Of a stretch of 64,000 bases of DNA, positions 1 to 64,000 are shown in pieces (position 1 is the first letter of the stretch; the number at the start of each line of letters is the position of its first letter). The stretch comes from Pontibacter vulgaris (GTDB taxonomy: Bacteria > Bacteroidota > Bacteroidia > Cytophagales > Hymenobacteraceae). The notes under the pieces were generated by a model. The model was given only the letters and a program-made list of their open reading frames with translations. It was not told where the DNA came from and made no database searches. Made by a program: the position numbers and the translations under genes. The DNA lies in contig NZ_JAJVDH010000003.1 in NCBI RefSeq assembly GCF_022758145.1, positions 930,001 to 994,000 of the forward strand, read 5' to 3'.

Positions 1-594
1 GAACACAGGGCTTGGGTCTACTTTACGAACAGGGGCAATATCTGAATGGCCTATAAAATTAGCAGTAGGAATATTATACTTTGTTTTCAGTGTGCCCAGC
101 ACCCCGATCAGGCTGGTCATTTGCGCTTCCGAAAATGGCTCTGACCCGTTGTTATCTAACTCAATACCAATAGAAGAAGAATTAAGATCGGTAGCATTTC
201 CCCATTTGCTTATCCCACCATGCCAGGCACGCAGGTAATCGTTCAGCATCTGGTATACTTTGCCATCGCGGCCAATGACATAATGTGCGCTAACCTTGGT
301 AGCTGGTTTGGTAAATGTATTCAGCGTTTGTTCTGTAGAGTTCTGCGCCGTGTGGTGAATAATTACATAGTTCGGCTTGCGCATATCAAAGTTAGTGGCA
401 CCTACCCAGTAATCGCCCTGCTTATAGGCCAGGCCTTCGGCATTGCCCAGCGGCGTTGCCCTTAAGGTGCGGGTATACGCCTTCAATTGTTTTTTATACG
501 ATCGGTTGGTGGCCGCATAAGGGTTAACTGCGCAAGAGGCCAGCACTATACTTGCCAATAAAAAGAAAGCAACCTGAGTTGGTAAAAACTTCAT
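1..594 (-). CDS. N-acetylmuramoyl-L-alanine amidase (Amidase_2), lipoprotein, C-terminus off the window
   Basis: This gene is read on the minus strand from ATG at 592-594 and runs off the left edge, so about 198 residues are visible. The start MKFLPTQVAFFLLASIVLAS followed by Cys is a lipoprotein leader. An Amidase_2/AmpD-like domain follows, with the zinc-ligand motif YVIIHHTAQNS, then SAHYVIGRDGKVYQM, AWHGG and a C-terminal FIGHSDIAPVRKVDP segment that carries the second His. Family knowledge: these zinc hydrolases cut the amide bond between MurNAc and the stem peptide. Its place beside a GH3/beta-lactamase fusion, MurQ and NamZ fits a role in digesting wall fragments. The family is clear; the precise substrate (muropeptide or anhydro-muropeptide) is inferred. 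Confidence 0.85.
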   Translation of the reverse strand, partial: MKFLPTQVAFFLLASIVLASCAVNPYAATNRSYKKQLKAYTRTLRATPLGNAEGLAYKQGDYWVGATNFDMRKPNYVIIHHTAQNSTEQTLNTFTKPATKVSAHYVIGRDGKVYQMLNDYLRAWHGGISKWGNATDLNSSSIGIELDNNGSEPFSEAQMTSLIGVLGTLKTKYNIPTANFIGHSDIAPVRKVDPSPVF

Positions 595-834
595 AAACCC
601 GATCTTTGTAACTATAGATTTTAAAATTTAAGCACTTTAATGAAAAATACAATAAGCCAGCCTTATAGAATTATATACAGTGACAGCTCTTACTAAAAAC
701 GAAGTATAAAATTACAAGACCCTAATATTGCTTTTATTTGCAGGATTTAAAAAAAATAACGCAAATAAAAATGCAAACCAGCTGAATCCTATTAAATTGC
801 AGTAATAACTGCTTTACCAAAAACCCTGATTACT

Positions 835-3800
835 TTGAAAAAGAATCAATTTATCTCTCTGTTACTCATCTGCATGATGATGGTTGGCCTGCATAATTTG
901 CAGGCTCAGTCTAAAAAAGCAAAAATCCGCAAGGCTCCTGTAAAAAAAGCAGCCGCGCCTGTTTTTAATCCTGATCAGGACCCGCCTTTCCTGAATGCAA
1001 ATCAGAAGTGGGTAGACTCTGTTTTCAAGTCTTTAACTCCTGACGAGCGCATTGCCCAGCTGATCATGATCCCGGTGTATTCGAACAAAAACCAGGCACA
1101 CATCGACTCTATCAGCACCCTTATCAAAACTTATAAAGTGGGTGGGGTAATATTTTTCCAGGGTGGGCCGGTACGTCAGGCCAAAATGACTAACCGCTAC
1201 CAGCAGGAAAGCAAAGTACCCCTGATGGTGTCTATCGACGGGGAGTGGGGATTAGCCATGCGCCTTGACAGCACTGTACGTTTCCCGTACCAGATGGCCT
1301 TAGGCGGCATAGATAACGAGAAGCTTATTTACGATATGGGCGTGGAAATTGCCCGCCAGTGCAAGCGCCTGGGCGTACATGTAAACTTTGCCCCTACTGT
1401 AGATATCAACAACAACGCCAACAACCCTGTTATCGGCTTCCGCTCTTTCGGTGAAGACAAGTATAACGTAGCCAGCAAATCACTGGCTTACATGAAAGGT
1501 ATGCAGGACCAGCATGTACTGGCAAGCGCCAAGCACTTTCCTGGCCACGGCGATACTAACGTAGATTCACACTATGGACTTCCGCTGATCAACTTTTCCC
1601 GCATCCGCCTGGACTCTGTGGAGCTACACCCTTTCCGTGCACTGATGAAGAACGGCTTAGGCAGTGTTATGGTGGCGCACATGAACATACCGGTATTAGA
1701 CAACACCGTTAACCTTGCTTCTACACTCTCTAAACCTATAGTTACTGACCTGCTTAAGAACGAACTGAAGTATAAAGGACTCGTGTTTACGGATGCTTTG
1801 AATATGCAGGGTGTTGCTAAATTTTACCCTCCGGGGGTGGTTGATGTAAAGGCTTTGCTTGCCGGTAACGATGTGTTGCTGAACACCATGGATGTAAAAA
1901 CCACCATTGCAGAAGTTAAAAAAGCAATTGCCAACAAAGAAATTACCCAGGCCGAGATTGACGCCCGCGTACGTAAAGTACTGGCTGCCAAACAATGGGT
2001 AGGCCTGGATAAATGGCAACCGATCGAGACGGCACACCTGGTGGAAGACCTGAACAACCCACACGCCAATTACCTGACCCGCCAGTTAACAGAAGCTTCG
2101 CTTACACTGCTGCGCAACAAGAACAACATACTTCCTATCCATTCGCTGGACACGCTTAAAGTAGCGGCTTTAGCAATTGGCACAACAAAAGAGACAAATT
2201 TCCAGCGTGACCTGGCACGTTATACCCAGGTAGATACCTTCTTCCTTTCGCCAACCAGCACCATTGCCGATCTGCAAAAACTGAAAGAGAAGCTGCAAAA
2301 CTATAACCTGATCATAGCTGGCGTACACCAGTTACAGTTAAAAGCCGGTAGCGGCACTTTTGGCATTACCGCCGAAATGAACCTGTTCCTGAAAGACCTG
2401 ATGCGCTCTAAACGTACTATTGTAGGTGTGTTTGGTAATGTATACAGCCTGGCCAAGTTCGAAAATATCGAAAAAGCAGATGCTGTAATTGCAGCTTACC
2501 AGGAAAACGCCCTGACCCAGGACCTGACTGCCCAGATGATATTTGGAGGCATTGGTGCTAAAGGTAAATTACCTGTAACAGTTAGCAACAGCTTTAAAAT
2601 CGGAGATGGCCTGCAAACGCAAGGTGGCGTTCGTTTAGCTTATTCTGTGCCGGAAGCTGTTGGTATTAGAACGCAGGACCTGGCAGGTATCGATTCGCTT
2701 GTGCACCAGGCCATAGCGGAAAAAGCAACCCCTGGCGCGCAGGTACTTGTAGCCAAAAACGGGAAAGTAATTTACTACAAATCATTCGGTTACCATACTT
2801 ACGACAACAAAACGCCGGTACATAACACAGATTTGTATGACATGGCATCGGTAACCAAGATCAGCACATCGCTGGCTGCTTTCATGAAGTTAAAAGGCGA
2901 AGGCCGCTTCGATGTTGATAAAACCCTTGGTGAGTACCTGCCACTGGTAAAAGGCACTAACAAAGAAAACCTGAAGTACCGCGATATTCTGACGCACCAG
3001 GCACGCCTGTACGCCTGGATCCCGTTCTGGAAAGAAACTGTAAAGAAGAACGGTAAATTTAAGTGGAGAACATTTAAAGCAGATTCTTCGGCCCGCTTCC
3101 CGATCAAAGTAGCTCAGAACCTGTACATCCACCGCAAGTATTCTGATAAGATCTATAAAAGTATACTTGAATCTCCGCTGAACGAGAAGCCGGGTTATGT
3201 ATACAGCGACCTGTCGTTTATACTTGCTCCGCTGGTAGTACAGAACATTGTTGGCCAGGATTTCGAATCTTACCTGAAAGAGAATATTTACAAGCCGATT
3301 GGCGCTACTACGCTTACTTTTAATCCTTATAAATATTACCCGCAATCGCGCATTGTGCCAACCGAATTTGAGCCACACTTCAGAAAGCAATTGCTGCACG
3401 GTACCGTGCACGACGAAGGTGCTGCCATGTTGGGTGGCGTTAGCGGCCATGCCGGCTTATTCGGAAACGCCAACGACCTTGCCAAACTGATGCAGTTATA
3501 CTTGCAGGATGGTACTTACGGTTATAAGCGCTACATCAGCGGCAACACGGTAAGCGAGTTTAGCAAATGTCAGTTCTGCGACCAAGGTAACTACCGCGCC
3601 ATTGGTTTCGACCGACCATCCAAGCCGGGAACTGAGAATGGCAATGCAGCCAAGAGCGCGCCAGTTGAAAGCTTTGGGCACTCCGGTTTTACAGGAACTT
3701 ATACCTGGATAGACCCTGTAAATGACATCGTTTATGTGTTCCTGTCTAACCGCGTTAACCCAACACGCGAGAACAGCAAGTTAAGCAAGCTGAATACCCG

Positions 3801-3876
3801 CACCAGCGTTCTGCAGGTAGTATATGATGCTATGGAGAAAGCTAAAAAGACCCCAGAAACATCCATTGCTCAATAA
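835..3876 (+). CDS. GH3 beta-N-acetylhexosaminidase (NagZ type) fused to a class C beta-lactamase-fold domain
   Basis: This 1013-residue secreted protein has two enzymes in one chain. After a signal peptide (MKKNQFISLLLICMMMVGLH, cut near LQAQS) comes a GH3 domain (about 55-600) with the NagZ signature KHFPGHGDT at 233-241, which supplies the catalytic His/Asp pair, and the nucleophile in FTDALNMQ at D320. The C-terminal part (about 640-1000) is a serine beta-lactamase/esterase-like fold with S672-x-x-K675, Y790-S-D792 and H949-S-G951. Family knowledge: NagZ removes GlcNAc from GlcNAc-MurNAc products, while the second domain resembles D-Ala peptidases and AmiE-like hydrolases. TTG at 835 is the only usable start, because an in-frame stop lies at 793. 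The substrate is inferred from the locus. Confidence 0.9.
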   Translation: MKKNQFISLLLICMMMVGLHNLQAQSKKAKIRKAPVKKAAAPVFNPDQDPPFLNANQKWVDSVFKSLTPDERIAQLIMIPVYSNKNQAHIDSISTLIKTYKVGGVIFFQGGPVRQAKMTNRYQQESKVPLMVSIDGEWGLAMRLDSTVRFPYQMALGGIDNEKLIYDMGVEIARQCKRLGVHVNFAPTVDINNNANNPVIGFRSFGEDKYNVASKSLAYMKGMQDQHVLASAKHFPGHGDTNVDSHYGLPLINFSRIRLDSVELHPFRALMKNGLGSVMVAHMNIPVLDNTVNLASTLSKPIVTDLLKNELKYKGLVFTDALNMQGVAKFYPPGVVDVKALLAGNDVLLNTMDVKTTIAEVKKAIANKEITQAEIDARVRKVLAAKQWVGLDKWQPIETAHLVEDLNNPHANYLTRQLTEASLTLLRNKNNILPIHSLDTLKVAALAIGTTKETNFQRDLARYTQVDTFFLSPTSTIADLQKLKEKLQNYNLIIAGVHQLQLKAGSGTFGITAEMNLFLKDLMRSKRTIVGVFGNVYSLAKFENIEKADAVIAAYQENALTQDLTAQMIFGGIGAKGKLPVTVSNSFKIGDGLQTQGGVRLAYSVPEAVGIRTQDLAGIDSLVHQAIAEKATPGAQVLVAKNGKVIYYKSFGYHTYDNKTPVHNTDLYDMASVTKISTSLAAFMKLKGEGRFDVDKTLGEYLPLVKGTNKENLKYRDILTHQARLYAWIPFWKETVKKNGKFKWRTFKADSSARFPIKVAQNLYIHRKYSDKIYKSILESPLNEKPGYVYSDLSFILAPLVVQNIVGQDFESYLKENIYKPIGATTLTFNPYKYYPQSRIVPTEFEPHFRKQLLHGTVHDEGAAMLGGVSGHAGLFGNANDLAKLMQLYLQDGTYGYKRYISGNTVSEFSKCQFCDQGNYRAIGFDRPSKPGTENGNAAKSAPVESFGHSGFTGTYTWIDPVNDIVYVFLSNRVNPTRENSKLSKLNTRTSVLQVVYDAMEKAKKTPETSIAQ

Positions 3877-3894
3877 CAATTTCACTACAATAGC

Positions 3895-3931
3895 AACAGC
3901 CGCCTGGAAAATTCCGGGCGGCTGTTTTTTT
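3895..3931 (+). terminator. Rho-independent terminator after the GH3 fusion gene
   Basis: A GC-rich hairpin with arms cagccgcc and ggcggctg is followed by a run of Ts, directly after the stop codon at 3876. Confidence 0.85.
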
Positions 3932-3954
3932 ATCCTCAATAACTATAAAATTTA

Positions 3955-4016
3955 AAGTATAACTGTTAAATTATACTTCCGGAAGTATAATTTAACAGTT
4001 ATACTTCCGGAAGTAT
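3955..4016. repeat. 52-bp perfect palindrome plus a second partial copy
   Basis: Bases 3955-3980 are exactly complementary to 3981-4006, with no spacer (centre CCGG at 3979-3982). A second 16-base palindrome, atacttccggaagtat, follows at 4001-4016 and overlaps the right arm. Both arms start and end with the TATACTT/AAGTATA heptamer. The repeat sits between a terminator and the next gene. It could extrude as a cruciform or form a long RNA hairpin. Confidence 0.9.
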
Positions 4017-4080
4017 AAACCTAAACACAGGCATATAAGCCTGAAACTAAGCTACCTTTATCTTTCAACCGATACAATTT

Positions 4081-5256
4081 ATGAACAAAGCCGCTGTGGT
4101 TAGTAATTATGCAGACACGGGTCTGTTGCCAAACAAAACCTCCGACCGATACCTTGCACTCGATGTACTGCGGGGGATGACAATTGCCCTGATGGTGATC
4201 GTGAATAACCCCGGAAGCTGGGGCAGTATTTATGCTCCTTTTAAGCACGCTGCCTGGCACGGCTTTACCATTACCGACCTGGTTTTCCCGTCTTTTTTGT
4301 TTGTGGTTGGCAACGCCACGAGCTTCAGCATGCGCAAGTTCGAAAAGCAGTCTGATTCTGTTTTCCTTCGCAAAGTTGTAAAAAGAACGGTTCTAATCTT
4401 CCTGATCGGTTTGTTCCTTAACCTTTTCCCGTTCGTGAAGTGGTCAGATGCAGGTGAGTTGGTAATGAAAGATTTTACGGCCGTGCGTATTCTGGGTGTG
4501 TTGCAACGCATTGCGCTTTGTTATTTTATTGCCTCGCTGGTTATTCGGTATTTAAAGTATAACGGTGCAATGGTTTTTGGCATTGCAACGTTGTTGGCTT
4601 ACTGGGCTATCATGTACTTCTTCGGCGACCCAACCGACCCGTATAGCCTGGAAGGTAATGCTGCCCTGAAATTCGATCGCCTGTTTTTACCTGAGGCAAA
4701 CACCTACAAAGGCTTTGGCATACCTTTCGATCCGGAAGGATTGCTGAGCACATTGCCTGCTGCCGTTAATGTAATTGCAGGTTATTTTGCAGGCGTTTTC
4801 ATCCAGAAAAATGGCAACAACTTAAACTCGGTATTTAAGTTAAACCTGGCTGGCGCTGCACTGGTAGCTGTAGCTTTTGTATGGGATTTATACTTTCCGA
4901 TCAACAAACCACTTTGGACAAGCTCTTACGTGCTGCACTCAGTTGGGCTTAGCCTGATCATACTTGGCGTACTCATGTTTATAATCGAGATTGCCGGTTA
5001 CGTAAAATGGTCATACTTCTTTGAGGCATTCGGTAAAAACCCGCTGTTCATTTTTGCTTTCGCCACGCTGGTAATTAAGCTGTTAAACTTCATTAAAATT
5101 GGTGATGTAAGCCTGCAAAAATGGATCTATGAGCGCTTATTCCTGACATGGTCTGAAGGCGAAACAGCCTCTTTGCTTTTTGCAGTTTCATACATGCTGG
5201 TTATGTGGCTGGTAGGCTTCTGGATGGATAAGAAAAAGATCTATGTAAAAGTATAG
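4081..5256 (+). CDS. Heparan-alpha-glucosaminide N-acetyltransferase-like membrane protein (NagX/DUF5009 type)
   Basis: This 391-residue polytopic membrane protein has about ten hydrophobic segments. The N-terminal block RYLALDVLRGMTIALMVIVN, then NNPGSWGSIYAPFKHAAWHG and TDLVFPSFLFVVGNA, is typical of the HGSNAT/NagX family. The human member carries acetyl from cytoplasmic acetyl-CoA to terminal glucosamine on the other side of the lysosomal membrane. Bacterial NagX proteins sit in N-acetylglucosamine utilisation clusters. Here the gene follows the NagZ-type fusion by about 200 bp across a terminator and palindrome, which suits re-acetylation of periplasmic glucosamine residues. The family call is firm; the reaction in this organism is inferred. 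Confidence 0.85.
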   Translation: MNKAAVVSNYADTGLLPNKTSDRYLALDVLRGMTIALMVIVNNPGSWGSIYAPFKHAAWHGFTITDLVFPSFLFVVGNATSFSMRKFEKQSDSVFLRKVVKRTVLIFLIGLFLNLFPFVKWSDAGELVMKDFTAVRILGVLQRIALCYFIASLVIRYLKYNGAMVFGIATLLAYWAIMYFFGDPTDPYSLEGNAALKFDRLFLPEANTYKGFGIPFDPEGLLSTLPAAVNVIAGYFAGVFIQKNGNNLNSVFKLNLAGAALVAVAFVWDLYFPINKPLWTSSYVLHSVGLSLIILGVLMFIIEIAGYVKWSYFFEAFGKNPLFIFAFATLVIKLLNFIKIGDVSLQKWIYERLFLTWSEGETASLLFAVSYMLVMWLVGFWMDKKKIYVKV

Positions 5257-5299
5257 CCTCCGTTTTATACTTGCTTGTTTAGCTATAAAGCATAAAGTT

Positions 5300-5357
5300 A
5301 AGAAGCCCGCCTGCTCCGCAAACCTGAAAAGGACGTGAAGCAGGCGGGCTTCTTTTT
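5300..5357 (+). terminator. Strong hairpin terminator
   Basis: Arms aagaagcccgcctgct (5300-5315) and agcaggcgggcttctt (5339-5354) are fully complementary and are followed by Ts. It ends the acetyltransferase transcript. Confidence 0.85.
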
Positions 5358-5431
5358 TACTTATAAATTACTACTTGCCTGATCTGTTAAATCATCTTAA
5401 AAGATACTCACCTATTATATAAAAAATAATT

Positions 5432-5439
5432 TATATTTG
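5432..5439 (+). promoter_or_regulatory. Bacteroidota -7 box TAtaTTTG ahead of the DeoR gene
   Basis: TATATTTG matches the Bacteroidota sigma-A -7 consensus TAnnTTTG. It lies 27 bp before the ATG at 5467, so transcription would start near 5446. This argues against the upstream TTG at 5437, which falls inside the box. No clear -33 TTG is seen. Confidence 0.45.
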
Positions 5440-5466
5440 GATGATTACCATACAAACCACGATAAC

Positions 5467-6210
5467 ATGCTAAAGGAAGAACGTCAGTCTTTTATCATAA
5501 AACAGATAAATATACACAACAAGGTACTTTCTTCGGACCTGAGCCTAAAGCTTAATGTGTCGGAGGATACAGTGAGAAGAGACCTGCACGAGCTAGCCGA
5601 AAGCGGCAAAATATTGAAAGTACATGGTGGCGCGCTGTCTAAATCTTTCCATAATCCGTTTCAGCAGATCGAGGTTTACGCCAAAGAATCAAAGAAAGAA
5701 ATTGCACGCAAAACAATACAGTTGCTGCAGGATGGCATGACGGTGCTGGTAGGTGGAGGAACAACCATGATAGAAGTGGCCCGCATGATACCGGATACCC
5801 TGAAATGTACTTTTTTTACTGTAAGCCCGCTTGTTGCGCTGGAGCTTGCCGAACGTTCTAATAGCACTGTTATACTTTTAGGAGGGCAGCTTTCCAAGAA
5901 CTCGCATATTATGATAGGCTCACAGGTAGTTAATCAACTTTCCGAAATCCGGGTAGACCTGTGTATACTTGGCACCAACAGTATTTCGCTGGAAGATGGC
6001 CTTACAGATTCTGACTGGGAAGTGGTGCAGGTAAAAAAAGCCATGATACGATCTTCAAAAAAAGTAGCCATCATGAGTATTGCTGAAAAACTGGACTCAG
6101 TGCAGAACATGAAAGTATGCGACCTCAACTCTATTCATTACCTGATAACAGATATTAAACCAACTGACCCTTCTCTAAAAGAATACGCAAGAATAATTAC
6201 CGTGCTATAG
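5467..6210 (+). CDS. DeoR-family transcriptional regulator
   Basis: This 247-residue regulator has an N-terminal winged helix (MLKEERQSFIIKQINIHNKV, then SSDLSLKLNVSEDTVRRDL) and the typical KVHGGALS linker, followed by a DeoRC sugar-phosphate sensor domain with VLVGGGTTM, LLGGQL and LGTNSISLEDGLTDSD. Family knowledge: DeoR repressors respond to phosphorylated sugars. In a cluster with MurQ, a plausible effector is MurNAc-6-P or GlcNAc-6-P (inference). ATG at 5467 is preferred over a TTG 30 bp upstream, because that TTG lies inside a -7 promoter box and the extra ten residues are not typical of the family. Confidence 0.88.
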   Translation: MLKEERQSFIIKQINIHNKVLSSDLSLKLNVSEDTVRRDLHELAESGKILKVHGGALSKSFHNPFQQIEVYAKESKKEIARKTIQLLQDGMTVLVGGGTTMIEVARMIPDTLKCTFFTVSPLVALELAERSNSTVILLGGQLSKNSHIMIGSQVVNQLSEIRVDLCILGTNSISLEDGLTDSDWEVVQVKKAMIRSSKKVAIMSIAEKLDSVQNMKVCDLNSIHYLITDIKPTDPSLKEYARIITVL

Positions 6211-6320
6211 TCCTTTACACTTGGCGCAAGTATAGTTAGGGATAACGCCAGTTACGAACGGGATGCCATAAGCAACCACTAGTTATCGCTTTGCTCAAAC
6301 TGGCAGCATCAACGGATTAT

Positions 6321-6364
6321 AAAGCAAATCGCCCGCTTCTTTTGGGGAGCGGGCGATTTGCTTT
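6321..6364. terminator. Bidirectional terminator between convergent genes
   Basis: Arms aaagcaaatcgcccgct and agcgggcgatttgcttt are perfectly complementary around a ten-base loop. It lies between the plus-strand deoR gene and the minus-strand dehydrogenase gene, so it can serve both. Confidence 0.8.
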
Positions 6365-6380
6365 ATACTTTGTTTATACT

Positions 6381-9209
6381 TTAAATACACTCATCCAGCA
6401 TGTACACGATCGATTCGTAGTTTTTACCTACTGCCTCGGTCATGGCCATTTCGCAGGTTTTAGCCGATGAATAATAACCGTCGTACTCGCATTGTTTTAC
6501 TTCGGTTGCTTCTGGCAAAGTAGCTGAAGCCGTAAGCTCCGGCACCAAGAAACCTCGGTCGCCGGCCATGCCGCAACAGTCTGCGTGAATGGGCACCGTT
6601 ACTTCTTCTGCCAGTTGTTTGGCTATACTTACAAATTTACCTTCGAGCCCCATTTTCTGCAGCGAGCAAACCGGGTGCAGCACCACGCGCTCTTTTTTTC
6701 GCAGCACGTTTGCTTTTGGCAACAGGTAATCGGCAATATAATCTATATTATCGATAATGCGGATGGCATCGAATTTCTGCTTGTTTTCCGGTGTAAGTAC
6801 CGGGCGGCAATGCTGCAAAGTATAAGTACAGGAAGTAATATCCAGCACCAGTGGCAGGCGACCTCCGTCGGTCCATTTCCAGATCTTCTGAATTGTTTCG
6901 TTGGCGGTATAAATAAAAGCCTGGCTGTATCCTTTAGAGGAAAATATCTGCCCGCAGCAGGTACTTTGTGCATCCTGCGGTATCATAAATTTCACTCCTA
7001 TCTTTTCAGAAACGCTGATAAAGGTTTCGATAATATTTTTTTTACCTCCTTCAGCGCCACCCATCGTGCGGGAAATACAGGTAGGGTAGTATACTACTTC
7101 TGCCTGCTGCTGTACTTTCTGCTCAGACCAGGATTTATACTTTGAAAAACCCGGAACAGGCTCGAGTAAATTAGACCACAACGGCATAGCCGGTACCACG
7201 TTTTTCACTCCCTGGGTTAGTTTAGCCAGTGTGTTTGCGCCTAATACCTTATTTATTCCTACCCCGGCTATCAACCCAACTTTTACGATAGCTGAAACCG
7301 GCTTGAAGTTTTTTGCTACCAGCAGCGCCAGGCTATTCGAAATATCATTGTGGCTTTCGCGGCGCAGGCGTTTTACAAGATCGCCTGTATTAATATCAAC
7401 CGGGCATGCAGTAGAGCACAAACCATCTACAGCGCAGGTATCAAGGCCATCGTACTGGTATTGCTCCAGTAGCTCGTCATGCTGTTTTTTCTGTCCCTTA
7501 CTTTTCAGGTTGAGCAGTTCCCGTCTTACTACAATGCGTTGGCGTGGTGTAAGCGTGAGGTTACGGCTCGGGCATTTGTGTTCGCAGAAACCGCATTCCA
7601 TGCACCTGTCCACTTCCTCTTCCACCTTTGGCAGGTCTTTCAGGTTTTGGATATGCGCATTTTTATCGCTGTTGATGATCACGCCCGGGTTAAGCAGGTT
7701 CTTCGGATCAACCACTTCTTTCAGCGATTTCATGATCTGGTAGATCTCGCCACCCCACTCCGTTTCTACAAACGGCGCCATGTTGCGGCCGGTACCATGC
7801 TCGGCTTTCAGGGCGCCGTTATACTTTTGCACCACCAGTTCCACCACTTCTTTCAGGAAACGGTCGTAACGCTCAATTTCTGTTTTATTATCGAAAGCCT
7901 GCGTTACCACAAAGTGGATATTACCATCTTTGGCGTGGCCGAAAATGATGGCGTTAGTATAGTTATACTTCAAGAAAAGCTCCTGCAGGTCAAGTATAGC
8001 ATCGCCCAGTTTTGCTACCGGCACGGCAATATCTTCGAGCAGCACTGTTGTACCACTGGCACGCACAGCACCTACGGCCGGGAACATCCCTTTTCGCACT
8101 TTCCACAGAAATGCCTGCTCTATCGGGTCGGTAGTAAATACAGGCTGCTCCAGCAAAGCCAGCTCCGGCGACAGCGCCATAAAGCTGAGTATCTTTTCCT
8201 GCACCTCTTCAGATGTATTGGCCTGATACTCTACGAGCAAAGCTGCAGCCATTTCCGGTAAGGTTTTGATTACTGCCGGCACGCCCGCCATGTGTTCTAT
8301 TGAGCGCAACGATGCACGGTCCATTAACTCTACAGCTTCCGCACCCGACACTGTCAGAGGTACTATAGCCTGACAGGCAGCATAAATATCCGGGAAGTAT
8401 AAAAGTGCAGTAGACTTGGCAGGGTAATCAGGCACCGTTTGCAATACCGCTTCGGCTATAAAGCCCAGCGTTCCTTCTGCCCCGATTAGCAAATGCGCCA
8501 GTATATCGAGCGGGTGCTCAAAATCGATGAAAGCATTAACAGAGTAGCCAACCGTATTTTTGGTTTTATACTTGTGCCGGATAAGATCGTGGAGTTCCGG
8601 GTTATGCTGAATCTGCGCTTTTAATTCCTGCAGTTTCAGATATAATTCGGGGCATTCTGTTTCAAACCTTATGTAGTCTGCCTGCGCTTCGGTAGTATAG
8701 GTTTTTCCGTTTGGTAATACAAAGCGGATAAACCGGGTAGTATGGTAGGAATTCTTACTGACGCCGCAGCACATACCGCTGGCGTTATTGGAAAGTATAC
8801 CACCCATCATGGCCGAATTTATACTTGCCGGGTCCGGGCCTATCTTGCGTTTATACCTGCGCAGGTGCGCATTCACAATACCACCAATAATGCCGGGCTG
8901 CACCCGTACCATTTCACCCTCTTGCTCTACGGTAATCCTGTTCCAGAACTGGCTCAGATCTACCAGTATACCATCTGTTATAGATTGCCCCGAAAGGCTG
9001 GTACCGGCTGTACGGAAGGTAAGCGGAATGTTATGTGTATGCGAAAGCGCGAACAGATTTATTACTTCTTCTTCTGAAACAGGCTGCACCACGGCTTTTG
9101 GCCTGAGGTAGTAAAAGCCCGCGTCAGAAGCGTAAGACACGACATCAATCAGCCGCGCCCGTATGCGTGCTTTTGGCAAAACACTTTCCAAAAGCTTTTC
9201 AATTTCCAT
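6381..9209 (-). CDS. FAD-binding and Fe-S (CCG-domain) D-lactate-type dehydrogenase
   Basis: This 942-residue protein joins an FAD-binding_4 domain (about 40-260, with RTAGTSLSGQ and GAEGTLGFI), an FAD-oxidase C domain (GHAKDGNIHF, EHGTGR), two ferredoxin-like clusters starting at C536 (CMECGFCEHKCP, then CAVDGLCSTACP) and CCG-type cysteine-rich motifs at C751-C752-G and C878-C879-G. This is the architecture of respiratory D-lactate/2-hydroxyacid dehydrogenases, which pass electrons to the quinone or cytochrome pool. It is the last gene of a unit with the symporter 13 bp upstream. MurQ in the same locus releases D-lactate from MurNAc-6-P, so oxidation of that lactate is the likely job; glycolate or another 2-hydroxyacid remains possible. 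Confidence 0.88.
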   Translation of the reverse strand: MEIEKLLESVLPKARIRARLIDVVSYASDAGFYYLRPKAVVQPVSEEEVINLFALSHTHNIPLTFRTAGTSLSGQSITDGILVDLSQFWNRITVEQEGEMVRVQPGIIGGIVNAHLRRYKRKIGPDPASINSAMMGGILSNNASGMCCGVSKNSYHTTRFIRFVLPNGKTYTTEAQADYIRFETECPELYLKLQELKAQIQHNPELHDLIRHKYKTKNTVGYSVNAFIDFEHPLDILAHLLIGAEGTLGFIAEAVLQTVPDYPAKSTALLYFPDIYAACQAIVPLTVSGAEAVELMDRASLRSIEHMAGVPAVIKTLPEMAAALLVEYQANTSEEVQEKILSFMALSPELALLEQPVFTTDPIEQAFLWKVRKGMFPAVGAVRASGTTVLLEDIAVPVAKLGDAILDLQELFLKYNYTNAIIFGHAKDGNIHFVVTQAFDNKTEIERYDRFLKEVVELVVQKYNGALKAEHGTGRNMAPFVETEWGGEIYQIMKSLKEVVDPKNLLNPGVIINSDKNAHIQNLKDLPKVEEEVDRCMECGFCEHKCPSRNLTLTPRQRIVVRRELLNLKSKGQKKQHDELLEQYQYDGLDTCAVDGLCSTACPVDINTGDLVKRLRRESHNDISNSLALLVAKNFKPVSAIVKVGLIAGVGINKVLGANTLAKLTQGVKNVVPAMPLWSNLLEPVPGFSKYKSWSEQKVQQQAEVVYYPTCISRTMGGAEGGKKNIIETFISVSEKIGVKFMIPQDAQSTCCGQIFSSKGYSQAFIYTANETIQKIWKWTDGGRLPLVLDITSCTYTLQHCRPVLTPENKQKFDAIRIIDNIDYIADYLLPKANVLRKKERVVLHPVCSLQKMGLEGKFVSIAKQLAEEVTVPIHADCCGMAGDRGFLVPELTASATLPEATEVKQCEYDGYYSSAKTCEMAMTEAVGKNYESIVYMLDECI

Positions 9210-9222
9210 AAAGGATGTATGC

Positions 9223-10749
9223 TTAATAGGTTGTTTGTTTTACTTTGCTGCCTCTCTCCGCTTCTTTCAGGGCATCCATCATAACGCCTCCGCCCGGCTT
9301 GCTGGTTACAAGCAGCAGTATAAATGTAATGGCAGCATTGATCACGATCAGTTCAAAACTCATGGCATAACCCGTCCAGGCAACCGAGTTGCTATCAAGT
9401 ATAAATGTGATGATCGGCGAGATAATGCAAATGTATGGCACCAACTTATCAGCTACAGCACGCTTGTTAGCCATACCAAAAGCGAACAGGCCTAGCAACG
9501 GACCATAAGTATAACCGGCAGCCTTAAAGATCGCATTTACGACAGAGTCATCGTTAATCAGCCTGAAAACCAGGATCACAAACAACATTACTACTGAAAA
9601 ACCGATGTGCACCAGGTGGCGCGTACGGATCAGTTTAATATCATCGTGATTCTCTTTTTTAGTGAAGTTCAGGAAATCTACGCAGAAAGATGTTGTAAGG
9701 GCTGTTAATGCAGAGTCTGTAGTGGCAAATGTGGCAGCTGTCAAACCCAGCATAAACGTAACAGCCGGTACCAGGGCCATGTGGTTCAGGGCAATTTCAG
9801 GGAACAGGTGATCCGGCGTTTTAAGTGCCGTTACATCAATTCCTTTTGCCTGGGCAAACATGTAAAGCAGGGCACCTACGCTCAGGAAGAAAATGTTAAT
9901 AGCAACAAATACAGCTGTAAAAGTCAGCATATTCTTCTGCGCTTCACCAATATTCTTGCAGCTCAGGTTCTTCTGCATCAAATCCTGGTCAAGGCCGGTC
10001 ATAGCTATAGTTACGAAAATACCGCCCAGGAATTGCTTCAGGAAATGACTCTTGCTACCCATAAAATCTTCCCAGAAAAACATCTTAGAGTAAGAGCTTT
10101 CCTTTACCGCTTCAAACGTTTGCATCACGTTCAGGTCAAGGCTTCGGGCAATAAATACAATAGAAAGTATAACCGATGATACCAGAAACACAGTTTGCAG
10201 AGTATCCGTGATTACAATGGTTTTAAGGCCGCCTTTGTGTGTGTAGATCCAGATAAGGATGAGGCAGATGGCTACTGTAGCTGCAAAAGGCACATTCCAG
10301 GCATCAAAAATAAATTTCTGTAGTACGATTGCCACTAAGTATAACCTGAAAGCAGAACCGATCGTGCGCGATACCAGGAAGATCATGGAGCCTGTTTTAT
10401 AACTCCAGTAACCAAACCTTTTCTCTAAGTAAGTATAAATGGAGATCAGGTTCATGCGGTAGTAGAGCGGCAGCAGTACAAAAGCAATTAGCAGAAAACC
10501 TACGGCGTTGCCCAGCACAAACTGGAAATAACCAAAACTGTTGTTGCTTACCGCACCTGGCACCGATATGAATGTAACCCCTGACAGCGCAGTACCAATC
10601 ATTCCGAAAGCCACGAAATACCATTTCGAATTTCGGTTAGCGATAAAGAAACTGGAGTTATCCGAGGCACCTCTCGACGTGAAGTAGGAAATACCTATCA
10701 GCACGGCAAAGTAGCCAATTAAAAAAGATAAGAGAACGATTGGAGACAT
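9223..10749 (-). CDS. Sodium:solute symporter (SSS family)
   Basis: This 508-residue membrane protein has about 13 hydrophobic helices and SSS-family landmarks: a first helix ending in YFTSRGASDNSSFFIANRN, then GMIGTALSGVTFISVPG, and GLTAATFATTDSALTALTTS, which corresponds to the sodium-site helix. It is followed 13 bp later by the D-lactate-type dehydrogenase, suggesting one transcript. Family members carry sugars, sialic acid, amino acids or carboxylates with Na+. In this locus MurNAc, anhydro-MurNAc or a muropeptide sugar is a reasonable cargo, and lactate is another possibility. Neither can be decided from sequence. Confidence 0.88.
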   Translation of the reverse strand: MSPIVLLSFLIGYFAVLIGISYFTSRGASDNSSFFIANRNSKWYFVAFGMIGTALSGVTFISVPGAVSNNSFGYFQFVLGNAVGFLLIAFVLLPLYYRMNLISIYTYLEKRFGYWSYKTGSMIFLVSRTIGSAFRLYLVAIVLQKFIFDAWNVPFAATVAICLILIWIYTHKGGLKTIVITDTLQTVFLVSSVILSIVFIARSLDLNVMQTFEAVKESSYSKMFFWEDFMGSKSHFLKQFLGGIFVTIAMTGLDQDLMQKNLSCKNIGEAQKNMLTFTAVFVAINIFFLSVGALLYMFAQAKGIDVTALKTPDHLFPEIALNHMALVPAVTFMLGLTAATFATTDSALTALTTSFCVDFLNFTKKENHDDIKLIRTRHLVHIGFSVVMLFVILVFRLINDDSVVNAIFKAAGYTYGPLLGLFAFGMANKRAVADKLVPYICIISPIITFILDSNSVAWTGYAMSFELIVINAAITFILLLVTSKPGGGVMMDALKEAERGSKVKQTTY

Positions 10750-10835
10750 AAACTAATAGTTTCAGAGACAGTTACCGGGCCGTTAATGGTTAGTATTTCG
10801 CGGAAGCCTGCTGTCAGATTAAAGTACTAAAGTAT

Positions 10836-10870
10836 AAAAAACCCGCCAACTATAAACTATAATTGGCGGC
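10836..10870 (-). terminator. Terminator downstream of murQ
   Basis: On the minus strand arms ccgccaa and ttggcgg close around a 12-base loop that itself contains a tatagt/actata pairing, and are followed by gTTTTTT. It separates murQ from the symporter unit. Confidence 0.75.
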
Positions 10871-10878
10871 GCTTTAAA

Positions 10879-11691
10879 TCAGGATGTAACAGAAACGCTT
10901 GCTACTGCCTGGCGTACGTTGCCATACTTTTCCAGTAATGCAGTTGCTGTTGCCTCATCTTTGCCGGTTTCGGCCATAATAATGCGAACGCCGCGCTGAT
11001 ATAGCTTATGGTTAGTTAGTTGCATATCAAACATTTTATTGCCTTTAATGCGGCCTAACTGTATCATTACGGTAGTGCTCAGCATGTTCAGGGCCAGTTT
11101 TTGTGCTGTACCAGCTTTCATACGCGTACTACCTGTAACAAATTCAGGGCCAACTACCACTTCTACCGGGTGTTTTGCTACTGCCGCTACCGGGCTTCCG
11201 CTGTTACACACGATGCAACCGGTTTCCAAACCCATTTCGTTAGCTTTTTTCAAGCCACCAATCACATAAGGCGTAGTGCCTGATGCAGCTAAACCAACTA
11301 CCACATCGTTTTCATCTATCTGGTATTCTGAAAGGTCTTTCCAGGCTTGTTCGGCATCATCTTCGGCAAATTCTACCGCTTTACGAATGGCAGTGTCGCC
11401 ACCTGCAATAATACCAACTACCCAGTCAAAAGGCACTCCAAAAGTTGGCGGGCACTCTGATGCATCCACTACACCCAAACGCCCGCTGGTGCCGGCCCCG
11501 ATGTAAAACAACCTGCCTCCGGCCTTCATCTTCTCTGCCACCACTGTAGCTAGTTTCTCCAGTTGCGGAATCGCCTTCTCCACTGCGTAAGGCACAGTTT
11601 TATCCTCGTTATTAATATTTACAAGGATCTCCTTCACAGACATCTTTTCAAGGTTGTTATAGTTCGAGTCTTTCTCGGTGGTAATTTCCAT
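10879..11691 (-). CDS. murQ: N-acetylmuramic acid 6-phosphate etherase
   Basis: This 270-residue SIS-fold enzyme shows the MurQ signatures GAGTSGRLGVVDASECPPTFG-type block (65-85), with the catalytic Glu at E79 (E83 in E. coli), then LAASGTTPYVIGG and TGSTRMKAGTAQKLALNM. Reaction: MurNAc-6-P plus water gives GlcNAc-6-P plus D-lactate, in the cytoplasm. The start at 11691 (MEITTEKDSNYNNLEKMS) matches the family; the longer reading frame adds 17 poorly conserved residues. It lies 84 bp behind the metallophosphatase gene and ends at a strong terminator. Its presence is the clearest sign that the locus handles MurNAc. The kinase that would supply MurNAc-6-P is not in the window. Confidence 0.95.
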   Translation of the reverse strand: MEITTEKDSNYNNLEKMSVKEILVNINNEDKTVPYAVEKAIPQLEKLATVVAEKMKAGGRLFYIGAGTSGRLGVVDASECPPTFGVPFDWVVGIIAGGDTAIRKAVEFAEDDAEQAWKDLSEYQIDENDVVVGLAASGTTPYVIGGLKKANEMGLETGCIVCNSGSPVAAVAKHPVEVVVGPEFVTGSTRMKAGTAQKLALNMLSTTVMIQLGRIKGNKMFDMQLTNHKLYQRGVRIIMAETGKDEATATALLEKYGNVRQAVASVSVTS

Positions 11692-11775
11692 TGATATGTA
11701 ATAATTAAAATTAAGTCTTCTGTTGTTATGCTTTCTGATCAAGAAAACAATTTATACTTTGTTAAGGGTTTGTTT

Positions 11776-13635
11776 CTACCTCGAAATATACTCAAGGCAA
11801 GTCACTTTACCATCCATTGTGCTTACTACTACCCTGTTTTTCCCTAATGGCATAACCGGGTTCATCAGGCTGTTAGAAGTTTTATACTTCCAACGCACTG
11901 CCCCGCTTTTTCTATTGATGGCGGCAGCCATACCTGAATGCGAAGGCACATATACCACGCCATTGCTTTCAACTATAGCTGAAGGAGCCAGCTCGTAAGG
12001 CAGTTGCAGTTCGGATTTCCAGCTTACCTGCATCGAGTCGGAAGAGGTAGAAATGCCGTATAGTTGCCCATCCATTGTTTTTACGTAAACCAGCGCTCCA
12101 TCTTCAGAAATCCCCATAGATTCCCGCACCCGAACATCCTTTTTCTGCTCACGCCAGATTACCTTGCCGGTTTCTGCGTCAAGTGCTGTCATAAAACGAT
12201 CCGGGGCAACTAAAAATATGCGGTTATTTACGGCCACCGGGTAGCAGGCTGCCGGCGAGAACATGCGGTTTGCAGAGCCGTTGCTCCACTTCCAGGCTAA
12301 CGTACCGGTAGCTGCGTCTAGTGCATAAAAATCGTTACCCCAGCTACCAAAGTATACTTTGCCTTTATAAAGCAAGGGCCTAGTAACCACAAAGTTATTT
12401 ACCTGGCCAAAGTCCCAGATTGTTTTACCGCTTTTTAGGTCCATTGCCCGGAAATGCCCGTCGGAAGCCCCTATGTATACTTTATTTTTTTCGATTACCG
12501 GCGAGCCTAGTACAGCTTTCTTCGCTGCTGCTTTCCAGATAAGTTTGCCGGTTTTAGCCGACAGGCAGTAAATATAATGATCTGATGAGCCGACCACTAC
12601 ATAGTTTTTAGCAATGGCCGGGGTAGAATAGATTTTGCCATTGGTCTGATAGCTCCATATGCGTTTCCCGGTATTTTTATCAAGGGCATAGATCAGCCCG
12701 TTCGTATTAGTAGCTACCACCAGATTTTTGGCTGTTGCCGTGCCAGCGCCAACATCGCTATCGGCCTGGTACTCCCATACTTTTCTTACTGTAGGATATA
12801 CCTGGTTTACCGCATAGGAAGGCCGATGATATTTCCCCGGATTTGTGCTGAACTGATGATCTGCCAATTGCACTTCCAGCCATGGCTTTTGTGCTTTTGT
12901 TACTGGGTTTCTTTCTGCAAAACTGGCCTTACCATCCTGAATTGTTACAATGTTATAGCCACCGATTTCAGCCTTGGCACGCAGGTTGGAGCGCCCCATT
13001 ACAGTAGGAATGCCATCATAATTAAAGAGTTTGTTGTTATGCCCGTGGCCATGCAGCATCAGCTGTACATTACGTTTCTTTAGCAAGTCGATGGCATCGT
13101 ACCAGTTATTCAGGGATGAATCCTGCGGGTAATGATTCAGGTAGATAACCGGCATTCGCGGATCTTTCATATTTGTCAGCACCGAATCGAGCCATACAAT
13201 ATTTTCGCGGGGCACCTGACCGGGGCCCATACGCATGTTTGGCCCTGAACTGGTAGCGGCAAACAGGTAACCATTATACACAAAACTGAACGTCTCGGCT
13301 CCAAAAACTGTCCGGAAAGAATTGCTACCACTCTCCGACCAGTTAGAATCGTGGTTACCGGCAATAATATACCAGGGCTTGTTCAGTTCATTTAAAACCT
13401 GCTTCGCCAGATTCAATTCTTCATCGGAACCAAATTCTGTTATATCTCCAGTAAAAACGGCAAAGCTTATGGAGTCATTGCCGTTGATGTCTGAGACCGT
13501 ACGGCGCAGGTCTTCCGCTGCTGTCGGGTTACCGATATGCGTATCCGAAACAAAAGCGAATTTAAACGACTGTGCCTGCCCTAAACTGGCTAGCAGCAAC
13601 AAAGCAATTATTCCGATATACTTCAGTAGGTTCAT
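11776..13635 (-). CDS. Secreted metallophosphatase fused to a PQQ-like beta-propeller
   Basis: This 619-residue protein has a signal peptide (MNLLKYIGIIALLLLASLGQ, cut before AQS). A calcineurin-like phosphoesterase domain (about 25-250) follows with the metal motifs VSDTHIG, FTGDITEFG, IIAGNHDSNW, YLNHYP and LHGHGHN. The rest is a repeated beta-propeller of BamB/PQQ type with recurring GKxxWxY/F units such as TGKRIWSYQ, TGKLIWKAA, SGKTIWDFG and TGTLAWKWS. The enzyme could hydrolyse phosphodiesters or phosphomonoesters in the periplasm; the propeller probably binds a polymer or partner. It sits between the amidase/deacetylase group and murQ. A role on phosphorylated wall polymers such as teichoic acid fragments is speculative. 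Confidence 0.85.
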   Translation of the reverse strand: MNLLKYIGIIALLLLASLGQAQSFKFAFVSDTHIGNPTAAEDLRRTVSDINGNDSISFAVFTGDITEFGSDEELNLAKQVLNELNKPWYIIAGNHDSNWSESGSNSFRTVFGAETFSFVYNGYLFAATSSGPNMRMGPGQVPRENIVWLDSVLTNMKDPRMPVIYLNHYPQDSSLNNWYDAIDLLKKRNVQLMLHGHGHNNKLFNYDGIPTVMGRSNLRAKAEIGGYNIVTIQDGKASFAERNPVTKAQKPWLEVQLADHQFSTNPGKYHRPSYAVNQVYPTVRKVWEYQADSDVGAGTATAKNLVVATNTNGLIYALDKNTGKRIWSYQTNGKIYSTPAIAKNYVVVGSSDHYIYCLSAKTGKLIWKAAAKKAVLGSPVIEKNKVYIGASDGHFRAMDLKSGKTIWDFGQVNNFVVTRPLLYKGKVYFGSWGNDFYALDAATGTLAWKWSNGSANRMFSPAACYPVAVNNRIFLVAPDRFMTALDAETGKVIWREQKKDVRVRESMGISEDGALVYVKTMDGQLYGISTSSDSMQVSWKSELQLPYELAPSAIVESNGVVYVPSHSGMAAAINRKSGAVRWKYKTSNSLMNPVMPLGKNRVVVSTMDGKVTCLEYISR

Positions 13636-13936
13636 TCAGTATGGCTTACTATGAAGAAGCAATTTATATTTCAGGCCAATTGATATGTCAGAAATTCAAC
13701 CCAAAAATCCAAATACGCACAAAAGCGCACTCCATCCAGATTATCCCTTCCTAATAATTAGATAAAAATAAGAAATCAGAAGCTAAAGTTACTATTGTAT
13801 GCGAGCTTTTTTATTAAAATCCGCAAAAAAACGCAACCTTATACTTTTTAAACCCACTAACCTCTCAAAACTTACAGGCTATCAATTTGTGTCCACCTCG
13901 ATTTCACAGGATATAAGATTAACAAGAGCAGTCAAT
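13636..13936. other. Intergenic, 300 bp
   Basis: This AT-rich stretch lies between two minus-strand genes and probably holds the promoter of the metallophosphatase-murQ unit. No hairpin terminator, RNA or convincing small gene is seen. Confidence 0.6.
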
Positions 13937-14557
13937 TTAGTCAGCTTGTTTTCTTACCAGTTGCTGCAGTTGCCCTACTTCGGTATACAGTTTTTTACCC
14001 GGGCAGGCAGTCTGTGCATAGTCTTTGTGGGTGGCTATACTATCTGCCGGGATTTTATAACGCTTTGCCAGTGCCGGCACCAGCAGGTGCAAGGTTTTCA
14101 TCTGCTTTTGAGTAAGTTCTTCTTCTTCAAAGTTGCCTTCCACCACTACCAGCAAATGGCCGGCAGGATCATAGGCCGTGTTTGAATCGCCAGCATACAT
14201 TATATCACGCCCTTGCCCTACTTCTCCGTTCACATCTACATACAGGTGGTATGGTATATCGGCCCAGGCTGGCTTCATACGCCCATCAGCTAATAGACTC
14301 TCTGCCTGCGAGAATTTTTGTAGGCTTCGCATTTTATCTCCTAATGTTTTTTCCGGCAATTGCCTGGTAGCTGTGTGGTGGATAGTGAGTCGTGTGAGGG
14401 TATGGCTTCGCATTGGCAGCACCGGCGGGTTGGCGCCCCATGCCTCCCTTGTGAGATATGTTATACTTGCCGGAATAACTTTTTTTGAAGCCATTCGCTG
14501 GCAGCTTATTAACAGGCCGGCCATGGCGGCAACTATAAGCAATATTCTTATCTGCAT
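13937..14557 (-). CDS. N-acetylmuramoyl-L-alanine amidase / PGRP-like lipoprotein
   Basis: This 206-residue protein has a lipoprotein leader (MQIRILLIVAAMAGLLIS then C19) and an Amidase_2/PGRP domain. Zinc-binding and catalytic landmarks are LTIHHTATRQ (H60-H61), the YHLYVDVNGEVGQGRD strand and the C-terminal IATHKDYAQTACPGKKL block with His and Cys ligands. It should cleave MurNAc-L-Ala bonds at or outside the cell surface. It begins 18 bp after the polysaccharide-deacetylase frame and is likely co-transcribed with GH9 and the deacetylase. It is a second amidase besides the partial one at the left edge and has a different N-terminus, so the two are not a recent duplication. Confidence 0.88.
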   Translation of the reverse strand: MQIRILLIVAAMAGLLISCQRMASKKVIPASITYLTREAWGANPPVLPMRSHTLTRLTIHHTATRQLPEKTLGDKMRSLQKFSQAESLLADGRMKPAWADIPYHLYVDVNGEVGQGRDIMYAGDSNTAYDPAGHLLVVVEGNFEEEELTQKQMKTLHLLVPALAKRYKIPADSIATHKDYAQTACPGKKLYTEVGQLQQLVRKQAD

Positions 14558-14575
14558 CAGATTTTATACTTCAGG

Positions 14576-15286
14576 TTATTTTTCAGAAAGCTGTTGGTCT
14601 ATTGTTACAAATTGGTAGCCTTTATACTTTAGTTTGGTTAGCAACTCATCCAGCCGGCTGTAAAACTTATCTTCACGCCTTGGGTCGGTGCCTATATGTA
14701 GCAATAATAAAAACCCATTCAGGCCATGCGAGTCCTGCTCCTCATACTTTAGTATCGACTGAAGTATGGTTTCGGAGCTAACGTACCGGTTGCCCATTTC
14801 CGGCCAGGTATAGTCGGCAGCAGAGCGGGTGCCGGGCGTAAAGTTCACAAGCCGGAGCCCTTCTGCTGTTGTCCAATTGGCGATCTGGCTGTTGTACCAT
14901 TCGTAGGGTGGCAGAAAGTATAATGCATCCGTTTTCCTGATCCCGAACCTGGCCATCCTTTTATAATTGCGCTGCAGGTCTTCGCTAAATTGCTCCTGCG
15001 TTACAAGCAGGCTGTCGCGCTTTGCCCAGTCGCAGTACAGCAAATGCGCATCAGAATGAGCTCCCAGGTAATGCCCCGCCCGCTTCAGCTTCCGGATTTC
15101 CGTATTAAAATCAGAATTACCATAAAAGCGGCCTGTAAAAAAGAAGGAAGCTTTTGCTTTGTGTTTCTTCAGCGTTTTCCGGATACTTTCTGCGCCATCG
15201 GCAAATTCATCGCCTGTAAAAACCAGCGCTATACTTTTGTCTGATAAATCTCCTCTAACTATAGCGCCGTGTTTATCAGTTATTAC
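14576..15286 (-). CDS. Polysaccharide deacetylase (NodB-type) domain in the -1 frame of GH9, without its own start codon
   Basis: About 236 codons encode a NodB-like fold: SIALVFTGDEFADGAESI near the start holds the metal Asp, followed by ASFFFTGRFYG, GHYLGAHSDAHLLYCDW (H-x3-H metal site), YFLPPYEWY and GFLLLLHIGTDPRREDKFY. The open frame enters from inside the GH9 gene, and no ATG, GTG or TTG lies between the in-frame stop (about 15315) and the conserved FTGDEF motif; the first candidate (TTG at 15043) is inside the domain. The GH9 frame stops at TAA TAA directly after A_AAA_AAG (15292-15286), and a -1 slip there joins the two frames. This is either programmed frameshifting, transcript slippage, or a one-base loss in the A run. 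N-deacetylation of GlcNAc-type sugars is the family role. Confidence 0.8.
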   Translation of the reverse strand, partial: VITDKHGAIVRGDLSDKSIALVFTGDEFADGAESIRKTLKKHKAKASFFFTGRFYGNSDFNTEIRKLKRAGHYLGAHSDAHLLYCDWAKRDSLLVTQEQFSEDLQRNYKRMARFGIRKTDALYFLPPYEWYNSQIANWTTAEGLRLVNFTPGTRSAADYTWPEMGNRYVSSETILQSILKYEEQDSHGLNGFLLLLHIGTDPRREDKFYSRLDELLTKLKYKGYQFVTIDQQLSEK

Positions 15287-15309
15287 TTTTTTACCTGCGC
15301 CCCCTCCTT
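15226..15309 (-). promoter_or_regulatory. Candidate -1 frameshift cassette (SD-like, slippery heptamer, hairpin)
   Basis: Read on the minus strand: AAGGAGG (15309-15303), a 10-nt spacer, A_AAA_AAG (15292-15286) in the GH9 frame, two TAA stops, an 18-nt gap, then a hairpin with arms GCGCTATA (15267-15260) and TATAGCGC (15233-15226), extendable by two pairs. The slippery sequence and upstream SD-like element match the layout known from E. coli dnaX. The hairpin is further away than in dnaX. Confidence 0.55.
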
Positions 15310-17151
15310 GGCGCTATGTTCCTGGGCCGCAAGTAAGTATATGAGCGAGGCCGTGCCGTCCATAGTTGGTTCATTTGTACTATAGTCGCCGAAGTCATCG
15401 TGGTAGACTACGAAGTTGGATTGAAAAGCCGCATACTCATCTTCGTTATATAGTTTTATACTTTTCAGGTTGTTGTAAATGCTGCCGTAAACGGGCCCAT
15501 CTACTAGGCCACCATCAAGCGGGTATTGGTGTAGGTAAGTAAGCGACGAATGCGGATCTACGGGTGTATTGCCGTTTGCAGGCAGGCCAAAAACCATACT
15601 GGTACCCCAAGGGTTGCAGCCAAAAAGCCAGTCTATATTGGCCTGCTCCAGCTCGCTATAAGTCTGGTCGCTGGTTAGCTCGCGGTACAAATGGCTCTGG
15701 ATGGCAAATGATGTGGTCAGGTTGTTAGAGCACCAAATAAATGGAACACCGCGGTAAAAAGCGTTTTTCTTTGCTTTGGCAAACACCCGCTCGATACCTT
15801 CTTTATAAAAACCGATAAGTTCGGCTTTAGACTTTGCATCCGCTTTTTTGGCCAGCTCAAAGTGCCCGAAATTATGAAACGGGTACCACTGGTAATGGCG
15901 GGCAGTGTCGGCTCCCATCCACGGGGTTACTTTCTCCTGCAGCCCGTAAGTATAAGATTGCTTAAAGTAGGTTTGATCATCGGTTAGCTGGTATAGTGCC
16001 GCAGCGCCCAGTTGCATATCGTCTACCCAGTTATCTTCTTCATAAAAGTATGGTGCACGGTTTGGAGCTGTCTGGGCAACGCCTGGTTTGGCAAGCCCGA
16101 GCTTATAAGCTGATAATGCTTTCTGGCTGAACAGCTGCGCCAATTTATCGTCCTGGCTTTTGTAAGTTTGAGCAGCCAGAGCAAAAGCACTGGTAAATTT
16201 ACCTGCTATAGAGGCTACGCCGGTTGCCCTGTTTTTATACTTGCCCAAGCCCTGCGGTTCGCCGGTGGCAAAGTATACCGGGCGTTCTTTCCCTTTGCCC
16301 ATACCATAATCCACATCGTCTTTGGTGGGCAAGCGCATACTTTGGTGGTCGCGGTCATCGGCCAGCTGGTTAAAAAGCCAGTTTTCCCGTGGGTGCATTT
16401 TCAACAGCCAGTCCAGGCCCCACTTTGCTTCATCCAGCACATCGGCTACACCGTTATTGCCTTCCAGCCCATTACCCAGGTGCTTATCCGTAAATACCTC
16501 CGGAAAATCGCGGTAGGCAGCCAGCAGGTGATAGGTGGCATTGGCCGAGGTGGTAGAATATTGCAGGTAATCCGAAGCATCGTGCCATCCACCCGAAACA
16601 TCAATTTTAGTGCTATCCGGCATCGGGCCATACATGGTATAGCCATCTTTGGTGTGGCACGAATCCTTCAGGTAAGGGTTAAATCCGCTTCGTTGCTGGC
16701 GCATATAACGCAAAGCAAAATCAGCAGTGCCTTTGTACAGATCGTTTGCCAACTTAAATACCGGTGACTTTACTTTGCCAGCCTTCAGGTAGTAATTGCC
16801 TGGTTTAGTATAAGCAGAAAAGTTTAACCTGTAGGATTCCTGAAAAGGACCATAAGCGCCGAAGGCCTGCCCTGCTTTGCCTTTAAAAACCACTTTGTTT
16901 GTAGCAGCATCCACCAGTTCAAAACGTTTTAAACCTTTTGATGATTTGCTCACCCATACGGCTACTTTTATACCCGAAGGCGTATAACCCAGCTGATTTA
17001 TGCGTATCCAGGCATGCGTCTCGGTTTTACTTTCAGTGAGGCTGCTAATGGCAAAGTCTGAGCGTACTTGCTGGTTAAAAGCAATCGCATTTGCTGCCAG
17101 AATGCACGCCCCAAAGGCAACAGCCAGCCACGTTTTCTTTCTTTTCATCAT
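15283..17151 (-). CDS. Glycoside hydrolase family 9 with N-terminal Ig-like (CelD_N) domain
   Basis: This protein of 622 residues has a signal peptide from MMKRKKTWLAVAFGACILAA. It has an Ig-like CelD_N domain (about 40-125, WIRINQLGYTPSGIKVAVW) and an (alpha/alpha)6 GH9 domain with GGWHDASDYLQY (D191 and D194, activating the water) and STNEPTMDGTA (E594, the acid). A longer frame from 17199 would add 16 residues encoded by repeated aagtata and is not preferred. GH9 contains endoglucanases but also exo-beta-glucosaminidases, and the deacetylase frame fused behind it favours an amino-sugar substrate (inference). The reading frame ends at QVKK-stop exactly on the slippery heptamer described separately. 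Confidence 0.88.
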   Translation of the reverse strand: MMKRKKTWLAVAFGACILAANAIAFNQQVRSDFAISSLTESKTETHAWIRINQLGYTPSGIKVAVWVSKSSKGLKRFELVDAATNKVVFKGKAGQAFGAYGPFQESYRLNFSAYTKPGNYYLKAGKVKSPVFKLANDLYKGTADFALRYMRQQRSGFNPYLKDSCHTKDGYTMYGPMPDSTKIDVSGGWHDASDYLQYSTTSANATYHLLAAYRDFPEVFTDKHLGNGLEGNNGVADVLDEAKWGLDWLLKMHPRENWLFNQLADDRDHQSMRLPTKDDVDYGMGKGKERPVYFATGEPQGLGKYKNRATGVASIAGKFTSAFALAAQTYKSQDDKLAQLFSQKALSAYKLGLAKPGVAQTAPNRAPYFYEEDNWVDDMQLGAAALYQLTDDQTYFKQSYTYGLQEKVTPWMGADTARHYQWYPFHNFGHFELAKKADAKSKAELIGFYKEGIERVFAKAKKNAFYRGVPFIWCSNNLTTSFAIQSHLYRELTSDQTYSELEQANIDWLFGCNPWGTSMVFGLPANGNTPVDPHSSLTYLHQYPLDGGLVDGPVYGSIYNNLKSIKLYNEDEYAAFQSNFVVYHDDFGDYSTNEPTMDGTASLIYLLAAQEHSAKEGAQVKK

Positions 17152-17250
17152 TCTAAATATGCTTAAAAGAACTGAAAATTTATACTTATACTTTGGCAAT
17201 TGAATGATGCATATGCATCTGTTTTACAATTTATCTGCAGCCAGAACCCA

Positions 17251-17275
17251 CACCTAACCCCTCCAAGGAGGGAAT
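17251..17275. repeat. Short REP-like palindrome cccctcc-aa-ggaggg
   Basis: The unit cacctaacccctccaaggag (17251-17270) continues into ggaatt and forms a tight hairpin between two co-directional genes. Similar cctaacccctcc palindromes are common as dispersed intergenic repeats in Bacteroidota, from memory. Only one copy is present here. Confidence 0.4.
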
Positions 17276-17363
17276 TTGATTGTAGTTATAGAAAATCTGG
17301 TACCCGCTACTCAACTGTTATCGGTTTTTATACTTTACCGATACCTGAAAACTATACTTTAGA

Positions 17364-18905
17364 TCAGTCCAGCTTCTTTCTGAAAAAGTTGGAAGGTGCG
17401 CTTTCATTTTTAAGCCGATCAATAGAAGTAACCACGTATTGGTAAGACTTGCCACGTTTCGCACTTTTGTCATGAAAGGATGTTTGCGCTTGGTCAAAAC
17501 TGATATTGATTATATTTTGGGCACGATCCAGGTTTATACTTTCATTTTCATCGAAGCGGTAAACAACATAGCCAAAAACACTGGCATCCTGTGGTGCCTG
17601 CCATTTTAACCTGGCGTTTCGGAACGGTTTTATAAACAAGAAGTTTTTATCGCGAAGTGCTGTCGGAGCAGCTGGTGCCGTATTATCCAGCCACTTCATT
17701 TCTGGCTGTAAAGCAGGAAAACGGTAAAAATCATGTTGCAGGGAGTCGCGGAAGCCAGCCAGGTTATTGGTCAGTGATTTGGAGCTAAAATAAACGCTGC
17801 CCTGCACATTGGGATTATTACGTAGGTAACGAACCTGGTTCGGAAGCTGCTGCTTGTCGCGCCAGCCTTCGCGGTCTTCCATGGCCCGGTAAACGCCCTG
17901 GCCTATGTATACATGTTTGCCAAAAGCATTGGCGGCCCACCAGTCGAGCAGTTTTTCGTAAGGAGCGGCTTTATAGTTAAAAGGAAAGTATAACTGCGGA
18001 TTTACGTAATCTACCCAGCCTTCCTGTACCCATTTGCGGGCATCGGCATACAATGCGCTATACCCTGATAAACCTGTACTTTCAGAACCAAGCGAATCTT
18101 GTGCCTGGTTGCGCCAGATACCAAAGGGGCTAATGCCAAATTTAACATGTTTTTTTTCTTTGTGTATACTTTCAGATAATGCCTGAATGAGTACATCCAC
18201 GTTGTTGCGGCGCCAGTCTTCTATGTTCGCAAAGCCCTGCCCATGTTGCTGGTAGGCTATACTATCCGGGAGTTGCTCTTTGCCTGGGTACGGGTAAAAA
18301 TAATCGTCGAAGTGGATACCATCTACATCATAGTTGCGAACAATATCCATGATCACACCTGTGATATAAGTCCGTACTTCCGGCAGGCCCGGGTTAAAAT
18401 ATTTTTTATCGCCGTAGGTAAAAAACCACTCCGGCTTGGTGCGGGTAATATGGGTTTGGCTGGTAAGAGAGTCAATTAGGCTGGTAGTGGCACGGTAAGG
18501 GTTAATCCAGGCGTGTAGTTCCATACCACGTTTGTGCGCTTCTTTTATGGCAAACTCCAGCGGATCGTAAAAAGGTTTAGGAGCCAAGCCTTGTTTACCT
18601 GTCAGAAATTGGCTCCACTCCTCGCGGCCCTTGGCATAAAAGGCATCGGTTGAAGGGCGTATTTGCAGCATAATGGCGTTGATACCGGTTTTCTGGTGCA
18701 TATCCAGTATCTGGATCAGTTCCTGTTGCTGACTTTTTGAATCTGTGCCGGGTTTAGGTTTCGAAGGCCAGTCAATGTTTTGCACCGTCGCGATCCAGAC
18801 ACCTCTGAATTCACGTTTGGGTGTAGTGGTATTAGTTTGAGAAAAAGCAGTACCAGCAGTAAAAAGGCAAAGTATAAATAGTATAGAATTTCTGATCATA
18901 GTCAA
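17364..18905 (-). CDS. Glycosyl hydrolase-like 10 (GHL10/DUF187, YngK type) secreted protein
   Basis: This 513-residue protein starts with a signal peptide (MTMIRNSILFILCLFTAGTA, cut after FSQ). The GHL10 barrel begins at REFRGVWIATVQNIDWPSK and contains GINAIMLQIRPSTDAFY, HAWINPYRATTS, VDGIHFDDYFYPYPG and YVNPQLYFPFNY. The C-terminal 90 residues look like a fibronectin-III-type module (RLKWQAPQDASVFGYVVYRF). Family members are extracellular and often linked to wall or exopolysaccharide degradation; few are characterised. It is separated from the susCD unit by a terminator and probably heads a transcript with GH9, deacetylase and amidase genes. The substrate is not decidable from sequence. 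Confidence 0.85.
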   Translation of the reverse strand: MTMIRNSILFILCLFTAGTAFSQTNTTTPKREFRGVWIATVQNIDWPSKPKPGTDSKSQQQELIQILDMHQKTGINAIMLQIRPSTDAFYAKGREEWSQFLTGKQGLAPKPFYDPLEFAIKEAHKRGMELHAWINPYRATTSLIDSLTSQTHITRTKPEWFFTYGDKKYFNPGLPEVRTYITGVIMDIVRNYDVDGIHFDDYFYPYPGKEQLPDSIAYQQHGQGFANIEDWRRNNVDVLIQALSESIHKEKKHVKFGISPFGIWRNQAQDSLGSESTGLSGYSALYADARKWVQEGWVDYVNPQLYFPFNYKAAPYEKLLDWWAANAFGKHVYIGQGVYRAMEDREGWRDKQQLPNQVRYLRNNPNVQGSVYFSSKSLTNNLAGFRDSLQHDFYRFPALQPEMKWLDNTAPAAPTALRDKNFLFIKPFRNARLKWQAPQDASVFGYVVYRFDENESINLDRAQNIINISFDQAQTSFHDKSAKRGKSYQYVVTSIDRLKNESAPSNFFRKKLD

Positions 18906-18924
18906 AAGGTAAGTATAGGATATT

Positions 18925-18963
18925 AAAAAGCCCTCCAGGTTAGTACCGATGGAGGGCTTTTTT
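18925..18963. terminator. Terminator ending the susC-susD-DUF4397 unit
   Basis: Arms aaaaagccctcca and tggagggcttttt are perfectly complementary. It lies 18 bp after the DUF4397 stop on the minus strand and is symmetric enough to work in both directions. Confidence 0.85.
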
Positions 18964-18980
18964 AATTAGCTTTTAAAGCA

Positions 18981-19766
18981 TTATCTGTCGCGAACCAGTA
19001 CCCTGTTAGTGGTAGCAGGCTTGTTTGTATAATTACCTCTTGTATAAAGCGTGTATACTCTGCCTGCAGTTGGCGCAACACCAGTCATTGTAGTGTATGC
19101 AGTAGTAGAACCGCTTACATAGATCGGGAAATCATATGTGCCTGGCTCAATTTCTACATAAGCCGTGTTGCCTTTATAGGCAACGTTTGTACCAATAACA
19201 GTAGTTGTTGATGGTTTATCGGCAGTGGCTTTGCGTACTGCTGACATATCAAAGTTAGCAGGAGCACCAGCCATAACGTTCACAAACCTGATGTAGGCTT
19301 TTGAATAATTACCTTCCGGCAATTTATCTTCAATTAACAGAGTTTCGAACGCGCCTGTCGTACCAATCAAAAAAGCAGAGTAAGGAGTTTTGTCATTTAA
19401 GTTAACAGATGCCGTAGATACTACAACTGCTGAGCCCTTTTTTGACGTGGTGTCAATCATCTGAACATTATAGTTACCAGCTGGTACATTGGCATAACCA
19501 TAAGATGCCGGGAACACTGCTGTACCTGCGTATGATAAGCCTGTAATAATCGTATCAGTGATTGTAACAGTTGGTGCCAGGGCTGTAACTTTTTCATTGC
19601 CCAGGTACATATTCACCATTGGGGCATCCTGTGCTGCATGTATCATTTTGATATGTGCTCCGGATTCGAATGGTGCGAAATGTTCTTCAATCGTATTCTT
19701 TTCGCAGGCTCCTAATAAGAAGCCTGCTGCCAGTATTGCAAAAGATTTTGTTACTATATTCTTCAT
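18981..19766 (-). CDS. DUF4397 lipoprotein in the SusE/F position
   Basis: This 261-residue protein has a lipobox (MKNIVTKSFAILAAGFLLGA followed by C21). Two tandem beta-rich DUF4397 repeats follow: AHIKMIHAAQDAPMVNMYLG near residue 37 and AYIRFVNVMAGAPANFDMS near 155. DUF4397 domains occur in surface and adhesion-related lipoproteins. It lies 12 bp downstream of susD and ends the operon at a terminator. By position it replaces the SusE/SusF surface glycan-binding lipoproteins, so binding of a glycan or wall fragment is a reasonable guess. There is no direct sequence proof of ligand. Confidence 0.82.
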   Translation of the reverse strand: MKNIVTKSFAILAAGFLLGACEKNTIEEHFAPFESGAHIKMIHAAQDAPMVNMYLGNEKVTALAPTVTITDTIITGLSYAGTAVFPASYGYANVPAGNYNVQMIDTTSKKGSAVVVSTASVNLNDKTPYSAFLIGTTGAFETLLIEDKLPEGNYSKAYIRFVNVMAGAPANFDMSAVRKATADKPSTTTVIGTNVAYKGNTAYVEIEPGTYDFPIYVSGSTTAYTTMTGVAPTAGRVYTLYTRGNYTNKPATTNRVLVRDR

Positions 19767-19778
19767 GGTGTTATCAGA

Positions 19779-21386
19779 TTATTTTTTGCTGAACCACATT
19801 TCGTAAGTATGATAGTCAGGGTTTAAGCCGCCTATTTTTTCCAGAGCAGACACGTTCCACATATACTCAGAGTTATATCTCGGTCTGAAACGGTAAGCAG
19901 GCTTACCCTGGTTCAAGCCATACAGTGGATTAGGTAATTCAAAGCCAGTAAATACCTCGTTATTGTAGTGGTATCTTCTCAGGTCAGACCAGGTTTCCAG
20001 GAAGCCCCATCCCCACTGAGCGATATACTTCTGCAACATAATTTTAGGCAATGTCAGATCAGCAGCGTTCAATGGAATCAGGTCCTCGCTTGCTTCATAT
20101 AACTTTCTTCTCTGTGCATAAACTGCAGCTTCGTCTTCTGGCGTAGCTGCATCGTTCACAGCATACTTCTGAACAAAGTCAAGGTGCGCTTTCACACCTT
20201 TAGTATAAGCATCAAGAGCCAGCGCTTTATCACCTTTCAGAAAGGCAGCTTCCGCTTTGATGAACTGCAACTGCGAGTAAGTCATGATCGGGAACCTTTC
20301 GTTGTTACCGAACAGGTATTTGTTAGGCGTTGTAGCAGCAACCACATCAGTTGGAGTGTTCCAAAGGTTGCGTGGGCGCTGTGCCTCTACATATTCTGTA
20401 ACACCTACACCTGGGGTAACGCCTCTGTATTCGCCGTCAGCAGCTGGTGCCAACATAACCGGCAAACGTGGGTCTTTCAGGTGCTGGCCGGCAAACTTCG
20501 GATCAAGACCAATAAGATCAGCATCACGTAATGCAGAGTTTGTACCATCTAACAGGCCAACAATAAACTTAGACTGGCGATAAGTGTTCATGTTACCTCT
20601 TCTCGGGCCATAGAAGTTCGTATCATTAGACACGGCACCCTCAAAGCGAACAGATGCATCATCGGCGTTGCTTGCCAAAGACTTATCTACATACTCAATT
20701 ACTTTGTCCGGATTGTAAGAAGACTTGTTGCTCAGGTGATGCTCGTTAATAGCAAGCAAACCATAAGAGAACTTTATCCATTTAGCACGGTCGCCACCAT
20801 AAATCAGGTCGCCTTGCTTTAATTGTGAAGTAGCTACAGCACCATCTGTTTTCTCCAGGTTCTGAATAGCAAGCAGCGTTAAGCGTCTTACTTCTTCATA
20901 AATCTTGTCTTGGGTATCATAGTCAAAGCTCGTTCTGCCCGGCTCAAAAGCCTGCGATACGATAACCTCTCCATGATAATCGGTTAGGGTCTGCCAGCCA
21001 AAGGCTCTCATTACATAACCTACACCTGCGAAGTCCCACTTCTTATCCTGCTCTGCTTTCGAGATCATGTCGGTCAGGTTGGCGCCCATGCTATAGTAGA
21101 TAGCTCTCCAAAGCTGGCCTGAAGCGTCGCTGCTGGCAACAAAACCATGCTGGTCCCACACATCGTTTGCAGAGTTCTGGTTCCAGTTTTGTACATACTT
21201 ACCTATGTAACGTGCATCGAACTGAATACCCAGTGCAAGCTCCGACTGTATAGCCGGAAGGTAGAACTGTGGGGCCACAACCTGGTCAGGGCCGTTCGGG
21301 TTGGTATTAACGTCCAGGTAATTATCGCAGCTGGTAGCAGTAAACAAACCGGCTGTTAATAAAGAAGCGCAAAGTATCTTTCTCAT
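19779..21386 (-). CDS. SusD/RagB-like nutrient-binding outer-membrane lipoprotein
   Basis: This 535-residue lipoprotein begins MRKILCASLLTAGLFTATS followed by Cys, then NYLDVNTNPNGPDQV, which is typical of the SusD-like_2 branch. The helical TPR-type core contains FGWQTLTDYHGEVIVSQAF and the C-terminal region has WGFLETWSDLRRYHY. SusD caps the SusC barrel and binds the incoming ligand at the cell surface. An ATG seven codons upstream (21405-21407) is also possible; the internal ATG gives a cleaner lipoprotein leader. It lies about 30 bp after susC and 12 bp before the DUF4397 gene. The ligand may be a wall glycan or glycopeptide, judged from the neighbouring enzymes. Confidence 0.92.
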   Translation of the reverse strand: MRKILCASLLTAGLFTATSCDNYLDVNTNPNGPDQVVAPQFYLPAIQSELALGIQFDARYIGKYVQNWNQNSANDVWDQHGFVASSDASGQLWRAIYYSMGANLTDMISKAEQDKKWDFAGVGYVMRAFGWQTLTDYHGEVIVSQAFEPGRTSFDYDTQDKIYEEVRRLTLLAIQNLEKTDGAVATSQLKQGDLIYGGDRAKWIKFSYGLLAINEHHLSNKSSYNPDKVIEYVDKSLASNADDASVRFEGAVSNDTNFYGPRRGNMNTYRQSKFIVGLLDGTNSALRDADLIGLDPKFAGQHLKDPRLPVMLAPAADGEYRGVTPGVGVTEYVEAQRPRNLWNTPTDVVAATTPNKYLFGNNERFPIMTYSQLQFIKAEAAFLKGDKALALDAYTKGVKAHLDFVQKYAVNDAATPEDEAAVYAQRRKLYEASEDLIPLNAADLTLPKIMLQKYIAQWGWGFLETWSDLRRYHYNNEVFTGFELPNPLYGLNQGKPAYRFRPRYNSEYMWNVSALEKIGGLNPDYHTYEMWFSKK

Positions 21387-21418
21387 TGATCGTTCTTTCT
21401 TTCTCATTGCTTTGTTAA

Positions 21419-24400
21419 TTAAAATCCAACGTTTACACCAATATTCAGACCCATTGGCATTGGGAAGTTACCATAGTCGAAACCGGCACCACCGCTACCA
21501 CCTACAGCAGCAGAGTTACCATTCACTACAGGATCAAGACCAGAGTAATTAGTCAGGATGAACACGTCAGTTGCAGTAACAAACACACTTCCATTTCTGA
21601 TAAACTTAGTGTTTTTAAGCAGAGATGAAGTAAAGTTATAGTTAAGCGTAATATCTCTCAGGCGTACCCAGTTGATGTCTTTCTCGATAAAGTCAGTTTC
21701 AGGAAGACCGTATGTAGTAGACCAGAAGTTAGCATCACGAGAAGGATCGATCACGATTGTGTTTTTAGTTGGATTAGCACTGTTCTCTAAACCATCTTTC
21801 AACACACCTTCGAAAATTACAGGCTGGTTACGGCGGTCAACAGATCTCTTGCTAAGACCACGAGCAGTCAGGAAGTGCTCTGTACCGTTGTAGATATCGC
21901 CACCTTTTCTAATGTCTAACAGGAAGTTAAGCGAGAAGTCTTTGTATCTGAAGCTGTTTGTAAGACCAACTGTGAAATCTGGCTGTCTGTCGCCTACAAT
22001 TACCCACTCAGTAGTATTTCTTAATGGGTAACCTGTAGTCGGGCTTATCAACATTTCGCCTTTTTTGTTACGCATGTAATCAAAACCAGTGAAAGTTGTT
22101 AGCGGGCCACCTGGTCTTGCACCGTTTCTTACGTTACCGTATAACCAGGTATCAGACATGTAGAATTCGTTAACACCTTTTGGTAATGTAAGCAGTTCGC
22201 TCCACAAGTGTGTAAAGTTTGCTAACACATCCCACTGGAAATCAGTAGAAGCAACCGGAGTTGCATTTAACTGCAATTCTATACCTTCTGTTTTCATCTC
22301 GCCGGCGTTGAAAGCCTGCAATACGAAACCAGTAGCGTAGCTTAAGCGCATGTCACGTACGATCTGGTCAACAGACTTCTTGTTAAAGTAAGTTGCGTCG
22401 ATGCCGATACGGTCATTAAAGAATTTCATCTCTGCACCAAACTCGTAAGAAGTCGTCATCTCTGGTCTCAGGTCCGGGCTAGGGCCTGTAAAGGCGTAAC
22501 CAAAACCACCACCTGTTGTAGACTTAGGCTCCAGGAAAGCACGGATACTGTAAGGGTTTGCATCTTTACCAACCTGTGCAACTGAACCTCTCAGTTTACC
22601 ATAAGAAAGGATATCTCTGATGCCTTGGAATGGCTCAAGCTCTGTGAAGATAAAGCTTAATGAGGCAGATGGGTAAAAGAATGAGCGGCTTTCAACTGGT
22701 AGTGTAGAGCTCCAGTCGTTACGGCCGGTCAGGTTCAGGTATAACATGTCGCTGTAGTTCAGGCTCAGGTTACCAAAAGCACCAACCAGTCTTCTCTGGA
22801 ACAATCTGTTTCTACCACGGTGTGTAGTTCCGTCTGTATTTTCAATTGAATACAGGCCAGGAGCCAGGAAGCGCTCACCAGTTACAGCCTGTGTATAAGA
22901 GTTTTGATCTCTTACTTCGCTACCTACTTTCAGGTCGGCATGGAATTTATCGCCGAAGAATGAACGGTTAAGCTGAGCATAATACTGCACGTTGAAGTTA
23001 CGGGTGTTATCCAGCGACTGGTCAAAAATACCACCTCTTGATACGCCATAGTTAGACTCCGGATGGCGAACCATAGTAATTTTACCTGTAGAGAAGTCAA
23101 AACCAACGTTACCAACAAGCTTTAACCATGAAGTAGGGTCGATCATCAGTTTTGCACTGGTGATGTAACGGTTGTTAACATCATTGATCTTATTGCTGTT
23201 AATGTTGAAGAAAGGGTTTTCTACTTCGCTTGCACTTGTAGTAAATACTCTTCTTGTTCCGGCAGGAGTCAGGTAAACGCTGGCATCATCGTTTGATGGC
23301 CATGTTAACAAACCAAGCAGCGGACCACCCGCACCTTTAAAGGCAGAGTTGTTATCTGAGTAAGTATAGCTGAAAGACACGTCTGTTGACATATACTTGT
23401 TCAGCGTAGAAGTAATAGCAGAAGAAAGGTTTAATTTGGTCAGATCTGTACCTGGCACAAAACCTTCCTGATCTGTTATAGAGCTGGAAACACGGTATTG
23501 CGATTTTTCAGAACCACCTGAGAAAGACAGGTTATGTTTCTGCGTAAGCGCTGACTGGAAGAAGTTATCTACGTTATCATAGAACTTGGTTCCTTCAGGG
23601 TAAGGAGCTCCAAAGTATACTACTTCACTAGCAGTACCATCTGTTACACCATTCTGACCTCTGTCGTATACTTGCTGAATTTCAGGGAATTTCGTGATAC
23701 GATCAAATCTGAAACTATTGCTGTAATCGATCTGGCTAGTACCGGCCTTACCTCTTTTAGTAGTAATTACGATAGCGCCTGATGCTGCATCAATACCATA
23801 AAGAGCAGATGCTTCCGGTCCTTTCAGGATTGTAATGCTTTCAATATCCTGTGGGTTAATATCGGCACCTCTGTTTGTAAAGTCAGTAGAGCGGTTATCA
23901 AGCGATGTTGCAGAACTAGCAGAAGATGCAAATGCAGATGTATTTAACGTGTTGTTGTTGATAGGCAAACCATCAACAACATACAGTGGCTGGTTGCTGC
24001 CGCTAAGCGAGCTCACACCACGTATCATAACAGAAGATGAAGATCCTGGCAGACCAGAAGTAGTAGTTACTTCTACACCAGCTACACGGCCAGCAAGACC
24101 ATTCACGAAGTTCTCACGTTGTGTCTGGGCAACTGTAGCACCTTTAACTTCTGTTATAGCATAACCAAGGGCCTTTTTTTCCTGCTTAATACCAAGAGCA
24201 GTTACTACAACTTCATCCAGGCTTTTAGCATCGTTAACTAATGCCACAGTAATTGTAGTAGAATTGCCTACAGGGTATTGCAGAGGCTTCATACCAATAA
24301 AGCTGAATACCAGAACATCAGTTGGCACCGCTGTAATTGTAAATTTACCGTTTGCATCTGTCACGGTTCCTCTTGCTGTGCCTTTTACACCCACAGAAAC

Positions 24401-24529
24401 ACCTGGCAATGGAATTTTATCTGATGCCGAGGTTACTGTTCCGGTTATTGCTTGGCCCTGGGCTAAACTTTGAAAGTGGAACAGGAGAAAACACACCCCC
24501 CACAGAAAACATTGTAACTTTTTGTTCAT
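21419..24529 (-). CDS. SusC/RagA family TonB-linked outer-membrane transporter
   Basis: This 1036-residue protein has a signal peptide (MNKKLQCFLWGVCFLLFHFQ, cut near SLAQG), a carboxypeptidase-like regulatory domain (ITGTVTSASDKIPLPGVSVG, about 28-105), a plug with VMIRGVSSLSGSNQPLYVVDG and DIESITILKGPEASALYG, and a 22-strand barrel ending in an aromatic residue (NIGVNVGF). It imports oligomers bound by SusD with energy from TonB/ExbBD. It is the first gene of the susC-susD-DUF4397 operon. Peptidoglycan-derived oligosaccharide or glycopeptide is the suggested cargo, because enzymes for MurNAc handling surround it. No anti-sigma or hybrid sensor regulator is adjacent. Confidence 0.94.
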   Translation of the reverse strand: MNKKLQCFLWGVCFLLFHFQSLAQGQAITGTVTSASDKIPLPGVSVGVKGTARGTVTDANGKFTITAVPTDVLVFSFIGMKPLQYPVGNSTTITVALVNDAKSLDEVVVTALGIKQEKKALGYAITEVKGATVAQTQRENFVNGLAGRVAGVEVTTTSGLPGSSSSVMIRGVSSLSGSNQPLYVVDGLPINNNTLNTSAFASSASSATSLDNRSTDFTNRGADINPQDIESITILKGPEASALYGIDAASGAIVITTKRGKAGTSQIDYSNSFRFDRITKFPEIQQVYDRGQNGVTDGTASEVVYFGAPYPEGTKFYDNVDNFFQSALTQKHNLSFSGGSEKSQYRVSSSITDQEGFVPGTDLTKLNLSSAITSTLNKYMSTDVSFSYTYSDNNSAFKGAGGPLLGLLTWPSNDDASVYLTPAGTRRVFTTSASEVENPFFNINSNKINDVNNRYITSAKLMIDPTSWLKLVGNVGFDFSTGKITMVRHPESNYGVSRGGIFDQSLDNTRNFNVQYYAQLNRSFFGDKFHADLKVGSEVRDQNSYTQAVTGERFLAPGLYSIENTDGTTHRGRNRLFQRRLVGAFGNLSLNYSDMLYLNLTGRNDWSSTLPVESRSFFYPSASLSFIFTELEPFQGIRDILSYGKLRGSVAQVGKDANPYSIRAFLEPKSTTGGGFGYAFTGPSPDLRPEMTTSYEFGAEMKFFNDRIGIDATYFNKKSVDQIVRDMRLSYATGFVLQAFNAGEMKTEGIELQLNATPVASTDFQWDVLANFTHLWSELLTLPKGVNEFYMSDTWLYGNVRNGARPGGPLTTFTGFDYMRNKKGEMLISPTTGYPLRNTTEWVIVGDRQPDFTVGLTNSFRYKDFSLNFLLDIRKGGDIYNGTEHFLTARGLSKRSVDRRNQPVIFEGVLKDGLENSANPTKNTIVIDPSRDANFWSTTYGLPETDFIEKDINWVRLRDITLNYNFTSSLLKNTKFIRNGSVFVTATDVFILTNYSGLDPVVNGNSAAVGGSGGAGFDYGNFPMPMGLNIGVNVGF

Positions 24530-24703
24530 AACAGCTTGTGTATTAGGTTGATTATTGTGAATTATAGCAGCAACAGATCCATTTATAGTTAGTAACCCGT
24601 TGCAAATTATTAATGGTAAAACAAGTGTTTAACTGGGCCATACTTTGCTTAAAATTTTCGGCCTTACTGCAATCATTCGATTAATAGGTATATAGATAAA
24701 TTC

Positions 24704-25960
24704 TTAAGGATAAAGCAGATATTTGGCACGAGTCTGCTTATACTGGCTCAGGCCCGGCTCCCAGCTTTTGCGGATCTCTTCTTCTGATGTTCCGGCTATT
24801 ATCTGCTCTTTTAACTGCTTAGTACCAGCCAGCTTATCAAAATTGCCTATCTGGTTACTTTGCTTGGCATCAAAGAATTTCTCTTTATAAGGATATGCCT
24901 TGTAAAGCTCTATCAGCCATGCCAGGTTAACCTGTCTGCTGTTTCTAAGCTTATTTACATCATACTTTCTTAGGTCTAACCCATAGCATGCTTTATCCTG
25001 GTGCAATGGGGTTTCGCTCATGCCTTTTATACTTACAGGAGTAAAGTTAAAATCATACTTCCCTTTCAGGTCAGGATTGCCAAGCACTGTAAAAGGAAAG
25101 TAAGTACCGCGCCCCTGGCTGATAATGGTGCCTTCGAACAGGCAAAGCGACGGGTAAAGCAGGATAGATTGAGGGGTATTAAGATTCGGGGATGGGTTTA
25201 CCGGTAAGGTATATGGGGTATCGTGGGTATAGTTCTTTACTTTCACGATATTGAGTTTGCATTTCAGGTTATTGGCCAGCCAGCCTTCGCCATTTATCAT
25301 TTGGGCATATTCGGCAACCGTCATGCCGTGTGCGATGGGAACCGGGTGGATACCGATACCTGACTTAAGGCTCATATCCAGAATTGGACCATCTACGAGG
25401 TAGCCATTCGGGTTTGGCCTGTCCAGGATCATCAACTCAACACCATTCTCTGCACAGGCTTCCATTACGCGGTGCATAGTAATAGTATAAGTATAAAACC
25501 TGGCTCCTACATCCTGGATATCAAAGATCATGACATCAATATCGGCGAGGTTTTCTTTTGTAGGCTTGTTGTTTTTACCGTAAAGTGAAACAACAGCTAT
25601 ACCTGTTTTTGGATCTACGCTATCGTCTACTTTAACACCGGCGCTTGCATCGCCACGAAAACCATGCTCCGGCCCGAATATTCTTACAATGTTTACGCCC
25701 AGTGCATGCAGGCTATCTACGCTTGGTGTTTTACCGATAATAGATGTAGGGTTCACAACCATACCAACCCGTTTTCCTTTCAGGTAAGGCAGGTATGCTG
25801 CTGTCTGGTCAGCTCCTGTTATGATGTTAGTTTTTTCGGAAGTATCGGCAGCTTTTTCTGCAACCGGTGCAGGACTTTGGGTTGCCAACTGTTGCTGACA
25901 AGAACTACCTGCCAGTAAAGCAAACGCCAGCGGTAACAGAAAAATAAAGGGCACTTTCAT
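24704..25960 (-). CDS. namZ: Exo-beta-N-acetylmuramidase NamZ-like (DUF1343) lipoprotein
   Basis: This protein of 418 residues starts at MKVPFIFLLPLAFALLAGSS then Cys, a lipoprotein leader; the ten extra residues of the longest frame are dropped. The DUF1343 body shows VGMVVNPTSI, RIFGPEHGFRGDASAG, DIDVMIFDIQDVGARFYTYT, LDRPNPNG and VAHGMTVAEYAQ-like segments (here PIAHGMTVAEYAQMINGEGW). Family knowledge: Bacillus subtilis YbbC/NamZ cleaves terminal MurNAc from the non-reducing end and is encoded with NagZ, AmiE and MurQ. The same partners are present here. It lies upstream of susC on the same strand with a 174-bp gap, so it may have its own promoter or a read-through into susC. Confidence 0.9.
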   Translation of the reverse strand: MKVPFIFLLPLAFALLAGSSCQQQLATQSPAPVAEKAADTSEKTNIITGADQTAAYLPYLKGKRVGMVVNPTSIIGKTPSVDSLHALGVNIVRIFGPEHGFRGDASAGVKVDDSVDPKTGIAVVSLYGKNNKPTKENLADIDVMIFDIQDVGARFYTYTITMHRVMEACAENGVELMILDRPNPNGYLVDGPILDMSLKSGIGIHPVPIAHGMTVAEYAQMINGEGWLANNLKCKLNIVKVKNYTHDTPYTLPVNPSPNLNTPQSILLYPSLCLFEGTIISQGRGTYFPFTVLGNPDLKGKYDFNFTPVSIKGMSETPLHQDKACYGLDLRKYDVNKLRNSRQVNLAWLIELYKAYPYKEKFFDAKQSNQIGNFDKLAGTKQLKEQIIAGTSEEEIRKSWEPGLSQYKQTRAKYLLYP

Positions 25961-26493
25961 ACTTAAGTGTCTATAGTTGGAAGAATTCACTTTATGCTTT
26001 TAAAATCTTGTATTCTGGGTTTGTATTAGCTATTCCAACTGAGCACTGTTAATAAAATTGTCCTGCAACTGGTATTAATTCTTATGCCAACCGGATACTA
26101 TGTTTAACCTTCTTTCGAGCTATATTTTCTTTGCTTAAATGCCGCTGCTATAAGCCAAGAGCTTTAAATAGAGAAATGGCACCTAACAAATATAAAACAG
26201 CAAATAACCGCAAGAAAATAAATTTTATATAGCCTTTTATTCGATTTTCCCATAAAAAAAAGCAAACTCATCAAGAAAACCTAGCTATTGATGCACTTTA
26301 TTTTGCAAATGCGCAAAAAACAGCATCTGCTGAATAAAATATATACATTAAATAATTTAGCCATTTTATATTTAATGTTATAACATGCAGAAATCTAGCG
26401 CTGTTAGCCTTATAAAAGTTGAGATGCCCAGGAAACTCTATAAGCAGAGATGGCAAAGAAAGTGAATAGCAAGTGACACTACCTGAGAAGTAC
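25961..26493. other. AT-rich intergenic region upstream of namZ
   Basis: About 530 bp without a convincing gene. It should contain the namZ promoter on the minus strand. A 65-codon frame at 26298-26495 has no family resemblance and is treated as chance. Confidence 0.6.
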
Positions 26494-26539
26494 AAGTATA
26501 AAAGCCCGCTATCTTTCCTGACAGCGGGCTTTTATACTT
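26494..26539. terminator. Bidirectional terminator framed by AAGTATA/TATACTT
   Basis: Arms aagtataaaagcccgct and agcgggcttttatactt are perfectly complementary. The heptamer AAGTATA forms the base of the stem, as uptake-sequence pairs do in some other bacteria. Confidence 0.8.
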
Positions 26540-26779
26540 GATGGTAGAAATGAAAGCTAAAGCGCTTATATTTTCTGTTAAAACTTAGGCAAGATTTAAC
26601 AAAGAAAAAGGAAGCAGTGGGATTTACAGCGTATTAGCAGGTATGTTTGCAGCTATCAGCACATAATTTTCTAACCAGGTATGCAAACGTACGCATTTAC
26701 CGAAGGCACTTACACGCATAACATGCTAATTTCAGCCTGGTTAAGGTTCTTAAGAATTGGAAATGAAATACTTTCTTTG

Positions 26780-26971
26780 CTATTCAGGCTTAACCTTGTA
26801 ATTACTGTTGCCTTCTTTTTCGCGCACAATTCTTTCCTCTTCCATAAGAGCATCGATAATCTCGTATACATACTTCCTGGTAAAGCCTAGCCTTTCACCT
26901 AAAGTGGTTTCATCATACCTTCCATTATTGTCACTCAGTACAGTAAGGAATCGTTCTTTATCTCTTTTCAT
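26780..26971 (-). CDS. Small winged-helix-type hypothetical protein
   Basis: This 63-residue product (MKRDKERFLTVLSDNNGRYD, then ETTLGERLGFTRKYVYEIID and a basic tail) has the pattern of a compact winged helix-turn-helix: helix, LGERLGF turn, recognition helix KYVYEIIDALMEEERI, and a beta-wing NSNYKVKP. Comparable small proteins occur as single genes in Hymenobacteraceae, from memory. It lies alone between the PUL and the integrated element. The longer frame adds three residues. DNA binding is inferred from the fold pattern; the function is unknown. Confidence 0.55.
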   Translation of the reverse strand: MKRDKERFLTVLSDNNGRYDETTLGERLGFTRKYVYEIIDALMEEERIVREKEGNSNYKVKPE

Positions 26972-26980
26972 TTTAATCAA

Positions 26981-27286
26981 CCTTAATGTTCAGATACAAA
27001 TTATTTATTGGATAATAATATATACGAGTAATTTCAGGAAGCTATTACCCTGTGTACCAGCAAATAAGATTGTTAAGTTAGGTAAATAATTACCCTGTGT
27101 TTAAATCGCCAAGTAATCAGGTGGCGCATTTAAGGAAGAAGCATTAATTATTGCCTGCTTTTGGGAAGTCTGCAACTAAGCTATAAATCAGTATATCAGG
27201 TTTAGGGACGTTTTGGCAAGCAAATTAATTTAATGGAGCCCCGAAAAATGAACTTACAATATTGGCCGAAGTATGACCGAGTGCAA
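26981..27286. other. Intergenic, 306 bp
   Basis: No gene, RNA or repeat can be supported. It contains two taccctgtgt copies (27046-27055, 27091-27100) of unknown meaning. Confidence 0.5.
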
Positions 27287-27325
27287 CAAAAAAAGCCCGC
27301 AGTTTTCACAAACTGCGGGCTTTTA
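27287..27325 (-). terminator. Original ssrA terminator, now separated from ssrA by the insertion
   Basis: Read on the minus strand, after the ssrA-like 3' end with an encoded CCA comes a hairpin with arms aaaagcccgcagttt and aaactgcgggctttt followed by a T run. This is what should follow a stable RNA gene; the rest of that gene lies 25.8 kb away. Confidence 0.75.
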
Positions 27326-27334
27326 TACTTAATG

Positions 27335-27353
27335 GTGGAGATGCAGGGACTCG
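27335..27353. repeat. attL-like direct repeat: 3' end of ssrA
   Basis: gtggagatgcaggga at 27335-27349 repeats 53169-53183 (the ssrA 3' end), with tcg matching after one mismatch. It marks the left border of the integrated element, 200 bp from the integrase gene. Confidence 0.8.
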
Positions 27354-27554
27354 CAACCATGCTCCTCCTTGATTTTTGCTATTTCTTATTGCACTTCACA
27401 GTTAACTAATGATGCTCATTTCTATGATCATTATACCAACTAGTTAAACCTAAAACCAAATAATAGTAAAAACAGTGTCCGAGATTTATCCGAAAACGAA
27501 ACAACCATAATCACAATATAACAATATAATACCTATAAAAAAATCCTAAATTCT

Positions 27555-28772
27555 ATGACAATAAGATTTTACCTTGACAAGCCAAACGCTACCTGTAAGA
27601 CGGCTATATATTTATTTATCCGTGCAAAGAAAAAGACATATAAATTTAATACCGGACGCAGCATCACCCCAAAGTTTTGGGATTGCAAAAAGCAGGAGGT
27701 TAAATCTGGCCACCCATCTAAGGCAAAGCTCAACCAATTCTTAACAAACCTAAAAACAGATGTCTTCAATGCGAAAGAAGAGCTAGTGCAAAAAGGTGCA
27801 ACCACACTTGAAGAAATAAAAAACACGGTAGCTGCTATTGTCGCTGGCAAGGATTTGCAGGAAACTAAAGTCGGCTTCCTTGAGGCATACCAGCTATTTT
27901 TGAATGCCTATAAGGTCTCTCGATCTGAAGCAACTGTTAAGAAGTATAAAACTATTCTATCCCACCTGAACAAATATTCTGAACAAAGCAATAGCGACCT
28001 TTCTTTTAACATGATGGATATAGATTTCCAGGAAAGGTTTGTTGCCTACTTAATTCAAACTCCTAAGCTTACCAATAACACTATAGCCAGGCATATAAAA
28101 TTCTTGAAAACGTTCCTCGTATGGGCTACTGAGCGAGGCTACAATAGTAAAGCGGATTTCAAGAAGTTTAGGCAAAAAGAAGAGAAGGTTGATATTATAA
28201 CCTTAACCTATGAAGAGCTTATAACCTTACACAAGCTGGATCTTTCTACTAAACCTAAACTAGAGCGTGTTAGGGATGTCTTCTGCTTTGGCTGTTTTAC
28301 TGGACAGCGGTTTTCAGATATAGCGGCTTTGCAGCCAGAACACATCAAAGAAAACAAATGGCATCTACATTCACAGAAAACCAAGGATATAATCACGGTA
28401 CCCCTAAACGAGTTTGCACTTGAAATCTTAATCAAGTATACAATACATGGTCAGAAGCTACCATCTGTTTCAAACCAGAAGACAAATAAGTATCTAAAAG
28501 AACTCGGAGAGTTAGTGGGTATCAATGAACCGATTACACATGTCAGATACCAAGGAGTCAAGAAGATACAGTGTACTCTGCCGAAATATAAATTCATAGG
28601 CACCCATACTGCTAGACGAACCTTTTGCACTTTATCACTCGAAAAGGGCATGCAGCCAGAAATAGCCATGAAGATTTCAGGACATAAGGACTACAGAACA
28701 TTTCAAAAATACATCAATTTAACTAGTAAGGTAGTAGATACATCCATGCAGACTGTATGGTGCAGAAATTAG
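27555..28772 (+). CDS. Tyrosine site-specific recombinase (element integrase)
   Basis: This 405-residue integrase has an arm-binding N-terminal domain (MTIRFYLDKPNATCKTAIYL, residues 1-100), a SAM-like core-binding domain (about 105-205) and a catalytic domain with all key residues: R252 in CFTGQRFSDIA, H351-x-x-R354 in HTARRTFC, H377 in SGHKDYRTF and the nucleophile Y386. This is the phage_int_SAM_5 type frequent in Bacteroidota transposons and islands. It reads away from the left border, 200 bp from the ssrA-derived repeat, and should catalyse integration and excision at that repeat. A terminator follows at 28816. Confidence 0.93.
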   Translation: MTIRFYLDKPNATCKTAIYLFIRAKKKTYKFNTGRSITPKFWDCKKQEVKSGHPSKAKLNQFLTNLKTDVFNAKEELVQKGATTLEEIKNTVAAIVAGKDLQETKVGFLEAYQLFLNAYKVSRSEATVKKYKTILSHLNKYSEQSNSDLSFNMMDIDFQERFVAYLIQTPKLTNNTIARHIKFLKTFLVWATERGYNSKADFKKFRQKEEKVDIITLTYEELITLHKLDLSTKPKLERVRDVFCFGCFTGQRFSDIAALQPEHIKENKWHLHSQKTKDIITVPLNEFALEILIKYTIHGQKLPSVSNQKTNKYLKELGELVGINEPITHVRYQGVKKIQCTLPKYKFIGTHTARRTFCTLSLEKGMQPEIAMKISGHKDYRTFQKYINLTSKVVDTSMQTVWCRN

Positions 28773-28815
28773 TACATCCATTGACTAGGAATCAGAGTTA
28801 ATGAAATAATATAAT

Positions 28816-28853
28816 ACGCTTGCCAACCAATTTTAGGCCTGGCAAGCGTTTTT
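28816..28853 (+). terminator. Terminator after the integrase gene
   Basis: Arms acgcttgcca and tggcaagcgt are followed by a T run. Confidence 0.8.
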
Positions 28854-28855
28854 AC

Positions 28856-29234
28856 TTATGAATCCTTGACAGACCTATCTATATCACAAATTTACAAGAA
28901 GCACTTTTGCATTTTATAAAGAAATTTTCATTTCACACCGTCTTAATATCAGCATTTTCAGGGCGCAAATATTAAGAATTAAAGATATATAATATACATA
29001 TTATATTTTTAGCATATACACGGTAAAATCATATATCAAAACACAAGTTGCATAATCATCAATTTCTTTTTTTATAGCTCAAACAATCCTAATTTCCAAC
29101 AAAATTAACATACCTGAATGTAAATCTTTACAGATAAAGAATCTTATTTAAACACAAATTTGTATAAAGCACTAACATACCAACAATCATCTTCAAAATT
29201 AAGGTATATATAACATTTAATATTATCAAGAAGG
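28856..29234. other. AT-rich intergenic region
   Basis: About 380 bp with a very high A+T content between integrase and HTH gene. It probably holds the promoter of the HTH/Rep genes and perhaps element att-arm sites. No gene is seen. Confidence 0.5.
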
Positions 29235-29585
29235 ATGAAAACCATGCAAAAGCCAAATACAAATGACCCGTATTTAGAAATTCAGGAATCGATAGTTTCG
29301 AAACTAGGCGAAATCATCAGTTCCCTTATGAGCTTAATTAAACCTTTCATAACACAGGCTGAAAAAGGAGGAGAAATCAATCCAACCGTTATACCTATTC
29401 CATATGAGCCGGAACAAGGATTTTACACACGTAAGCAAGCAGCTAAATTCATGAGTTGCAGCCCATCTACTATCAGAAATAGAATGAAAAGTGGCAAACT
29501 CAAATACTACAGCTGGGGCCGTAGAGTATTTTTTAAGAAGGAGGATTTAATAGCTTCTGCAATACCTTCTACTGATTTAAGCTAA
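29235..29585 (+). CDS. Helix-turn-helix (excisionase-type HTH_17) protein
   Basis: This 116-residue protein ends with the MerR/excisionase-like HTH_17 motif (YTRKQAAKFMSCSPSTIRNR, then MKSGKLKYYSWGRRVFFKKEDL, about 70-110). The N-terminal half is a helical extension seen in many Bacteroidota element proteins. Family knowledge: such genes lie next to integrase and replication genes and act as excisionases or as regulators of mobilisation. An alternative start at ATG 29244 would remove three residues. Its position between integrase and replication protein fits control of excision. Confidence 0.78.
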   Translation: MKTMQKPNTNDPYLEIQESIVSKLGEIISSLMSLIKPFITQAEKGGEINPTVIPIPYEPEQGFYTRKQAAKFMSCSPSTIRNRMKSGKLKYYSWGRRVFFKKEDLIASAIPSTDLS

Positions 29586-29742
29586 ATCACAAGAAAGCAC
29601 CATCCAGTTGCTAGGTATTATATCTGAAGTAAATATATAAATACTCATATGTATACTATCATCTTAGCAGCTATGCTATCACTTTGCTTAACGTGTCCCT
29701 ATAGTAAGAATAATTTCGTTACACTTTCTGTAACAGTCAGCT

Positions 29743-30696
29743 ATGATACCATCATATGATACTGTCAACTGCTGGCTACCTAGAGACTACATTAAAGATG
29801 CAGCGCAAGAGAATTGTATCCTTGACAAATTAAGTAATGTAGGTCACAGCTACAAAGAAAGTACTGGGCATACTCAGTATGGACAGCTAGGCAATTTGGC
29901 ATTAACTATCACCGAAAGGCGCATTTCTATAAGAGGTAGCCTTTGCAAGTATTATTATGGAGACAATTTGCACCCGTTAAACTTGAATGACACCAAATTA
30001 GCCATAGAGAAGCTTTCTGACAACCTCTTATTACCAATAGGTAATGCTCAGGTCTCTAGATTAGATTTGGCTAGCAACATATCGATGCAACACCCTGTTT
30101 CTCTTTACCTGCATTATCTAGGGTTAGCTAAATCCTACACACGACTTGAGAATCCAAAGAGTGTTACTTACAACAAAAGCAATCTCAAGCTCTCTTTTTA
30201 TGATAAAGTCGCTGAAATGAAACAGAAAAAGATAACAATGCCCCCTGCAGTTAGGTTAATGCATCTGTTACGGTATGAAATGAGTTATATTAAGCAAATA
30301 GACAAGCAACTTAAACGGAATGTAACAGTGGGTATACTCTACCAACCAGCATTCTACCATAGTATAGTAGACCATTGGCACAAAGGTTATCTTGCTATAC
30401 TTAAGGAGCGATCTATCAGAATAGGTTCTACAGGCTTAGACATAATAGACAATCCTCGTCTTTTAGGAGAATTGGCCCTTATTAAAACATATGGAGGTGT
30501 TATGGCAACTTTAGAAGCACTTGAAGAAGCAAAGCAACTAAAGCCATATACTGACAAAAGGAGAACTGCTGCAAGTCGACTATCTCGAAGAGTCAAGGAG
30601 CTGGCATCTCATTCTGAATACACCTTTCAAAGCCCCCTTATCGATGAACTAGATCAGAAGATAGCGGAGGCAGTTAATTATGCTTTGTTACAATAG
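29743..30696 (+). CDS. Phage/plasmid replication protein, gene II/X-like
   Basis: This 317-residue protein resembles the Bacteroidota phage/plasmid replication initiators related to filamentous phage gene II/X and Rep_trans proteins. Landmarks are the start YDTVNCWLPRDYI, the RISIRGSLCKYYYGDNLHPL segment, VSRLDLASNI, LKLSFYDKVAEMKQKK and LLRYEMSYIKQIDKQL. Members nick DNA to start rolling-circle replication. In this element it could copy the excised circle, or its nicking activity could support mobilisation. No classical HUH motif is obvious, so the active site is not assigned. It lies 160 bp behind the HTH gene on the same strand. Confidence 0.72.
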   Translation: MIPSYDTVNCWLPRDYIKDAAQENCILDKLSNVGHSYKESTGHTQYGQLGNLALTITERRISIRGSLCKYYYGDNLHPLNLNDTKLAIEKLSDNLLLPIGNAQVSRLDLASNISMQHPVSLYLHYLGLAKSYTRLENPKSVTYNKSNLKLSFYDKVAEMKQKKITMPPAVRLMHLLRYEMSYIKQIDKQLKRNVTVGILYQPAFYHSIVDHWHKGYLAILKERSIRIGSTGLDIIDNPRLLGELALIKTYGGVMATLEALEEAKQLKPYTDKRRTAASRLSRRVKELASHSEYTFQSPLIDELDQKIAEAVNYALLQ

Positions 30697-31178
30697 AATA
30701 TTTATGCCCTAATGGCATGGCAAAACTATTGAACAAACTAGCATGAAACATTGTGTACGGTTTTTAACTTAAAACCCTAAACTGTCTTTAAGTAGTAACA
30801 AATAGAATAAACCTTATTAAACCTCCAAAATATCACGCATTTAGCTTGTCTCAATCGTTACATATAAATAATATATATATTAAACTGCTTATCTGTACTA
30901 CATTGTAGGACAATATGTTAATAAACAGGGGTTGTTCCGGATACATATATATAAAGCTTATTGTTATTTTATAAGGCCCCAAAATCCTACTTAAAGCCAA
31001 TAGATTTAATTACAGTTTTTCTCACTCTATGAGCTGCTTCTATCTAAAAATCATCCGATATAAGTAACCGAATACTTTTTAGATAATCCTATTAAGTGTG
31101 TGCAAAATAAACCTTTAGATAAAAGCAATAGTAAACGTAGCTTAGTAAACATTGGCATTTATATCTACCTTTGCGTCC
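30697..31178. other. AT-rich region upstream of the metal-efflux genes
   Basis: About 480 bp that separates the replication module from the metal-resistance cargo and should contain the promoter of the DUF6660/RND unit. No gene or clear operator was recognised. Confidence 0.55.
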
Positions 31179-31496
31179 ATGAAGTACCCGACAGTCATTT
31201 GGGGGTTATTTATCTTTCTACTGGCGTGCTTGCCTTGCACGGACGGCGGGACGGCTTATGCCCAGGGTATAGAAACAGAAGTACAAGCTGATTTAACCCA
31301 TTCAGACGCTGATCAGGAAGCAGACCTTTGTTCCCCTTTATGTGAATGCAACTGCTGCGGAGGTATTACCTTAACTATTCAATTTCAAAAAGTAACCCAG
31401 CCGCTTGTGCTTCCACAAAGCACTAACCATTCTACCTATATGGTCCGCGGCCCTGTGGCTCCGATCATCCCATTCTGGCACCCGCCTAAAGCTTAA
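31179..31496 (+). CDS. DUF6660-like small secreted Cys-rich protein
   Basis: This product of 105 residues starts at MKYPTVIWGLFIFLLACLPC, a signal peptide; an upstream frame adds nine residues without support. The mature part is acidic/His-containing (THSDADQEADLC) and carries a compact CSPLCECNCCG cluster, then a beta-like tail ending HPPKA. Such small proteins (DUF6660, from memory) regularly precede CusA/CzcA-type efflux genes in Bacteroidota. The Cys-rich motif suggests binding of a soft metal ion in the periplasm, handing it to the efflux pump encoded 110 bp downstream. This role is inferred. Confidence 0.7.
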   Translation: MKYPTVIWGLFIFLLACLPCTDGGTAYAQGIETEVQADLTHSDADQEADLCSPLCECNCCGGITLTIQFQKVTQPLVLPQSTNHSTYMVRGPVAPIIPFWHPPKA

Positions 31497-31606
31497 CCTA
31501 TTTTTCTTTAGAGTAAGAAAACACGCTTAGTTGCATCCATATGCGACCAGAAAGGCGTGCGCATACACTTGGTGTATGTGGTATTTTGGGTTTAATCAAC
31601 ACACAA

Positions 31607-34600
31607 GTGCTAGACAGAATCATTCATTTTTCTATCTACAACAAGCTTATTATCGGCCTTTTTACGCTGGTGCTTGTTGTATGGGGCAGCTATTCCCTAA
31701 CGCAGCTGCCCATCGATGCCGTACCGGACATCACCAATAACCAGGTGCAGGTTATTACCACCAGCCCTTCGCTGGCTGCCCAGGAAGTAGAACGACTGAT
31801 CAGCTTCCCGGTAGAGCAAACGATGTCTACTATTCCAAACATCGAAGAAGTACGCTCCATATCCCGCTTTGGCCTTTCCGTAGTGACCATCGTCTTTAAG
31901 GAGCGGGTAGATGTGTACTGGGCCAGACAGCAGGTGGCAGAGCGATTGGTAGAAGCTGCTGAAAACATTCCCCCAGGCGTGGGCAGTCCCGAAATGGCTC
32001 CTATTTCAACTGGTCTTGGGGAGATTTACCAGTATGTGGTTCATGCCAAGCCAGGCTACGAAAAGCAGTATAGCCCCGTAGAGTTACGTACCATCCAGGA
32101 CTGGATCGTTCGCCGGCAGTTGCTCGGAACGCCTGGAGTGGCTGAAGTAAACAGCTTTGGCGGCTATCTCAAGCAATATGAAATCGCGGTTGATCCTGAC
32201 CGGCTGAAGGCTCATAACTTAAGCATTTCGGATGTGCTGGAAGCACTCGAACGCAATAACGGGAATACCGGCGGAGCCTACATAGACAAGAAACCGAACG
32301 CTTACTTTGTCCGCAGCGAAGGCCTGATTGAAAGCCTGGACGAAATAGGCAAGGTAGTGGTACAAAACACCTCAGATGGCACTCCTGTTCTTATCTCGGA
32401 TATTGCGCAGGTGCAATTTGGGACGGCCAACCGGTACGGGGCTTTAACGGATGCAAAAGGCGAAGCTGTAGGTGGTATTGTGATGCTGCTCAAAGGCGAG
32501 AATACCAACCAGGTAGTAGCTCGCGTGAAAGAGAAGATGAACCAGATCACCAAGTCACTTCCGGAAGGGGTAGCAGTGGAAGCTTTCCTGGATCGTAGCG
32601 AGCTGATTGGCCGGGCGATCGGCACGGTAGAGCGTAACCTGATCGAAGGGGCGCTGATCGTTATCTTTGTGCTGGTACTCTTCCTTGGTAACTTCCGTGC
32701 AGGCTTAGTCGTGGCTTCCGTGATCCCGCTTTCGATGCTCTTTGCCATTATTATGATGAACCTGTTTGGAGTAACAGGCAACCTGATGAGCTTGGGAGCT
32801 ATTGACTTTGGGATCATTGTAGATGGTGCCGTAATCATTGTAGAAGCCACTATGCACCATTTGGGGCTTCGGAATGGTAACAGGCTCACCCAGGCACAAA
32901 TGGACGAAGAAGTTTACGACTCCGCCCGTAAGATACGTACATCCGCTGCCTTTGGGGAAATCATCATCCTGATCGTGTATTTACCTATCCTGGTACTGGT
33001 AGGCATCGAAGGGAAGATGTTCCGCCCAATGGCCTTGACCGTGTCATTTGCAATCCTGGGAGCTTTTATACTTTCGCTGACCTATGTGCCGATGATGTCT
33101 GCCTTGGTACTTAGCAAAAACACGAATCGTAAGCGCAATATTTCAGATAAGATGATGGACTTCTTTCAACGTCTTTATGATCCAGTTATTCGGGGCGCGC
33201 TAAAGTTCAAAGCATTGGTATTACTTCTGGCGGTAGGGTTATTTGCCTTGGCCCTGGTTATGTTCTCCCGCATGGGCAGCGAGTTTATTCCTACGTTGGA
33301 AGAAGGCGATTTTGCTCTGGAAACCAGGTTGCTAACCGGCAGCTCTTTATCTGAAACGATTGAAAAAGTATCGCTGGCATCCCGTATCCTTAAAGAGCAA
33401 TTTCCGGAAGTAAAGGAAGTGATCAGCAAGATCGGGGCTGCAGAAATCCCGACAGACCCGATGCCAATGGAATCGTCTGACATCACCATTATGCTGAAGG
33501 ACAAATCAGAATGGACGAGCGCCAATACCAGGGAAGAACTGGCCAGTAAAATGACTGAAGCCCTGGAAGCAATTCCAGGTGTTACGTTTGGGGTGTCACA
33601 GCCCATTCAGCTGCGTTCTAACGAACTCATTTCCGGGGTGCGACAGGACGTAGGTATCAAGATATTTGGAGAAGACATAGCAGAGCTAACCCGTCTTTCT
33701 CAGGAAGTAGGGCGCGTGGTGGCATCCGTCGAAGGGGCAGAAGATCTGTATGTAGAACAAGTATCAGGGCTTCCCCAGATTGTAGTGGACATCAACCGTG
33801 ACCAGATTGCCAAGTTCGGACTGGACGTGGAAACAGTCAATCAAACCATTAATGCAGCATTTGCCGGGCAAAGTGCCGGGATGGTGTATGAAGGGGATCG
33901 TCGCTTTGATATGGTGGTTCGCCTTACGCAGGACGAACGGCATGACATCGACGATGTGCGGCAGCTTTATATTACGACATCCACCGGCCTACAGGTGCCA
34001 CTTACGCAGTTGGCTAATATCCAATACCGTCAGGGACCTAACCAGATACAGCGCGAAGATGCCCAACGACGTATTATTGTGGGTTTTAACGTCCGTGGCC
34101 GCGATATAGCCAGCGTAGTAGAAGAAGTACAGGAAAAGATTGATCGGGCAGTGCAGCTGCCCGTAGGGTACTTTGTTACCTATGGGGGTCAGTTTGAAAA
34201 CCTGGAGCAAGCCAACAAACGGCTCTCGGTCGCTGTACCGGCAGCTTTGGCGCTGATATTCCTGCTGCTTTTCCTGACATTCCGTTCCGTTCGTCATTCG
34301 CTGTTGATCTTTACAGCGATTCCGTTATCTGCTATTGGTGGTGTACTCGCCTTATGGGTGCGCGGGATGCCGTTTAGTATTTCTGCCGGGGTCGGGTTTA
34401 TTGCGTTGTTTGGTGTAGCCGTGTTGAATGGTATTGTGCTAATTGCAGAGTTTAACAGGCAACGCAAAGAGCAGCCAGGCTTAAGCTTGCGGGACGTGGT
34501 GTTGAACGGTACTGCCATCCGTTTGCGACCAGTGCTGATGACAGCTACCGTAGCTTCGTTAGGCTTTCTGCCAATGGCACTCTCCAGTACTGCTGGAGCA

Positions 34601-35998
34601 GAAGTTCAGAAACCATTGGCTACCGTGGTGATTGGTGGGCTTATTACAAGCACGCTACTTACGCTGGTGGTATTACCTGTGCTGTACATCCTGCTAGAAA
34701 ACTATTACCTGAAACGCCTGCAAAGGAGATCGGGCGGTAGTGATTTCTCTACAGCTGCAGCATCTGTACTCCTTATTCTTTTGACCTTCGGCTTTATAGT
34801 TGGCGCAGCACCTGCTGCACATGCACAAGGGCCAATGAAGCAGTATACCTTACATGAAGCAGAGGAACGCACACTCGCGCAGAATCCTGCTGTAGGCGCT
34901 GCGAAGTTAGAGGTAAAAAGGATTCAAGCTTTGCAGGGAGCTTCCTGGGATCTGGACAAAACGCAAGTACAGTTTTCAACCGGTAAACTCAATACTGGCA
35001 CCTATGACAACGAAGTTTCTGTTTCGCAGTCCTTCTCAATGCCCACGCTGTATAGCAGGCAGGCTAAGCTTGCCAACGAACTCACTGAGGTCAGCAAAGT
35101 TAATCTGACGCAACGCCAGCGGGAAGCAATACGCGATGTAAGGCTCAACTATTATGGTCTGGTGTATGCCCTGTCACGGTTACGATTACTTGCCTACCAG
35201 GACAGTTTATATGTGCAGTTTGCCAAAGCTGCACAGACGAGGCTGCGCACAGGAGAAACGAACCTGCTGGAAAAAGTAACTGCCGAAGCACAACTCTCTG
35301 AGGTGCGTAACAATGCTTTTCAGGCAGAAACTGATGTTGCCGTCTTCCAGGAAAGGCTACAGGCATTGCTGGTAACTGATACGCTTGTTGCGACAGCAGA
35401 TACAATGCTGAACCGGCTGCCTATGCCTATCATAACCGAGGCGCAACTGGAACAAAATCCAAGGCTTCGCCTGGCACAGCAGCAAGTAAGTGTTCGGCAG
35501 GCAGAAACAAAGCTGGAACGCGCGAAGTTGTTACCAGACCTGCAACTTGGGTATACGAACCGCACCCTGGGGGGCAACCATGCCAGCGATGGTGCAGAAG
35601 CCTTTGAAGCGCCACAGGAAGTTTCCGTTGGGCTGGCTATCCCACTCTGGGCAAGACCACAGAAGCGCCGCATTGATGCTGCTAAACTACAATCAGAAGC
35701 AGCAGAGTTGAACCTGCAACAAACCCGCAACGAGGTGCAGGCAGATGCCCAAGTGGCACTACAGCAAGCTCTAAAACTACAAAGTAGCTTGGCTTATTAC
35801 GAAAAGACTGCCTTGCCACAGGCTCAGCTTATTATTACCCAGGCCACGAAAGCTTACCGTGCAGGAGAGATAAGTTACCAGGACTACATTCTGAATTTGA
35901 ACAGGGGGCTGACCATCCGGACCAATTACCTGGAGACGCTTTATACTTATGATCGAGCGGTTATCGAACTGCAGTACATCCTGGAAAATCAACAATAA
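31607..35998 (+). CDS. CusA/CzcA-type heavy-metal RND pump fused to a TolC-like outer-membrane domain
   Basis: This protein of 1463 residues starts at GTG 31607 (VLDRIIHFSIYNKLIIGLFT), which aligns with the usual CusA N-terminus; a longer frame from 31541 adds 22 unrelated residues. Residues 1 to about 1030 form the RND pump with 12 membrane segments, the PIDAVPDITNNQVQV strand and the helix GAIDFGIIVDGAVIIVEA, whose Asp/Glu pattern is typical of metal-proton antiporters. From about 1060 a TolC-type outer-membrane factor follows (YTLHEAEERTLAQNPAVGAA, repeated coiled coils). A second signal-like segment (VLLILLTFGFIVGAAPAAHA) lies at the junction. The single chain may be split by processing there. 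Substrate candidates are Cu/Ag or Zn/Cd/Co. Confidence 0.93.
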   Translation: MLDRIIHFSIYNKLIIGLFTLVLVVWGSYSLTQLPIDAVPDITNNQVQVITTSPSLAAQEVERLISFPVEQTMSTIPNIEEVRSISRFGLSVVTIVFKERVDVYWARQQVAERLVEAAENIPPGVGSPEMAPISTGLGEIYQYVVHAKPGYEKQYSPVELRTIQDWIVRRQLLGTPGVAEVNSFGGYLKQYEIAVDPDRLKAHNLSISDVLEALERNNGNTGGAYIDKKPNAYFVRSEGLIESLDEIGKVVVQNTSDGTPVLISDIAQVQFGTANRYGALTDAKGEAVGGIVMLLKGENTNQVVARVKEKMNQITKSLPEGVAVEAFLDRSELIGRAIGTVERNLIEGALIVIFVLVLFLGNFRAGLVVASVIPLSMLFAIIMMNLFGVTGNLMSLGAIDFGIIVDGAVIIVEATMHHLGLRNGNRLTQAQMDEEVYDSARKIRTSAAFGEIIILIVYLPILVLVGIEGKMFRPMALTVSFAILGAFILSLTYVPMMSALVLSKNTNRKRNISDKMMDFFQRLYDPVIRGALKFKALVLLLAVGLFALALVMFSRMGSEFIPTLEEGDFALETRLLTGSSLSETIEKVSLASRILKEQFPEVKEVISKIGAAEIPTDPMPMESSDITIMLKDKSEWTSANTREELASKMTEALEAIPGVTFGVSQPIQLRSNELISGVRQDVGIKIFGEDIAELTRLSQEVGRVVASVEGAEDLYVEQVSGLPQIVVDINRDQIAKFGLDVETVNQTINAAFAGQSAGMVYEGDRRFDMVVRLTQDERHDIDDVRQLYITTSTGLQVPLTQLANIQYRQGPNQIQREDAQRRIIVGFNVRGRDIASVVEEVQEKIDRAVQLPVGYFVTYGGQFENLEQANKRLSVAVPAALALIFLLLFLTFRSVRHSLLIFTAIPLSAIGGVLALWVRGMPFSISAGVGFIALFGVAVLNGIVLIAEFNRQRKEQPGLSLRDVVLNGTAIRLRPVLMTATVASLGFLPMALSSTAGAEVQKPLATVVIGGLITSTLLTLVVLPVLYILLENYYLKRLQRRSGGSDFSTAAASVLLILLTFGFIVGAAPAAHAQGPMKQYTLHEAEERTLAQNPAVGAAKLEVKRIQALQGASWDLDKTQVQFSTGKLNTGTYDNEVSVSQSFSMPTLYSRQAKLANELTEVSKVNLTQRQREAIRDVRLNYYGLVYALSRLRLLAYQDSLYVQFAKAAQTRLRTGETNLLEKVTAEAQLSEVRNNAFQAETDVAVFQERLQALLVTDTLVATADTMLNRLPMPIITEAQLEQNPRLRLAQQQVSVRQAETKLERAKLLPDLQLGYTNRTLGGNHASDGAEAFEAPQEVSVGLAIPLWARPQKRRIDAAKLQSEAAELNLQQTRNEVQADAQVALQQALKLQSSLAYYEKTALPQAQLIITQATKAYRAGEISYQDYILNLNRGLTIRTNYLETLYTYDRAVIELQYILENQQ

Positions 35999-37209
35999 TG
36001 AATTTACAAGAAAAATCATCCGAAATGAAAAGGATCATCTATATCGTATACCTTACCTGTTTTCTGATTTTCACTGCCTGTGGCAATTCGGCTGAACCAG
36101 CACAGGAAGAGGCGGAAGCTCATGAAGAAGAAAGTCCCGATAGAGCAGAACTTACCGCAGAGCAGTATCAGGTAGCCGGGATTACCTTAGGCAAGCCCGA
36201 AATGCGCAACTTGAGCAACATGCTCACCTTAACGGGCAAACTGGATCTCCCCCCGCAGAATATGGCTTCGGTAACAGCCCCGCTTGGCGGCTTTATCCGG
36301 AAAACAGAAGTTCTGGAAGGCCGCTTCGTGAAAAAGGGGGAATTACTGGCTACCATTGAAAACCCGGAGTTTGTAACTTTACAGGAAGATTACCTGGAAG
36401 CCAGAAGCCGCCTGGACTACTTGGAGCTGGAATACAAACGCCAAAAGGAATTGCACGAGGAGCAGGTTACGGCTGCGAAAACTTACCAGCAAACCGTTGC
36501 AGAGTATAAAAGCATGCAAACGCGGGTAGAAGCCCTGCAGGAACGTTTAGCCATCATCGGCATTACCAATGGTTCGCTGCGAACTGGCAAAATCAAACGT
36601 GTTTTGCCACTTTATGCGCCGTTGGAAGGGTATATTACTTTTGTTAATGCGGATGTGGGTCGATACGTGGCTCCTACCGATGTGCTTTTCCGCATTGCTG
36701 ATACTGACCACATGCACGTAGAGCTGACCGTGTTCGAGAAAGACCTGGCTACGTTGAGAAAGGGACAGAAAGTACATTATTCGCTTCCGGGTGAAACAGT
36801 CGTGAACCATCAGGCTACGATCTACCTGATCGGCAAAGAGATCAGCCCGGAACGTACTGTGCAGGTGCATGCGCATATGGAAGACGAAGACAAGGACCTG
36901 GTACCAGGCATGTATGTGCAGGCGCAGGTAGCACTGGATAACAGGCAGGTACTGGCTTTACCAGAGGCGGCAGTTGTGCAGGAAAATAACAGCAATTTTA
37001 TTTTTCTATACACAGGTCAAGCAAAGGAAGGAGAAGCTGTGATGAAGCAATTCCGCATGGTGCCAATAGAACGCGGCATGGAAGAAGGCGGGTTTGTACA
37101 GGTAGCCCTTCCTGCTGGCGTCGATACGGCTACAAACAACTTTGTAACTAAAGGCGCACACTCGTTGCTTGCCAAAATGCGAAACTCCGAGGAAGAAGGT
37201 CATCATTAA
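35998..37209 (+). CDS. CusB/CzcB-type periplasmic adaptor lipoprotein
   Basis: This 403-residue membrane fusion protein overlaps the RND stop codon by one base (TAATG), so translation is coupled. MKRIIYIVYLTCFLIFTA then Cys is a lipoprotein leader, preceded by nine residues (an ATG at 36025 is an alternative start). An acidic/His stretch (AQEEAEAHEEESPDRAE) follows, then the lipoyl half-motifs SVTAPLGGFIRKTEVLEGRF and YAPLEGYITFVNADVG around a coiled coil with REE-like heptads, and the beta-barrel domain. It joins the inner-membrane pump to the outer-membrane part. No CusF-like domain is present. Confidence 0.92.
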   Translation: MNLQEKSSEMKRIIYIVYLTCFLIFTACGNSAEPAQEEAEAHEEESPDRAELTAEQYQVAGITLGKPEMRNLSNMLTLTGKLDLPPQNMASVTAPLGGFIRKTEVLEGRFVKKGELLATIENPEFVTLQEDYLEARSRLDYLELEYKRQKELHEEQVTAAKTYQQTVAEYKSMQTRVEALQERLAIIGITNGSLRTGKIKRVLPLYAPLEGYITFVNADVGRYVAPTDVLFRIADTDHMHVELTVFEKDLATLRKGQKVHYSLPGETVVNHQATIYLIGKEISPERTVQVHAHMEDEDKDLVPGMYVQAQVALDNRQVLALPEAAVVQENNSNFIFLYTGQAKEGEAVMKQFRMVPIERGMEEGGFVQVALPAGVDTATNNFVTKGAHSLLAKMRNSEEEGHH

Positions 37210-37219
37210 TCAAGAAGCT

Positions 37220-37669
37220 ATGCTACAAAACTTAGACATGCTGCTTCAAGAAAAGCACATTCGGCCCACGGCCATGCGCTTGCTGGTGCTAGATTTTCTT
37301 AAATCCCAAAGGGCAGCAGTAAGCCTGAATGATCTGGAAACCGCTTTTCACCGCTCAGACCGCATCACGTTATACCGTACTCTGAAGACCTTTGAAGAAA
37401 AAGGTTTAGTTCACCCTATTGCTGACGGAACCGGTTCGGTAAAGTACGCGCTGTGTGCAGATGATTGTCAGACCGAGAACCATCAGGACCTGCATATTCA
37501 TTTCCATTGCAGTAAATGTGCCGAAACGTATTGCTTACCTACAACTCGTATCCCTGAAGTCTCTATACCAGCAGATTTTGAAGCGGAAGAAGTAAGCTTG
37601 ATGGTGAAGGGGATTTGTAGGAACTGTAAGAATGAAAATGCAATGCAGTTGCAGGCAAAGGAGCAGTAG
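37220..37669 (+). CDS. Fur-family metalloregulator
   Basis: This protein of 149 residues has the Fur winged helix (ATG at 37220, LQEKHIRPTAMRLLVLDFLK, RSDRITLYRTLKTFEEKGLV) and a dimer domain with metal ligands: HIHFHCSKC with the second CxxC in ICRNCKNEN. The longer frame from 37169 overlaps the adaptor gene and is not favoured. It sits in the efflux operon 10 bp after the adaptor, and precedes the P-type ATPase. Members sense Fe, Zn, Ni or Mn. Here zinc or a related divalent ion is likely, given the neighbours. The operator was not found. Confidence 0.88.
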   Translation: MLQNLDMLLQEKHIRPTAMRLLVLDFLKSQRAAVSLNDLETAFHRSDRITLYRTLKTFEEKGLVHPIADGTGSVKYALCADDCQTENHQDLHIHFHCSKCAETYCLPTTRIPEVSIPADFEAEEVSLMVKGICRNCKNENAMQLQAKEQ

Positions 37670-37699
37670 ATTTGTAACAGAAACTAAAAGAACTTGATC

Positions 37700-38065
37700 A
37701 TGAAGTTTAACTGGAACATGCCTGCTAAGCTCCGCCCTTATTACCAGCAGGAGCTAGCTACTTACCACACTAATTGGGAAAAGGGACAAGTAGTACAAGC
37801 ATGGCGACATTTGGAACGGGCGCATATTCTGGGACAACCGTACCCAGTGGCACATACAGCAGTGCATTGGCAAATGCTTTTGTTTGGTTTTAAAACCAGG
37901 AACACAAGAGAAGTCTTAGGTCAATTGCCACGCTTGCTAGTAGGCGGCATTAAATCCTGGGCAGGAATGATTCCACTCGGCAATACTGGCGGGGCAAACG
38001 TACATCCGCTGAAACCGATGCCGATTCCGTACGATTTGCAGCAAATCATACAGGCTGCCCATTAA
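37700..38065 (+). CDS. DUF3703 family protein
   Basis: This small protein of 121 residues starts at ATG 37700 (MKFNWNMPAKLRPYYQQELA). It matches the DUF3703 pattern: AWRHLERAHILGQPYPVAHT, VHWQMLLFGFKTR and GNTGGANVHPLKPMPIP. DUF3703 genes are repeatedly found inside metal-resistance clusters of Bacteroidota and Proteobacteria. Conserved His residues (HLERAH, HTAVHW) could bind a metal, but the function is unknown. It is co-directional with the Fur-like gene 30 bp upstream and the ATPase gene 17 bp downstream, so all three are likely one transcript. Confidence 0.8.
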   Translation: MKFNWNMPAKLRPYYQQELATYHTNWEKGQVVQAWRHLERAHILGQPYPVAHTAVHWQMLLFGFKTRNTREVLGQLPRLLVGGIKSWAGMIPLGNTGGANVHPLKPMPIPYDLQQIIQAAH

Positions 38066-38082
38066 CTAACAATGTAAGAACA

Positions 38083-40107
38083 ATGGATAAGAACGCTGAA
38101 ACAACTAAGAACATAGAAGAAGATTTTAAACCCTTGGAGATCACTTCCCCTCGCACCGCAGAAGCACCGGGGCCAAACGTGGGCGCAGAGTGCTGCTCAG
38201 CGGATGGGAAAACGAAGGTAAAGGGTGCTGACGAGCATGCGCATGCCGAAGAAGAGGCTAAAGCATCTTATTTGCCGACAGCTCTGAGTCTTGCCCTGCT
38301 ACTGGGCGGCATCTTGTTAGACTACCTGGATACCCCTTGGTTTTCAGGCTATGTACGCCTTTTAAGTTATGGAATTGCTTATGTGCTGGTTGGCTGGCGG
38401 GTGGTATGGCACGCCATCAAAAGCCTTCAAAGTAGTTTTTTTAATGAGTTCTTCCTGATGACCATGGCCACGCTTGGTGCCTTCTACATTGGAGAATACG
38501 CTGAAGGGGTTGCCGTGATGCTTTTCTACGTGATCGGCGAACACTTCCAGGAGGCTGCGGTACTACGCTCCAGGCGCTCCATCAAAGCACTTATTGACAA
38601 CCGCCCAGATGAAGTGGGTGTCGTATCCGGAAATAGCATAGTTAGTAGGAAAGCGAAAGAGGTACAAATAGGTGAGGTCGTGCAGGTGAAAGCCGGTGAG
38701 AAAATAGCGTTGGATGGTGAATTACTGACCGAACGCGCTTCTTTCAATACCGCTGCCCTAACTGGGGAATCCAAACCGGATACCAAAGCAAAAGGCGAAA
38801 TTGTGTTGGCAGGGATGATCAACCTGGACCAGGTGATCGAGCTGAAGGTCACATCTGCCTATGAGAATAGCGCACTATCAAAGATCCTGAAACTGGTAGA
38901 AGAAGCGGGTAGCCGTAAGGCCAAAACCCAGCAATTCATTACCAGGTTTGCCAAAGTATACACGCCGATCGTGTTTTTCCTGGCTGTGGGGCTTACCTTC
39001 ATTCCTTACTTCGTTTTCGAAAGTTATGACTTTAACGAGTGGCTGTACCGGGCGCTGATCTTTCTGGTCATCTCCTGTCCGTGTGCGCTGGTGATTTCCA
39101 TACCGCTGGGCTACTTTGGAGGCATCGGAGCTGCTTCGCGCAACGGCTTGCTGTTTAAAGGTTCTAATTTCCTGGACCTGATGACGCAAGTTAACACCGT
39201 GGTGATGGATAAAACCGGAACGCTCACCGAAGGCGTTTTCCAGGTGCAGCAGATAGAAACGGTCTTGCCCGATAAGGCTTGGTTCTTATCCGCAGTGGCC
39301 GCATTGGAAAGCAAGTCTACCCATCCGATTGCCCAAGCTGTCGTCGCTGAAGCAGGCCATTCTTACCAACAACTTACAGTAAGCAATGTAGAAGAAATAT
39401 CCGGTCATGGCTTGAAGGGTACAGTAGATGGCAAAGAACTGCTGGTAGGCAATAGCAGGCTGCTGGAAAAGTTTAAGGTAAGTTATGACTCAAGCCTAAA
39501 TGAGATTGTTGAAACGATTGTTTTAGTAGCTGTGGACAGTGTTTACGCTGGTTACATTACCATTGCAGATAAAACAAAAGCAGATGCACCACAGGCTGTT
39601 AAACGTATGCGGGAGCTGGGTGTAAAGAAATTGGTAATGCTCTCGGGGGATAAAGACTCTATTGTACAGAAGGTGGCCAAAGAACTTCAGCTGGATGAAG
39701 CATATGGTGGATTGTTGCCCCAGGATAAGGTAGCCCATGTCGAAAAACTGAAGGCTGAAGGGCGCATGGTAGCCTTTGTAGGCGATGGCATTAACGATGC
39801 ACCTGTGATAACGCTAGCTGATGTAGGCATGGCCATGGGTGGCCTTGGCTCGGATGCTGCTATTGAAACGGCAGACGTGGTGATTCAAACAGATCATCCT
39901 TCCAGAATAGCAACTGCAATCGAAATTGGCAAGAAAACGAAACAGATCGTGTGGCAAAATATTGCGCTTGCGTTTGGGGTGAAAGCCATCGTACTGATCT
40001 TAGGTGCTGGTGGATTGGCTACTATGTGGGAAGCAGTTTTTGCAGACGTAGGCGTGGCCTTCCTGGCTATCTTAAATGCAGTACGTATTCAGCGGATGAG
40101 GTTTTAG
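38083..40107 (+). CDS. Heavy-metal P1B-type ATPase (ZntA/CadA-like)
   Basis: This 674-residue P-type ATPase has a short cytoplasmic N-terminus without a full HMA domain but with a metal-binding-looking stretch (AECCSADGKTKVKG, then DEHAHAEEEAK). It has the actuator motif LTGESK, the transport motif C332-P-C334 in SCPCALVIS, the phosphorylation site D376 in DKTGTLTEG, the HP motif STHPIA and hinge GDGINDAP. The Met-Gly ending VGVAFLAILNAVRIQRMRF is typical of Zn/Cd/Pb exporters. It works with the RND pump upstream: the ATPase moves ions from cytoplasm to periplasm, RND to outside. Confidence 0.93.
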   Translation: MDKNAETTKNIEEDFKPLEITSPRTAEAPGPNVGAECCSADGKTKVKGADEHAHAEEEAKASYLPTALSLALLLGGILLDYLDTPWFSGYVRLLSYGIAYVLVGWRVVWHAIKSLQSSFFNEFFLMTMATLGAFYIGEYAEGVAVMLFYVIGEHFQEAAVLRSRRSIKALIDNRPDEVGVVSGNSIVSRKAKEVQIGEVVQVKAGEKIALDGELLTERASFNTAALTGESKPDTKAKGEIVLAGMINLDQVIELKVTSAYENSALSKILKLVEEAGSRKAKTQQFITRFAKVYTPIVFFLAVGLTFIPYFVFESYDFNEWLYRALIFLVISCPCALVISIPLGYFGGIGAASRNGLLFKGSNFLDLMTQVNTVVMDKTGTLTEGVFQVQQIETVLPDKAWFLSAVAALESKSTHPIAQAVVAEAGHSYQQLTVSNVEEISGHGLKGTVDGKELLVGNSRLLEKFKVSYDSSLNEIVETIVLVAVDSVYAGYITIADKTKADAPQAVKRMRELGVKKLVMLSGDKDSIVQKVAKELQLDEAYGGLLPQDKVAHVEKLKAEGRMVAFVGDGINDAPVITLADVGMAMGGLGSDAAIETADVVIQTDHPSRIATAIEIGKKTKQIVWQNIALAFGVKAIVLILGAGGLATMWEAVFADVGVAFLAILNAVRIQRMRF

Positions 40108-40126
40108 TTGGATTAGAGCATCAGGA

Positions 40127-40180
40127 GGTATATGCAATATTAGTTTTAGTGGAATATCTGCTCAAAATATTGCATATACC
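40127..40180. repeat. 15-bp perfect inverted repeat, 24-bp spacer
   Basis: ggtatatgcaatatt at 40127-40141 is the exact reverse complement of 40166-40180. It lies between the convergent ATPase and GDCCVxC genes. It is AT-rich and lacks a T tract, so it may be a weak terminator or a protein site. Confidence 0.6.
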
Positions 40181-40204
40181 CTGTTTGCCTTCAATGTACT
40201 ATAG

Positions 40205-40420
40205 CTATGAACAGCAAGACTTGTTTAACTGGATAGGTGGGCATGCCACCGTGCCATAGCTGCAATACACGCAACAATCACCCTGTTTAGGTTTCAGTAC
40301 GATATGGCAATTAGAACACTCATAAAAGTATTGGCAAGCATCCGTCGGCATTGTTTCTTGCTTATCAAAGCCGCATTCAGGACACGTAAGTGTTGACTGT
40401 AAAGTAGGTGTTTTTTCCAT
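40205..40420 (-). CDS. GDCCVxC-domain protein
   Basis: This 71-residue Cys-rich protein contains a zinc-ribbon-like start (TLTCPECGFDKQETMPTDAC), YECSNC, the diagnostic GDCCVYCSYGT and a CPPIQ tail ending CCS. The family (GDCCVxC (seleno)protein) is known from mercury, arsenic and organomercury clusters; its function is not established. Here it lies 6 bp downstream of the MerTP-like gene, on the same strand, and ends the mer-like unit. A metal-chaperone or redox role is possible. Confidence 0.82.
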   Translation of the reverse strand: MEKTPTLQSTLTCPECGFDKQETMPTDACQYFYECSNCHIVLKPKQGDCCVYCSYGTVACPPIQLNKSCCS

Positions 40421-40426
40421 CGTAAA

Positions 40427-41701
40427 TTATTTTTTAGAACAGCATGATTTACCACTTTCTGCCGAGCATGCTGGCTCTTTTCCAAAGACTAAGCTAGTAG
40501 CAGTGCATAGTTCCACATGCGGCATTTTACCCTTCCCTACATACTTTTCTCCAGCTTGCTGAATCTGACGCTCTACTTTGTTATAGGCTTCGGTGGTCAG
40601 GTCTTTGTAAGAAGATATAGACAGAAACAGGTTTGTGTAGATGCCAGTGATGTCTTTCTCAAACTGCTTTTCAAATGCTGGTTTGATAAGGCCCTCTTTT
40701 TTGTAGCCTGCAATCGTGTTTTTCGCAATAATAGCGGCTTCCTGCTGGCTTAACTTATCCACTTCTTTGCCCTTGTACCACGCGCTCCCTTTAGGAAAAG
40801 AGGCAGTATAGCTCTTTGATTCTGCAGAAGCTAATGCAGTTATCCCAATATTATGACTAGTACTTACCGTTTGGATGATCTCAGCTCTCTTGCCGTTAGC
40901 AGTGTTTGGTAGCCATTTAACAGCTACCACAGTTCCTTTCTTGTTCAGCCAGGCTCCCTCTACTGCCTCTTTGTGTTTTTCCAGATCGATCAGCATGAAC
41001 TTGGCTTTACTACCACAGCCGATAGAAGGTGCCGCCTGGCAAACCAACGGGGCTTTGTAGAAAGACACAGTTGAAGTAGATGCAGTCACAAGGTTATGCG
41101 CTGTTACTTTATAGCCTGTCTTTTGTATGGCTGCTGTAATGGTCTTCACATCAACCTCTGTCTGATCAAAAGTCACTAAACTACTGTTGGTCGAATACGA
41201 AGTATTGAAGACCTCCACCCCTTTTACCTTAGCAAGTTCCTTGTTTACATGGCTTTCACAACCTGCACAGGTCATGCCTTGGATGGCGAACCTTACCTGT
41301 TGTTTAGTGTCATTTAACGCCACAGGAGTAGCCTGTGGTTGTGGCTGAGGATAGAAAATGTTCGCATAGAGCGGGAAGGACATCAAGCCAATCGCAACCA
41401 CGGTTACGATGGCCAAAAAAGCCTTGGATTGAAGGAAGGATACCTTCTTGGGTATTTCGCAGTTACAATCCATCGTAGTTGTTTTAACAGGCTTAAGTTT
41501 ACTATACCAGGCAATGGCAAGTACTACCAAGGACACGCCTATCAGATAAGGCCTGGCTGGTTCAAGCCACGAAAAGCTTGCAGCTAAACTGCTGCTGCCA
41601 GCCAGTAAGGCAATAACAGGTAAAACACAACAAAGCGATGCTGCCATCGCAGACAGAAATCCAGCACCAGTAAAGGTGCCTGACAATTTTATTCCGCTCA
41701 T
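40427..41701 (-). CDS. MerT-MerP fusion with an extra C-terminal domain
   Basis: This 424-residue protein begins with a MerT-like membrane domain (about 1-125) carrying the Cys pair C24-C25 in ASLCCVLPVIALLAG and a cytoplasmic CNC motif. An HMA/MerP domain follows with GMTC-AG-C (C145 and C148). Residues from about 205 to 424 are an additional domain (KAPLVCQAAPSIGCGSKAKF and further, ending GKSCCSKK) that ordinary MerTP proteins of about 200 residues lack. MerT/MerP bring Hg(II) into the cell for reduction by MerA; MerA is not present. The ATG overlaps the ArsR stop (ATGA), so translation is coupled. Confidence 0.85.
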   Translation of the reverse strand: MSGIKLSGTFTGAGFLSAMAASLCCVLPVIALLAGSSSLAASFSWLEPARPYLIGVSLVVLAIAWYSKLKPVKTTTMDCNCEIPKKVSFLQSKAFLAIVTVVAIGLMSFPLYANIFYPQPQPQATPVALNDTKQQVRFAIQGMTCAGCESHVNKELAKVKGVEVFNTSYSTNSSLVTFDQTEVDVKTITAAIQKTGYKVTAHNLVTASTSTVSFYKAPLVCQAAPSIGCGSKAKFMLIDLEKHKEAVEGAWLNKKGTVVAVKWLPNTANGKRAEIIQTVSTSHNIGITALASAESKSYTASFPKGSAWYKGKEVDKLSQQEAAIIAKNTIAGYKKEGLIKPAFEKQFEKDITGIYTNLFLSISSYKDLTTEAYNKVERQIQQAGEKYVGKGKMPHVELCTATSLVFGKEPACSAESGKSCCSKK

Positions 41702-42075
41702 ACTTTTTCCAGTTCGTTAGCATGCTGATTGATATGTTTGAAAAATGGCTGCAGGATCTCCATATTATCCTGTGTGAGTGAATAAAAGATAGTTTGCCCT
41801 ACTTTTCGAGTCTCCACAATGCTTCCATCCTTTAACTTCCTTAAATGCTGTGAGACGGCAGGAATGCTGATACCTAGAATGTCAGCCAGGTCGCAAGGGC
41901 ATAATTCCTTTTCTGTTTCAAGCAGGTAGAGCATTTTTAACCTTACCTCATTGCCCGCTAAGGCTAATATATTGGATAGGGCTGTCAAGGATTTTTGGGC
42001 TGTTCCCAGCTTGTTTTTACAATTCCTAATTTGGCCTTGATCTGCAAATATGCGGCTGCAATTTTTATTATTCAT
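41698..42075 (-). CDS. ArsR/SmtB-family metal-responsive repressor
   Basis: This protein of 125 residues starts at ATG 42075 (MNNKNCSRIFADQGQIRNCK) and contains a winged helix (LSNILALAGNEVRLKMLYLL, GISIPAVSQHLRKLKDGSIV). A CPCDLADIL segment gives the alpha3-type CxC metal site of ArsR/CadC proteins, and the N-terminal Cys residues may contribute, as in CadC. A 16-residue longer frame exists but is not needed. It overlaps the transporter start by four bases and probably represses this divergent-from-nothing operon in the absence of Hg, Cd or a similar ion. The inducer is inferred. Confidence 0.9.
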   Translation of the reverse strand: MNNKNCSRIFADQGQIRNCKNKLGTAQKSLTALSNILALAGNEVRLKMLYLLETEKELCPCDLADILGISIPAVSQHLRKLKDGSIVETRKVGQTIFYSLTQDNMEILQPFFKHINQHANELEKV

Positions 42076-42415
42076 GCAGCAAAGATATAGGAAACAAGTA
42101 TTTAAGCAAATACTTAAATACAAAATTCTTAAGAACCTAACTTATAAAAATCGTATCAAAATAAGTCTCCCTTACAAAACCCTTTCATACGCTGTCCTAT
42201 AGAATAATTAAAATCAGCCTCAATGTATCATATAAAGCAGTAGCATAATCTGATACAGACAGCAAAAGGAGAGAGGATTTTGCAGAAAAATGCTTTTGGA
42301 TGGAGTTTTAATGGATGTGTTGCGCCCTCATTCGCACCCTAAACTTAACAAAACGTATTTAGACTCATCAGAGGCATATTTTACAATCCTATAAAGATTG
42401 TAGGCGATTTGGTAG
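42076..42415. other. Intergenic region upstream of arsR
   Basis: About 340 bp, with a possible operator near the arsR start (aagtatttaagcaaatactt at 42096-42115, an imperfect inverted repeat). No gene is seen. Confidence 0.5.
42096..42115. promoter_or_regulatory. Candidate ArsR-type operator
   Basis: aagtatttaagcaaatactt is an inverted repeat (aagtattt/aaatactt around aagc), 21 bp before the arsR start codon. The layout suits autorepression by the ArsR protein. Confidence 0.5.
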
Positions 42416-42970
42416 TTATAAGCCAATCTTTGAATCCACATACTTAAATTCCGAATCCGGATCGTTGCAAACCTTAAGTAACCTTTCATAGTCACTACTC
42501 ATTGCATAAAATTCGTCCTTACTAATGACCGGAAATTGAAACTCTGATCCCAGTGATTCTTTGTCACCTCTTCGATCTCGTATTTTCTCAAGCCTTTCAT
42601 TCATATATTTTACAATAAACTTTATGTGATGAAATTGCTGTACTTCTTTTAATGAACTGTGAATCAATATATCACTCTCTATCTTTTCAATAAACATTGA
42701 TATAACATTCAACCTTTTACTAAAGATGGAAATGTTTGTTAAGTTCCTCAGTTCATTGGCATAAAACCCATTTTCAGATTTAGATGGATAATGTGTATTT
42801 GGCGGAGTAGATTGCCCTATCAGTTGAATGAGTTTACTCAATTTCGTTTTAGTCTTCCATTCGTCTAATTTGCGATCAATCCCATACTTGATGTAGAGTG
42901 CCATAACCCCAAACCCAAATGCAGTTAATGGTCCAATAATAGTCCCGTAGTCTTTAAGTATATCTTTCAT
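42416..42970 (-). CDS. Hypothetical protein with one N-terminal membrane helix
   Basis: This 184-residue protein has a single hydrophobic helix near residues 9-30 (YGTIIGPLTAFGFGVMALYI) and a charged, mainly helical cytoplasmic part. No known domain is recognised. It lies 109 bp downstream of the AAA_13 ATPase gene on the same strand, so the two may be one transcript. It has higher A+T and different codon use than the metal genes. A role as a membrane effector or anchor for the ATPase is possible, but there is no sequence proof. Confidence 0.7.
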   Translation of the reverse strand: MKDILKDYGTIIGPLTAFGFGVMALYIKYGIDRKLDEWKTKTKLSKLIQLIGQSTPPNTHYPSKSENGFYANELRNLTNISIFSKRLNVISMFIEKIESDILIHSSLKEVQQFHHIKFIVKYMNERLEKIRDRRGDKESLGSEFQFPVISKDEFYAMSSDYERLLKVCNDPDSEFKYVDSKIGL

Positions 42971-43079
42971 TTCTCAAAATTGTTTATGGCACGTGTAGAC
43001 AATGAGGTGGCGCCAGACGAGCATTATGCTTGTAAATTATTAGCATATAACATATATCTATTTTATAGAGGTTAAATCT

Positions 43080-45491
43080 TTAGATCTCATTATCTATCAG
43101 ATTTAAGGTATCTAACACAAAACCTGCAAGCTCAGTAACATTCATTGTATTTGGGTTTGCACCAAGTGTATTAAAGTCTGGTATAGGCTCACCGTGATGT
43201 GGCTTACAAGAAATACCATTAATAGCCTGTAGTTTTGATATGATTCCCGCCCTATTTGCATTATTTCTAAACACAACCCCTTGGCTATCTAAAGTTGTGA
43301 TAAGATTACCAAAGGTTTGATTATTAGCCGGCAAGCCTCTTAGTTGTCTATAGAATTTAAAGCGTAGATGCGCTTCAAGTACATTGCGCAGCCATCCTAG
43401 AACAATGTCTTTCTTAGCAAGGTCAGGGTCCTCCAGAAACTTTTCTAGCTCTTTGACATGCTTAAAATATTCATTCTCAACCAAAGTCTCTAAAACTAAG
43501 GGTTGAATTGTAGAAGCCTTAGTCAAATAGTTTTCTGCTATCCTTAGAGTTTTTTTATCCCCAGCACCAAACCCTTTAGAGAGTTCATATAGGAAATACT
43601 CGTTATGACTAAGAACGATAATTTGCTTAATGGTCGGGAATAGATCCTTTATTAGCTGAACAGTATACATTCTTCTGTTGCTGTCGAAGCTTGAGAGGGG
43701 ATCATCAAATACTAGAATCTTGTTACTAATGCCAGGGTCAATGTCAAGTTTAGAGAGGAAGAAAGCCAAGGCAATGGTACTCTTATCACCTTCGCTCAAA
43801 CAGTCCTTCACATTATTCTCTTGCTCGGGTTCAAAGGATATATCCTGCCCATCAATGGTGAGCTTATAGCCGATTTTACTCTGTGTTGCTTTGCCTTGTG
43901 GCGGTACATGTACTACATCCTCGATTTTGAACAAAGTTTTAAATACCGTTACCAGATAGTGGTTGATCCTATCCTTATAGCTTGTAAAGAATGTATTAGC
44001 AGCCTGCTGTTGCTGCTGAACAAGCAGAGGATAGGCAGTTTCTAACGTACGAAGTGATTGCTTTTGGGCAATAAGTTGGCTGCACAACAAATCAATAGCT
44101 GGCTCAAATCTGGCCTTCGTTCTTTTTAATCTATCAAGCTCTGCCTGAGCCTGAGGAACAGATATGATTCCATTCTTAAAAGCTACAATGCTGGCATTAT
44201 ATGAATCTACTCTCTGGTTATATTTAAGGATTTTTGAATTAACACCCTGTAACAATTCTTTCACTCTAACGGAAATGCTACCCGATAGAGGTGCTGACGG
44301 GTTCTGAAGTTTTTGCTGGAGTATAGTAGTTAAAGAGTGGAGTTCTATTCTTATCAACTCTTCATCGATCAATACATCAAAGTCAGGCGCCTGTACTGTA
44401 GCAGGTAAGTAAGCAGACCAACTTGCAGCACGACTTGTGTTTAATTCATTTATGCTGTATATAGTTTGTATAACAGCTTCTAAGCCAAAGGCCTGAACCG
44501 CTCTTACATGAAGTGTCAGTCTATCTACAAGTGCATTAAATTCCTGATTAAACTGAAGAGCATATGTACTTACCAAGCCTATAGTATCGTCTATAGTATG
44601 CTTACAGAATGGGCATTTAGTGGGAACAGGGGATTCGCCAGGTGTCTCTTTAGTCTTATTTTTTAAATAGGTATACCCTTTTTCAAGCCAACCTTCCGGA
44701 TTTGCAATTCCACCGTTTGATAATTCATCACAATGATTGGCAAATAATTGTTTCAGCGCTGCATCCTGTATCGTTTGTGTGGTTGTTTCAAGATCAGAAA
44801 TCAGACCATTAATATCAATTCCAGAATGGATAAGGTTGAGGTGAGATAAGGATTGCAGGGTTTGTATAATGGTGTTTCCGGTTGCACCTGCCAATACAGT
44901 CTCTGCATCCCCTATAAGCCTTTCTATATTGTTGGGTTGTGGCCTTTGAAGAGAAAGGAAGGAGGAAATTAGGGTTGATGTAAGATTGTTGCCTACCTGT
45001 TGCAGTAATTGGGACTCAGTAGTAGTAATATTATCTCTAATAGCGGCTTTATCTCTTTTATTTTCCTCAATTTGGTGTTGAATCGCTACACCTTGCGCAC
45101 CTATTACAAATTGATGAAGTTGCTTTTTATGTCTGTCGTTAAATTCACAGCCTGAATAAACATTCTCATCAACAAAGTGCGTGTCAAATATCTCAATGTC
45201 AGGATAAGGTGCAGCCCAGCCTGTTCTATGGTTGAAAGTATGCCTAGTATCACCTGAGGTGTTTCTCTGAATAATTTGTGCTGCCTGATTTGCAGCCAAG
45301 TTTGTAGATTTTCTTCTCCTTATTAACTCAGGGTTATTTTGATTGAGGGAGCGCAATATTGATGTTAATGTAGTTTTACCACTGCCATTATCAGCATAAA
45401 ATAGTGTCAGCTTCTTAAATGCCACATCACCTGTTGCCTGGTAATTTCTGTACTTACCTATAGAGGCAAGTCTTTCAATTTTATGTATCAT
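43080..45491 (-). CDS. AAA_13 ATPase with zinc-hook and RloC/PrrC-like C-terminus
   Basis: This 803-residue protein has an ABC-type ATPase head split by a long coiled coil. Walker A is NGSGKT (N35-T40), the coiled coil has a hook CPFC at C293 and C296, the signature is LSEGDKSTIAL, Walker B is KILVFDDPLSSFDS (D596-D597) and the switch His is in IIVLSHNEYF. The C-terminal tail has R702-N-V-L-E706 (RNVLEAHLRFKF) and a distant His pair H765-H766 (CKPHHGEP), resembling the Arg-Glu-His triad of PrrC/RloC anticodon nucleases, with a wider spacing than in PrrC. RloC cleaves tRNA during phage infection and also bears a zinc hook. A defence role is inferred from this and from the island context. Confidence 0.82.
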   Translation of the reverse strand: MIHKIERLASIGKYRNYQATGDVAFKKLTLFYADNGSGKTTLTSILRSLNQNNPELIRRRKSTNLAANQAAQIIQRNTSGDTRHTFNHRTGWAAPYPDIEIFDTHFVDENVYSGCEFNDRHKKQLHQFVIGAQGVAIQHQIEENKRDKAAIRDNITTTESQLLQQVGNNLTSTLISSFLSLQRPQPNNIERLIGDAETVLAGATGNTIIQTLQSLSHLNLIHSGIDINGLISDLETTTQTIQDAALKQLFANHCDELSNGGIANPEGWLEKGYTYLKNKTKETPGESPVPTKCPFCKHTIDDTIGLVSTYALQFNQEFNALVDRLTLHVRAVQAFGLEAVIQTIYSINELNTSRAASWSAYLPATVQAPDFDVLIDEELIRIELHSLTTILQQKLQNPSAPLSGSISVRVKELLQGVNSKILKYNQRVDSYNASIVAFKNGIISVPQAQAELDRLKRTKARFEPAIDLLCSQLIAQKQSLRTLETAYPLLVQQQQQAANTFFTSYKDRINHYLVTVFKTLFKIEDVVHVPPQGKATQSKIGYKLTIDGQDISFEPEQENNVKDCLSEGDKSTIALAFFLSKLDIDPGISNKILVFDDPLSSFDSNRRMYTVQLIKDLFPTIKQIIVLSHNEYFLYELSKGFGAGDKKTLRIAENYLTKASTIQPLVLETLVENEYFKHVKELEKFLEDPDLAKKDIVLGWLRNVLEAHLRFKFYRQLRGLPANNQTFGNLITTLDSQGVVFRNNANRAGIISKLQAINGISCKPHHGEPIPDFNTLGANPNTMNVTELAGFVLDTLNLIDNEI

Positions 45492-45677
45492 GAGTTAATT
45501 TGGATATACCTGCGCTTTACCAGAGTGACTTATAGGTTCTTGAAGTCTTAAATGGAGAGCTTTATATACAAATATATATATTCTTATATGATACATAATA
45601 CTATTTAATCGTAATACATCTTAGTATAAACCTACTTATCTATTGATGCATTATTTATCCTGTAGACAATCCCGATA

Positions 45678-46337
45678 ATGTGTGGAAGATATTCTGTCAT
45701 ACCAAAAGCCAAAGGACGCTCCAAGACATCCAAGCTTTTGGAAAAGCATTTGCAGGAAGCTAATTATAACGCTGCTCCCAGCCAAGCACTACCTGTGGTC
45801 ACCAATACCCAACCTGACAAGCTGCAGTTCTTCTCGTGGGGTCTACAGCCTTTCTGGGCCAAGGATGCCAAAGCAGTCAAGCGCTCGATCAACGCAAGGG
45901 CAGAAACGCTTACAGAAAAGCCTTCTTTCCGCAAGCTGCTGACATCTAAGAGGTGCCTAGTGCCAGCTGATGGCTTCTTTGAATGGCAAGTGGCCGACCA
46001 TGGCAAAGTACCTTATAGAATCCTGTTAAAGAGCGAGGAGTTGTTCTCCTTTGCAGGCCTGTGGGACGAGTGGACTGATAAAGAAACAGGCGAGGTGCTG
46101 CATACCTTTACCATTATCACAACGGAAGCCAATGACGTAGTAAAGCCTATCCATAATCGTATGCCTGTGATGCTCTCGCCTGAAGCAGAAGAGTTGTGGC
46201 TCGATGCCCATGAATCACAGCAGGAGTTGCTCTCGTTGCTGCATCCCTATAAGGCAGCAGACATGAAAGCTTATCCTGTCTCACCTCTGGTCAACTCCCC
46301 GCTGAATAATGTGCCTGAAGTGCTGAATTCTCTATAG
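45678..46337 (+). CDS. SRAP/YedK family (SOS response-associated peptidase)
   Basis: This 219-residue protein begins MCGRYSV, so that after Met removal Cys2 is N-terminal, and has the other conserved residues N31 (NYNAAPSQ), E102 (GFFEW) and H159 (HNRMPVM). Family knowledge: SRAP/HMCES proteins form a thiazolidine link to abasic sites in single-stranded DNA and protect them during replication. Members are common in mobile elements of Bacteroidota. The gene lies between the AAA_13 gene and a small ORF, in its own orientation. The family is certain. Confidence 0.93.
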   Translation: MCGRYSVIPKAKGRSKTSKLLEKHLQEANYNAAPSQALPVVTNTQPDKLQFFSWGLQPFWAKDAKAVKRSINARAETLTEKPSFRKLLTSKRCLVPADGFFEWQVADHGKVPYRILLKSEELFSFAGLWDEWTDKETGEVLHTFTIITTEANDVVKPIHNRMPVMLSPEAEELWLDAHESQQELLSLLHPYKAADMKAYPVSPLVNSPLNNVPEVLNSL

Positions 46338-46545
46338 ATTAAGATGGTGGTTATAGAGGCCAGTTTCTTGACATGGGAGCATTATATAATGCATTATAGG
46401 CATAGATTAATTTATTTACAGGATACATGCTTCACTTATTGATAAATCATTGACGCTTTTTTTGGGATGCACCAAAATTTCATGTAACATTGCTGAGCGT
46501 AACATACCTGTAATACAGACAGTAAACCTAAATTAGGTTATAAAA

Positions 46546-46573
46546 AAGGTGTAGGCCTTATGACCTACACCTT
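46546..46573 (-). terminator. Terminator for the 96-residue minus-strand ORF
   Basis: Read on the minus strand, aaggtgtagg pairs with cctacacctt around an eight-base loop and is followed by a T run. It lies directly after the stop at 46581. Confidence 0.75.
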
Positions 46574-46580
46574 AATAAAT

Positions 46581-46871
46581 TTACTGTTTAAGAATGATTG
46601 AGAGTGTTAAATCGATATCCAATATAAACTGGAATTCGTATCCAACATCGTAATCAAGCAATGACAGTAAATACCCGAAGCCCAACATTAGGGCTTCTTT
46701 CATGAATCTGGAATGCGCAAAAGTTTTGGCGAACCCACGCACTCTGGATTTTACACTTCCCTTACTGGGGGACTGGGGTAACTCAGGATCTAGGTCAGAT
46801 GACTTCGAGGAATTGCACTTCCTTTGGTCGCCTGACCTTTTCCTTTTGCCACCCTTCTTCAACTTTCTCAT
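46581..46871 (-). CDS. Hypothetical 96-residue basic protein
   Basis: The product starts with a very basic, low-complexity stretch (MRKLKKGGKRKRSGDQRK) and continues SSDLDPELPQSPSKGSVKSR, with a hydrophobic C-terminal half. No known family is recognised. The main support is the strong terminator right after the stop. An overlapping plus-strand frame (46702-46929) lacks this support. It may be a small element-encoded regulator or not translated at all. Confidence 0.4.
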   Translation of the reverse strand: MRKLKKGGKRKRSGDQRKCNSSKSSDLDPELPQSPSKGSVKSRVRGFAKTFAHSRFMKEALMLGFGYLLSLLDYDVGYEFQFILDIDLTLSIILKQ

Positions 46872-47562
46872 CGTTTCTGAATTTATGGTGAAAAGTAAAT
46901 TATTTGTTCTGATTATCAGAACGTTGTAAACTCAAATATAGAGAATTGAACTTGAAACTTGGGGCTAAAGTTGTTCAGTTTATACACAAATATATAAGTG
47001 ATTGTAAATGTGTTAATTACAACGAAATACACAAAGTTATACACATGGTGTGACTACTATATTAGGTCGTTGATATATTGGTATCAATAATATTTTTGTT
47101 TAAATAATACAATTAAGGTGAAATTTATATAGGTTTGATTATATCAAATGGGTTCTTTCATCCTCTATTGTCAAATAAGTTATATTATTTAAATACAAGC
47201 TACTGTACATAAGTATACCTGTTCAGAACAAGAGTTGATAAGCTAGAACAACCACAACCGACTCAAAATGCTTTAAATCAGCATTATATCACAGATTTAT
47301 ATTCTGTAAATATATGCTATGTCTGTTTCAACACAGTTTTCCACAATTAAATATTCTATTTTTTTTACCTCAGATTGTAAGTAGCTGAGTTAAAAAATAG
47401 TATGATTTTACTCTATTATCAATAGGCAAAAGAATTGTAATTTAAAGAACGCTTAACCTGTCTTGTACCCCAAATTATGTTGTAAAACGGAATCCATTTG
47501 CTACCTAGTCCAACATTAATCTAAAGGGGGCGTTGTGTTTACTATACCTATTACCTTTTAAA
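46872..47562. other. 690-bp AT-rich region with DnaA-box-like sequences
   Basis: No gene is supported. Three words match TTWTNCACA: ttatacaca at 46980-46988 and 47037-47045, and ttttccaca at 47337-47345. The stretch is very AT-rich and could be a replication or partition site of the element, or simply a long promoter region. Confidence 0.45.
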
Positions 47563-48420
47563 ATGAAGCTGTTTACCCGTTCTACCCGTTACCTTTCAAT
47601 TCTTGTCTTATCCCTGCTTGTCTTCAGCTGCGAGGACACCGAAGTTACACCTGATAGGCCGCTCACGCTGGAAGAAGAGCAGCTGCTTTTAGGCAACCCC
47701 AGCCAAGCCAGTGATACCGATGCCAATAACTACCTGATTACGCGACCACAGTATGCCCTCTCCTACAGCAGGGACCGCGGCACGCCTAACTGGGTCAGCT
47801 GGCATGTAGAGCAAAAGTGGCTGGGGCAGGCAAATCGACAGGACGACTTTCGAACAGATCCCACACTTCCGCAGGGCTGGTACCGTGTAGGGCCATCAAG
47901 CTATACCGGCAGTGGCTTTGACCGTGGGCATAACACGCCTTCAGCAGACCGCACCAGCAGTGTGGAAGATAACTCAGCTACCTTCCTGATGACGAATATG
48001 ATCCCGCAGGCACCTAACCACAACCGCGTGCTATGGGCTGACTTGGAGGAATACACCCGTGAACTGGTAGAGGATGGTATGGAAGTGTATGTGATCATGG
48101 GCAGCTATGGCGCTGGCGGCACAGGCAGCAACGGGGCAATGCAGAGCATTGACCAAGGCAGGGTCATCGTGCCAAACCGCATCTGGAAAGTGTTGTTAGT
48201 ACTGGAAGCAGGAGAAGATGATCTGGAGCGTATCTCTGCTTCTACCCGCGTGATTGCAATCAATACCCCCAACAGCAACAGTGTTAGCGCAGACTGGGGA
48301 TCGTACCGTACCAGCGTGGATGCCATAGAGCAGGCAACAGGTTATGACCTGCTTTCCAACATACCCCCTGCTGTACAGCATTCACTGGAGGCTAAGGTAG
48401 ACACCGGCCCTACGCAATAG
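47563..48420 (+). CDS. Secreted DNA/RNA non-specific endonuclease (NUC1), lipoprotein
   Basis: This product of 285 residues starts MKLFTRSTRYLSILVLSLLV then FSC, a lipoprotein signal; a frame ten residues longer is less likely. The NUC1 (Serratia nuclease-type) domain shows the catalytic DRGHNTPSADR motif with its His and the metal Asn in MIPQAPNHNRVLWADLEEYT. These His-metal finger enzymes cut single- and double-stranded DNA and RNA. Exported to the envelope surface, it could degrade extracellular DNA for nutrition or against incoming DNA. It stands alone in the element, flanked by long spacers. Confidence 0.92.
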   Translation: MKLFTRSTRYLSILVLSLLVFSCEDTEVTPDRPLTLEEEQLLLGNPSQASDTDANNYLITRPQYALSYSRDRGTPNWVSWHVEQKWLGQANRQDDFRTDPTLPQGWYRVGPSSYTGSGFDRGHNTPSADRTSSVEDNSATFLMTNMIPQAPNHNRVLWADLEEYTRELVEDGMEVYVIMGSYGAGGTGSNGAMQSIDQGRVIVPNRIWKVLLVLEAGEDDLERISASTRVIAINTPNSNSVSADWGSYRTSVDAIEQATGYDLLSNIPPAVQHSLEAKVDTGPTQ

Positions 48421-48822
48421 GGTGTGAGTAGAGCGGTAATATGCCTTGTTCTGAAGCAATTTAAATAGTTTAAGTGATCGTGAATTAAAGGGTTTCAATA
48501 ACCTATTCTATTAGTGCTGTGACGAAGGCAAGCTAATACCATGCGCAAATGCAGGCCCTGCAAAACAGACCTACCCAGTCCACCCCAAACTGTTCCATTT
48601 CCCCAAGACTCCCCCACCCCTAAATTACAAGGCTCTAAAACGGAGGTGTGAGATATTTTTTTGGGATTTTTTTTTAATTCCAGTTGAGTATGCCCTCTCC
48701 TATCAAATACAGCTAGCTAGTTTTAACTGTCTTTAATTTCTCAATTACTGCTATTGTATCACATCTCCATTAGAACTACATTAGTAGTTCTATACAAAAT
48801 ATCCACACTTAAATCCCATTAC
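48421..48822. other. Intergenic, 400 bp
   Basis: AT-rich with C-rich patches (about 48600). No gene, RNA or clear repeat is supported; it should contain the promoter of the downstream GIY-YIG gene. Confidence 0.5.
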
Positions 48823-50466
48823 ATGGAACCACTCTTACTCATTGTCTTGGTAGTCATCATAGCCATTTGGCTAACAGGCAGAAGCAAACTTAAGAAAGAT
48901 AATCTCACCTTAACCTTACTACTGCAGAACACCAAGCAGGACAATCTGAAACTGCAAGGCGAGGTAACCAACCTGAATGGTAAAGTCTCAGAACTGGAGC
49001 AACATAACAATGTCTTAAGCAAGTATCAAGGCATTGTTGATGCTGACTTGGCGGCAAGAGAGCTGCTGCTTAGAGCAGAGCTGGAAGCTACCACCCTCAC
49101 AACGGATGCCCAGGCGGAGCTATCCCAAGCGCGCTCTGAAGCCAGAACAATTCGAGCCAGAGCCAAGGAAGATGCACAGGTGACAATAGACAAAGCAGAG
49201 AAGTTTTTGTCTACTGCATCCGTGGAAGCAAAGAGCATTGTGGAAGCTGCTAAAGGCAGAGCAGAAGAGATTGCCGGTGAAGCCTATTACGCCCTTAATA
49301 ACGCGGGTGAACTGGAGCGTACTGCCAAAGCCATGAAGAACATTGTCGATGGCTATGGCGACCGTTACCTGGTGCCAACTTTCTCCTTACTGGATGACCT
49401 TGCTGAGGAGTTCAGTCACACCGAAGCAGGTGAACGCCTGAAGGCTGTAAGGCAGGTAACGCGCTTGATGATCGAGGATAACCGAGCAGCAGCCTGTGAG
49501 TATGCAGAGCCAGCCAGAAGAACCACAGCCATACGCTTTGTACTGGATGCCTTCAATGGCAAAGTGGATTCAATCCTATCCAATGTCAGCAAGGACAACT
49601 ACGGCACGCTAGAACAACAAATTAGGGATGCCTATCAGGTGGTGAATAACAACGGGAAAGCCTTCCGTAATGCGGTTATTACGCCTGAATACCTGGAGGC
49701 CAGGTTGCAGGAACTGAAATGGGCAGTCGTGGCACAGGAACTCAAGTGGCAGGAGAAGGAAGAACAGCGCCGTATCCGCGAGCAGATCCGTGAAGAAGAG
49801 AAAGCCAGAAGGGAATTCGAACGGGCCATGAAGGAAGCCCAGAAAGAGGAAGACACACTGAAGAAACTCATTGAGAAAGCCCAACAGCAGGCCAGTCATG
49901 CTACCGAAGAACAAAAGGCCCAGTATGAGCTGAAGCTGCAGGAGCTGGAAGGCAGGTTGAAGGCAGCAGAAGACAAGAACCAGCGTGCCTTATCCATGGC
50001 GCAACAGACCAAGTCCGGTAATGTGTACATTATATCGAATGTCGGTTCCTTTGGGGAAAATGTTTACAAGATCGGTATGACCAGACGCCTTGAGCCACTG
50101 GATCGCATCAAGGAACTGGGGGATGCCAGCGTACCCTTCGAATTCGATGTACATGCCATGATCTACAGTGATGATGCACCTGCCTTTGAACGTGAACTCC
50201 ACAAGAAATTCCTGCGCCTGCAGGTAAACAAGGTGAACCCGAAGAAAGAGTTCTTCCGCATTGGACTAAAGGACATACGGGATGAAATCGAACGTCAAGG
50301 TATCAATGCTAAATGGACTATGACTGCAGCAGCACGGGAATACCGTGAGAGCTTAGCTTTGGAGCAGGAACTGCTCACGGATACAGTAAAGCAGGCGGAA
50401 TGGGAAAGATACCAGCTAGAGCAGGATTCTGTGACAGTGGATACAGAAGAAGAATTGGAAGCTTAA
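48823..50466 (+). CDS. DUF4041 / T5orf172 (GIY-YIG-like) protein with N-terminal membrane helix
   Basis: This protein of 547 residues starts at ATG 48823 (MEPLLLIVLVVIIAIWLTGR), which forms a membrane helix; a frame 23 residues longer is possible but unnecessary. It continues with a coiled coil rich in Ala/Glu, a DUF4041 domain (about 180-310, DGYGDRYLVPTFSLLDDLAE) and a second coil (about 320-400). The C-terminal T5orf172 domain begins GNVYIISNVGSFGENVYKIG and has the GIY-YIG layout (YIISN...YKIGMTRR...R-IKELGDASVPFEFDVHAMI and E in PAFERELHKKF). Such proteins are frequent in phages and islands; DNA cleavage at the membrane is inferred. A terminator-like hairpin follows. Confidence 0.85.
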   Translation: MEPLLLIVLVVIIAIWLTGRSKLKKDNLTLTLLLQNTKQDNLKLQGEVTNLNGKVSELEQHNNVLSKYQGIVDADLAARELLLRAELEATTLTTDAQAELSQARSEARTIRARAKEDAQVTIDKAEKFLSTASVEAKSIVEAAKGRAEEIAGEAYYALNNAGELERTAKAMKNIVDGYGDRYLVPTFSLLDDLAEEFSHTEAGERLKAVRQVTRLMIEDNRAAACEYAEPARRTTAIRFVLDAFNGKVDSILSNVSKDNYGTLEQQIRDAYQVVNNNGKAFRNAVITPEYLEARLQELKWAVVAQELKWQEKEEQRRIREQIREEEKARREFERAMKEAQKEEDTLKKLIEKAQQQASHATEEQKAQYELKLQELEGRLKAAEDKNQRALSMAQQTKSGNVYIISNVGSFGENVYKIGMTRRLEPLDRIKELGDASVPFEFDVHAMIYSDDAPAFERELHKKFLRLQVNKVNPKKEFFRIGLKDIRDEIERQGINAKWTMTAAAREYRESLALEQELLTDTVKQAEWERYQLEQDSVTVDTEEELEA

Positions 50467-50495
50467 CCTATAGGTGATACTTACAGGTAGACTAG

Positions 50496-50520
50496 GAACC
50501 CTGCTGACTGGCGGGGTTTC
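50496..50520 (+). terminator. Hairpin after the GIY-YIG gene
   Basis: aaccctg pairs with cggggtt (one G-T pair), then tttcttgcttt. Moderate strength. Confidence 0.5.
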
Positions 50521-50567
50521 TTGCTTTATAAGTTAAAAGTGAGTTCTGATTACCATCCTTAAAATTG

Positions 50568-50575
50568 CTAGAATA
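50568..50575. repeat. Left copy of the 8-bp IS target duplication
   Basis: ctagaata recurs at 51963-51970, directly outside the right end of the IS. Confidence 0.85.
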
Positions 50576-51962
50576 GAGACTGTAAAATAAACTGTGTCAA
50601 CGGATTAGGAGTATTACTTTTAACACAGTTGACATGGAAGAAAAAAACGAGCTGGATCTGGAAAAGATCAAGCGCCAGTTCCTGGAAGAGTTCTGGAGCG
50701 GCAAACCCACCTTTGGCAAAGACGGCGCCCTTGGCCCCTTGCTAAAACACTTCTTAGAAGCCGCCCTGGACGCGGAGATGGACCTGCATCTGACAGATGA
50801 GCAACGCAAACAAGGTAACCGCCGCAATGGCAAGGTCACCAAGCAGGTCCGTACCTCAGACGGTGTGATCGAAGTGGAGTCATCCCGCGACCGCTCGGCT
50901 AATTTTGAGCCGCAGATCATCCGCAAGCGTGAGACAGTGCTGGCCGAGAACCTGGAGCCCCGCATCCTGAGTATGTACGGTTTGGGCATGAGCCTTCGTG
51001 ACATCTCAGCGCATTTGAAGGAGCTATATGATATGGACATCTCCCACGACACCCTGGCGGCCCTCACCGAAAAGATCGTTCCCCAGGTAAAAGAATGGCA
51101 GGCCCGGCCGCTGGATAGGCTCTACTGCATCGTCTGGCTGGACGCCATGCACTACAAGGTCAGACAGGAAGGGCGCACCATCTCCAAAGCCGTTTATAAC
51201 ATTCTGGGCATTGACCGCCACGGCCACAAAGAGCTGCTGGGCGTGTATGTGTCCGAAAGCGAAGGGGCTACCTTTTGGCTCAGTGTTCTTACCGATCTAC
51301 AGCAGCGGGGTGTGGAAGATATGCTCATCGCCTGCATTGATAACCTCAAGGGCTTTGCCGAAGCCATCTGCAGTGTTTTCCCGCAGGCTGAAGTACAAAG
51401 CTGTATTGTCCACCAGATCCGCAATAGCATCAAGTATGTGGGCTCCAAGGACCAGAAGGAATTCATGCGGGACCTCAAGCCCGTGTACCGGGCAGAGACA
51501 AAAGAACTGGCCGAACTCAGGCTATTGGAGCTGGAGGAGAAATGGGGCAAGAAGTATCCTAAAGTGCTCGAGAGCTGGCAGCGGAACTGGGACAAGCTCT
51601 CTACGTATTTTAAGTACACCGAGCCGATCAGAAAGCTGATCTACACCACTAACACCATTGAGGGTTTTCACCGCCAGGTCAGGAAGGTGACTAAAACAAA
51701 GGGGGCTTTCCCCTCAGACATGGCCCTGCTGAAGCTGATATACCTGTCTCACCAGAATATCAGCAAAAAATGGGTTATGCCACTTAGTAACTGGAGTCAG
51801 ACAGCCCAGCAGCTCTCCATTTGGTTTGGCGAGCGTATGCAGCTGGATTTGAAGTGAGACGCACTTTAAAGTTTGGCCCTGTTGCTGTAAGGATTCACAC
51901 CACTACACCAACAGGGCCAGTAAATGAAAAGATGGAAATGACACAGTTTAAATTACACTCCC
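50576..51962. mobile_element. IS256-family insertion sequence, 1387 bp, complete
   Basis: Terminal inverted repeats of 24 bp (50576-50599 and 51939-51962) match at 20 positions and share the block aaactgtgtca. They flank one transposase gene and are bordered by the perfect 8-bp duplication ctagaata. The intact duplication and ORF suggest a fairly recent insertion. Confidence 0.9.
50634..51857 (+). CDS. IS256-family transposase
   Basis: This 407-residue DDE transposase of the Mutator/IS256 type has the N-terminal block LLKHFLEAALDAEMDLHLTD, RNGKVTKQVRTSDGVIEVES, the first catalytic Asp in YCIVWLDAMHYKV, the second in MLIACIDNLKGFAEAI and the C-terminal Glu in YTTNTIEGFHRQVRK. The length is normal, and no frameshift is seen, so it should be active. 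Its higher G+C than the surrounding element genes suggests a recent arrival from another host. Confidence 0.95.
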   Translation: MEEKNELDLEKIKRQFLEEFWSGKPTFGKDGALGPLLKHFLEAALDAEMDLHLTDEQRKQGNRRNGKVTKQVRTSDGVIEVESSRDRSANFEPQIIRKRETVLAENLEPRILSMYGLGMSLRDISAHLKELYDMDISHDTLAALTEKIVPQVKEWQARPLDRLYCIVWLDAMHYKVRQEGRTISKAVYNILGIDRHGHKELLGVYVSESEGATFWLSVLTDLQQRGVEDMLIACIDNLKGFAEAICSVFPQAEVQSCIVHQIRNSIKYVGSKDQKEFMRDLKPVYRAETKELAELRLLELEEKWGKKYPKVLESWQRNWDKLSTYFKYTEPIRKLIYTTNTIEGFHRQVRKVTKTKGAFPSDMALLKLIYLSHQNISKKWVMPLSNWSQTAQQLSIWFGERMQLDLK

Positions 51963-52214
51963 CTAGAATACGTTTCCTAGCCCTTCTTCCTCCGGTAGGG
52001 TGTAGTTAACCAGTTCAGTAAGCGGCACCTGAAGCCCTCGTGCCAGAGAAACCAGCACATCAAGCGTTACAGAAAACTTAGCCAACTCTGCCCTTTGTAC
52101 AGTCAGTTTAGAGACATCCGCAATATCTGCAAGCTCCTGTTGGCTCATATCTTTGCTCTCACGAAGCTTTCTTAAATGCGCGCCAAATGCCTGTACAGCT
52201 GCAGGATTCTTCAT
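51963..52214 (-). CDS. XRE-family helix-turn-helix regulator
   Basis: This 83-residue Cro/CI-like protein (MKNPAAVQAFGAHLRKLRES, SQQELADIADVSKLTVQRAE, LVSLARGLQVPLTELV) is a single HTH_3 domain. The stop codon TAG lies inside the IS target duplication, so the gene survived the insertion intact. It is divergent from the GIY-YIG gene at 52341, with about 125 bp between the starts, and probably regulates that gene or itself. Confidence 0.88.
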   Translation of the reverse strand: MKNPAAVQAFGAHLRKLRESKDMSQQELADIADVSKLTVQRAELAKFSVTLDVLVSLARGLQVPLTELVNYTLPEEEGLGNVF

Positions 52215-52340
52215 GCCTTAAAGGTGGCAGACTTATCTCTATCGACTGGTATCACATATGTATCCAAATACTTATATTTGCGTAAGTATTCCGACCCTCT
52301 AAGCTTTTCTGGTTACAGCTCCCTTGCTTTAGGAAAGTAC

Positions 52341-53030
52341 ATGACCAGACGGGATCAAACCAAAACAGTGCAGGCAATGGAGTTAAAAGTTGATAAGGCC
52401 GACTATGAAAAAGGCGGCATCTACATGATCACCAACACAATTGATGAGCGCGTCTATATAGGACAGGCGCAACACTTCTACAAACGCTACCTTTACCACA
52501 GGGCAAACCTAAAGGCCGGCAAACACCCCAACCTGCTTCTGCAAAATTTTGTACTGGATCACTCAGTGGATGAACTGGAGTTCTCTGTACTGGAAGTGAC
52601 AAGGTATCTGGATGCAAGGGAAATGCATTACATAGAATTATATAAGTCCATCTTTGTGGGCCATGGGTTCAACATCGCCAAGTGCAATATAAAGACCGCG
52701 GGTTTCGATGAAAAATTCAGGCTCAACTCCCTGTACCTGCACTATATCAAAAAGGGACATCAGGTGGAGTTAGACAGGCTTGAAGGGGTACTGGAAAAAT
52801 ACCGGGAACATTTCAGGAATATAGCGGCTTCCAACCTTTCCCTGTCTGAAGCAACGGAGGATGCCCAGTACGAGGCAAGGCTGTACCGGGACTTATACGA
52901 AGCCGCTCAGGAAGACCGTGATCTGTGGAAGCAGCGCTTTGACGTACTTGCTAAGCAGTTCAACAATAACGACAAGCAATCAGGACGCAGATTTGACATA
53001 GTATCAAACCAACTCTGCATATTTAGCTAA
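52341..53030 (+). CDS. GIY-YIG nuclease domain protein
   Basis: This protein of 229 residues starts at ATG 52341 (MTRRDQTKTVQAMELKVDKA), or at ATG 52377, 12 codons later. A GIY-YIG domain follows: GGIYMITNTIDERVYIGQAQ with the two beta strands, KRYLYHRANLKAGKHPNLLL with the Arg, and YIELYKSIFVGHGFNIAKCN. The C-terminus is a coiled-coil region (about 150-225). The longer frame begins inside the divergent XRE gene and is not favoured. It is the last gene of the element before the right border, and resembles homing/phage nucleases. Its target is unknown. Confidence 0.82.
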   Translation: MTRRDQTKTVQAMELKVDKADYEKGGIYMITNTIDERVYIGQAQHFYKRYLYHRANLKAGKHPNLLLQNFVLDHSVDELEFSVLEVTRYLDAREMHYIELYKSIFVGHGFNIAKCNIKTAGFDEKFRLNSLYLHYIKKGHQVELDRLEGVLEKYREHFRNIAASNLSLSEATEDAQYEARLYRDLYEAAQEDRDLWKQRFDVLAKQFNNNDKQSGRRFDIVSNQLCIFS

Positions 53031-53117
53031 ACTTAAATATCTTTGAGAAGACTGATAAGGTGAATGCATTTCTCCTGAGCCTTCTAAAAAAAATTGTCCG
53101 ATATATGTCCGAACAAA

Positions 53118-53157
53118 ACAAAAAAGCGCCGCAAATACTTGATTCACAGCGCTTTAA
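53118..53157 (-). terminator. Element-supplied terminator for ssrA
   Basis: Read on the minus strand beyond the ssrA 3' end: aaagcgc pairs with gcgcttt around a 20-base loop, then a T run. It replaces the original ssrA terminator stranded at 27287. Confidence 0.65.
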
Positions 53158-53168
53158 TATAATTAAAT

Positions 53169-53187
53169 GTGGAGATGCAGGGATTCG
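53169..53187. repeat. attR-like direct repeat inside the ssrA 3' end
   Basis: gtggagatgcaggga (53169-53183), identical to 27335-27349. It encodes the T-arm/acceptor end of tmRNA. Confidence 0.8.
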
Positions 53188-53536
53188 AACCCTGGTCCAG
53201 ACAAGGAAACCGACGGGCTTTCTACATGTTTAGGTTTATTCGGATTGTCGGGAGTTTGCAAGTATAAACCAGGCTTATGCGCCCTCCTTAGATGCTTAGT
53301 TTCGCCTGTGCACCGCACCCTTACACAGACTAGTAAATCGGATCGAAGCCTCTGATGTGCAAGCAGATTTACGAAACCTGCACGAGACTATGGCTAGTGC
53401 TTAATACCTAGATTAAGCAGCCATGGCGTAGTTATATTCGCCAGTTATTGTTCGAACGGATTTTTAACAGGTGGTACGTTCATCACCCGACATGCTTACA
53501 CGCAATCTGCACAAGCTGTCAATTCCGGTCATCCCC
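53170..53536 (-). ncRNA. ssrA: tmRNA (SsrA)
   Basis: The 367-nt RNA starts GGGGATG at 53536, followed by accggaattgacagc, and ends CATCTCC plus discriminator A at 53170; the two ends form a seven-pair acceptor stem. A T-loop ggttcgaatccc is near the 3' end. The tag reading frame (53442-53413) is GGC GAA TAT AAC TAC GCC ATG GCT GCT TAA, giving GEYNYAMAA, a Bacteroidota-type proteolysis tag. It rescues stalled ribosomes with SmpB. The 3' CCA is not encoded here, because the element joins directly behind the discriminator. It is the integration target of the element. Confidence 0.95.
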
Positions 53537-53701
53537 ATAAGTTAAAGAACAAATTCCTGATTTTATACTTCAGGAGGTATGCCACAAACATACGCAATTT
53601 TACAGCATTATGATCGTGGTTTCTTAAATATTAAACACATTTATACCTGCAAAAAGTTTCAGGTTAAGTATAAAGTATAGCTGCGCATTTCATAAAGTAT
53701 C

Positions 53702-53752
53702 ATAAAAAAACCGACCCTTCCTCGGCATGCAACAGGCACACCTCGGAAGGGT
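53702..53752 (-). terminator. Terminator of the transglutaminase-like gene
   Basis: Minus strand arms acccttcc and ggaagggt with an inner ccgagg segment, then cggTTTTTTT. Confidence 0.7.
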
Positions 53753-53794
53753 TTGGGTTCTCAACTTTAACTAATCTAAAACGGTTTATACCTG

Positions 53795-54931
53795 TTACTT
53801 CAGGGCTGTTGTCTGCTTATTCTCAATTACCGGTGCCTGGTAAAAATCTACTATCGAGTTGGTATACTTGCAGTAGTTGATCGGATTTGTGATCTGGAAA
53901 ATGGCTGGCTGTTTTGCGCCAACTGGTATCAGCATCAGCGAGTGTTTACCGTCTACTGTCTGGCGCTCAAACGCTACACCTTCGCGGTTATCGAAGCGCA
54001 CATCAAAGTAGTACAGGTATGGGTAGATCCAGTTTACATATTGCGCTTTGCTTGTACCTGAAAGGCTTCTGATCTCTAGCTTGTTATAGTTGTTGGCAAT
54101 TGCCTGCTGAAACTCCACTGCGTTAAGCGGCACATTGTTCAGCACAGGCATCACATCAAACTGGCCATCCAGCATCACCCATTTTTTCAGGTCGGGCAGG
54201 TATACTTCCAGCAGCACGTGGCCGGCACCATATTGCGTGGTTTCCACATCTTTTGTTTTAAGATTCAGGCGACGGGCTGGTAACCCAATGGCGTTAAGGC
54301 TGGCTGCTGTTACAATGCCGTATTCCACGCAACGGAACTGCTTTCCTTCCTTTACTTCGGCAAGTATAGTCAAGGCATCCGGGTTTGATGGTTGGTTCAT
54401 GCCGTTATGCTCCCACTGCTTGTGTACCCAATTCACCATACGCAGCGCTTTTTCGGTATCGTTGGCAGCGCCTTTTACAATCTCATCCAGGTTATACTGT
54501 TCGCGCAAAGTGTTCAGGAAATTGTTATTCTGGTTCTGCTCATAAGTTAAAGTATAAGCTGGTATATTATTGGTTCTGTTAAACTTCTGTTCTTCAAAAC
54601 CATAACCTTTAATTTCGGTAAGGGCGTAATCTTTACCGTTCAGCAGCACATAAAACTTATGCGATTTACCCGGCTTAACGTTAAAACTGATAGAATCTGA
54701 ATCGGTATAGAAACTGAACTTTACTTTATTGTTAGGCACAGGCACCTGCATTACATCCACTGCTATTTGCGGCGAAACATTCCAGCTGCCTCTCACCCAC
54801 TCTTTGTCAATTTTATAGTCAGCTGCAGTTGCTTTGGCGTTAATTACAGGCAGGCCTTTGTAAGTGTTTTGTGCAATGGCGTTAGCTGCCAGTGCCATAA
54901 ACACAAGCAGAAATGATAATGATTTTTTCAT
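53795..54931 (-). CDS. Secreted transglutaminase-like domain protein
   Basis: This 378-residue protein has a signal peptide (MKKSLSFLLVFMALAANAIA, cut before QN). A transglutaminase-core fold lies in the middle with the triad C201 (QFRCVEYG), H238 (GAGHVLLE) and D255 (VMLDGQFD). Flanking beta domains are of unknown type. Family members are protease-like hydrolases or cross-linkers acting on peptides in the periplasm. It precedes no obvious partner on the same transcript except the S41 peptidase gene 50 bp upstream, so the two may be co-transcribed and work in periplasmic peptide turnover. Confidence 0.85.
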   Translation of the reverse strand: MKKSLSFLLVFMALAANAIAQNTYKGLPVINAKATAADYKIDKEWVRGSWNVSPQIAVDVMQVPVPNNKVKFSFYTDSDSISFNVKPGKSHKFYVLLNGKDYALTEIKGYGFEEQKFNRTNNIPAYTLTYEQNQNNNFLNTLREQYNLDEIVKGAANDTEKALRMVNWVHKQWEHNGMNQPSNPDALTILAEVKEGKQFRCVEYGIVTAASLNAIGLPARRLNLKTKDVETTQYGAGHVLLEVYLPDLKKWVMLDGQFDVMPVLNNVPLNAVEFQQAIANNYNKLEIRSLSGTSKAQYVNWIYPYLYYFDVRFDNREGVAFERQTVDGKHSLMLIPVGAKQPAIFQITNPINYCKYTNSIVDFYQAPVIENKQTTALK

Positions 54932-54980
54932 GGTTTTATTTTGTACTAATGGTTGTAGATCAGAATGCTTGAACTATAGT

Positions 54981-56369
54981 TTATTTTGCTGCCAGCTTCT
55001 GGCTTTTCAGGTGTTTTAAGGCGCGGTCCAGTACAGGGTCCTTTTTCTGGATGTAGTCCTGCAGGGTCATTTTAACTTCTATGTCCGGTTTCACGCCATA
55101 GCCTACAAACTCGCGACCGTCGGGGTAAGTGTCTTTTTTGGTGCAGATGCGGGCCATGGCGCCACCTGGCAATTCAAACATAAACGGCTGGCCGGTGCTG
55201 CCAAAAGAGTTCTCTCCTAATTTGGTCATGTGCTGCTGGTTATCGGCATAGATCAGGAAATCTTCGGCGGCGGAGGCTGTGCGGTGCCCGATAAGTATAG
55301 CAGTAGGAACGATCACTTTATCGCTTTGCTTTACCTTGTTGCGGGCAGGCTTGTAGTCAAAATTATGCATCAGTCTATCCTGGTAAGCATTCAGCGATCT
55401 GGCAGCCCAGGCATCACCAACTGTATCTTTCGGGTTTTCGATAAACTTACCCCAGGCCTTAAAGCTGGCCAGGTGCTGGCGCGTAGAGTTTCTTGAACCA
55501 TACAGCAGCGTATCCGGGCTCAGGTAATCCAGAATTTCACGACCTATACTTGTAGAGCCGCCACCGTTATAGCGCAGGTCAACTATAAGCGCTTTGGCTT
55601 TGCGAAGCTCCGGCAACACCTGTATAAATAGCTCATTTATCTTCGGGTCGTGGAAACCGTTAAGGGCCAGGTAAGCAGTCTGGTTTGGGTACCATTTCAG
55701 CTCCAGTAGTTTCATCTCCTCGATGGCCGGGTATACTTCCTTTTCTGCGGTCTTGGCATGCGTCAGCGTCAGGCTTTTCACCTTACCTTTCGGCGTTTTA
55801 TACTTGATGTTATACTTCTCACCTTTCAATCCTTTCAGCATCGTTTCAATAGCCCGGTCCATCAGCACGTAATCTGTAGACGACGCGATGTACGGCAACA
55901 CATTCTGCTTGAGGTGCTCCATAGTTGGCAGGCCATTTACTTCAATAATTTCGCTTCCGATCGGCAATTCATCCTTTGCGCTCAGGTTAGTTCTGGTAAT
56001 AATGGCTTTGTTATCGATGTTGGTCAGAAAGATTTTATACTTACCGAACATACTGGTATACAACAGGGTATCGATACGTTGCGGGAAGTAGATATTAGTA
56101 TGGCCGTCGTTCAGGCTGGCGCAGAATTTTTGCAGCTCACGGTAATATTCGTAGTCATTTGGGGTGTTTTGCACAGAGGTAATAGCCTTGCGGTAGTCGT
56201 TTTCCCACTTGGCACGGTCCACTTTATCCAGAAACACGAAGTTATAGTTTACTTCCTGCCAGAATTTAGACAGGCCATATACTTTATCTTCAGCAGATAA
56301 GGTGTTGGGCAATTGTGCGTTTGCTACTAAGGCAAAAAGCAGCATTAAAGGTAACAGAAGCTTTTTCAT
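54981..56369 (-). CDS. S41-family (C-terminal processing) peptidase
   Basis: This 462-residue secreted protein (MKKLLLPLMLLFALVANAQL) has a helical N-terminal region, a PDZ-like segment (LPIGSEIIEVNGLP, about 145-160) and an S41/TSPc domain with LIVDLRYNGGGSTSIGREIL and the nucleophile region GHRTASAAEDFL, where Ser is in TAS. The ending FVGYGVKPDIEVKMTLQDYI is typical. Such tail-type proteases cut unstructured C-termini in the periplasm. It is followed by the transglutaminase-like gene and preceded by the FtsX permease gene 32 bp away, all on the minus strand. Confidence 0.9.
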   Translation of the reverse strand: MKKLLLPLMLLFALVANAQLPNTLSAEDKVYGLSKFWQEVNYNFVFLDKVDRAKWENDYRKAITSVQNTPNDYEYYRELQKFCASLNDGHTNIYFPQRIDTLLYTSMFGKYKIFLTNIDNKAIITRTNLSAKDELPIGSEIIEVNGLPTMEHLKQNVLPYIASSTDYVLMDRAIETMLKGLKGEKYNIKYKTPKGKVKSLTLTHAKTAEKEVYPAIEEMKLLELKWYPNQTAYLALNGFHDPKINELFIQVLPELRKAKALIVDLRYNGGGSTSIGREILDYLSPDTLLYGSRNSTRQHLASFKAWGKFIENPKDTVGDAWAARSLNAYQDRLMHNFDYKPARNKVKQSDKVIVPTAILIGHRTASAAEDFLIYADNQQHMTKLGENSFGSTGQPFMFELPGGAMARICTKKDTYPDGREFVGYGVKPDIEVKMTLQDYIQKKDPVLDRALKHLKSQKLAAK

Positions 56370-56401
56370 GGTTTTATTTTATACTTGGTGCAGTTACTTA
56401 C

Positions 56402-58759
56402 TTATTCAGTTCTGAGGGACGTGATCGGGTTAGCTACCGCTGTTTTAATGGCATGGAAACTGAGCGTTACCAGCGCGATCAGGAAGGTGGCAATACAGGC
56501 CACGGCAAATACCCACCAGCTCAATTCCGTGCGGTCTGCGTAATCCTGCAACCAGTCATTCATCAGGTACCAGCCTAGAGGCAGCGCCACCACATTGGCC
56601 ACCAGCACCAGCTTCAGGAAATCCTTGCTCAGCATAAAAACTATACTTGCTACCGAGGCTCCTAACACTTTGCGTATGCCAATTTCTTTGGTGCGTTGCT
56701 CCGCTGTAAACAGGGCCAGGCCAAACAATCCAAGGCAGGAAATAAAGATGGCAATGCCTGCAAAGTACTTGGTCAGCTCGCCTATTATAGCTTCTGTTTT
56801 ATATATCTGCTCATAATCGTCATCCATAAAATGATACTCGAACGGGAAAGCCGGATTATGCTTTTTCAGGATGCGCTCGATGGCAGCCAGTGCTTCGGTA
56901 GTTTTTCCCGGCTCTATGCGGGCCAGCATGGTATTGTTGTTCTGTGGCGCTAGTCTCATTACTAATGGTTGCACTTTTACTTGCACCGGTGCCGTATGGA
57001 AATTTTTGATCACCCCGATAATGTGGCCTTTATTAACCCATTCCATCCACTCTCCTACTGGTTGCTGTAATTGCATCAGGCGGGCTGCTTCTTCGTTTAT
57101 CATATAAGCCGCCGTATCGGTACCAAATTCTTTCGAGAACTCGCGGCCACTTTTCAGTTTCACATCCAATGTTTTCAGCAGGTCATAATCCACGGCCATC
57201 ACACTGAACAGGATATCTGCATTCGGGTCTTTTCCTTTCCAGTTTATACTTGTTGAGTTGCCTACTTCTATCGGGCTTTGGTCTGTTGATGACACCGCAA
57301 CTATACCCGGCGTATTCATCAGCTCACGTTTCACCACTTCGTAGCGGTTTCGCAATTCCCCTTCCAGAGGCATATACACCAGGTTATTGCGGTCCATGCC
57401 AATGTTTTTGGTGCGGATAAAGTGTAGTTGCAGGTAAACTACCAGCGTACTGATAATAAGCAGGCCTGAAAGTATAAACTGGAACACCACCAACCCTTTT
57501 CGGAACACGCCTACGCCTTTGTTCATTTTTATAGTTCCTTTCAGTACTACCACCGGGTTAAACGACGACAGGAAAAAGGCCGGGTAGCTGCCCGAAAGTA
57601 TACCGGTAAGTATAGCTACGCCCAGCAACATAGCCATCAGAGACGGGTTAAGCAGGTCCAGCTCAATAAACTTACCAGTTAGCTCATTAAATTTCGGTAA
57701 CAGTATACCTGCCAGGTTCAGGGCCAGGAACAGGGCCAGAAATGCAATAAGCACCGACTCTACCATAAACTGCTTTATCAGCGACGACTTATTGGCGCCA
57801 ATGGCTTTGCGCACGCCTACTTCTTTGGCTCGTTTAGCCGAGCGGGCCGTGGCCAGGTTCATGAAGTTGATGCAGGCAATTACAAGTATAAACAGTGCAA
57901 CTATAGTAAACAGTCGCACATTCCCAATTCTGCCGCCACCCACTTTACCAGCCCTGAAATCATCGTAGAGGTGCATATCAGCTACCGCCTGCACAAAAAC
58001 ATCCGATTTAGATTCTTTGCTGTGGTTACGTATGATCGGCTCTATCTTTTTATTGAAAGCATCTTTATCGGTGCCCGGCTTTAACTGCACAAACGTCCGG
58101 ATACCATAGCCATCCCAGCTTTTTGTCCATTGGTGCATGGGCTGCGAGGCAAGGTCCTGGTACGGCATCAGGTAATCGAACTGCAGCGATGAGTTTTCCG
58201 GAATATCTTTTAAAATACCTGTTATGCGGTAGCTTTCCTGGTTATTTACTTTCACCATTTTATCCAGGGCCGCATCAGCAGAACCAAACAGGTTTTTAGC
58301 CTTTTCTTCTGTAATGACCATGGTATTTGGCTGGCTCAACACCTGCCCCGCACTGCCCTGCAGCAACGGGAAAGTAAATATTTGCATGAAGGCAGGATCT
58401 ACGTAGCGGCCTGTCAGTTTAAGGGCTTTATCGCCGTAAGTAATAAGCTGCATCGATGGCCAGTTCATGCGCGCCGTTTCTTTTACTTCGGGCATTTCCT
58501 GCTCCAGTGCCTCGGCCAGCGGGCCAGGGTTGGCATCGGTGTTCAGGTCTTCGGCGCCCGGGTAATGCTGAATTACACGCACACGGTACAGGTTGTCCAG
58601 GTCCTGGTGGAAACGGTTAAAACTAAGCTCATCCCGAACCCAAAGCAGGATAAGTATACTACAGGTCATACCCAGCGCCAGCCCCGAAATATTGATCAGG
58701 GAGAAAACCTTGTGGCGCATCAGGTTGCGGTAGGCCATTTTGAGATAGTTCTTAATCAT
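56402..58759 (-). CDS. MacB/FtsX-type ABC transporter permease
   Basis: This 785-residue permease has the MacB_PCD topology: a membrane helix at residues 18-40 (FSLINISGLALGMTCSILIL), a large periplasmic domain, three helices near 290-410 with the FtsX motif RSAKRAKEVGVRKAIGANKS, a second periplasmic domain and a last FtsX unit (AEQRTKEIGIRKVLGASVAS). No ATPase gene is adjacent; Bacteroidota members often rely on a distant one. Divergent from it is a sigma-54 regulator/kinase pair, a typical arrangement suggesting envelope-stress control of this permease. The transported substrate is unknown. Confidence 0.92.
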   Translation of the reverse strand: MIKNYLKMAYRNLMRHKVFSLINISGLALGMTCSILILLWVRDELSFNRFHQDLDNLYRVRVIQHYPGAEDLNTDANPGPLAEALEQEMPEVKETARMNWPSMQLITYGDKALKLTGRYVDPAFMQIFTFPLLQGSAGQVLSQPNTMVITEEKAKNLFGSADAALDKMVKVNNQESYRITGILKDIPENSSLQFDYLMPYQDLASQPMHQWTKSWDGYGIRTFVQLKPGTDKDAFNKKIEPIIRNHSKESKSDVFVQAVADMHLYDDFRAGKVGGGRIGNVRLFTIVALFILVIACINFMNLATARSAKRAKEVGVRKAIGANKSSLIKQFMVESVLIAFLALFLALNLAGILLPKFNELTGKFIELDLLNPSLMAMLLGVAILTGILSGSYPAFFLSSFNPVVVLKGTIKMNKGVGVFRKGLVVFQFILSGLLIISTLVVYLQLHFIRTKNIGMDRNNLVYMPLEGELRNRYEVVKRELMNTPGIVAVSSTDQSPIEVGNSTSINWKGKDPNADILFSVMAVDYDLLKTLDVKLKSGREFSKEFGTDTAAYMINEEAARLMQLQQPVGEWMEWVNKGHIIGVIKNFHTAPVQVKVQPLVMRLAPQNNNTMLARIEPGKTTEALAAIERILKKHNPAFPFEYHFMDDDYEQIYKTEAIIGELTKYFAGIAIFISCLGLFGLALFTAEQRTKEIGIRKVLGASVASIVFMLSKDFLKLVLVANVVALPLGWYLMNDWLQDYADRTELSWWVFAVACIATFLIALVTLSFHAIKTAVANPITSLRTE

Positions 58760-59112
58760 AGTCTTGGAAATTTATCTGCACCAATATTAAATCTCAGTTT
58801 TGAACAGAAGCAAGTATAAGGCTGCCTCCAGACAAACTGGCAAGAAATTAAAATGCCAGTTTTTCATATTACTGATTATCAATAAGTTAATAGAAATATA
58901 AAATTAAAAACTGTACGCTTCCGATACACATTTCGGGAGAACAACTGTGCGGTTGCGTTACAGCATTTTGAGAGGCAGAATACTATAAATTGTATTAAGC
59001 TAACCTTTGTGAGATGGCAGCAGGCTCCCTGTTTGCAGGCTATAAACTAGAGAAGTATAAAACTCCGGATAAATTATTTAAATTCGGTATCAGAACCAGA
59101 ATTGCTTGCACT
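58760..59112. other. Divergent promoter region
   Basis: About 350 bp between the permease and the response-regulator genes. It holds the 9-bp inverted repeat aaactggca/tgccagttt at 58834-58862. No gene is supported. Confidence 0.55.
58834..58862. repeat. 9-bp perfect inverted repeat in the divergent region
   Basis: aaactggca at 58834-58842 and tgccagttt at 58854-58862. It may be an enhancer-like site for the adjacent sigma-54 activator or an RNA hairpin. Confidence 0.5.
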
Positions 59113-60483
59113 ATGGCCACAGGAAAAACCGGCAGAGTTTTAATAGTTGACGATGAAACCGACGTGCTTTTTGCGCTGAAAATGCTGCTGAAGACGGAGG
59201 TAAAGGAAGTTGTAACCGAGAAAAATCCGGATAACCTGCTGAGCTTGCTGGCAAAAGAAAAGTTTGATGTCATTTTACTGGACATGAACTTTAAAAGTGC
59301 ACTTAACACCGGCAACGAAGGCCTGTACTGGCTGCGGCAGATTCTGGAAAAAGACAAGGACGCTACGGTTATATTGATCACGGCCTACGGCGATGTGGAG
59401 CTGGCTGTAAAATCTTTGAAACAAGGCGCTTACGACTTTATAGTAAAGCCCTGGCACAACGATAAATTGCTGGAAACACTGCACAATGCCCTGCAGGCTA
59501 AAAGCGGCAAAAAGTCAGGCAAGGTAACAGAAAGCACCACTACCCATACCTCTATACTTGGCCAGTCCGAGGCAATACAGGATATACTTTATAAGATCGA
59601 AAAGATTGCACCCACCGAGGCCAACGTGCTTATACTTGGCGAGAACGGAACAGGCAAAGAACTGGTAGCACGCGCGCTTCATGAGAAATCTTTCAGGGCC
59701 AGCAAGCCTTTTGTAAGTATAGATGTTGCCGCCCTTACCGATACCTTGTTTGAGAGTGAGCTTTTCGGGTTTAAAAAAGGCGCTTTTACCGATGCCAAAG
59801 AAGACCGCAAAGGGCGCTTTGAAGCTGCAAATGGCGGCACTTTGTTTTTAGATGAGATTGGTAACATCTCCCCAGCCATGCAGGCCAAACTGCTTACTGT
59901 TCTGCAAAACCGTCAGGTAACGCCGCTGGGCTCCAACACGCCTGTGCCTGTCGATATCCGGTTAATCTCCGCTACCAACGAGCCCATTTACGAACTGGCC
60001 GCTAAGAACCTGTTCCGTAAAGACCTGATATACCGCATCAATACCGTAGAAATTACGCTGCCACCATTGCGCCAGCGCCACGGCGACGTAGAATTACTGG
60101 CTCGTCATTTTGCAGGAATCTATGCTGAAAAGAACCACAAACCTGTTCCCGAATTTGCACCCGCAACTATACAAAAACTAAATCAGCATAGCTGGCCCGG
60201 CAACGTGCGCGAGCTGCAACATTGCGTGGAGCGCGCCATTATACTTGCCGAAGGCAATGTGCTGCAACCCCAGGATTTCAGTTTCTCGGCTATGGAAATG
60301 GCTACTGCAACACAGGCTGGCCCGATTTATACTTCCGACACCAGCATGCCACTAAGTGAGATTGAGCGCGAAACCATACGCCGTGTGATCGAGAAGAACA
60401 AAGGCAATATTTCTAAAGCTGCCAAAGAACTTGGTCTAACCCGCACTGCTCTTTACCGCCGCCTGAACAAGTATGATATCTAA
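59113..60483 (+). CDS. Sigma-54-dependent response regulator (NtrC type)
   Basis: This protein of 456 residues starts at ATG 59113 (MATGKTGRVLIVDDETDVLF); the upstream frame adds 33 unconserved residues. It has a receiver domain with D57 as phosphorylation site (VILLDMNF), a sigma-54 AAA+ domain with GENGTGKE (Walker A), the L1 loop GAFTDA instead of the textbook GAFTGA (common in Bacteroidota), Walker B LFLDEIG, and a Fis-type HTH (GNISKAAKELGLTRTALYRR). It should activate sigma-54 promoters after phosphorylation by the kinase gene that overlaps its end by 11 bp. Confidence 0.93.
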   Translation: MATGKTGRVLIVDDETDVLFALKMLLKTEVKEVVTEKNPDNLLSLLAKEKFDVILLDMNFKSALNTGNEGLYWLRQILEKDKDATVILITAYGDVELAVKSLKQGAYDFIVKPWHNDKLLETLHNALQAKSGKKSGKVTESTTTHTSILGQSEAIQDILYKIEKIAPTEANVLILGENGTGKELVARALHEKSFRASKPFVSIDVAALTDTLFESELFGFKKGAFTDAKEDRKGRFEAANGGTLFLDEIGNISPAMQAKLLTVLQNRQVTPLGSNTPVPVDIRLISATNEPIYELAAKNLFRKDLIYRINTVEITLPPLRQRHGDVELLARHFAGIYAEKNHKPVPEFAPATIQKLNQHSWPGNVRELQHCVERAIILAEGNVLQPQDFSFSAMEMATATQAGPIYTSDTSMPLSEIERETIRRVIEKNKGNISKAAKELGLTRTALYRRLNKYDI

Positions 60484-61828
60484 GCGACTGGAACTCGGGC
60501 TGTTTGTCCGTTTTATACTTTTGCTGGGCATGATGTATGTCACGCTCCAGTACCTGGTGCAGTTTACCTGGCTACAGGTAACATCGGGCGTACTGGTTAT
60601 GCTGGCACAGGTCTGGGAAATGGCCCGTTACGTAACCCGCAGCAACAACGAGCTGGCCAGGTTCCTGGAGGCCGTAAAACAACGCGACTTTTCGCAGCGA
60701 TTCAACGAACATTCCAATACCTCGCTGCAGGAACTGCATAAAGCCTTTAACCTGATCAATAATACATTTAAGCAGTTGCACATAGAGCGCGAAGCGCAGT
60801 TCCAGTACATGCAAACTATACTTCAGTTGGTGGATACCGGCATTATAGCGGTTGATGCAGAAACCGGCGAAGTGGAATGGGTAAACGATGCTTTTAAAAA
60901 GATACTGGGCGTGCCTTACCTTAAAAGTATAAACTCCCTGGAAAGCCGCTACCCTAACTTGTTTGAGTCGCTGCAAAGTATAAAATCCGGTGAAAGTATA
61001 CTTGTGAAGCTGAAGTTACCAAGCGGGCAGTCGCAGTTACTGGTTTCGGCTACAACGTTTACTATGCAGCACCGCGACCTGCAGCTTATAGTACTTAAAA
61101 ATGTAAGCGCCACCGTAGATGCCACCGAAACCGAAGCCTGGCAAAAACTGCTCCGCGTGATGACACACGAGATCATGAATTCGGTTGCGCCAATCGCTTC
61201 ATTAGCAGACACGTTGGGCAAACATTTACACTCGGAACGCGAACGCTATACTTCAGAACCCGATACGCCACTGGATGTAGAGCTGTTGGAAGATACAGAA
61301 GAAGGTATTGGCATTATTAAAAAGCGCAGCGAAGGACTTTTACGCTTCACGCAGTTTTACCGCAATTTAAATAAACAGCAGAACCTCAACCTGACTACCA
61401 TTTACGTGCAGGAACTGTTCAAAAGTATAGATGCCCTGATGCGCCCGCGCCTGGAAGAGGAAGGTATAGAATTTATCTGCAAAGTATCGCCTACCGACCT
61501 TACTATAAACGGAGATGTGAACCTGCTGGAACAGGTACTTATCAACCTTATAACGAATGCACAACGAGCTGTACGCGGGCGACCATCACCGCAAATTATA
61601 CTTGTAGCCAAACAGCAGGACGGCAAAGTAACGATTGAAGTACACGACAACGGCACCGGCATACCCGAAGAACTGCTGGAAAACATTTTTATACCTTTCT
61701 TCACCTCACACAAAGACGGTTCCGGCATCGGGCTCAGCTTGTCCAAACACATCATGCACCTGCACAAAGGAAGTATACAGGTAGAAAGCGAAGAAGGCGT
61801 TGGCAGCACCTTTAAGCTGGTGTTTTAA
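60473..61828 (+). CDS. Sensor histidine kinase partner of the NtrC-type regulator
   Basis: This 451-residue kinase overlaps the regulator gene by 11 bp, so expression is coupled. Two membrane helices lie in residues 8-45 (GLFVRFILLLGMMYVTLQYL and VTSGVLVMLAQVWEM), with no large periplasmic sensor, followed by a HAMP/PAS-like region (about 60-215). The H-box is RVMTHEIMNSVAPI with H232. The ATPase domain shows NLITNAQRAV, DNGTGIPEEL, IFIPFFTSHKDGSGIGLSLS and GVGSTFKLVF. It resembles NtrY-like kinases. The signal is unknown; lack of a periplasmic domain points to membrane or cytoplasmic sensing. Confidence 0.92.
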   Translation: MISKRLELGLFVRFILLLGMMYVTLQYLVQFTWLQVTSGVLVMLAQVWEMARYVTRSNNELARFLEAVKQRDFSQRFNEHSNTSLQELHKAFNLINNTFKQLHIEREAQFQYMQTILQLVDTGIIAVDAETGEVEWVNDAFKKILGVPYLKSINSLESRYPNLFESLQSIKSGESILVKLKLPSGQSQLLVSATTFTMQHRDLQLIVLKNVSATVDATETEAWQKLLRVMTHEIMNSVAPIASLADTLGKHLHSERERYTSEPDTPLDVELLEDTEEGIGIIKKRSEGLLRFTQFYRNLNKQQNLNLTTIYVQELFKSIDALMRPRLEEEGIEFICKVSPTDLTINGDVNLLEQVLINLITNAQRAVRGRPSPQIILVAKQQDGKVTIEVHDNGTGIPEELLENIFIPFFTSHKDGSGIGLSLSKHIMHLHKGSIQVESEEGVGSTFKLVF

Positions 61829-61980
61829 TTCTGTACAGACACCATACTTTGCGTCTTGGGGCTACAAAACACAGAACCCTCCTTTCCCAATTTCTTCCAT
61901 CAGTCAGATTTATACTTATACTTTATTTAAACTTCTAGCCCTTTAAAATCCAAAAACAATTTTACTTAAATTATCTTTTT

Positions 61981-62016
61981 ATAGATTTTTCGAAGTTATA
62001 TATAGATAAAATCTAT
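61981..62016. promoter_or_regulatory. OxyR-like operator upstream of catalase
   Basis: atagataaaatctat at 62002-62016 fits the OxyR half-site pattern ATAG-n-t-nnn-a-n-CTAT exactly. Another ATAG lies 21 bp upstream at 61981 (22 expected). It is about 70 bp before the catalase start. Confidence 0.45.
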
Positions 62017-62084
62017 GAACATAACCTTACAAGATAGAGTATATCGTTTTAGCAAACTTATTCACTATCAACCGGTAACGCGTT

Positions 62085-63725
62085 ATGAAAGAAAAAAAAA
62101 AGTATCGTACTGCAACTTCAGGAAACGGCCATAAAGGCAACGGAAAAGATAACTCCCGCACACTCACCACCCGCCAGGGCCACCCCGTAACCGATAACCA
62201 GAACATTAGAACGGTTGGCAATCGCGGCCCTGCCACTATGGAGAACTACCACTTCATTGAAAAGATATCGCACTTCGACCGCGAACGTGTGCCGGAGCGT
62301 GTTGTGCATGCCCGTGGCGCCGGTGCGCATGGCGTTTTCCAAGCATATGGCACTGTGGGCAGCGACCCGGTTGAGAAATTTACCCGCGCAAAAGTTTTCA
62401 AGAAAGGTAAAGAAACGCCGGTTTTTGTACGCTTCTCTACGGTTGGCCACGGTACGCACTCACCGGAAACACTCCGCGATCCGCGTGGCTTTGCTGTTAA
62501 GTTCTATACCGAAGATGGCAACTGGGATCTGGTAGGCAATAACCTGAAGATCTTTTTCATACGCGATGCCATGAAATTCCCGGACCTGATCCACTCGCAG
62601 AAACCCGACCCCGTAACCAACATCCAGAGCGCTGAACGCATTTTCGATTTCTTCTCTGGTACCCCTGAAGCTACTCACATGATCACGTTCCTGTATTCGC
62701 CGTGGGGCATTCCGGCTACATACCGCCAGATGCAGGGCTCGGGTGTGAACACCTATAAATGGGTAAATTCTGATGGCGAAGCAGTGCTGGTGAAATACCA
62801 CTGGGAGCCGATGAAACAAGGTATCTGCAACCTGACCCAGAAAGAGGCGCAGGAAATACAAGGCAAAAACTTTAACCACGCTACCCAGGACCTATATGAA
62901 GCCATTGAACGCGGCGATTTTCCGGAGTGGGAACTGAATGTGCAGATCATGAGTGACGACGACCATCCGGAACTTGACTTTGACCCGCTGGATGACACCA
63001 AACTATGGCCGAAAGAGCAATTCCCATGGCATCCGGTCGGCAAAATGACCCTGAACCGCAACCCTGTCGATTACTTTAACGAGGTAGAACTAGCCGCTTT
63101 TGGTACAGGTGTGCTGGTGGATGGTTTGGATTTCTCTGACGACAAAATGCTGCAGGGCCGTACCTTCTCTTACTCCGATACACAACGTTACCGTGTGGGA
63201 GCCAACTATCTGCAGTTACCAATAAACGCTCCTAAAGTACATGTGGCAACTAACCAGCGCGGAGGTCAGATGGCTTTCGATACCGATTTTGCTGAAGGCC
63301 AGAACATCCATGTAAACTATGAGCCATCTATACTTGGTGGTTTGCAGGAAGCCCCGAAAGCCGGAAAAGATTATACCCCACGCTACGAAGCGAATTTGGT
63401 GCGCCAGAAAATAGACCGCCAGAACAACTTCGGGCAGGCCGGCGAAACGTTCCGCAATTTTGAAGATTGGGAACGAGAAGAACTGATCAACAACCTGGGT
63501 AACGACCTGGCCAAGTGCGACACCCGCATCCAGGAGAAAATGCTGGAATATTTTACCCAAGCCGACGAAAACTATGGCCGACTGGTAAAAGAGAAAATTG
63601 CAGAAGTAACCAAAATGATGAAGCAGAAACAGACACCTGGCACCGATGGACCGCTAGGCAATGTAACCGGCGAAGAAGGCGTAAAACATGCGCAGAAAAA
63701 ATCACACTCGGCCAAGCCGTATTAA
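62085..63725 (+). CDS. Catalase, clade 1-like monofunctional heme catalase
   Basis: This 546-residue protein is a heme catalase (2 H2O2 to O2 plus water). The catalytic His lies in [13 protein letters not shown], the Asn in [15 protein letters not shown], and the proximal heme Tyr in [12 protein letters not shown]. The stretch [20 protein letters not shown] is like the small-subunit clade 1 enzymes of Bacillus KatA type rather than the large KatE. The N-terminal 40 residues are polar and the C-terminus has a basic tail ending HSAKPY. It stands alone, has a terminator behind it and an OxyR-like site in front, so peroxide induction is likely. Confidence 0.94.
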
Positions 63726-63757
63726 GCTATACTTAACTAAAGTGTAAGTCTGATTTA

Positions 63758-63799
63758 AAACCGTGGCCAGCCAATTCAGAAGCTGGTCATGGTTTTTTT
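63758..63799 (+). terminator. Terminator after the catalase gene
   Basis: Arms aaccgtggccagc and gctggtcatggtt pair with two G-T pairs, followed by seven Ts. Confidence 0.8.
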
Positions 63800-63988
63800 G
63801 CGTTTATACTACCCCAAATTTCACCATAAAAAAATGCTTCCCGCTATTACAGCCCGGTTTTCGTACATTTCTCTAAGTGCTTATTCTTAGAAAAGCAGAA
63901 ACATAGGCTTAATTGAATATTTATTTAGCCATAACGCGCATCAATTTATCGGAATGCTTACATTTAGGCCCGTTATACTTAGCCTACT

Positions 63989-64000
63989 ATGAAAAAACAT
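63989..64000 (+). CDS. Possible start of a truncated gene at the right edge
   Basis: atgaaaaaacat is an ATG with a Lys-rich start (MKKH) typical of signal peptides, and the window ends here. The product cannot be identified. Confidence 0.3.

Follow-up and report, generated by a model that had tools for sequence, protein, structure and literature searches.

A dnaX-like slip signal between a GH9 glycoside hydrolase gene and a start-less NodB deacetylase frame in Pontibacter vulgaris and other Bacteroidota

The GH9 and NodB reading frames and their junction

The window analysed here is a stretch of 64,000 nucleotides of Pontibacter vulgaris DNA. On its minus strand, a gene for a GH9 glycoside hydrolase is followed directly by a CE4/NodB polysaccharide deacetylase module in the -1 frame. 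The features of the locus are as follows.

15283..17151, minus strand: GH9 glycoside hydrolase ORF, 0 frame (Pfam PF00759, E 1.3e-70; PF02927, E 2.5e-24)
15303..15309, minus strand: Shine-Dalgarno (SD)-like candidate stimulator AAGGAGG, with GGAGG at 15303-15307
15286..15292, minus strand: slippery heptamer A_AAA_AAG
15280..15285, minus strand: tandem 0-frame stops TAA TAA, abutting the heptamer (first stop 15283-15285)
14576..15286, minus strand: CE4/NodB polysaccharide deacetylase module, -1 frame, no start codon (Pfam PF01522, E 1.6e-13)
15224..15269, minus strand: 10-bp long-loop hairpin (15260-15269 pairs with 15224-15233; loop of 26 nt)

The GH9 ORF is comprised of a signal-like N-terminus, a CelD_N Ig-like domain and the GH9 domain as assigned by Pfam, and the PF00759 match spans positions 1-444 of 444, i.e. 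the full length of the catalytic domain. An alternative start at a TTG (17199) is possible. Fold comparison, made with regard to the substrate, placed endoglucanases at the top of the matches and exo-glucosaminidases further down. The 3' end of the gene reads ...GCG CAG GTA AAA AAG TAA TAA on the minus strand, with A_AAA_AAG in the 0 frame and the two stops ending the GH9-only product. The -1 frame is open from 31 codons ahead of its FTGDEF motif to a stop at 14576-14578, and in the window sequence there is no in-frame ATG, GTG or TTG between the opening stop and FTGDEF. Following a slip, the first -1 codon would be GTA at 15286 and reading would continue for 236 codons, giving a predicted GH9-CE4 product of ~857 residues if translation begins at the second ATG and ~874 if it begins at the upstream TTG.

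The NodB domain is PdaA-like by sequence and fold. The metal-binding H-[ST]-x-x-H motif is present, as HSDxH in most NodB homologues. The canonical TFDD form of motif 1 was not found; the motif is FTGDE in most homologues and FTGHE in some, and for this reason the deacetylase activity of the module is uncertain. A histidine replaces the FTGDE aspartate (FTGHE/FTGHEF) in loci L114, L099, L125 and L104.

The translation machinery of the genome is compatible with a slip of the dnaX type. The 16S 3' tail is CACCTCCTTT, and its end, GGATCACCTCCTTT, contains the anti-SD CCUCC, to which the GGAGG of the junction is complementary. The distance between GGAGG and the heptamer is exactly 10 nt. Of the 40 tRNA genes found, two are for tRNA-Lys with the anticodon UUU and none has CUU; in E. 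coli dnaX, the proneness of AAG to slip has been tied to there being a single tRNA-Lys (PMC5009743). The pattern GGAGG-N9-11-AAAAAAG occurs twice in the 4.19-Mb genome compared with six occurrences of the reversed control; the motif therefore shows no genome-wide excess, and the evidence for the signal lies in its conservation. The second match (L216) has its slip run within a continuous ORF.

The hairpin begins ~16 nt past the heptamer. An RNAalifold consensus of 31 SD-type relatives contains no pairs (z +0.4), and a conserved 3' hairpin in the Pontibacter group was rejected on this result. A stem-loop ~5 nt past the heptamer, as in dnaX, is absent from the window and was found only in a Pedobacter-type subset of junctions. 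The hairpin of the window is unconserved and too distant, and a function as a stimulator is improbable.

An earlier note, written from the window alone, had proposed a GH9 frame ending in A_AAA_AAG and TAA TAA, an AAGGAGG 10 nt upstream of the heptamer, a start-less deacetylase at -1, a fusion of about 860 residues and a downstream hairpin of 8-10 bp. The coordinates, the exact spacing, the missing start codons and the predicted length given above agree with these proposals; as for the hairpin, a 10-bp fold does exist, but a part as a stimulator is unlikely.

Conservation within Pontibacter

NodB lies directly 3' of GH9 in 17 of the 59 relatives' genomes, all but one of which belong to one genus (Pontibacter, going by the named loci). 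Each of these 17 loci shows the -1 arrangement, the heptamer, the immediate stop and a GGAGG or GGGAGG ~10 nt upstream. The 17 Pontibacter sequences are diverged at synonymous sites to near saturation (median dS ~1.5), yet codons -7 (GAG), -6 (GGG), -3 (NNA), -2 (AAA) and -1 (AAG), which include the three codons carrying the heptamer, are free of synonymous change, and among 192 windows the lowest synonymous divergence is that of the last nine GH9 codons. Among the junctions compared, the amino acid at codon -8 varies (R/Q/K/G/L) with a third base that is always G, and that at codon -3 varies (A/V/P/G) with a third base that is always A; within the genus, R, Q, K and L occur at -8 and A, V and P at -3. 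As amino acids vary at these positions while the nucleotides are kept, the constraint acts on the RNA. The loci L069 and L152, where GGAGG sits in another codon phase, point in the same direction.

Both frames are under purifying selection in the Pontibacter set, with omega values of 0.064 for GH9 and 0.108 for NodB, the latter indicating that the start-less frame encodes a functional protein. These values bear on the alternative, raised in the earlier note, that one A is missing at the junction through a sequencing error or a mutation, and on the related idea that NodB is a decaying remnant. Homopolymer runs are error-prone and in-frame fusions do exist; however, the same frame relation recurs across dozens of assemblies made independently, a run of seven As at the junction is present in no Pontibacter, the SD codons are frozen, and NodB is open and selected. 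Conservation and dN/dS together rule this explanation out, and its probability is practically negligible.

Some GH9 orthologues without NodB have lost the SD, the heptamer or both, which speaks for the frameshift. G022 and G012/G023 have no A6-G run, and in G032 the A-run is kept, GGAGG is absent and the stop is displaced. One orthologue (L037, in G019) retains both the SD and the heptamer with no NodB detectable behind them, which counts against the frameshift reading, as does the lack of a conserved 3' stimulator in the window; G019 has probably lost NodB recently. In a further genome (G036, locus L043), GH9 is broken into stop-containing pieces and represents a decaying copy.

Junctions across the Bacteroidota

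A scan of GTDB genomes turned up 462 relatives of NodB, of which 80 were kept for classification: 35 lie at -1 to GH9, 35 are in-frame fusions, nine are NodB-only genes with a hydrophobic leader, and one is a separate gene with an ATG. Combining the classified GTDB loci with loci from whole-genome searches resulted in a catalogue of 80 distinct -1 GH9/NodB junctions and 82 distinct in-frame fusions in Bacteroidota. All 80 junctions contain an A-run slip site of at least six As, the 0-frame stop directly follows the run in 62 of them, and no GH9/NodB overlap at +1 was found in this set. Plain in-frame fusions had been named beforehand as an observation that would speak against a programmed slip. 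The 82 loci belong to other lineages and mostly have neither an SD nor a slip run (GGAGG in the linker in 4/82, a run of at least six As in 13/82), so they indicate that the fused protein is a functional product and do not refute the frameshift.

The catalogue also bears on whether NodB could be made on its own, by re-initiation or by coupled translation from a non-standard start, with the SD-like element serving as its ribosome-binding site. The position of this element just upstream and the stop at the junction would suit such a model. However, most loci have no in-frame ATG, GTG or TTG ahead of the catalytic motif, on which ground separate initiation was rejected. A NodB initiated separately would lack a signal peptide, whereas NodB-only homologues bear their own hydrophobic, signal-like leader, which NodB in the -1 loci does not have; moreover, the model gives the heptamer no role, and in-frame fusions are common. 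We consider it extremely unlikely. With neither a start nor a signal peptide of its own, NodB would have the slip as its only plausible path to synthesis and export, and because the GH9 N-terminus is signal-like, the two products are likely an exported GH9 and an exported GH9-CE4.

Two classes of junction can be distinguished by run length. Among the 59 junctions with 6-8 As, GGAGG is found at 5-17 nt in 55 and at exactly 10 nt in 44, whereas only 2 of the 21 junctions with 9-10 As have an SD-like GGAGG. The two states occur side by side in Rufibacter-type loci, where L152 has six As and GGAGG and five others have nine As and no GGAGG there. The association is strong by count (Fisher p 1.4e-12), but the sequences are related and the counts are not independent events. 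The tree requires 13 or more switches between frameshift and fusion and at least five between short and long runs. Because only two supported independent contrasts are available and most deep branches are weak, the link between SD and run length is to be read as a pattern and not as a test.

The long runs suggest a second route to the fused protein, in which RNA polymerase slips on the A-run and adds one A in some transcripts, joining the frames with no slip of the ribosome. Transcriptional slippage is known on runs of nine As (PMC5009743), and the scarcity of the SD in the 21 long-run relatives is what would be expected if the run alone suffices; polymerase slippage may thus be the mechanism in these relatives. 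For the window it is very unlikely, as this junction and 55 others have only six As together with a conserved SD-like element for which polymerase slippage would have no use. Alternatively, slippage during replication could alter the run length and toggle the fusion within populations. The 9-11 As present in some relatives, including an in-frame locus with 11 As (L247), could be taken as signs of such phase variation, but six As is short, almost every long-run locus is fixed at -1, and the SD and hairpin would be left unexplained. This possibility is scarcely credible.

Seven Pedobacter-type sites differ from the window in having a 6-bp stem from 5 nt past the heptamer, with the SD at 13 nt (17 nt in one). 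The hairpin has an RNAalifold z of -6.3 over six sites, and over all seven 97.6% of cells pair, compared with 38-57% in slid controls. Two pairs show two-sided changes, and 14 of 500 shuffles matched the covariation score, which, given seven sequences, supports the predicted hairpin but not strongly.

Individual loci show further variations. L247 is an in-frame GH9-NodB fusion on 11 As with a relic of the SD, where the loss of one A leads to an immediate TAG, possibly a mirror-image arrangement. In L072, an in-frame fusion with eight As, a -1 slip leads to a stop 3 nt later; the AlphaFold model of this fused homologue has a mean pLDDT of 73.7, with weak loops. A Catalimonadaceae NodB gene without GH9 (L068) contains ...ASGKKVIKDEHGAIIRG..., which resembles the relic of a frameshift junction.

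Proposed mechanism and comparison with known systems

The junction is very probably a dnaX-type programmed -1 ribosomal frameshift site yielding GH9 alone and GH9-CE4, as judged from the sequence comparisons above. In the proposed mechanism, a ribosome at the end of GH9 would meet A_AAA_AAG with tRNA-Lys(UUU) in both the P and A sites. The GGAGG 10 nt upstream would pair with the 16S anti-SD and pull on the mRNA, aiding the re-pairing of both tRNAs at -1. Without a slip, the ribosome would stop immediately and release a complete exported GH9 enzyme, whereas after a slip it would read on into NodB and produce the exported GH9-CE4. The occurrence and efficiency of the slip, anti-SD pairing in vivo and a use for both products are inferred. 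In the GeneTack tests of PMC3711429, such A-run signals were able to drive 10-63% frameshifting in E. coli.

A point against SD stimulation is that, at initiation, the anti-SD of Bacteroidia ribosomes is sequestered (PMC9976891). However, the SD-like prfB frameshift (+1) is retained in 72% of 726 Bacteroidia genomes (PMC8710568), giving SD-driven recoding a precedent in the class. The prfB case resembles the present one in that an SD-like sequence stimulates recoding despite the sequestered anti-SD; it differs in being +1 and not -1, in its short SD spacing and in its regulatory circuit.

Among the closest known counterparts is the E. coli dnaX element (tau/gamma), AGGGAG-CAACCAAAGC-AAAAAAG, labelled DnaX frameshifting element in RefSeq and confirmed, with its 10-nt spacing, in 5379 of 5426 E. 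coli genomes. The earlier note had likened the two, and the comparison bears this out: both have A_AAA_AAG, an SD-like purine element exactly 10 nt upstream and tRNA-Lys(UUU) as the sole tRNA-Lys, and in both the short form terminates at or just past the slip site. The dnaX-like reading as a whole likewise stands, with heptamer, spacing and start-less -1 deacetylase in place and with SD and slip run kept across genera while amino acids vary. The Pedobacter-type sites share with dnaX a stem ~5 nt downstream, whereas the window has no conserved hairpin. In contrast to E. coli dnaX, the slip in GH9-NodB would give the long product and the 0-frame stop the short one, and the gene encodes a secreted carbohydrate enzyme of Bacteroidota. 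This polarity is that of the reversed dnaX genes (Antonov et al. 2013, PMC3711429; PMC5009743), in which the slip makes tau: the 0-frame stop abuts the slip site, and without the shift there is no long product; the GH9-NodB gene is unrelated to these, and its conserved SD would be the main stimulator. Thermus dnaX, with transcriptional slippage on nine As (PMC5009743), is resembled by the relatives with 9-10 As and no SD, in which slippage is putative, whereas the window has six As and an SD. The magnesium chelatase -1 family is alike in that a -1 shift on an A-run joins modules fused in frame in other species, with an efficiency that rises with run length; it is a different gene, and the portion of PMC3711429 that deals with it describes no conserved split between SD and run length.

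We found no published description of a GH9-NodB frameshift family; an unnamed cluster in the supplementary tables of PMC3711429 and PMC4066793 is possible. The signal and the arrangement are of known kinds (dnaX, reversed dnaX) and the family is new, its unusual aspects being that a Bacteroidota signal uses the SD and that slip mechanisms have turned over at a single junction. A broader proposition, on which we are evenly divided, is that the junction keeps its two-product output while the means changes, the forms being an SD-stimulated A6 slip, SD and hairpin, a long A-run needing no stimulator (possibly polymerase slippage) and perhaps a mirror form in frame on 11 As. In that case, SD-anti-SD pairing would serve Bacteroidota ribosomes during elongation but not at initiation.

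To our knowledge, bacteria have few chromosomal frameshift genes that are both well supported and located outside mobile elements. GH9-NodB would add a secreted metabolic enzyme that is present in several families of Bacteroidota, and its natural variants, which number in the dozens, show trade-offs between slip run, SD and hairpin. The family offers a direct test of whether elongating ribosomes have the anti-SD free, which in Bacteroidia is sequestered at initiation. Automatic annotation likely overlooks the deacetylase half or labels it a pseudogene.

The two products would probably be used in the context of amino sugars or peptidoglycan recycling, and the gene neighborhood suggests muropeptide or amino-sugar use in Pontibacter; most of the other genera do not show this neighborhood. 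In the window, positions 835-25990 hold a cluster of the peptidoglycan/MurNAc-recycling type that includes NamZ, a MurQ-like SIS protein, Amidase_2, GHL10 and a GH3 + beta-lactamase protein. The same cluster contains an HGSNAT-like protein, an SSF symporter, SusC/SusD and a metallophosphatase with a PQQ propeller.
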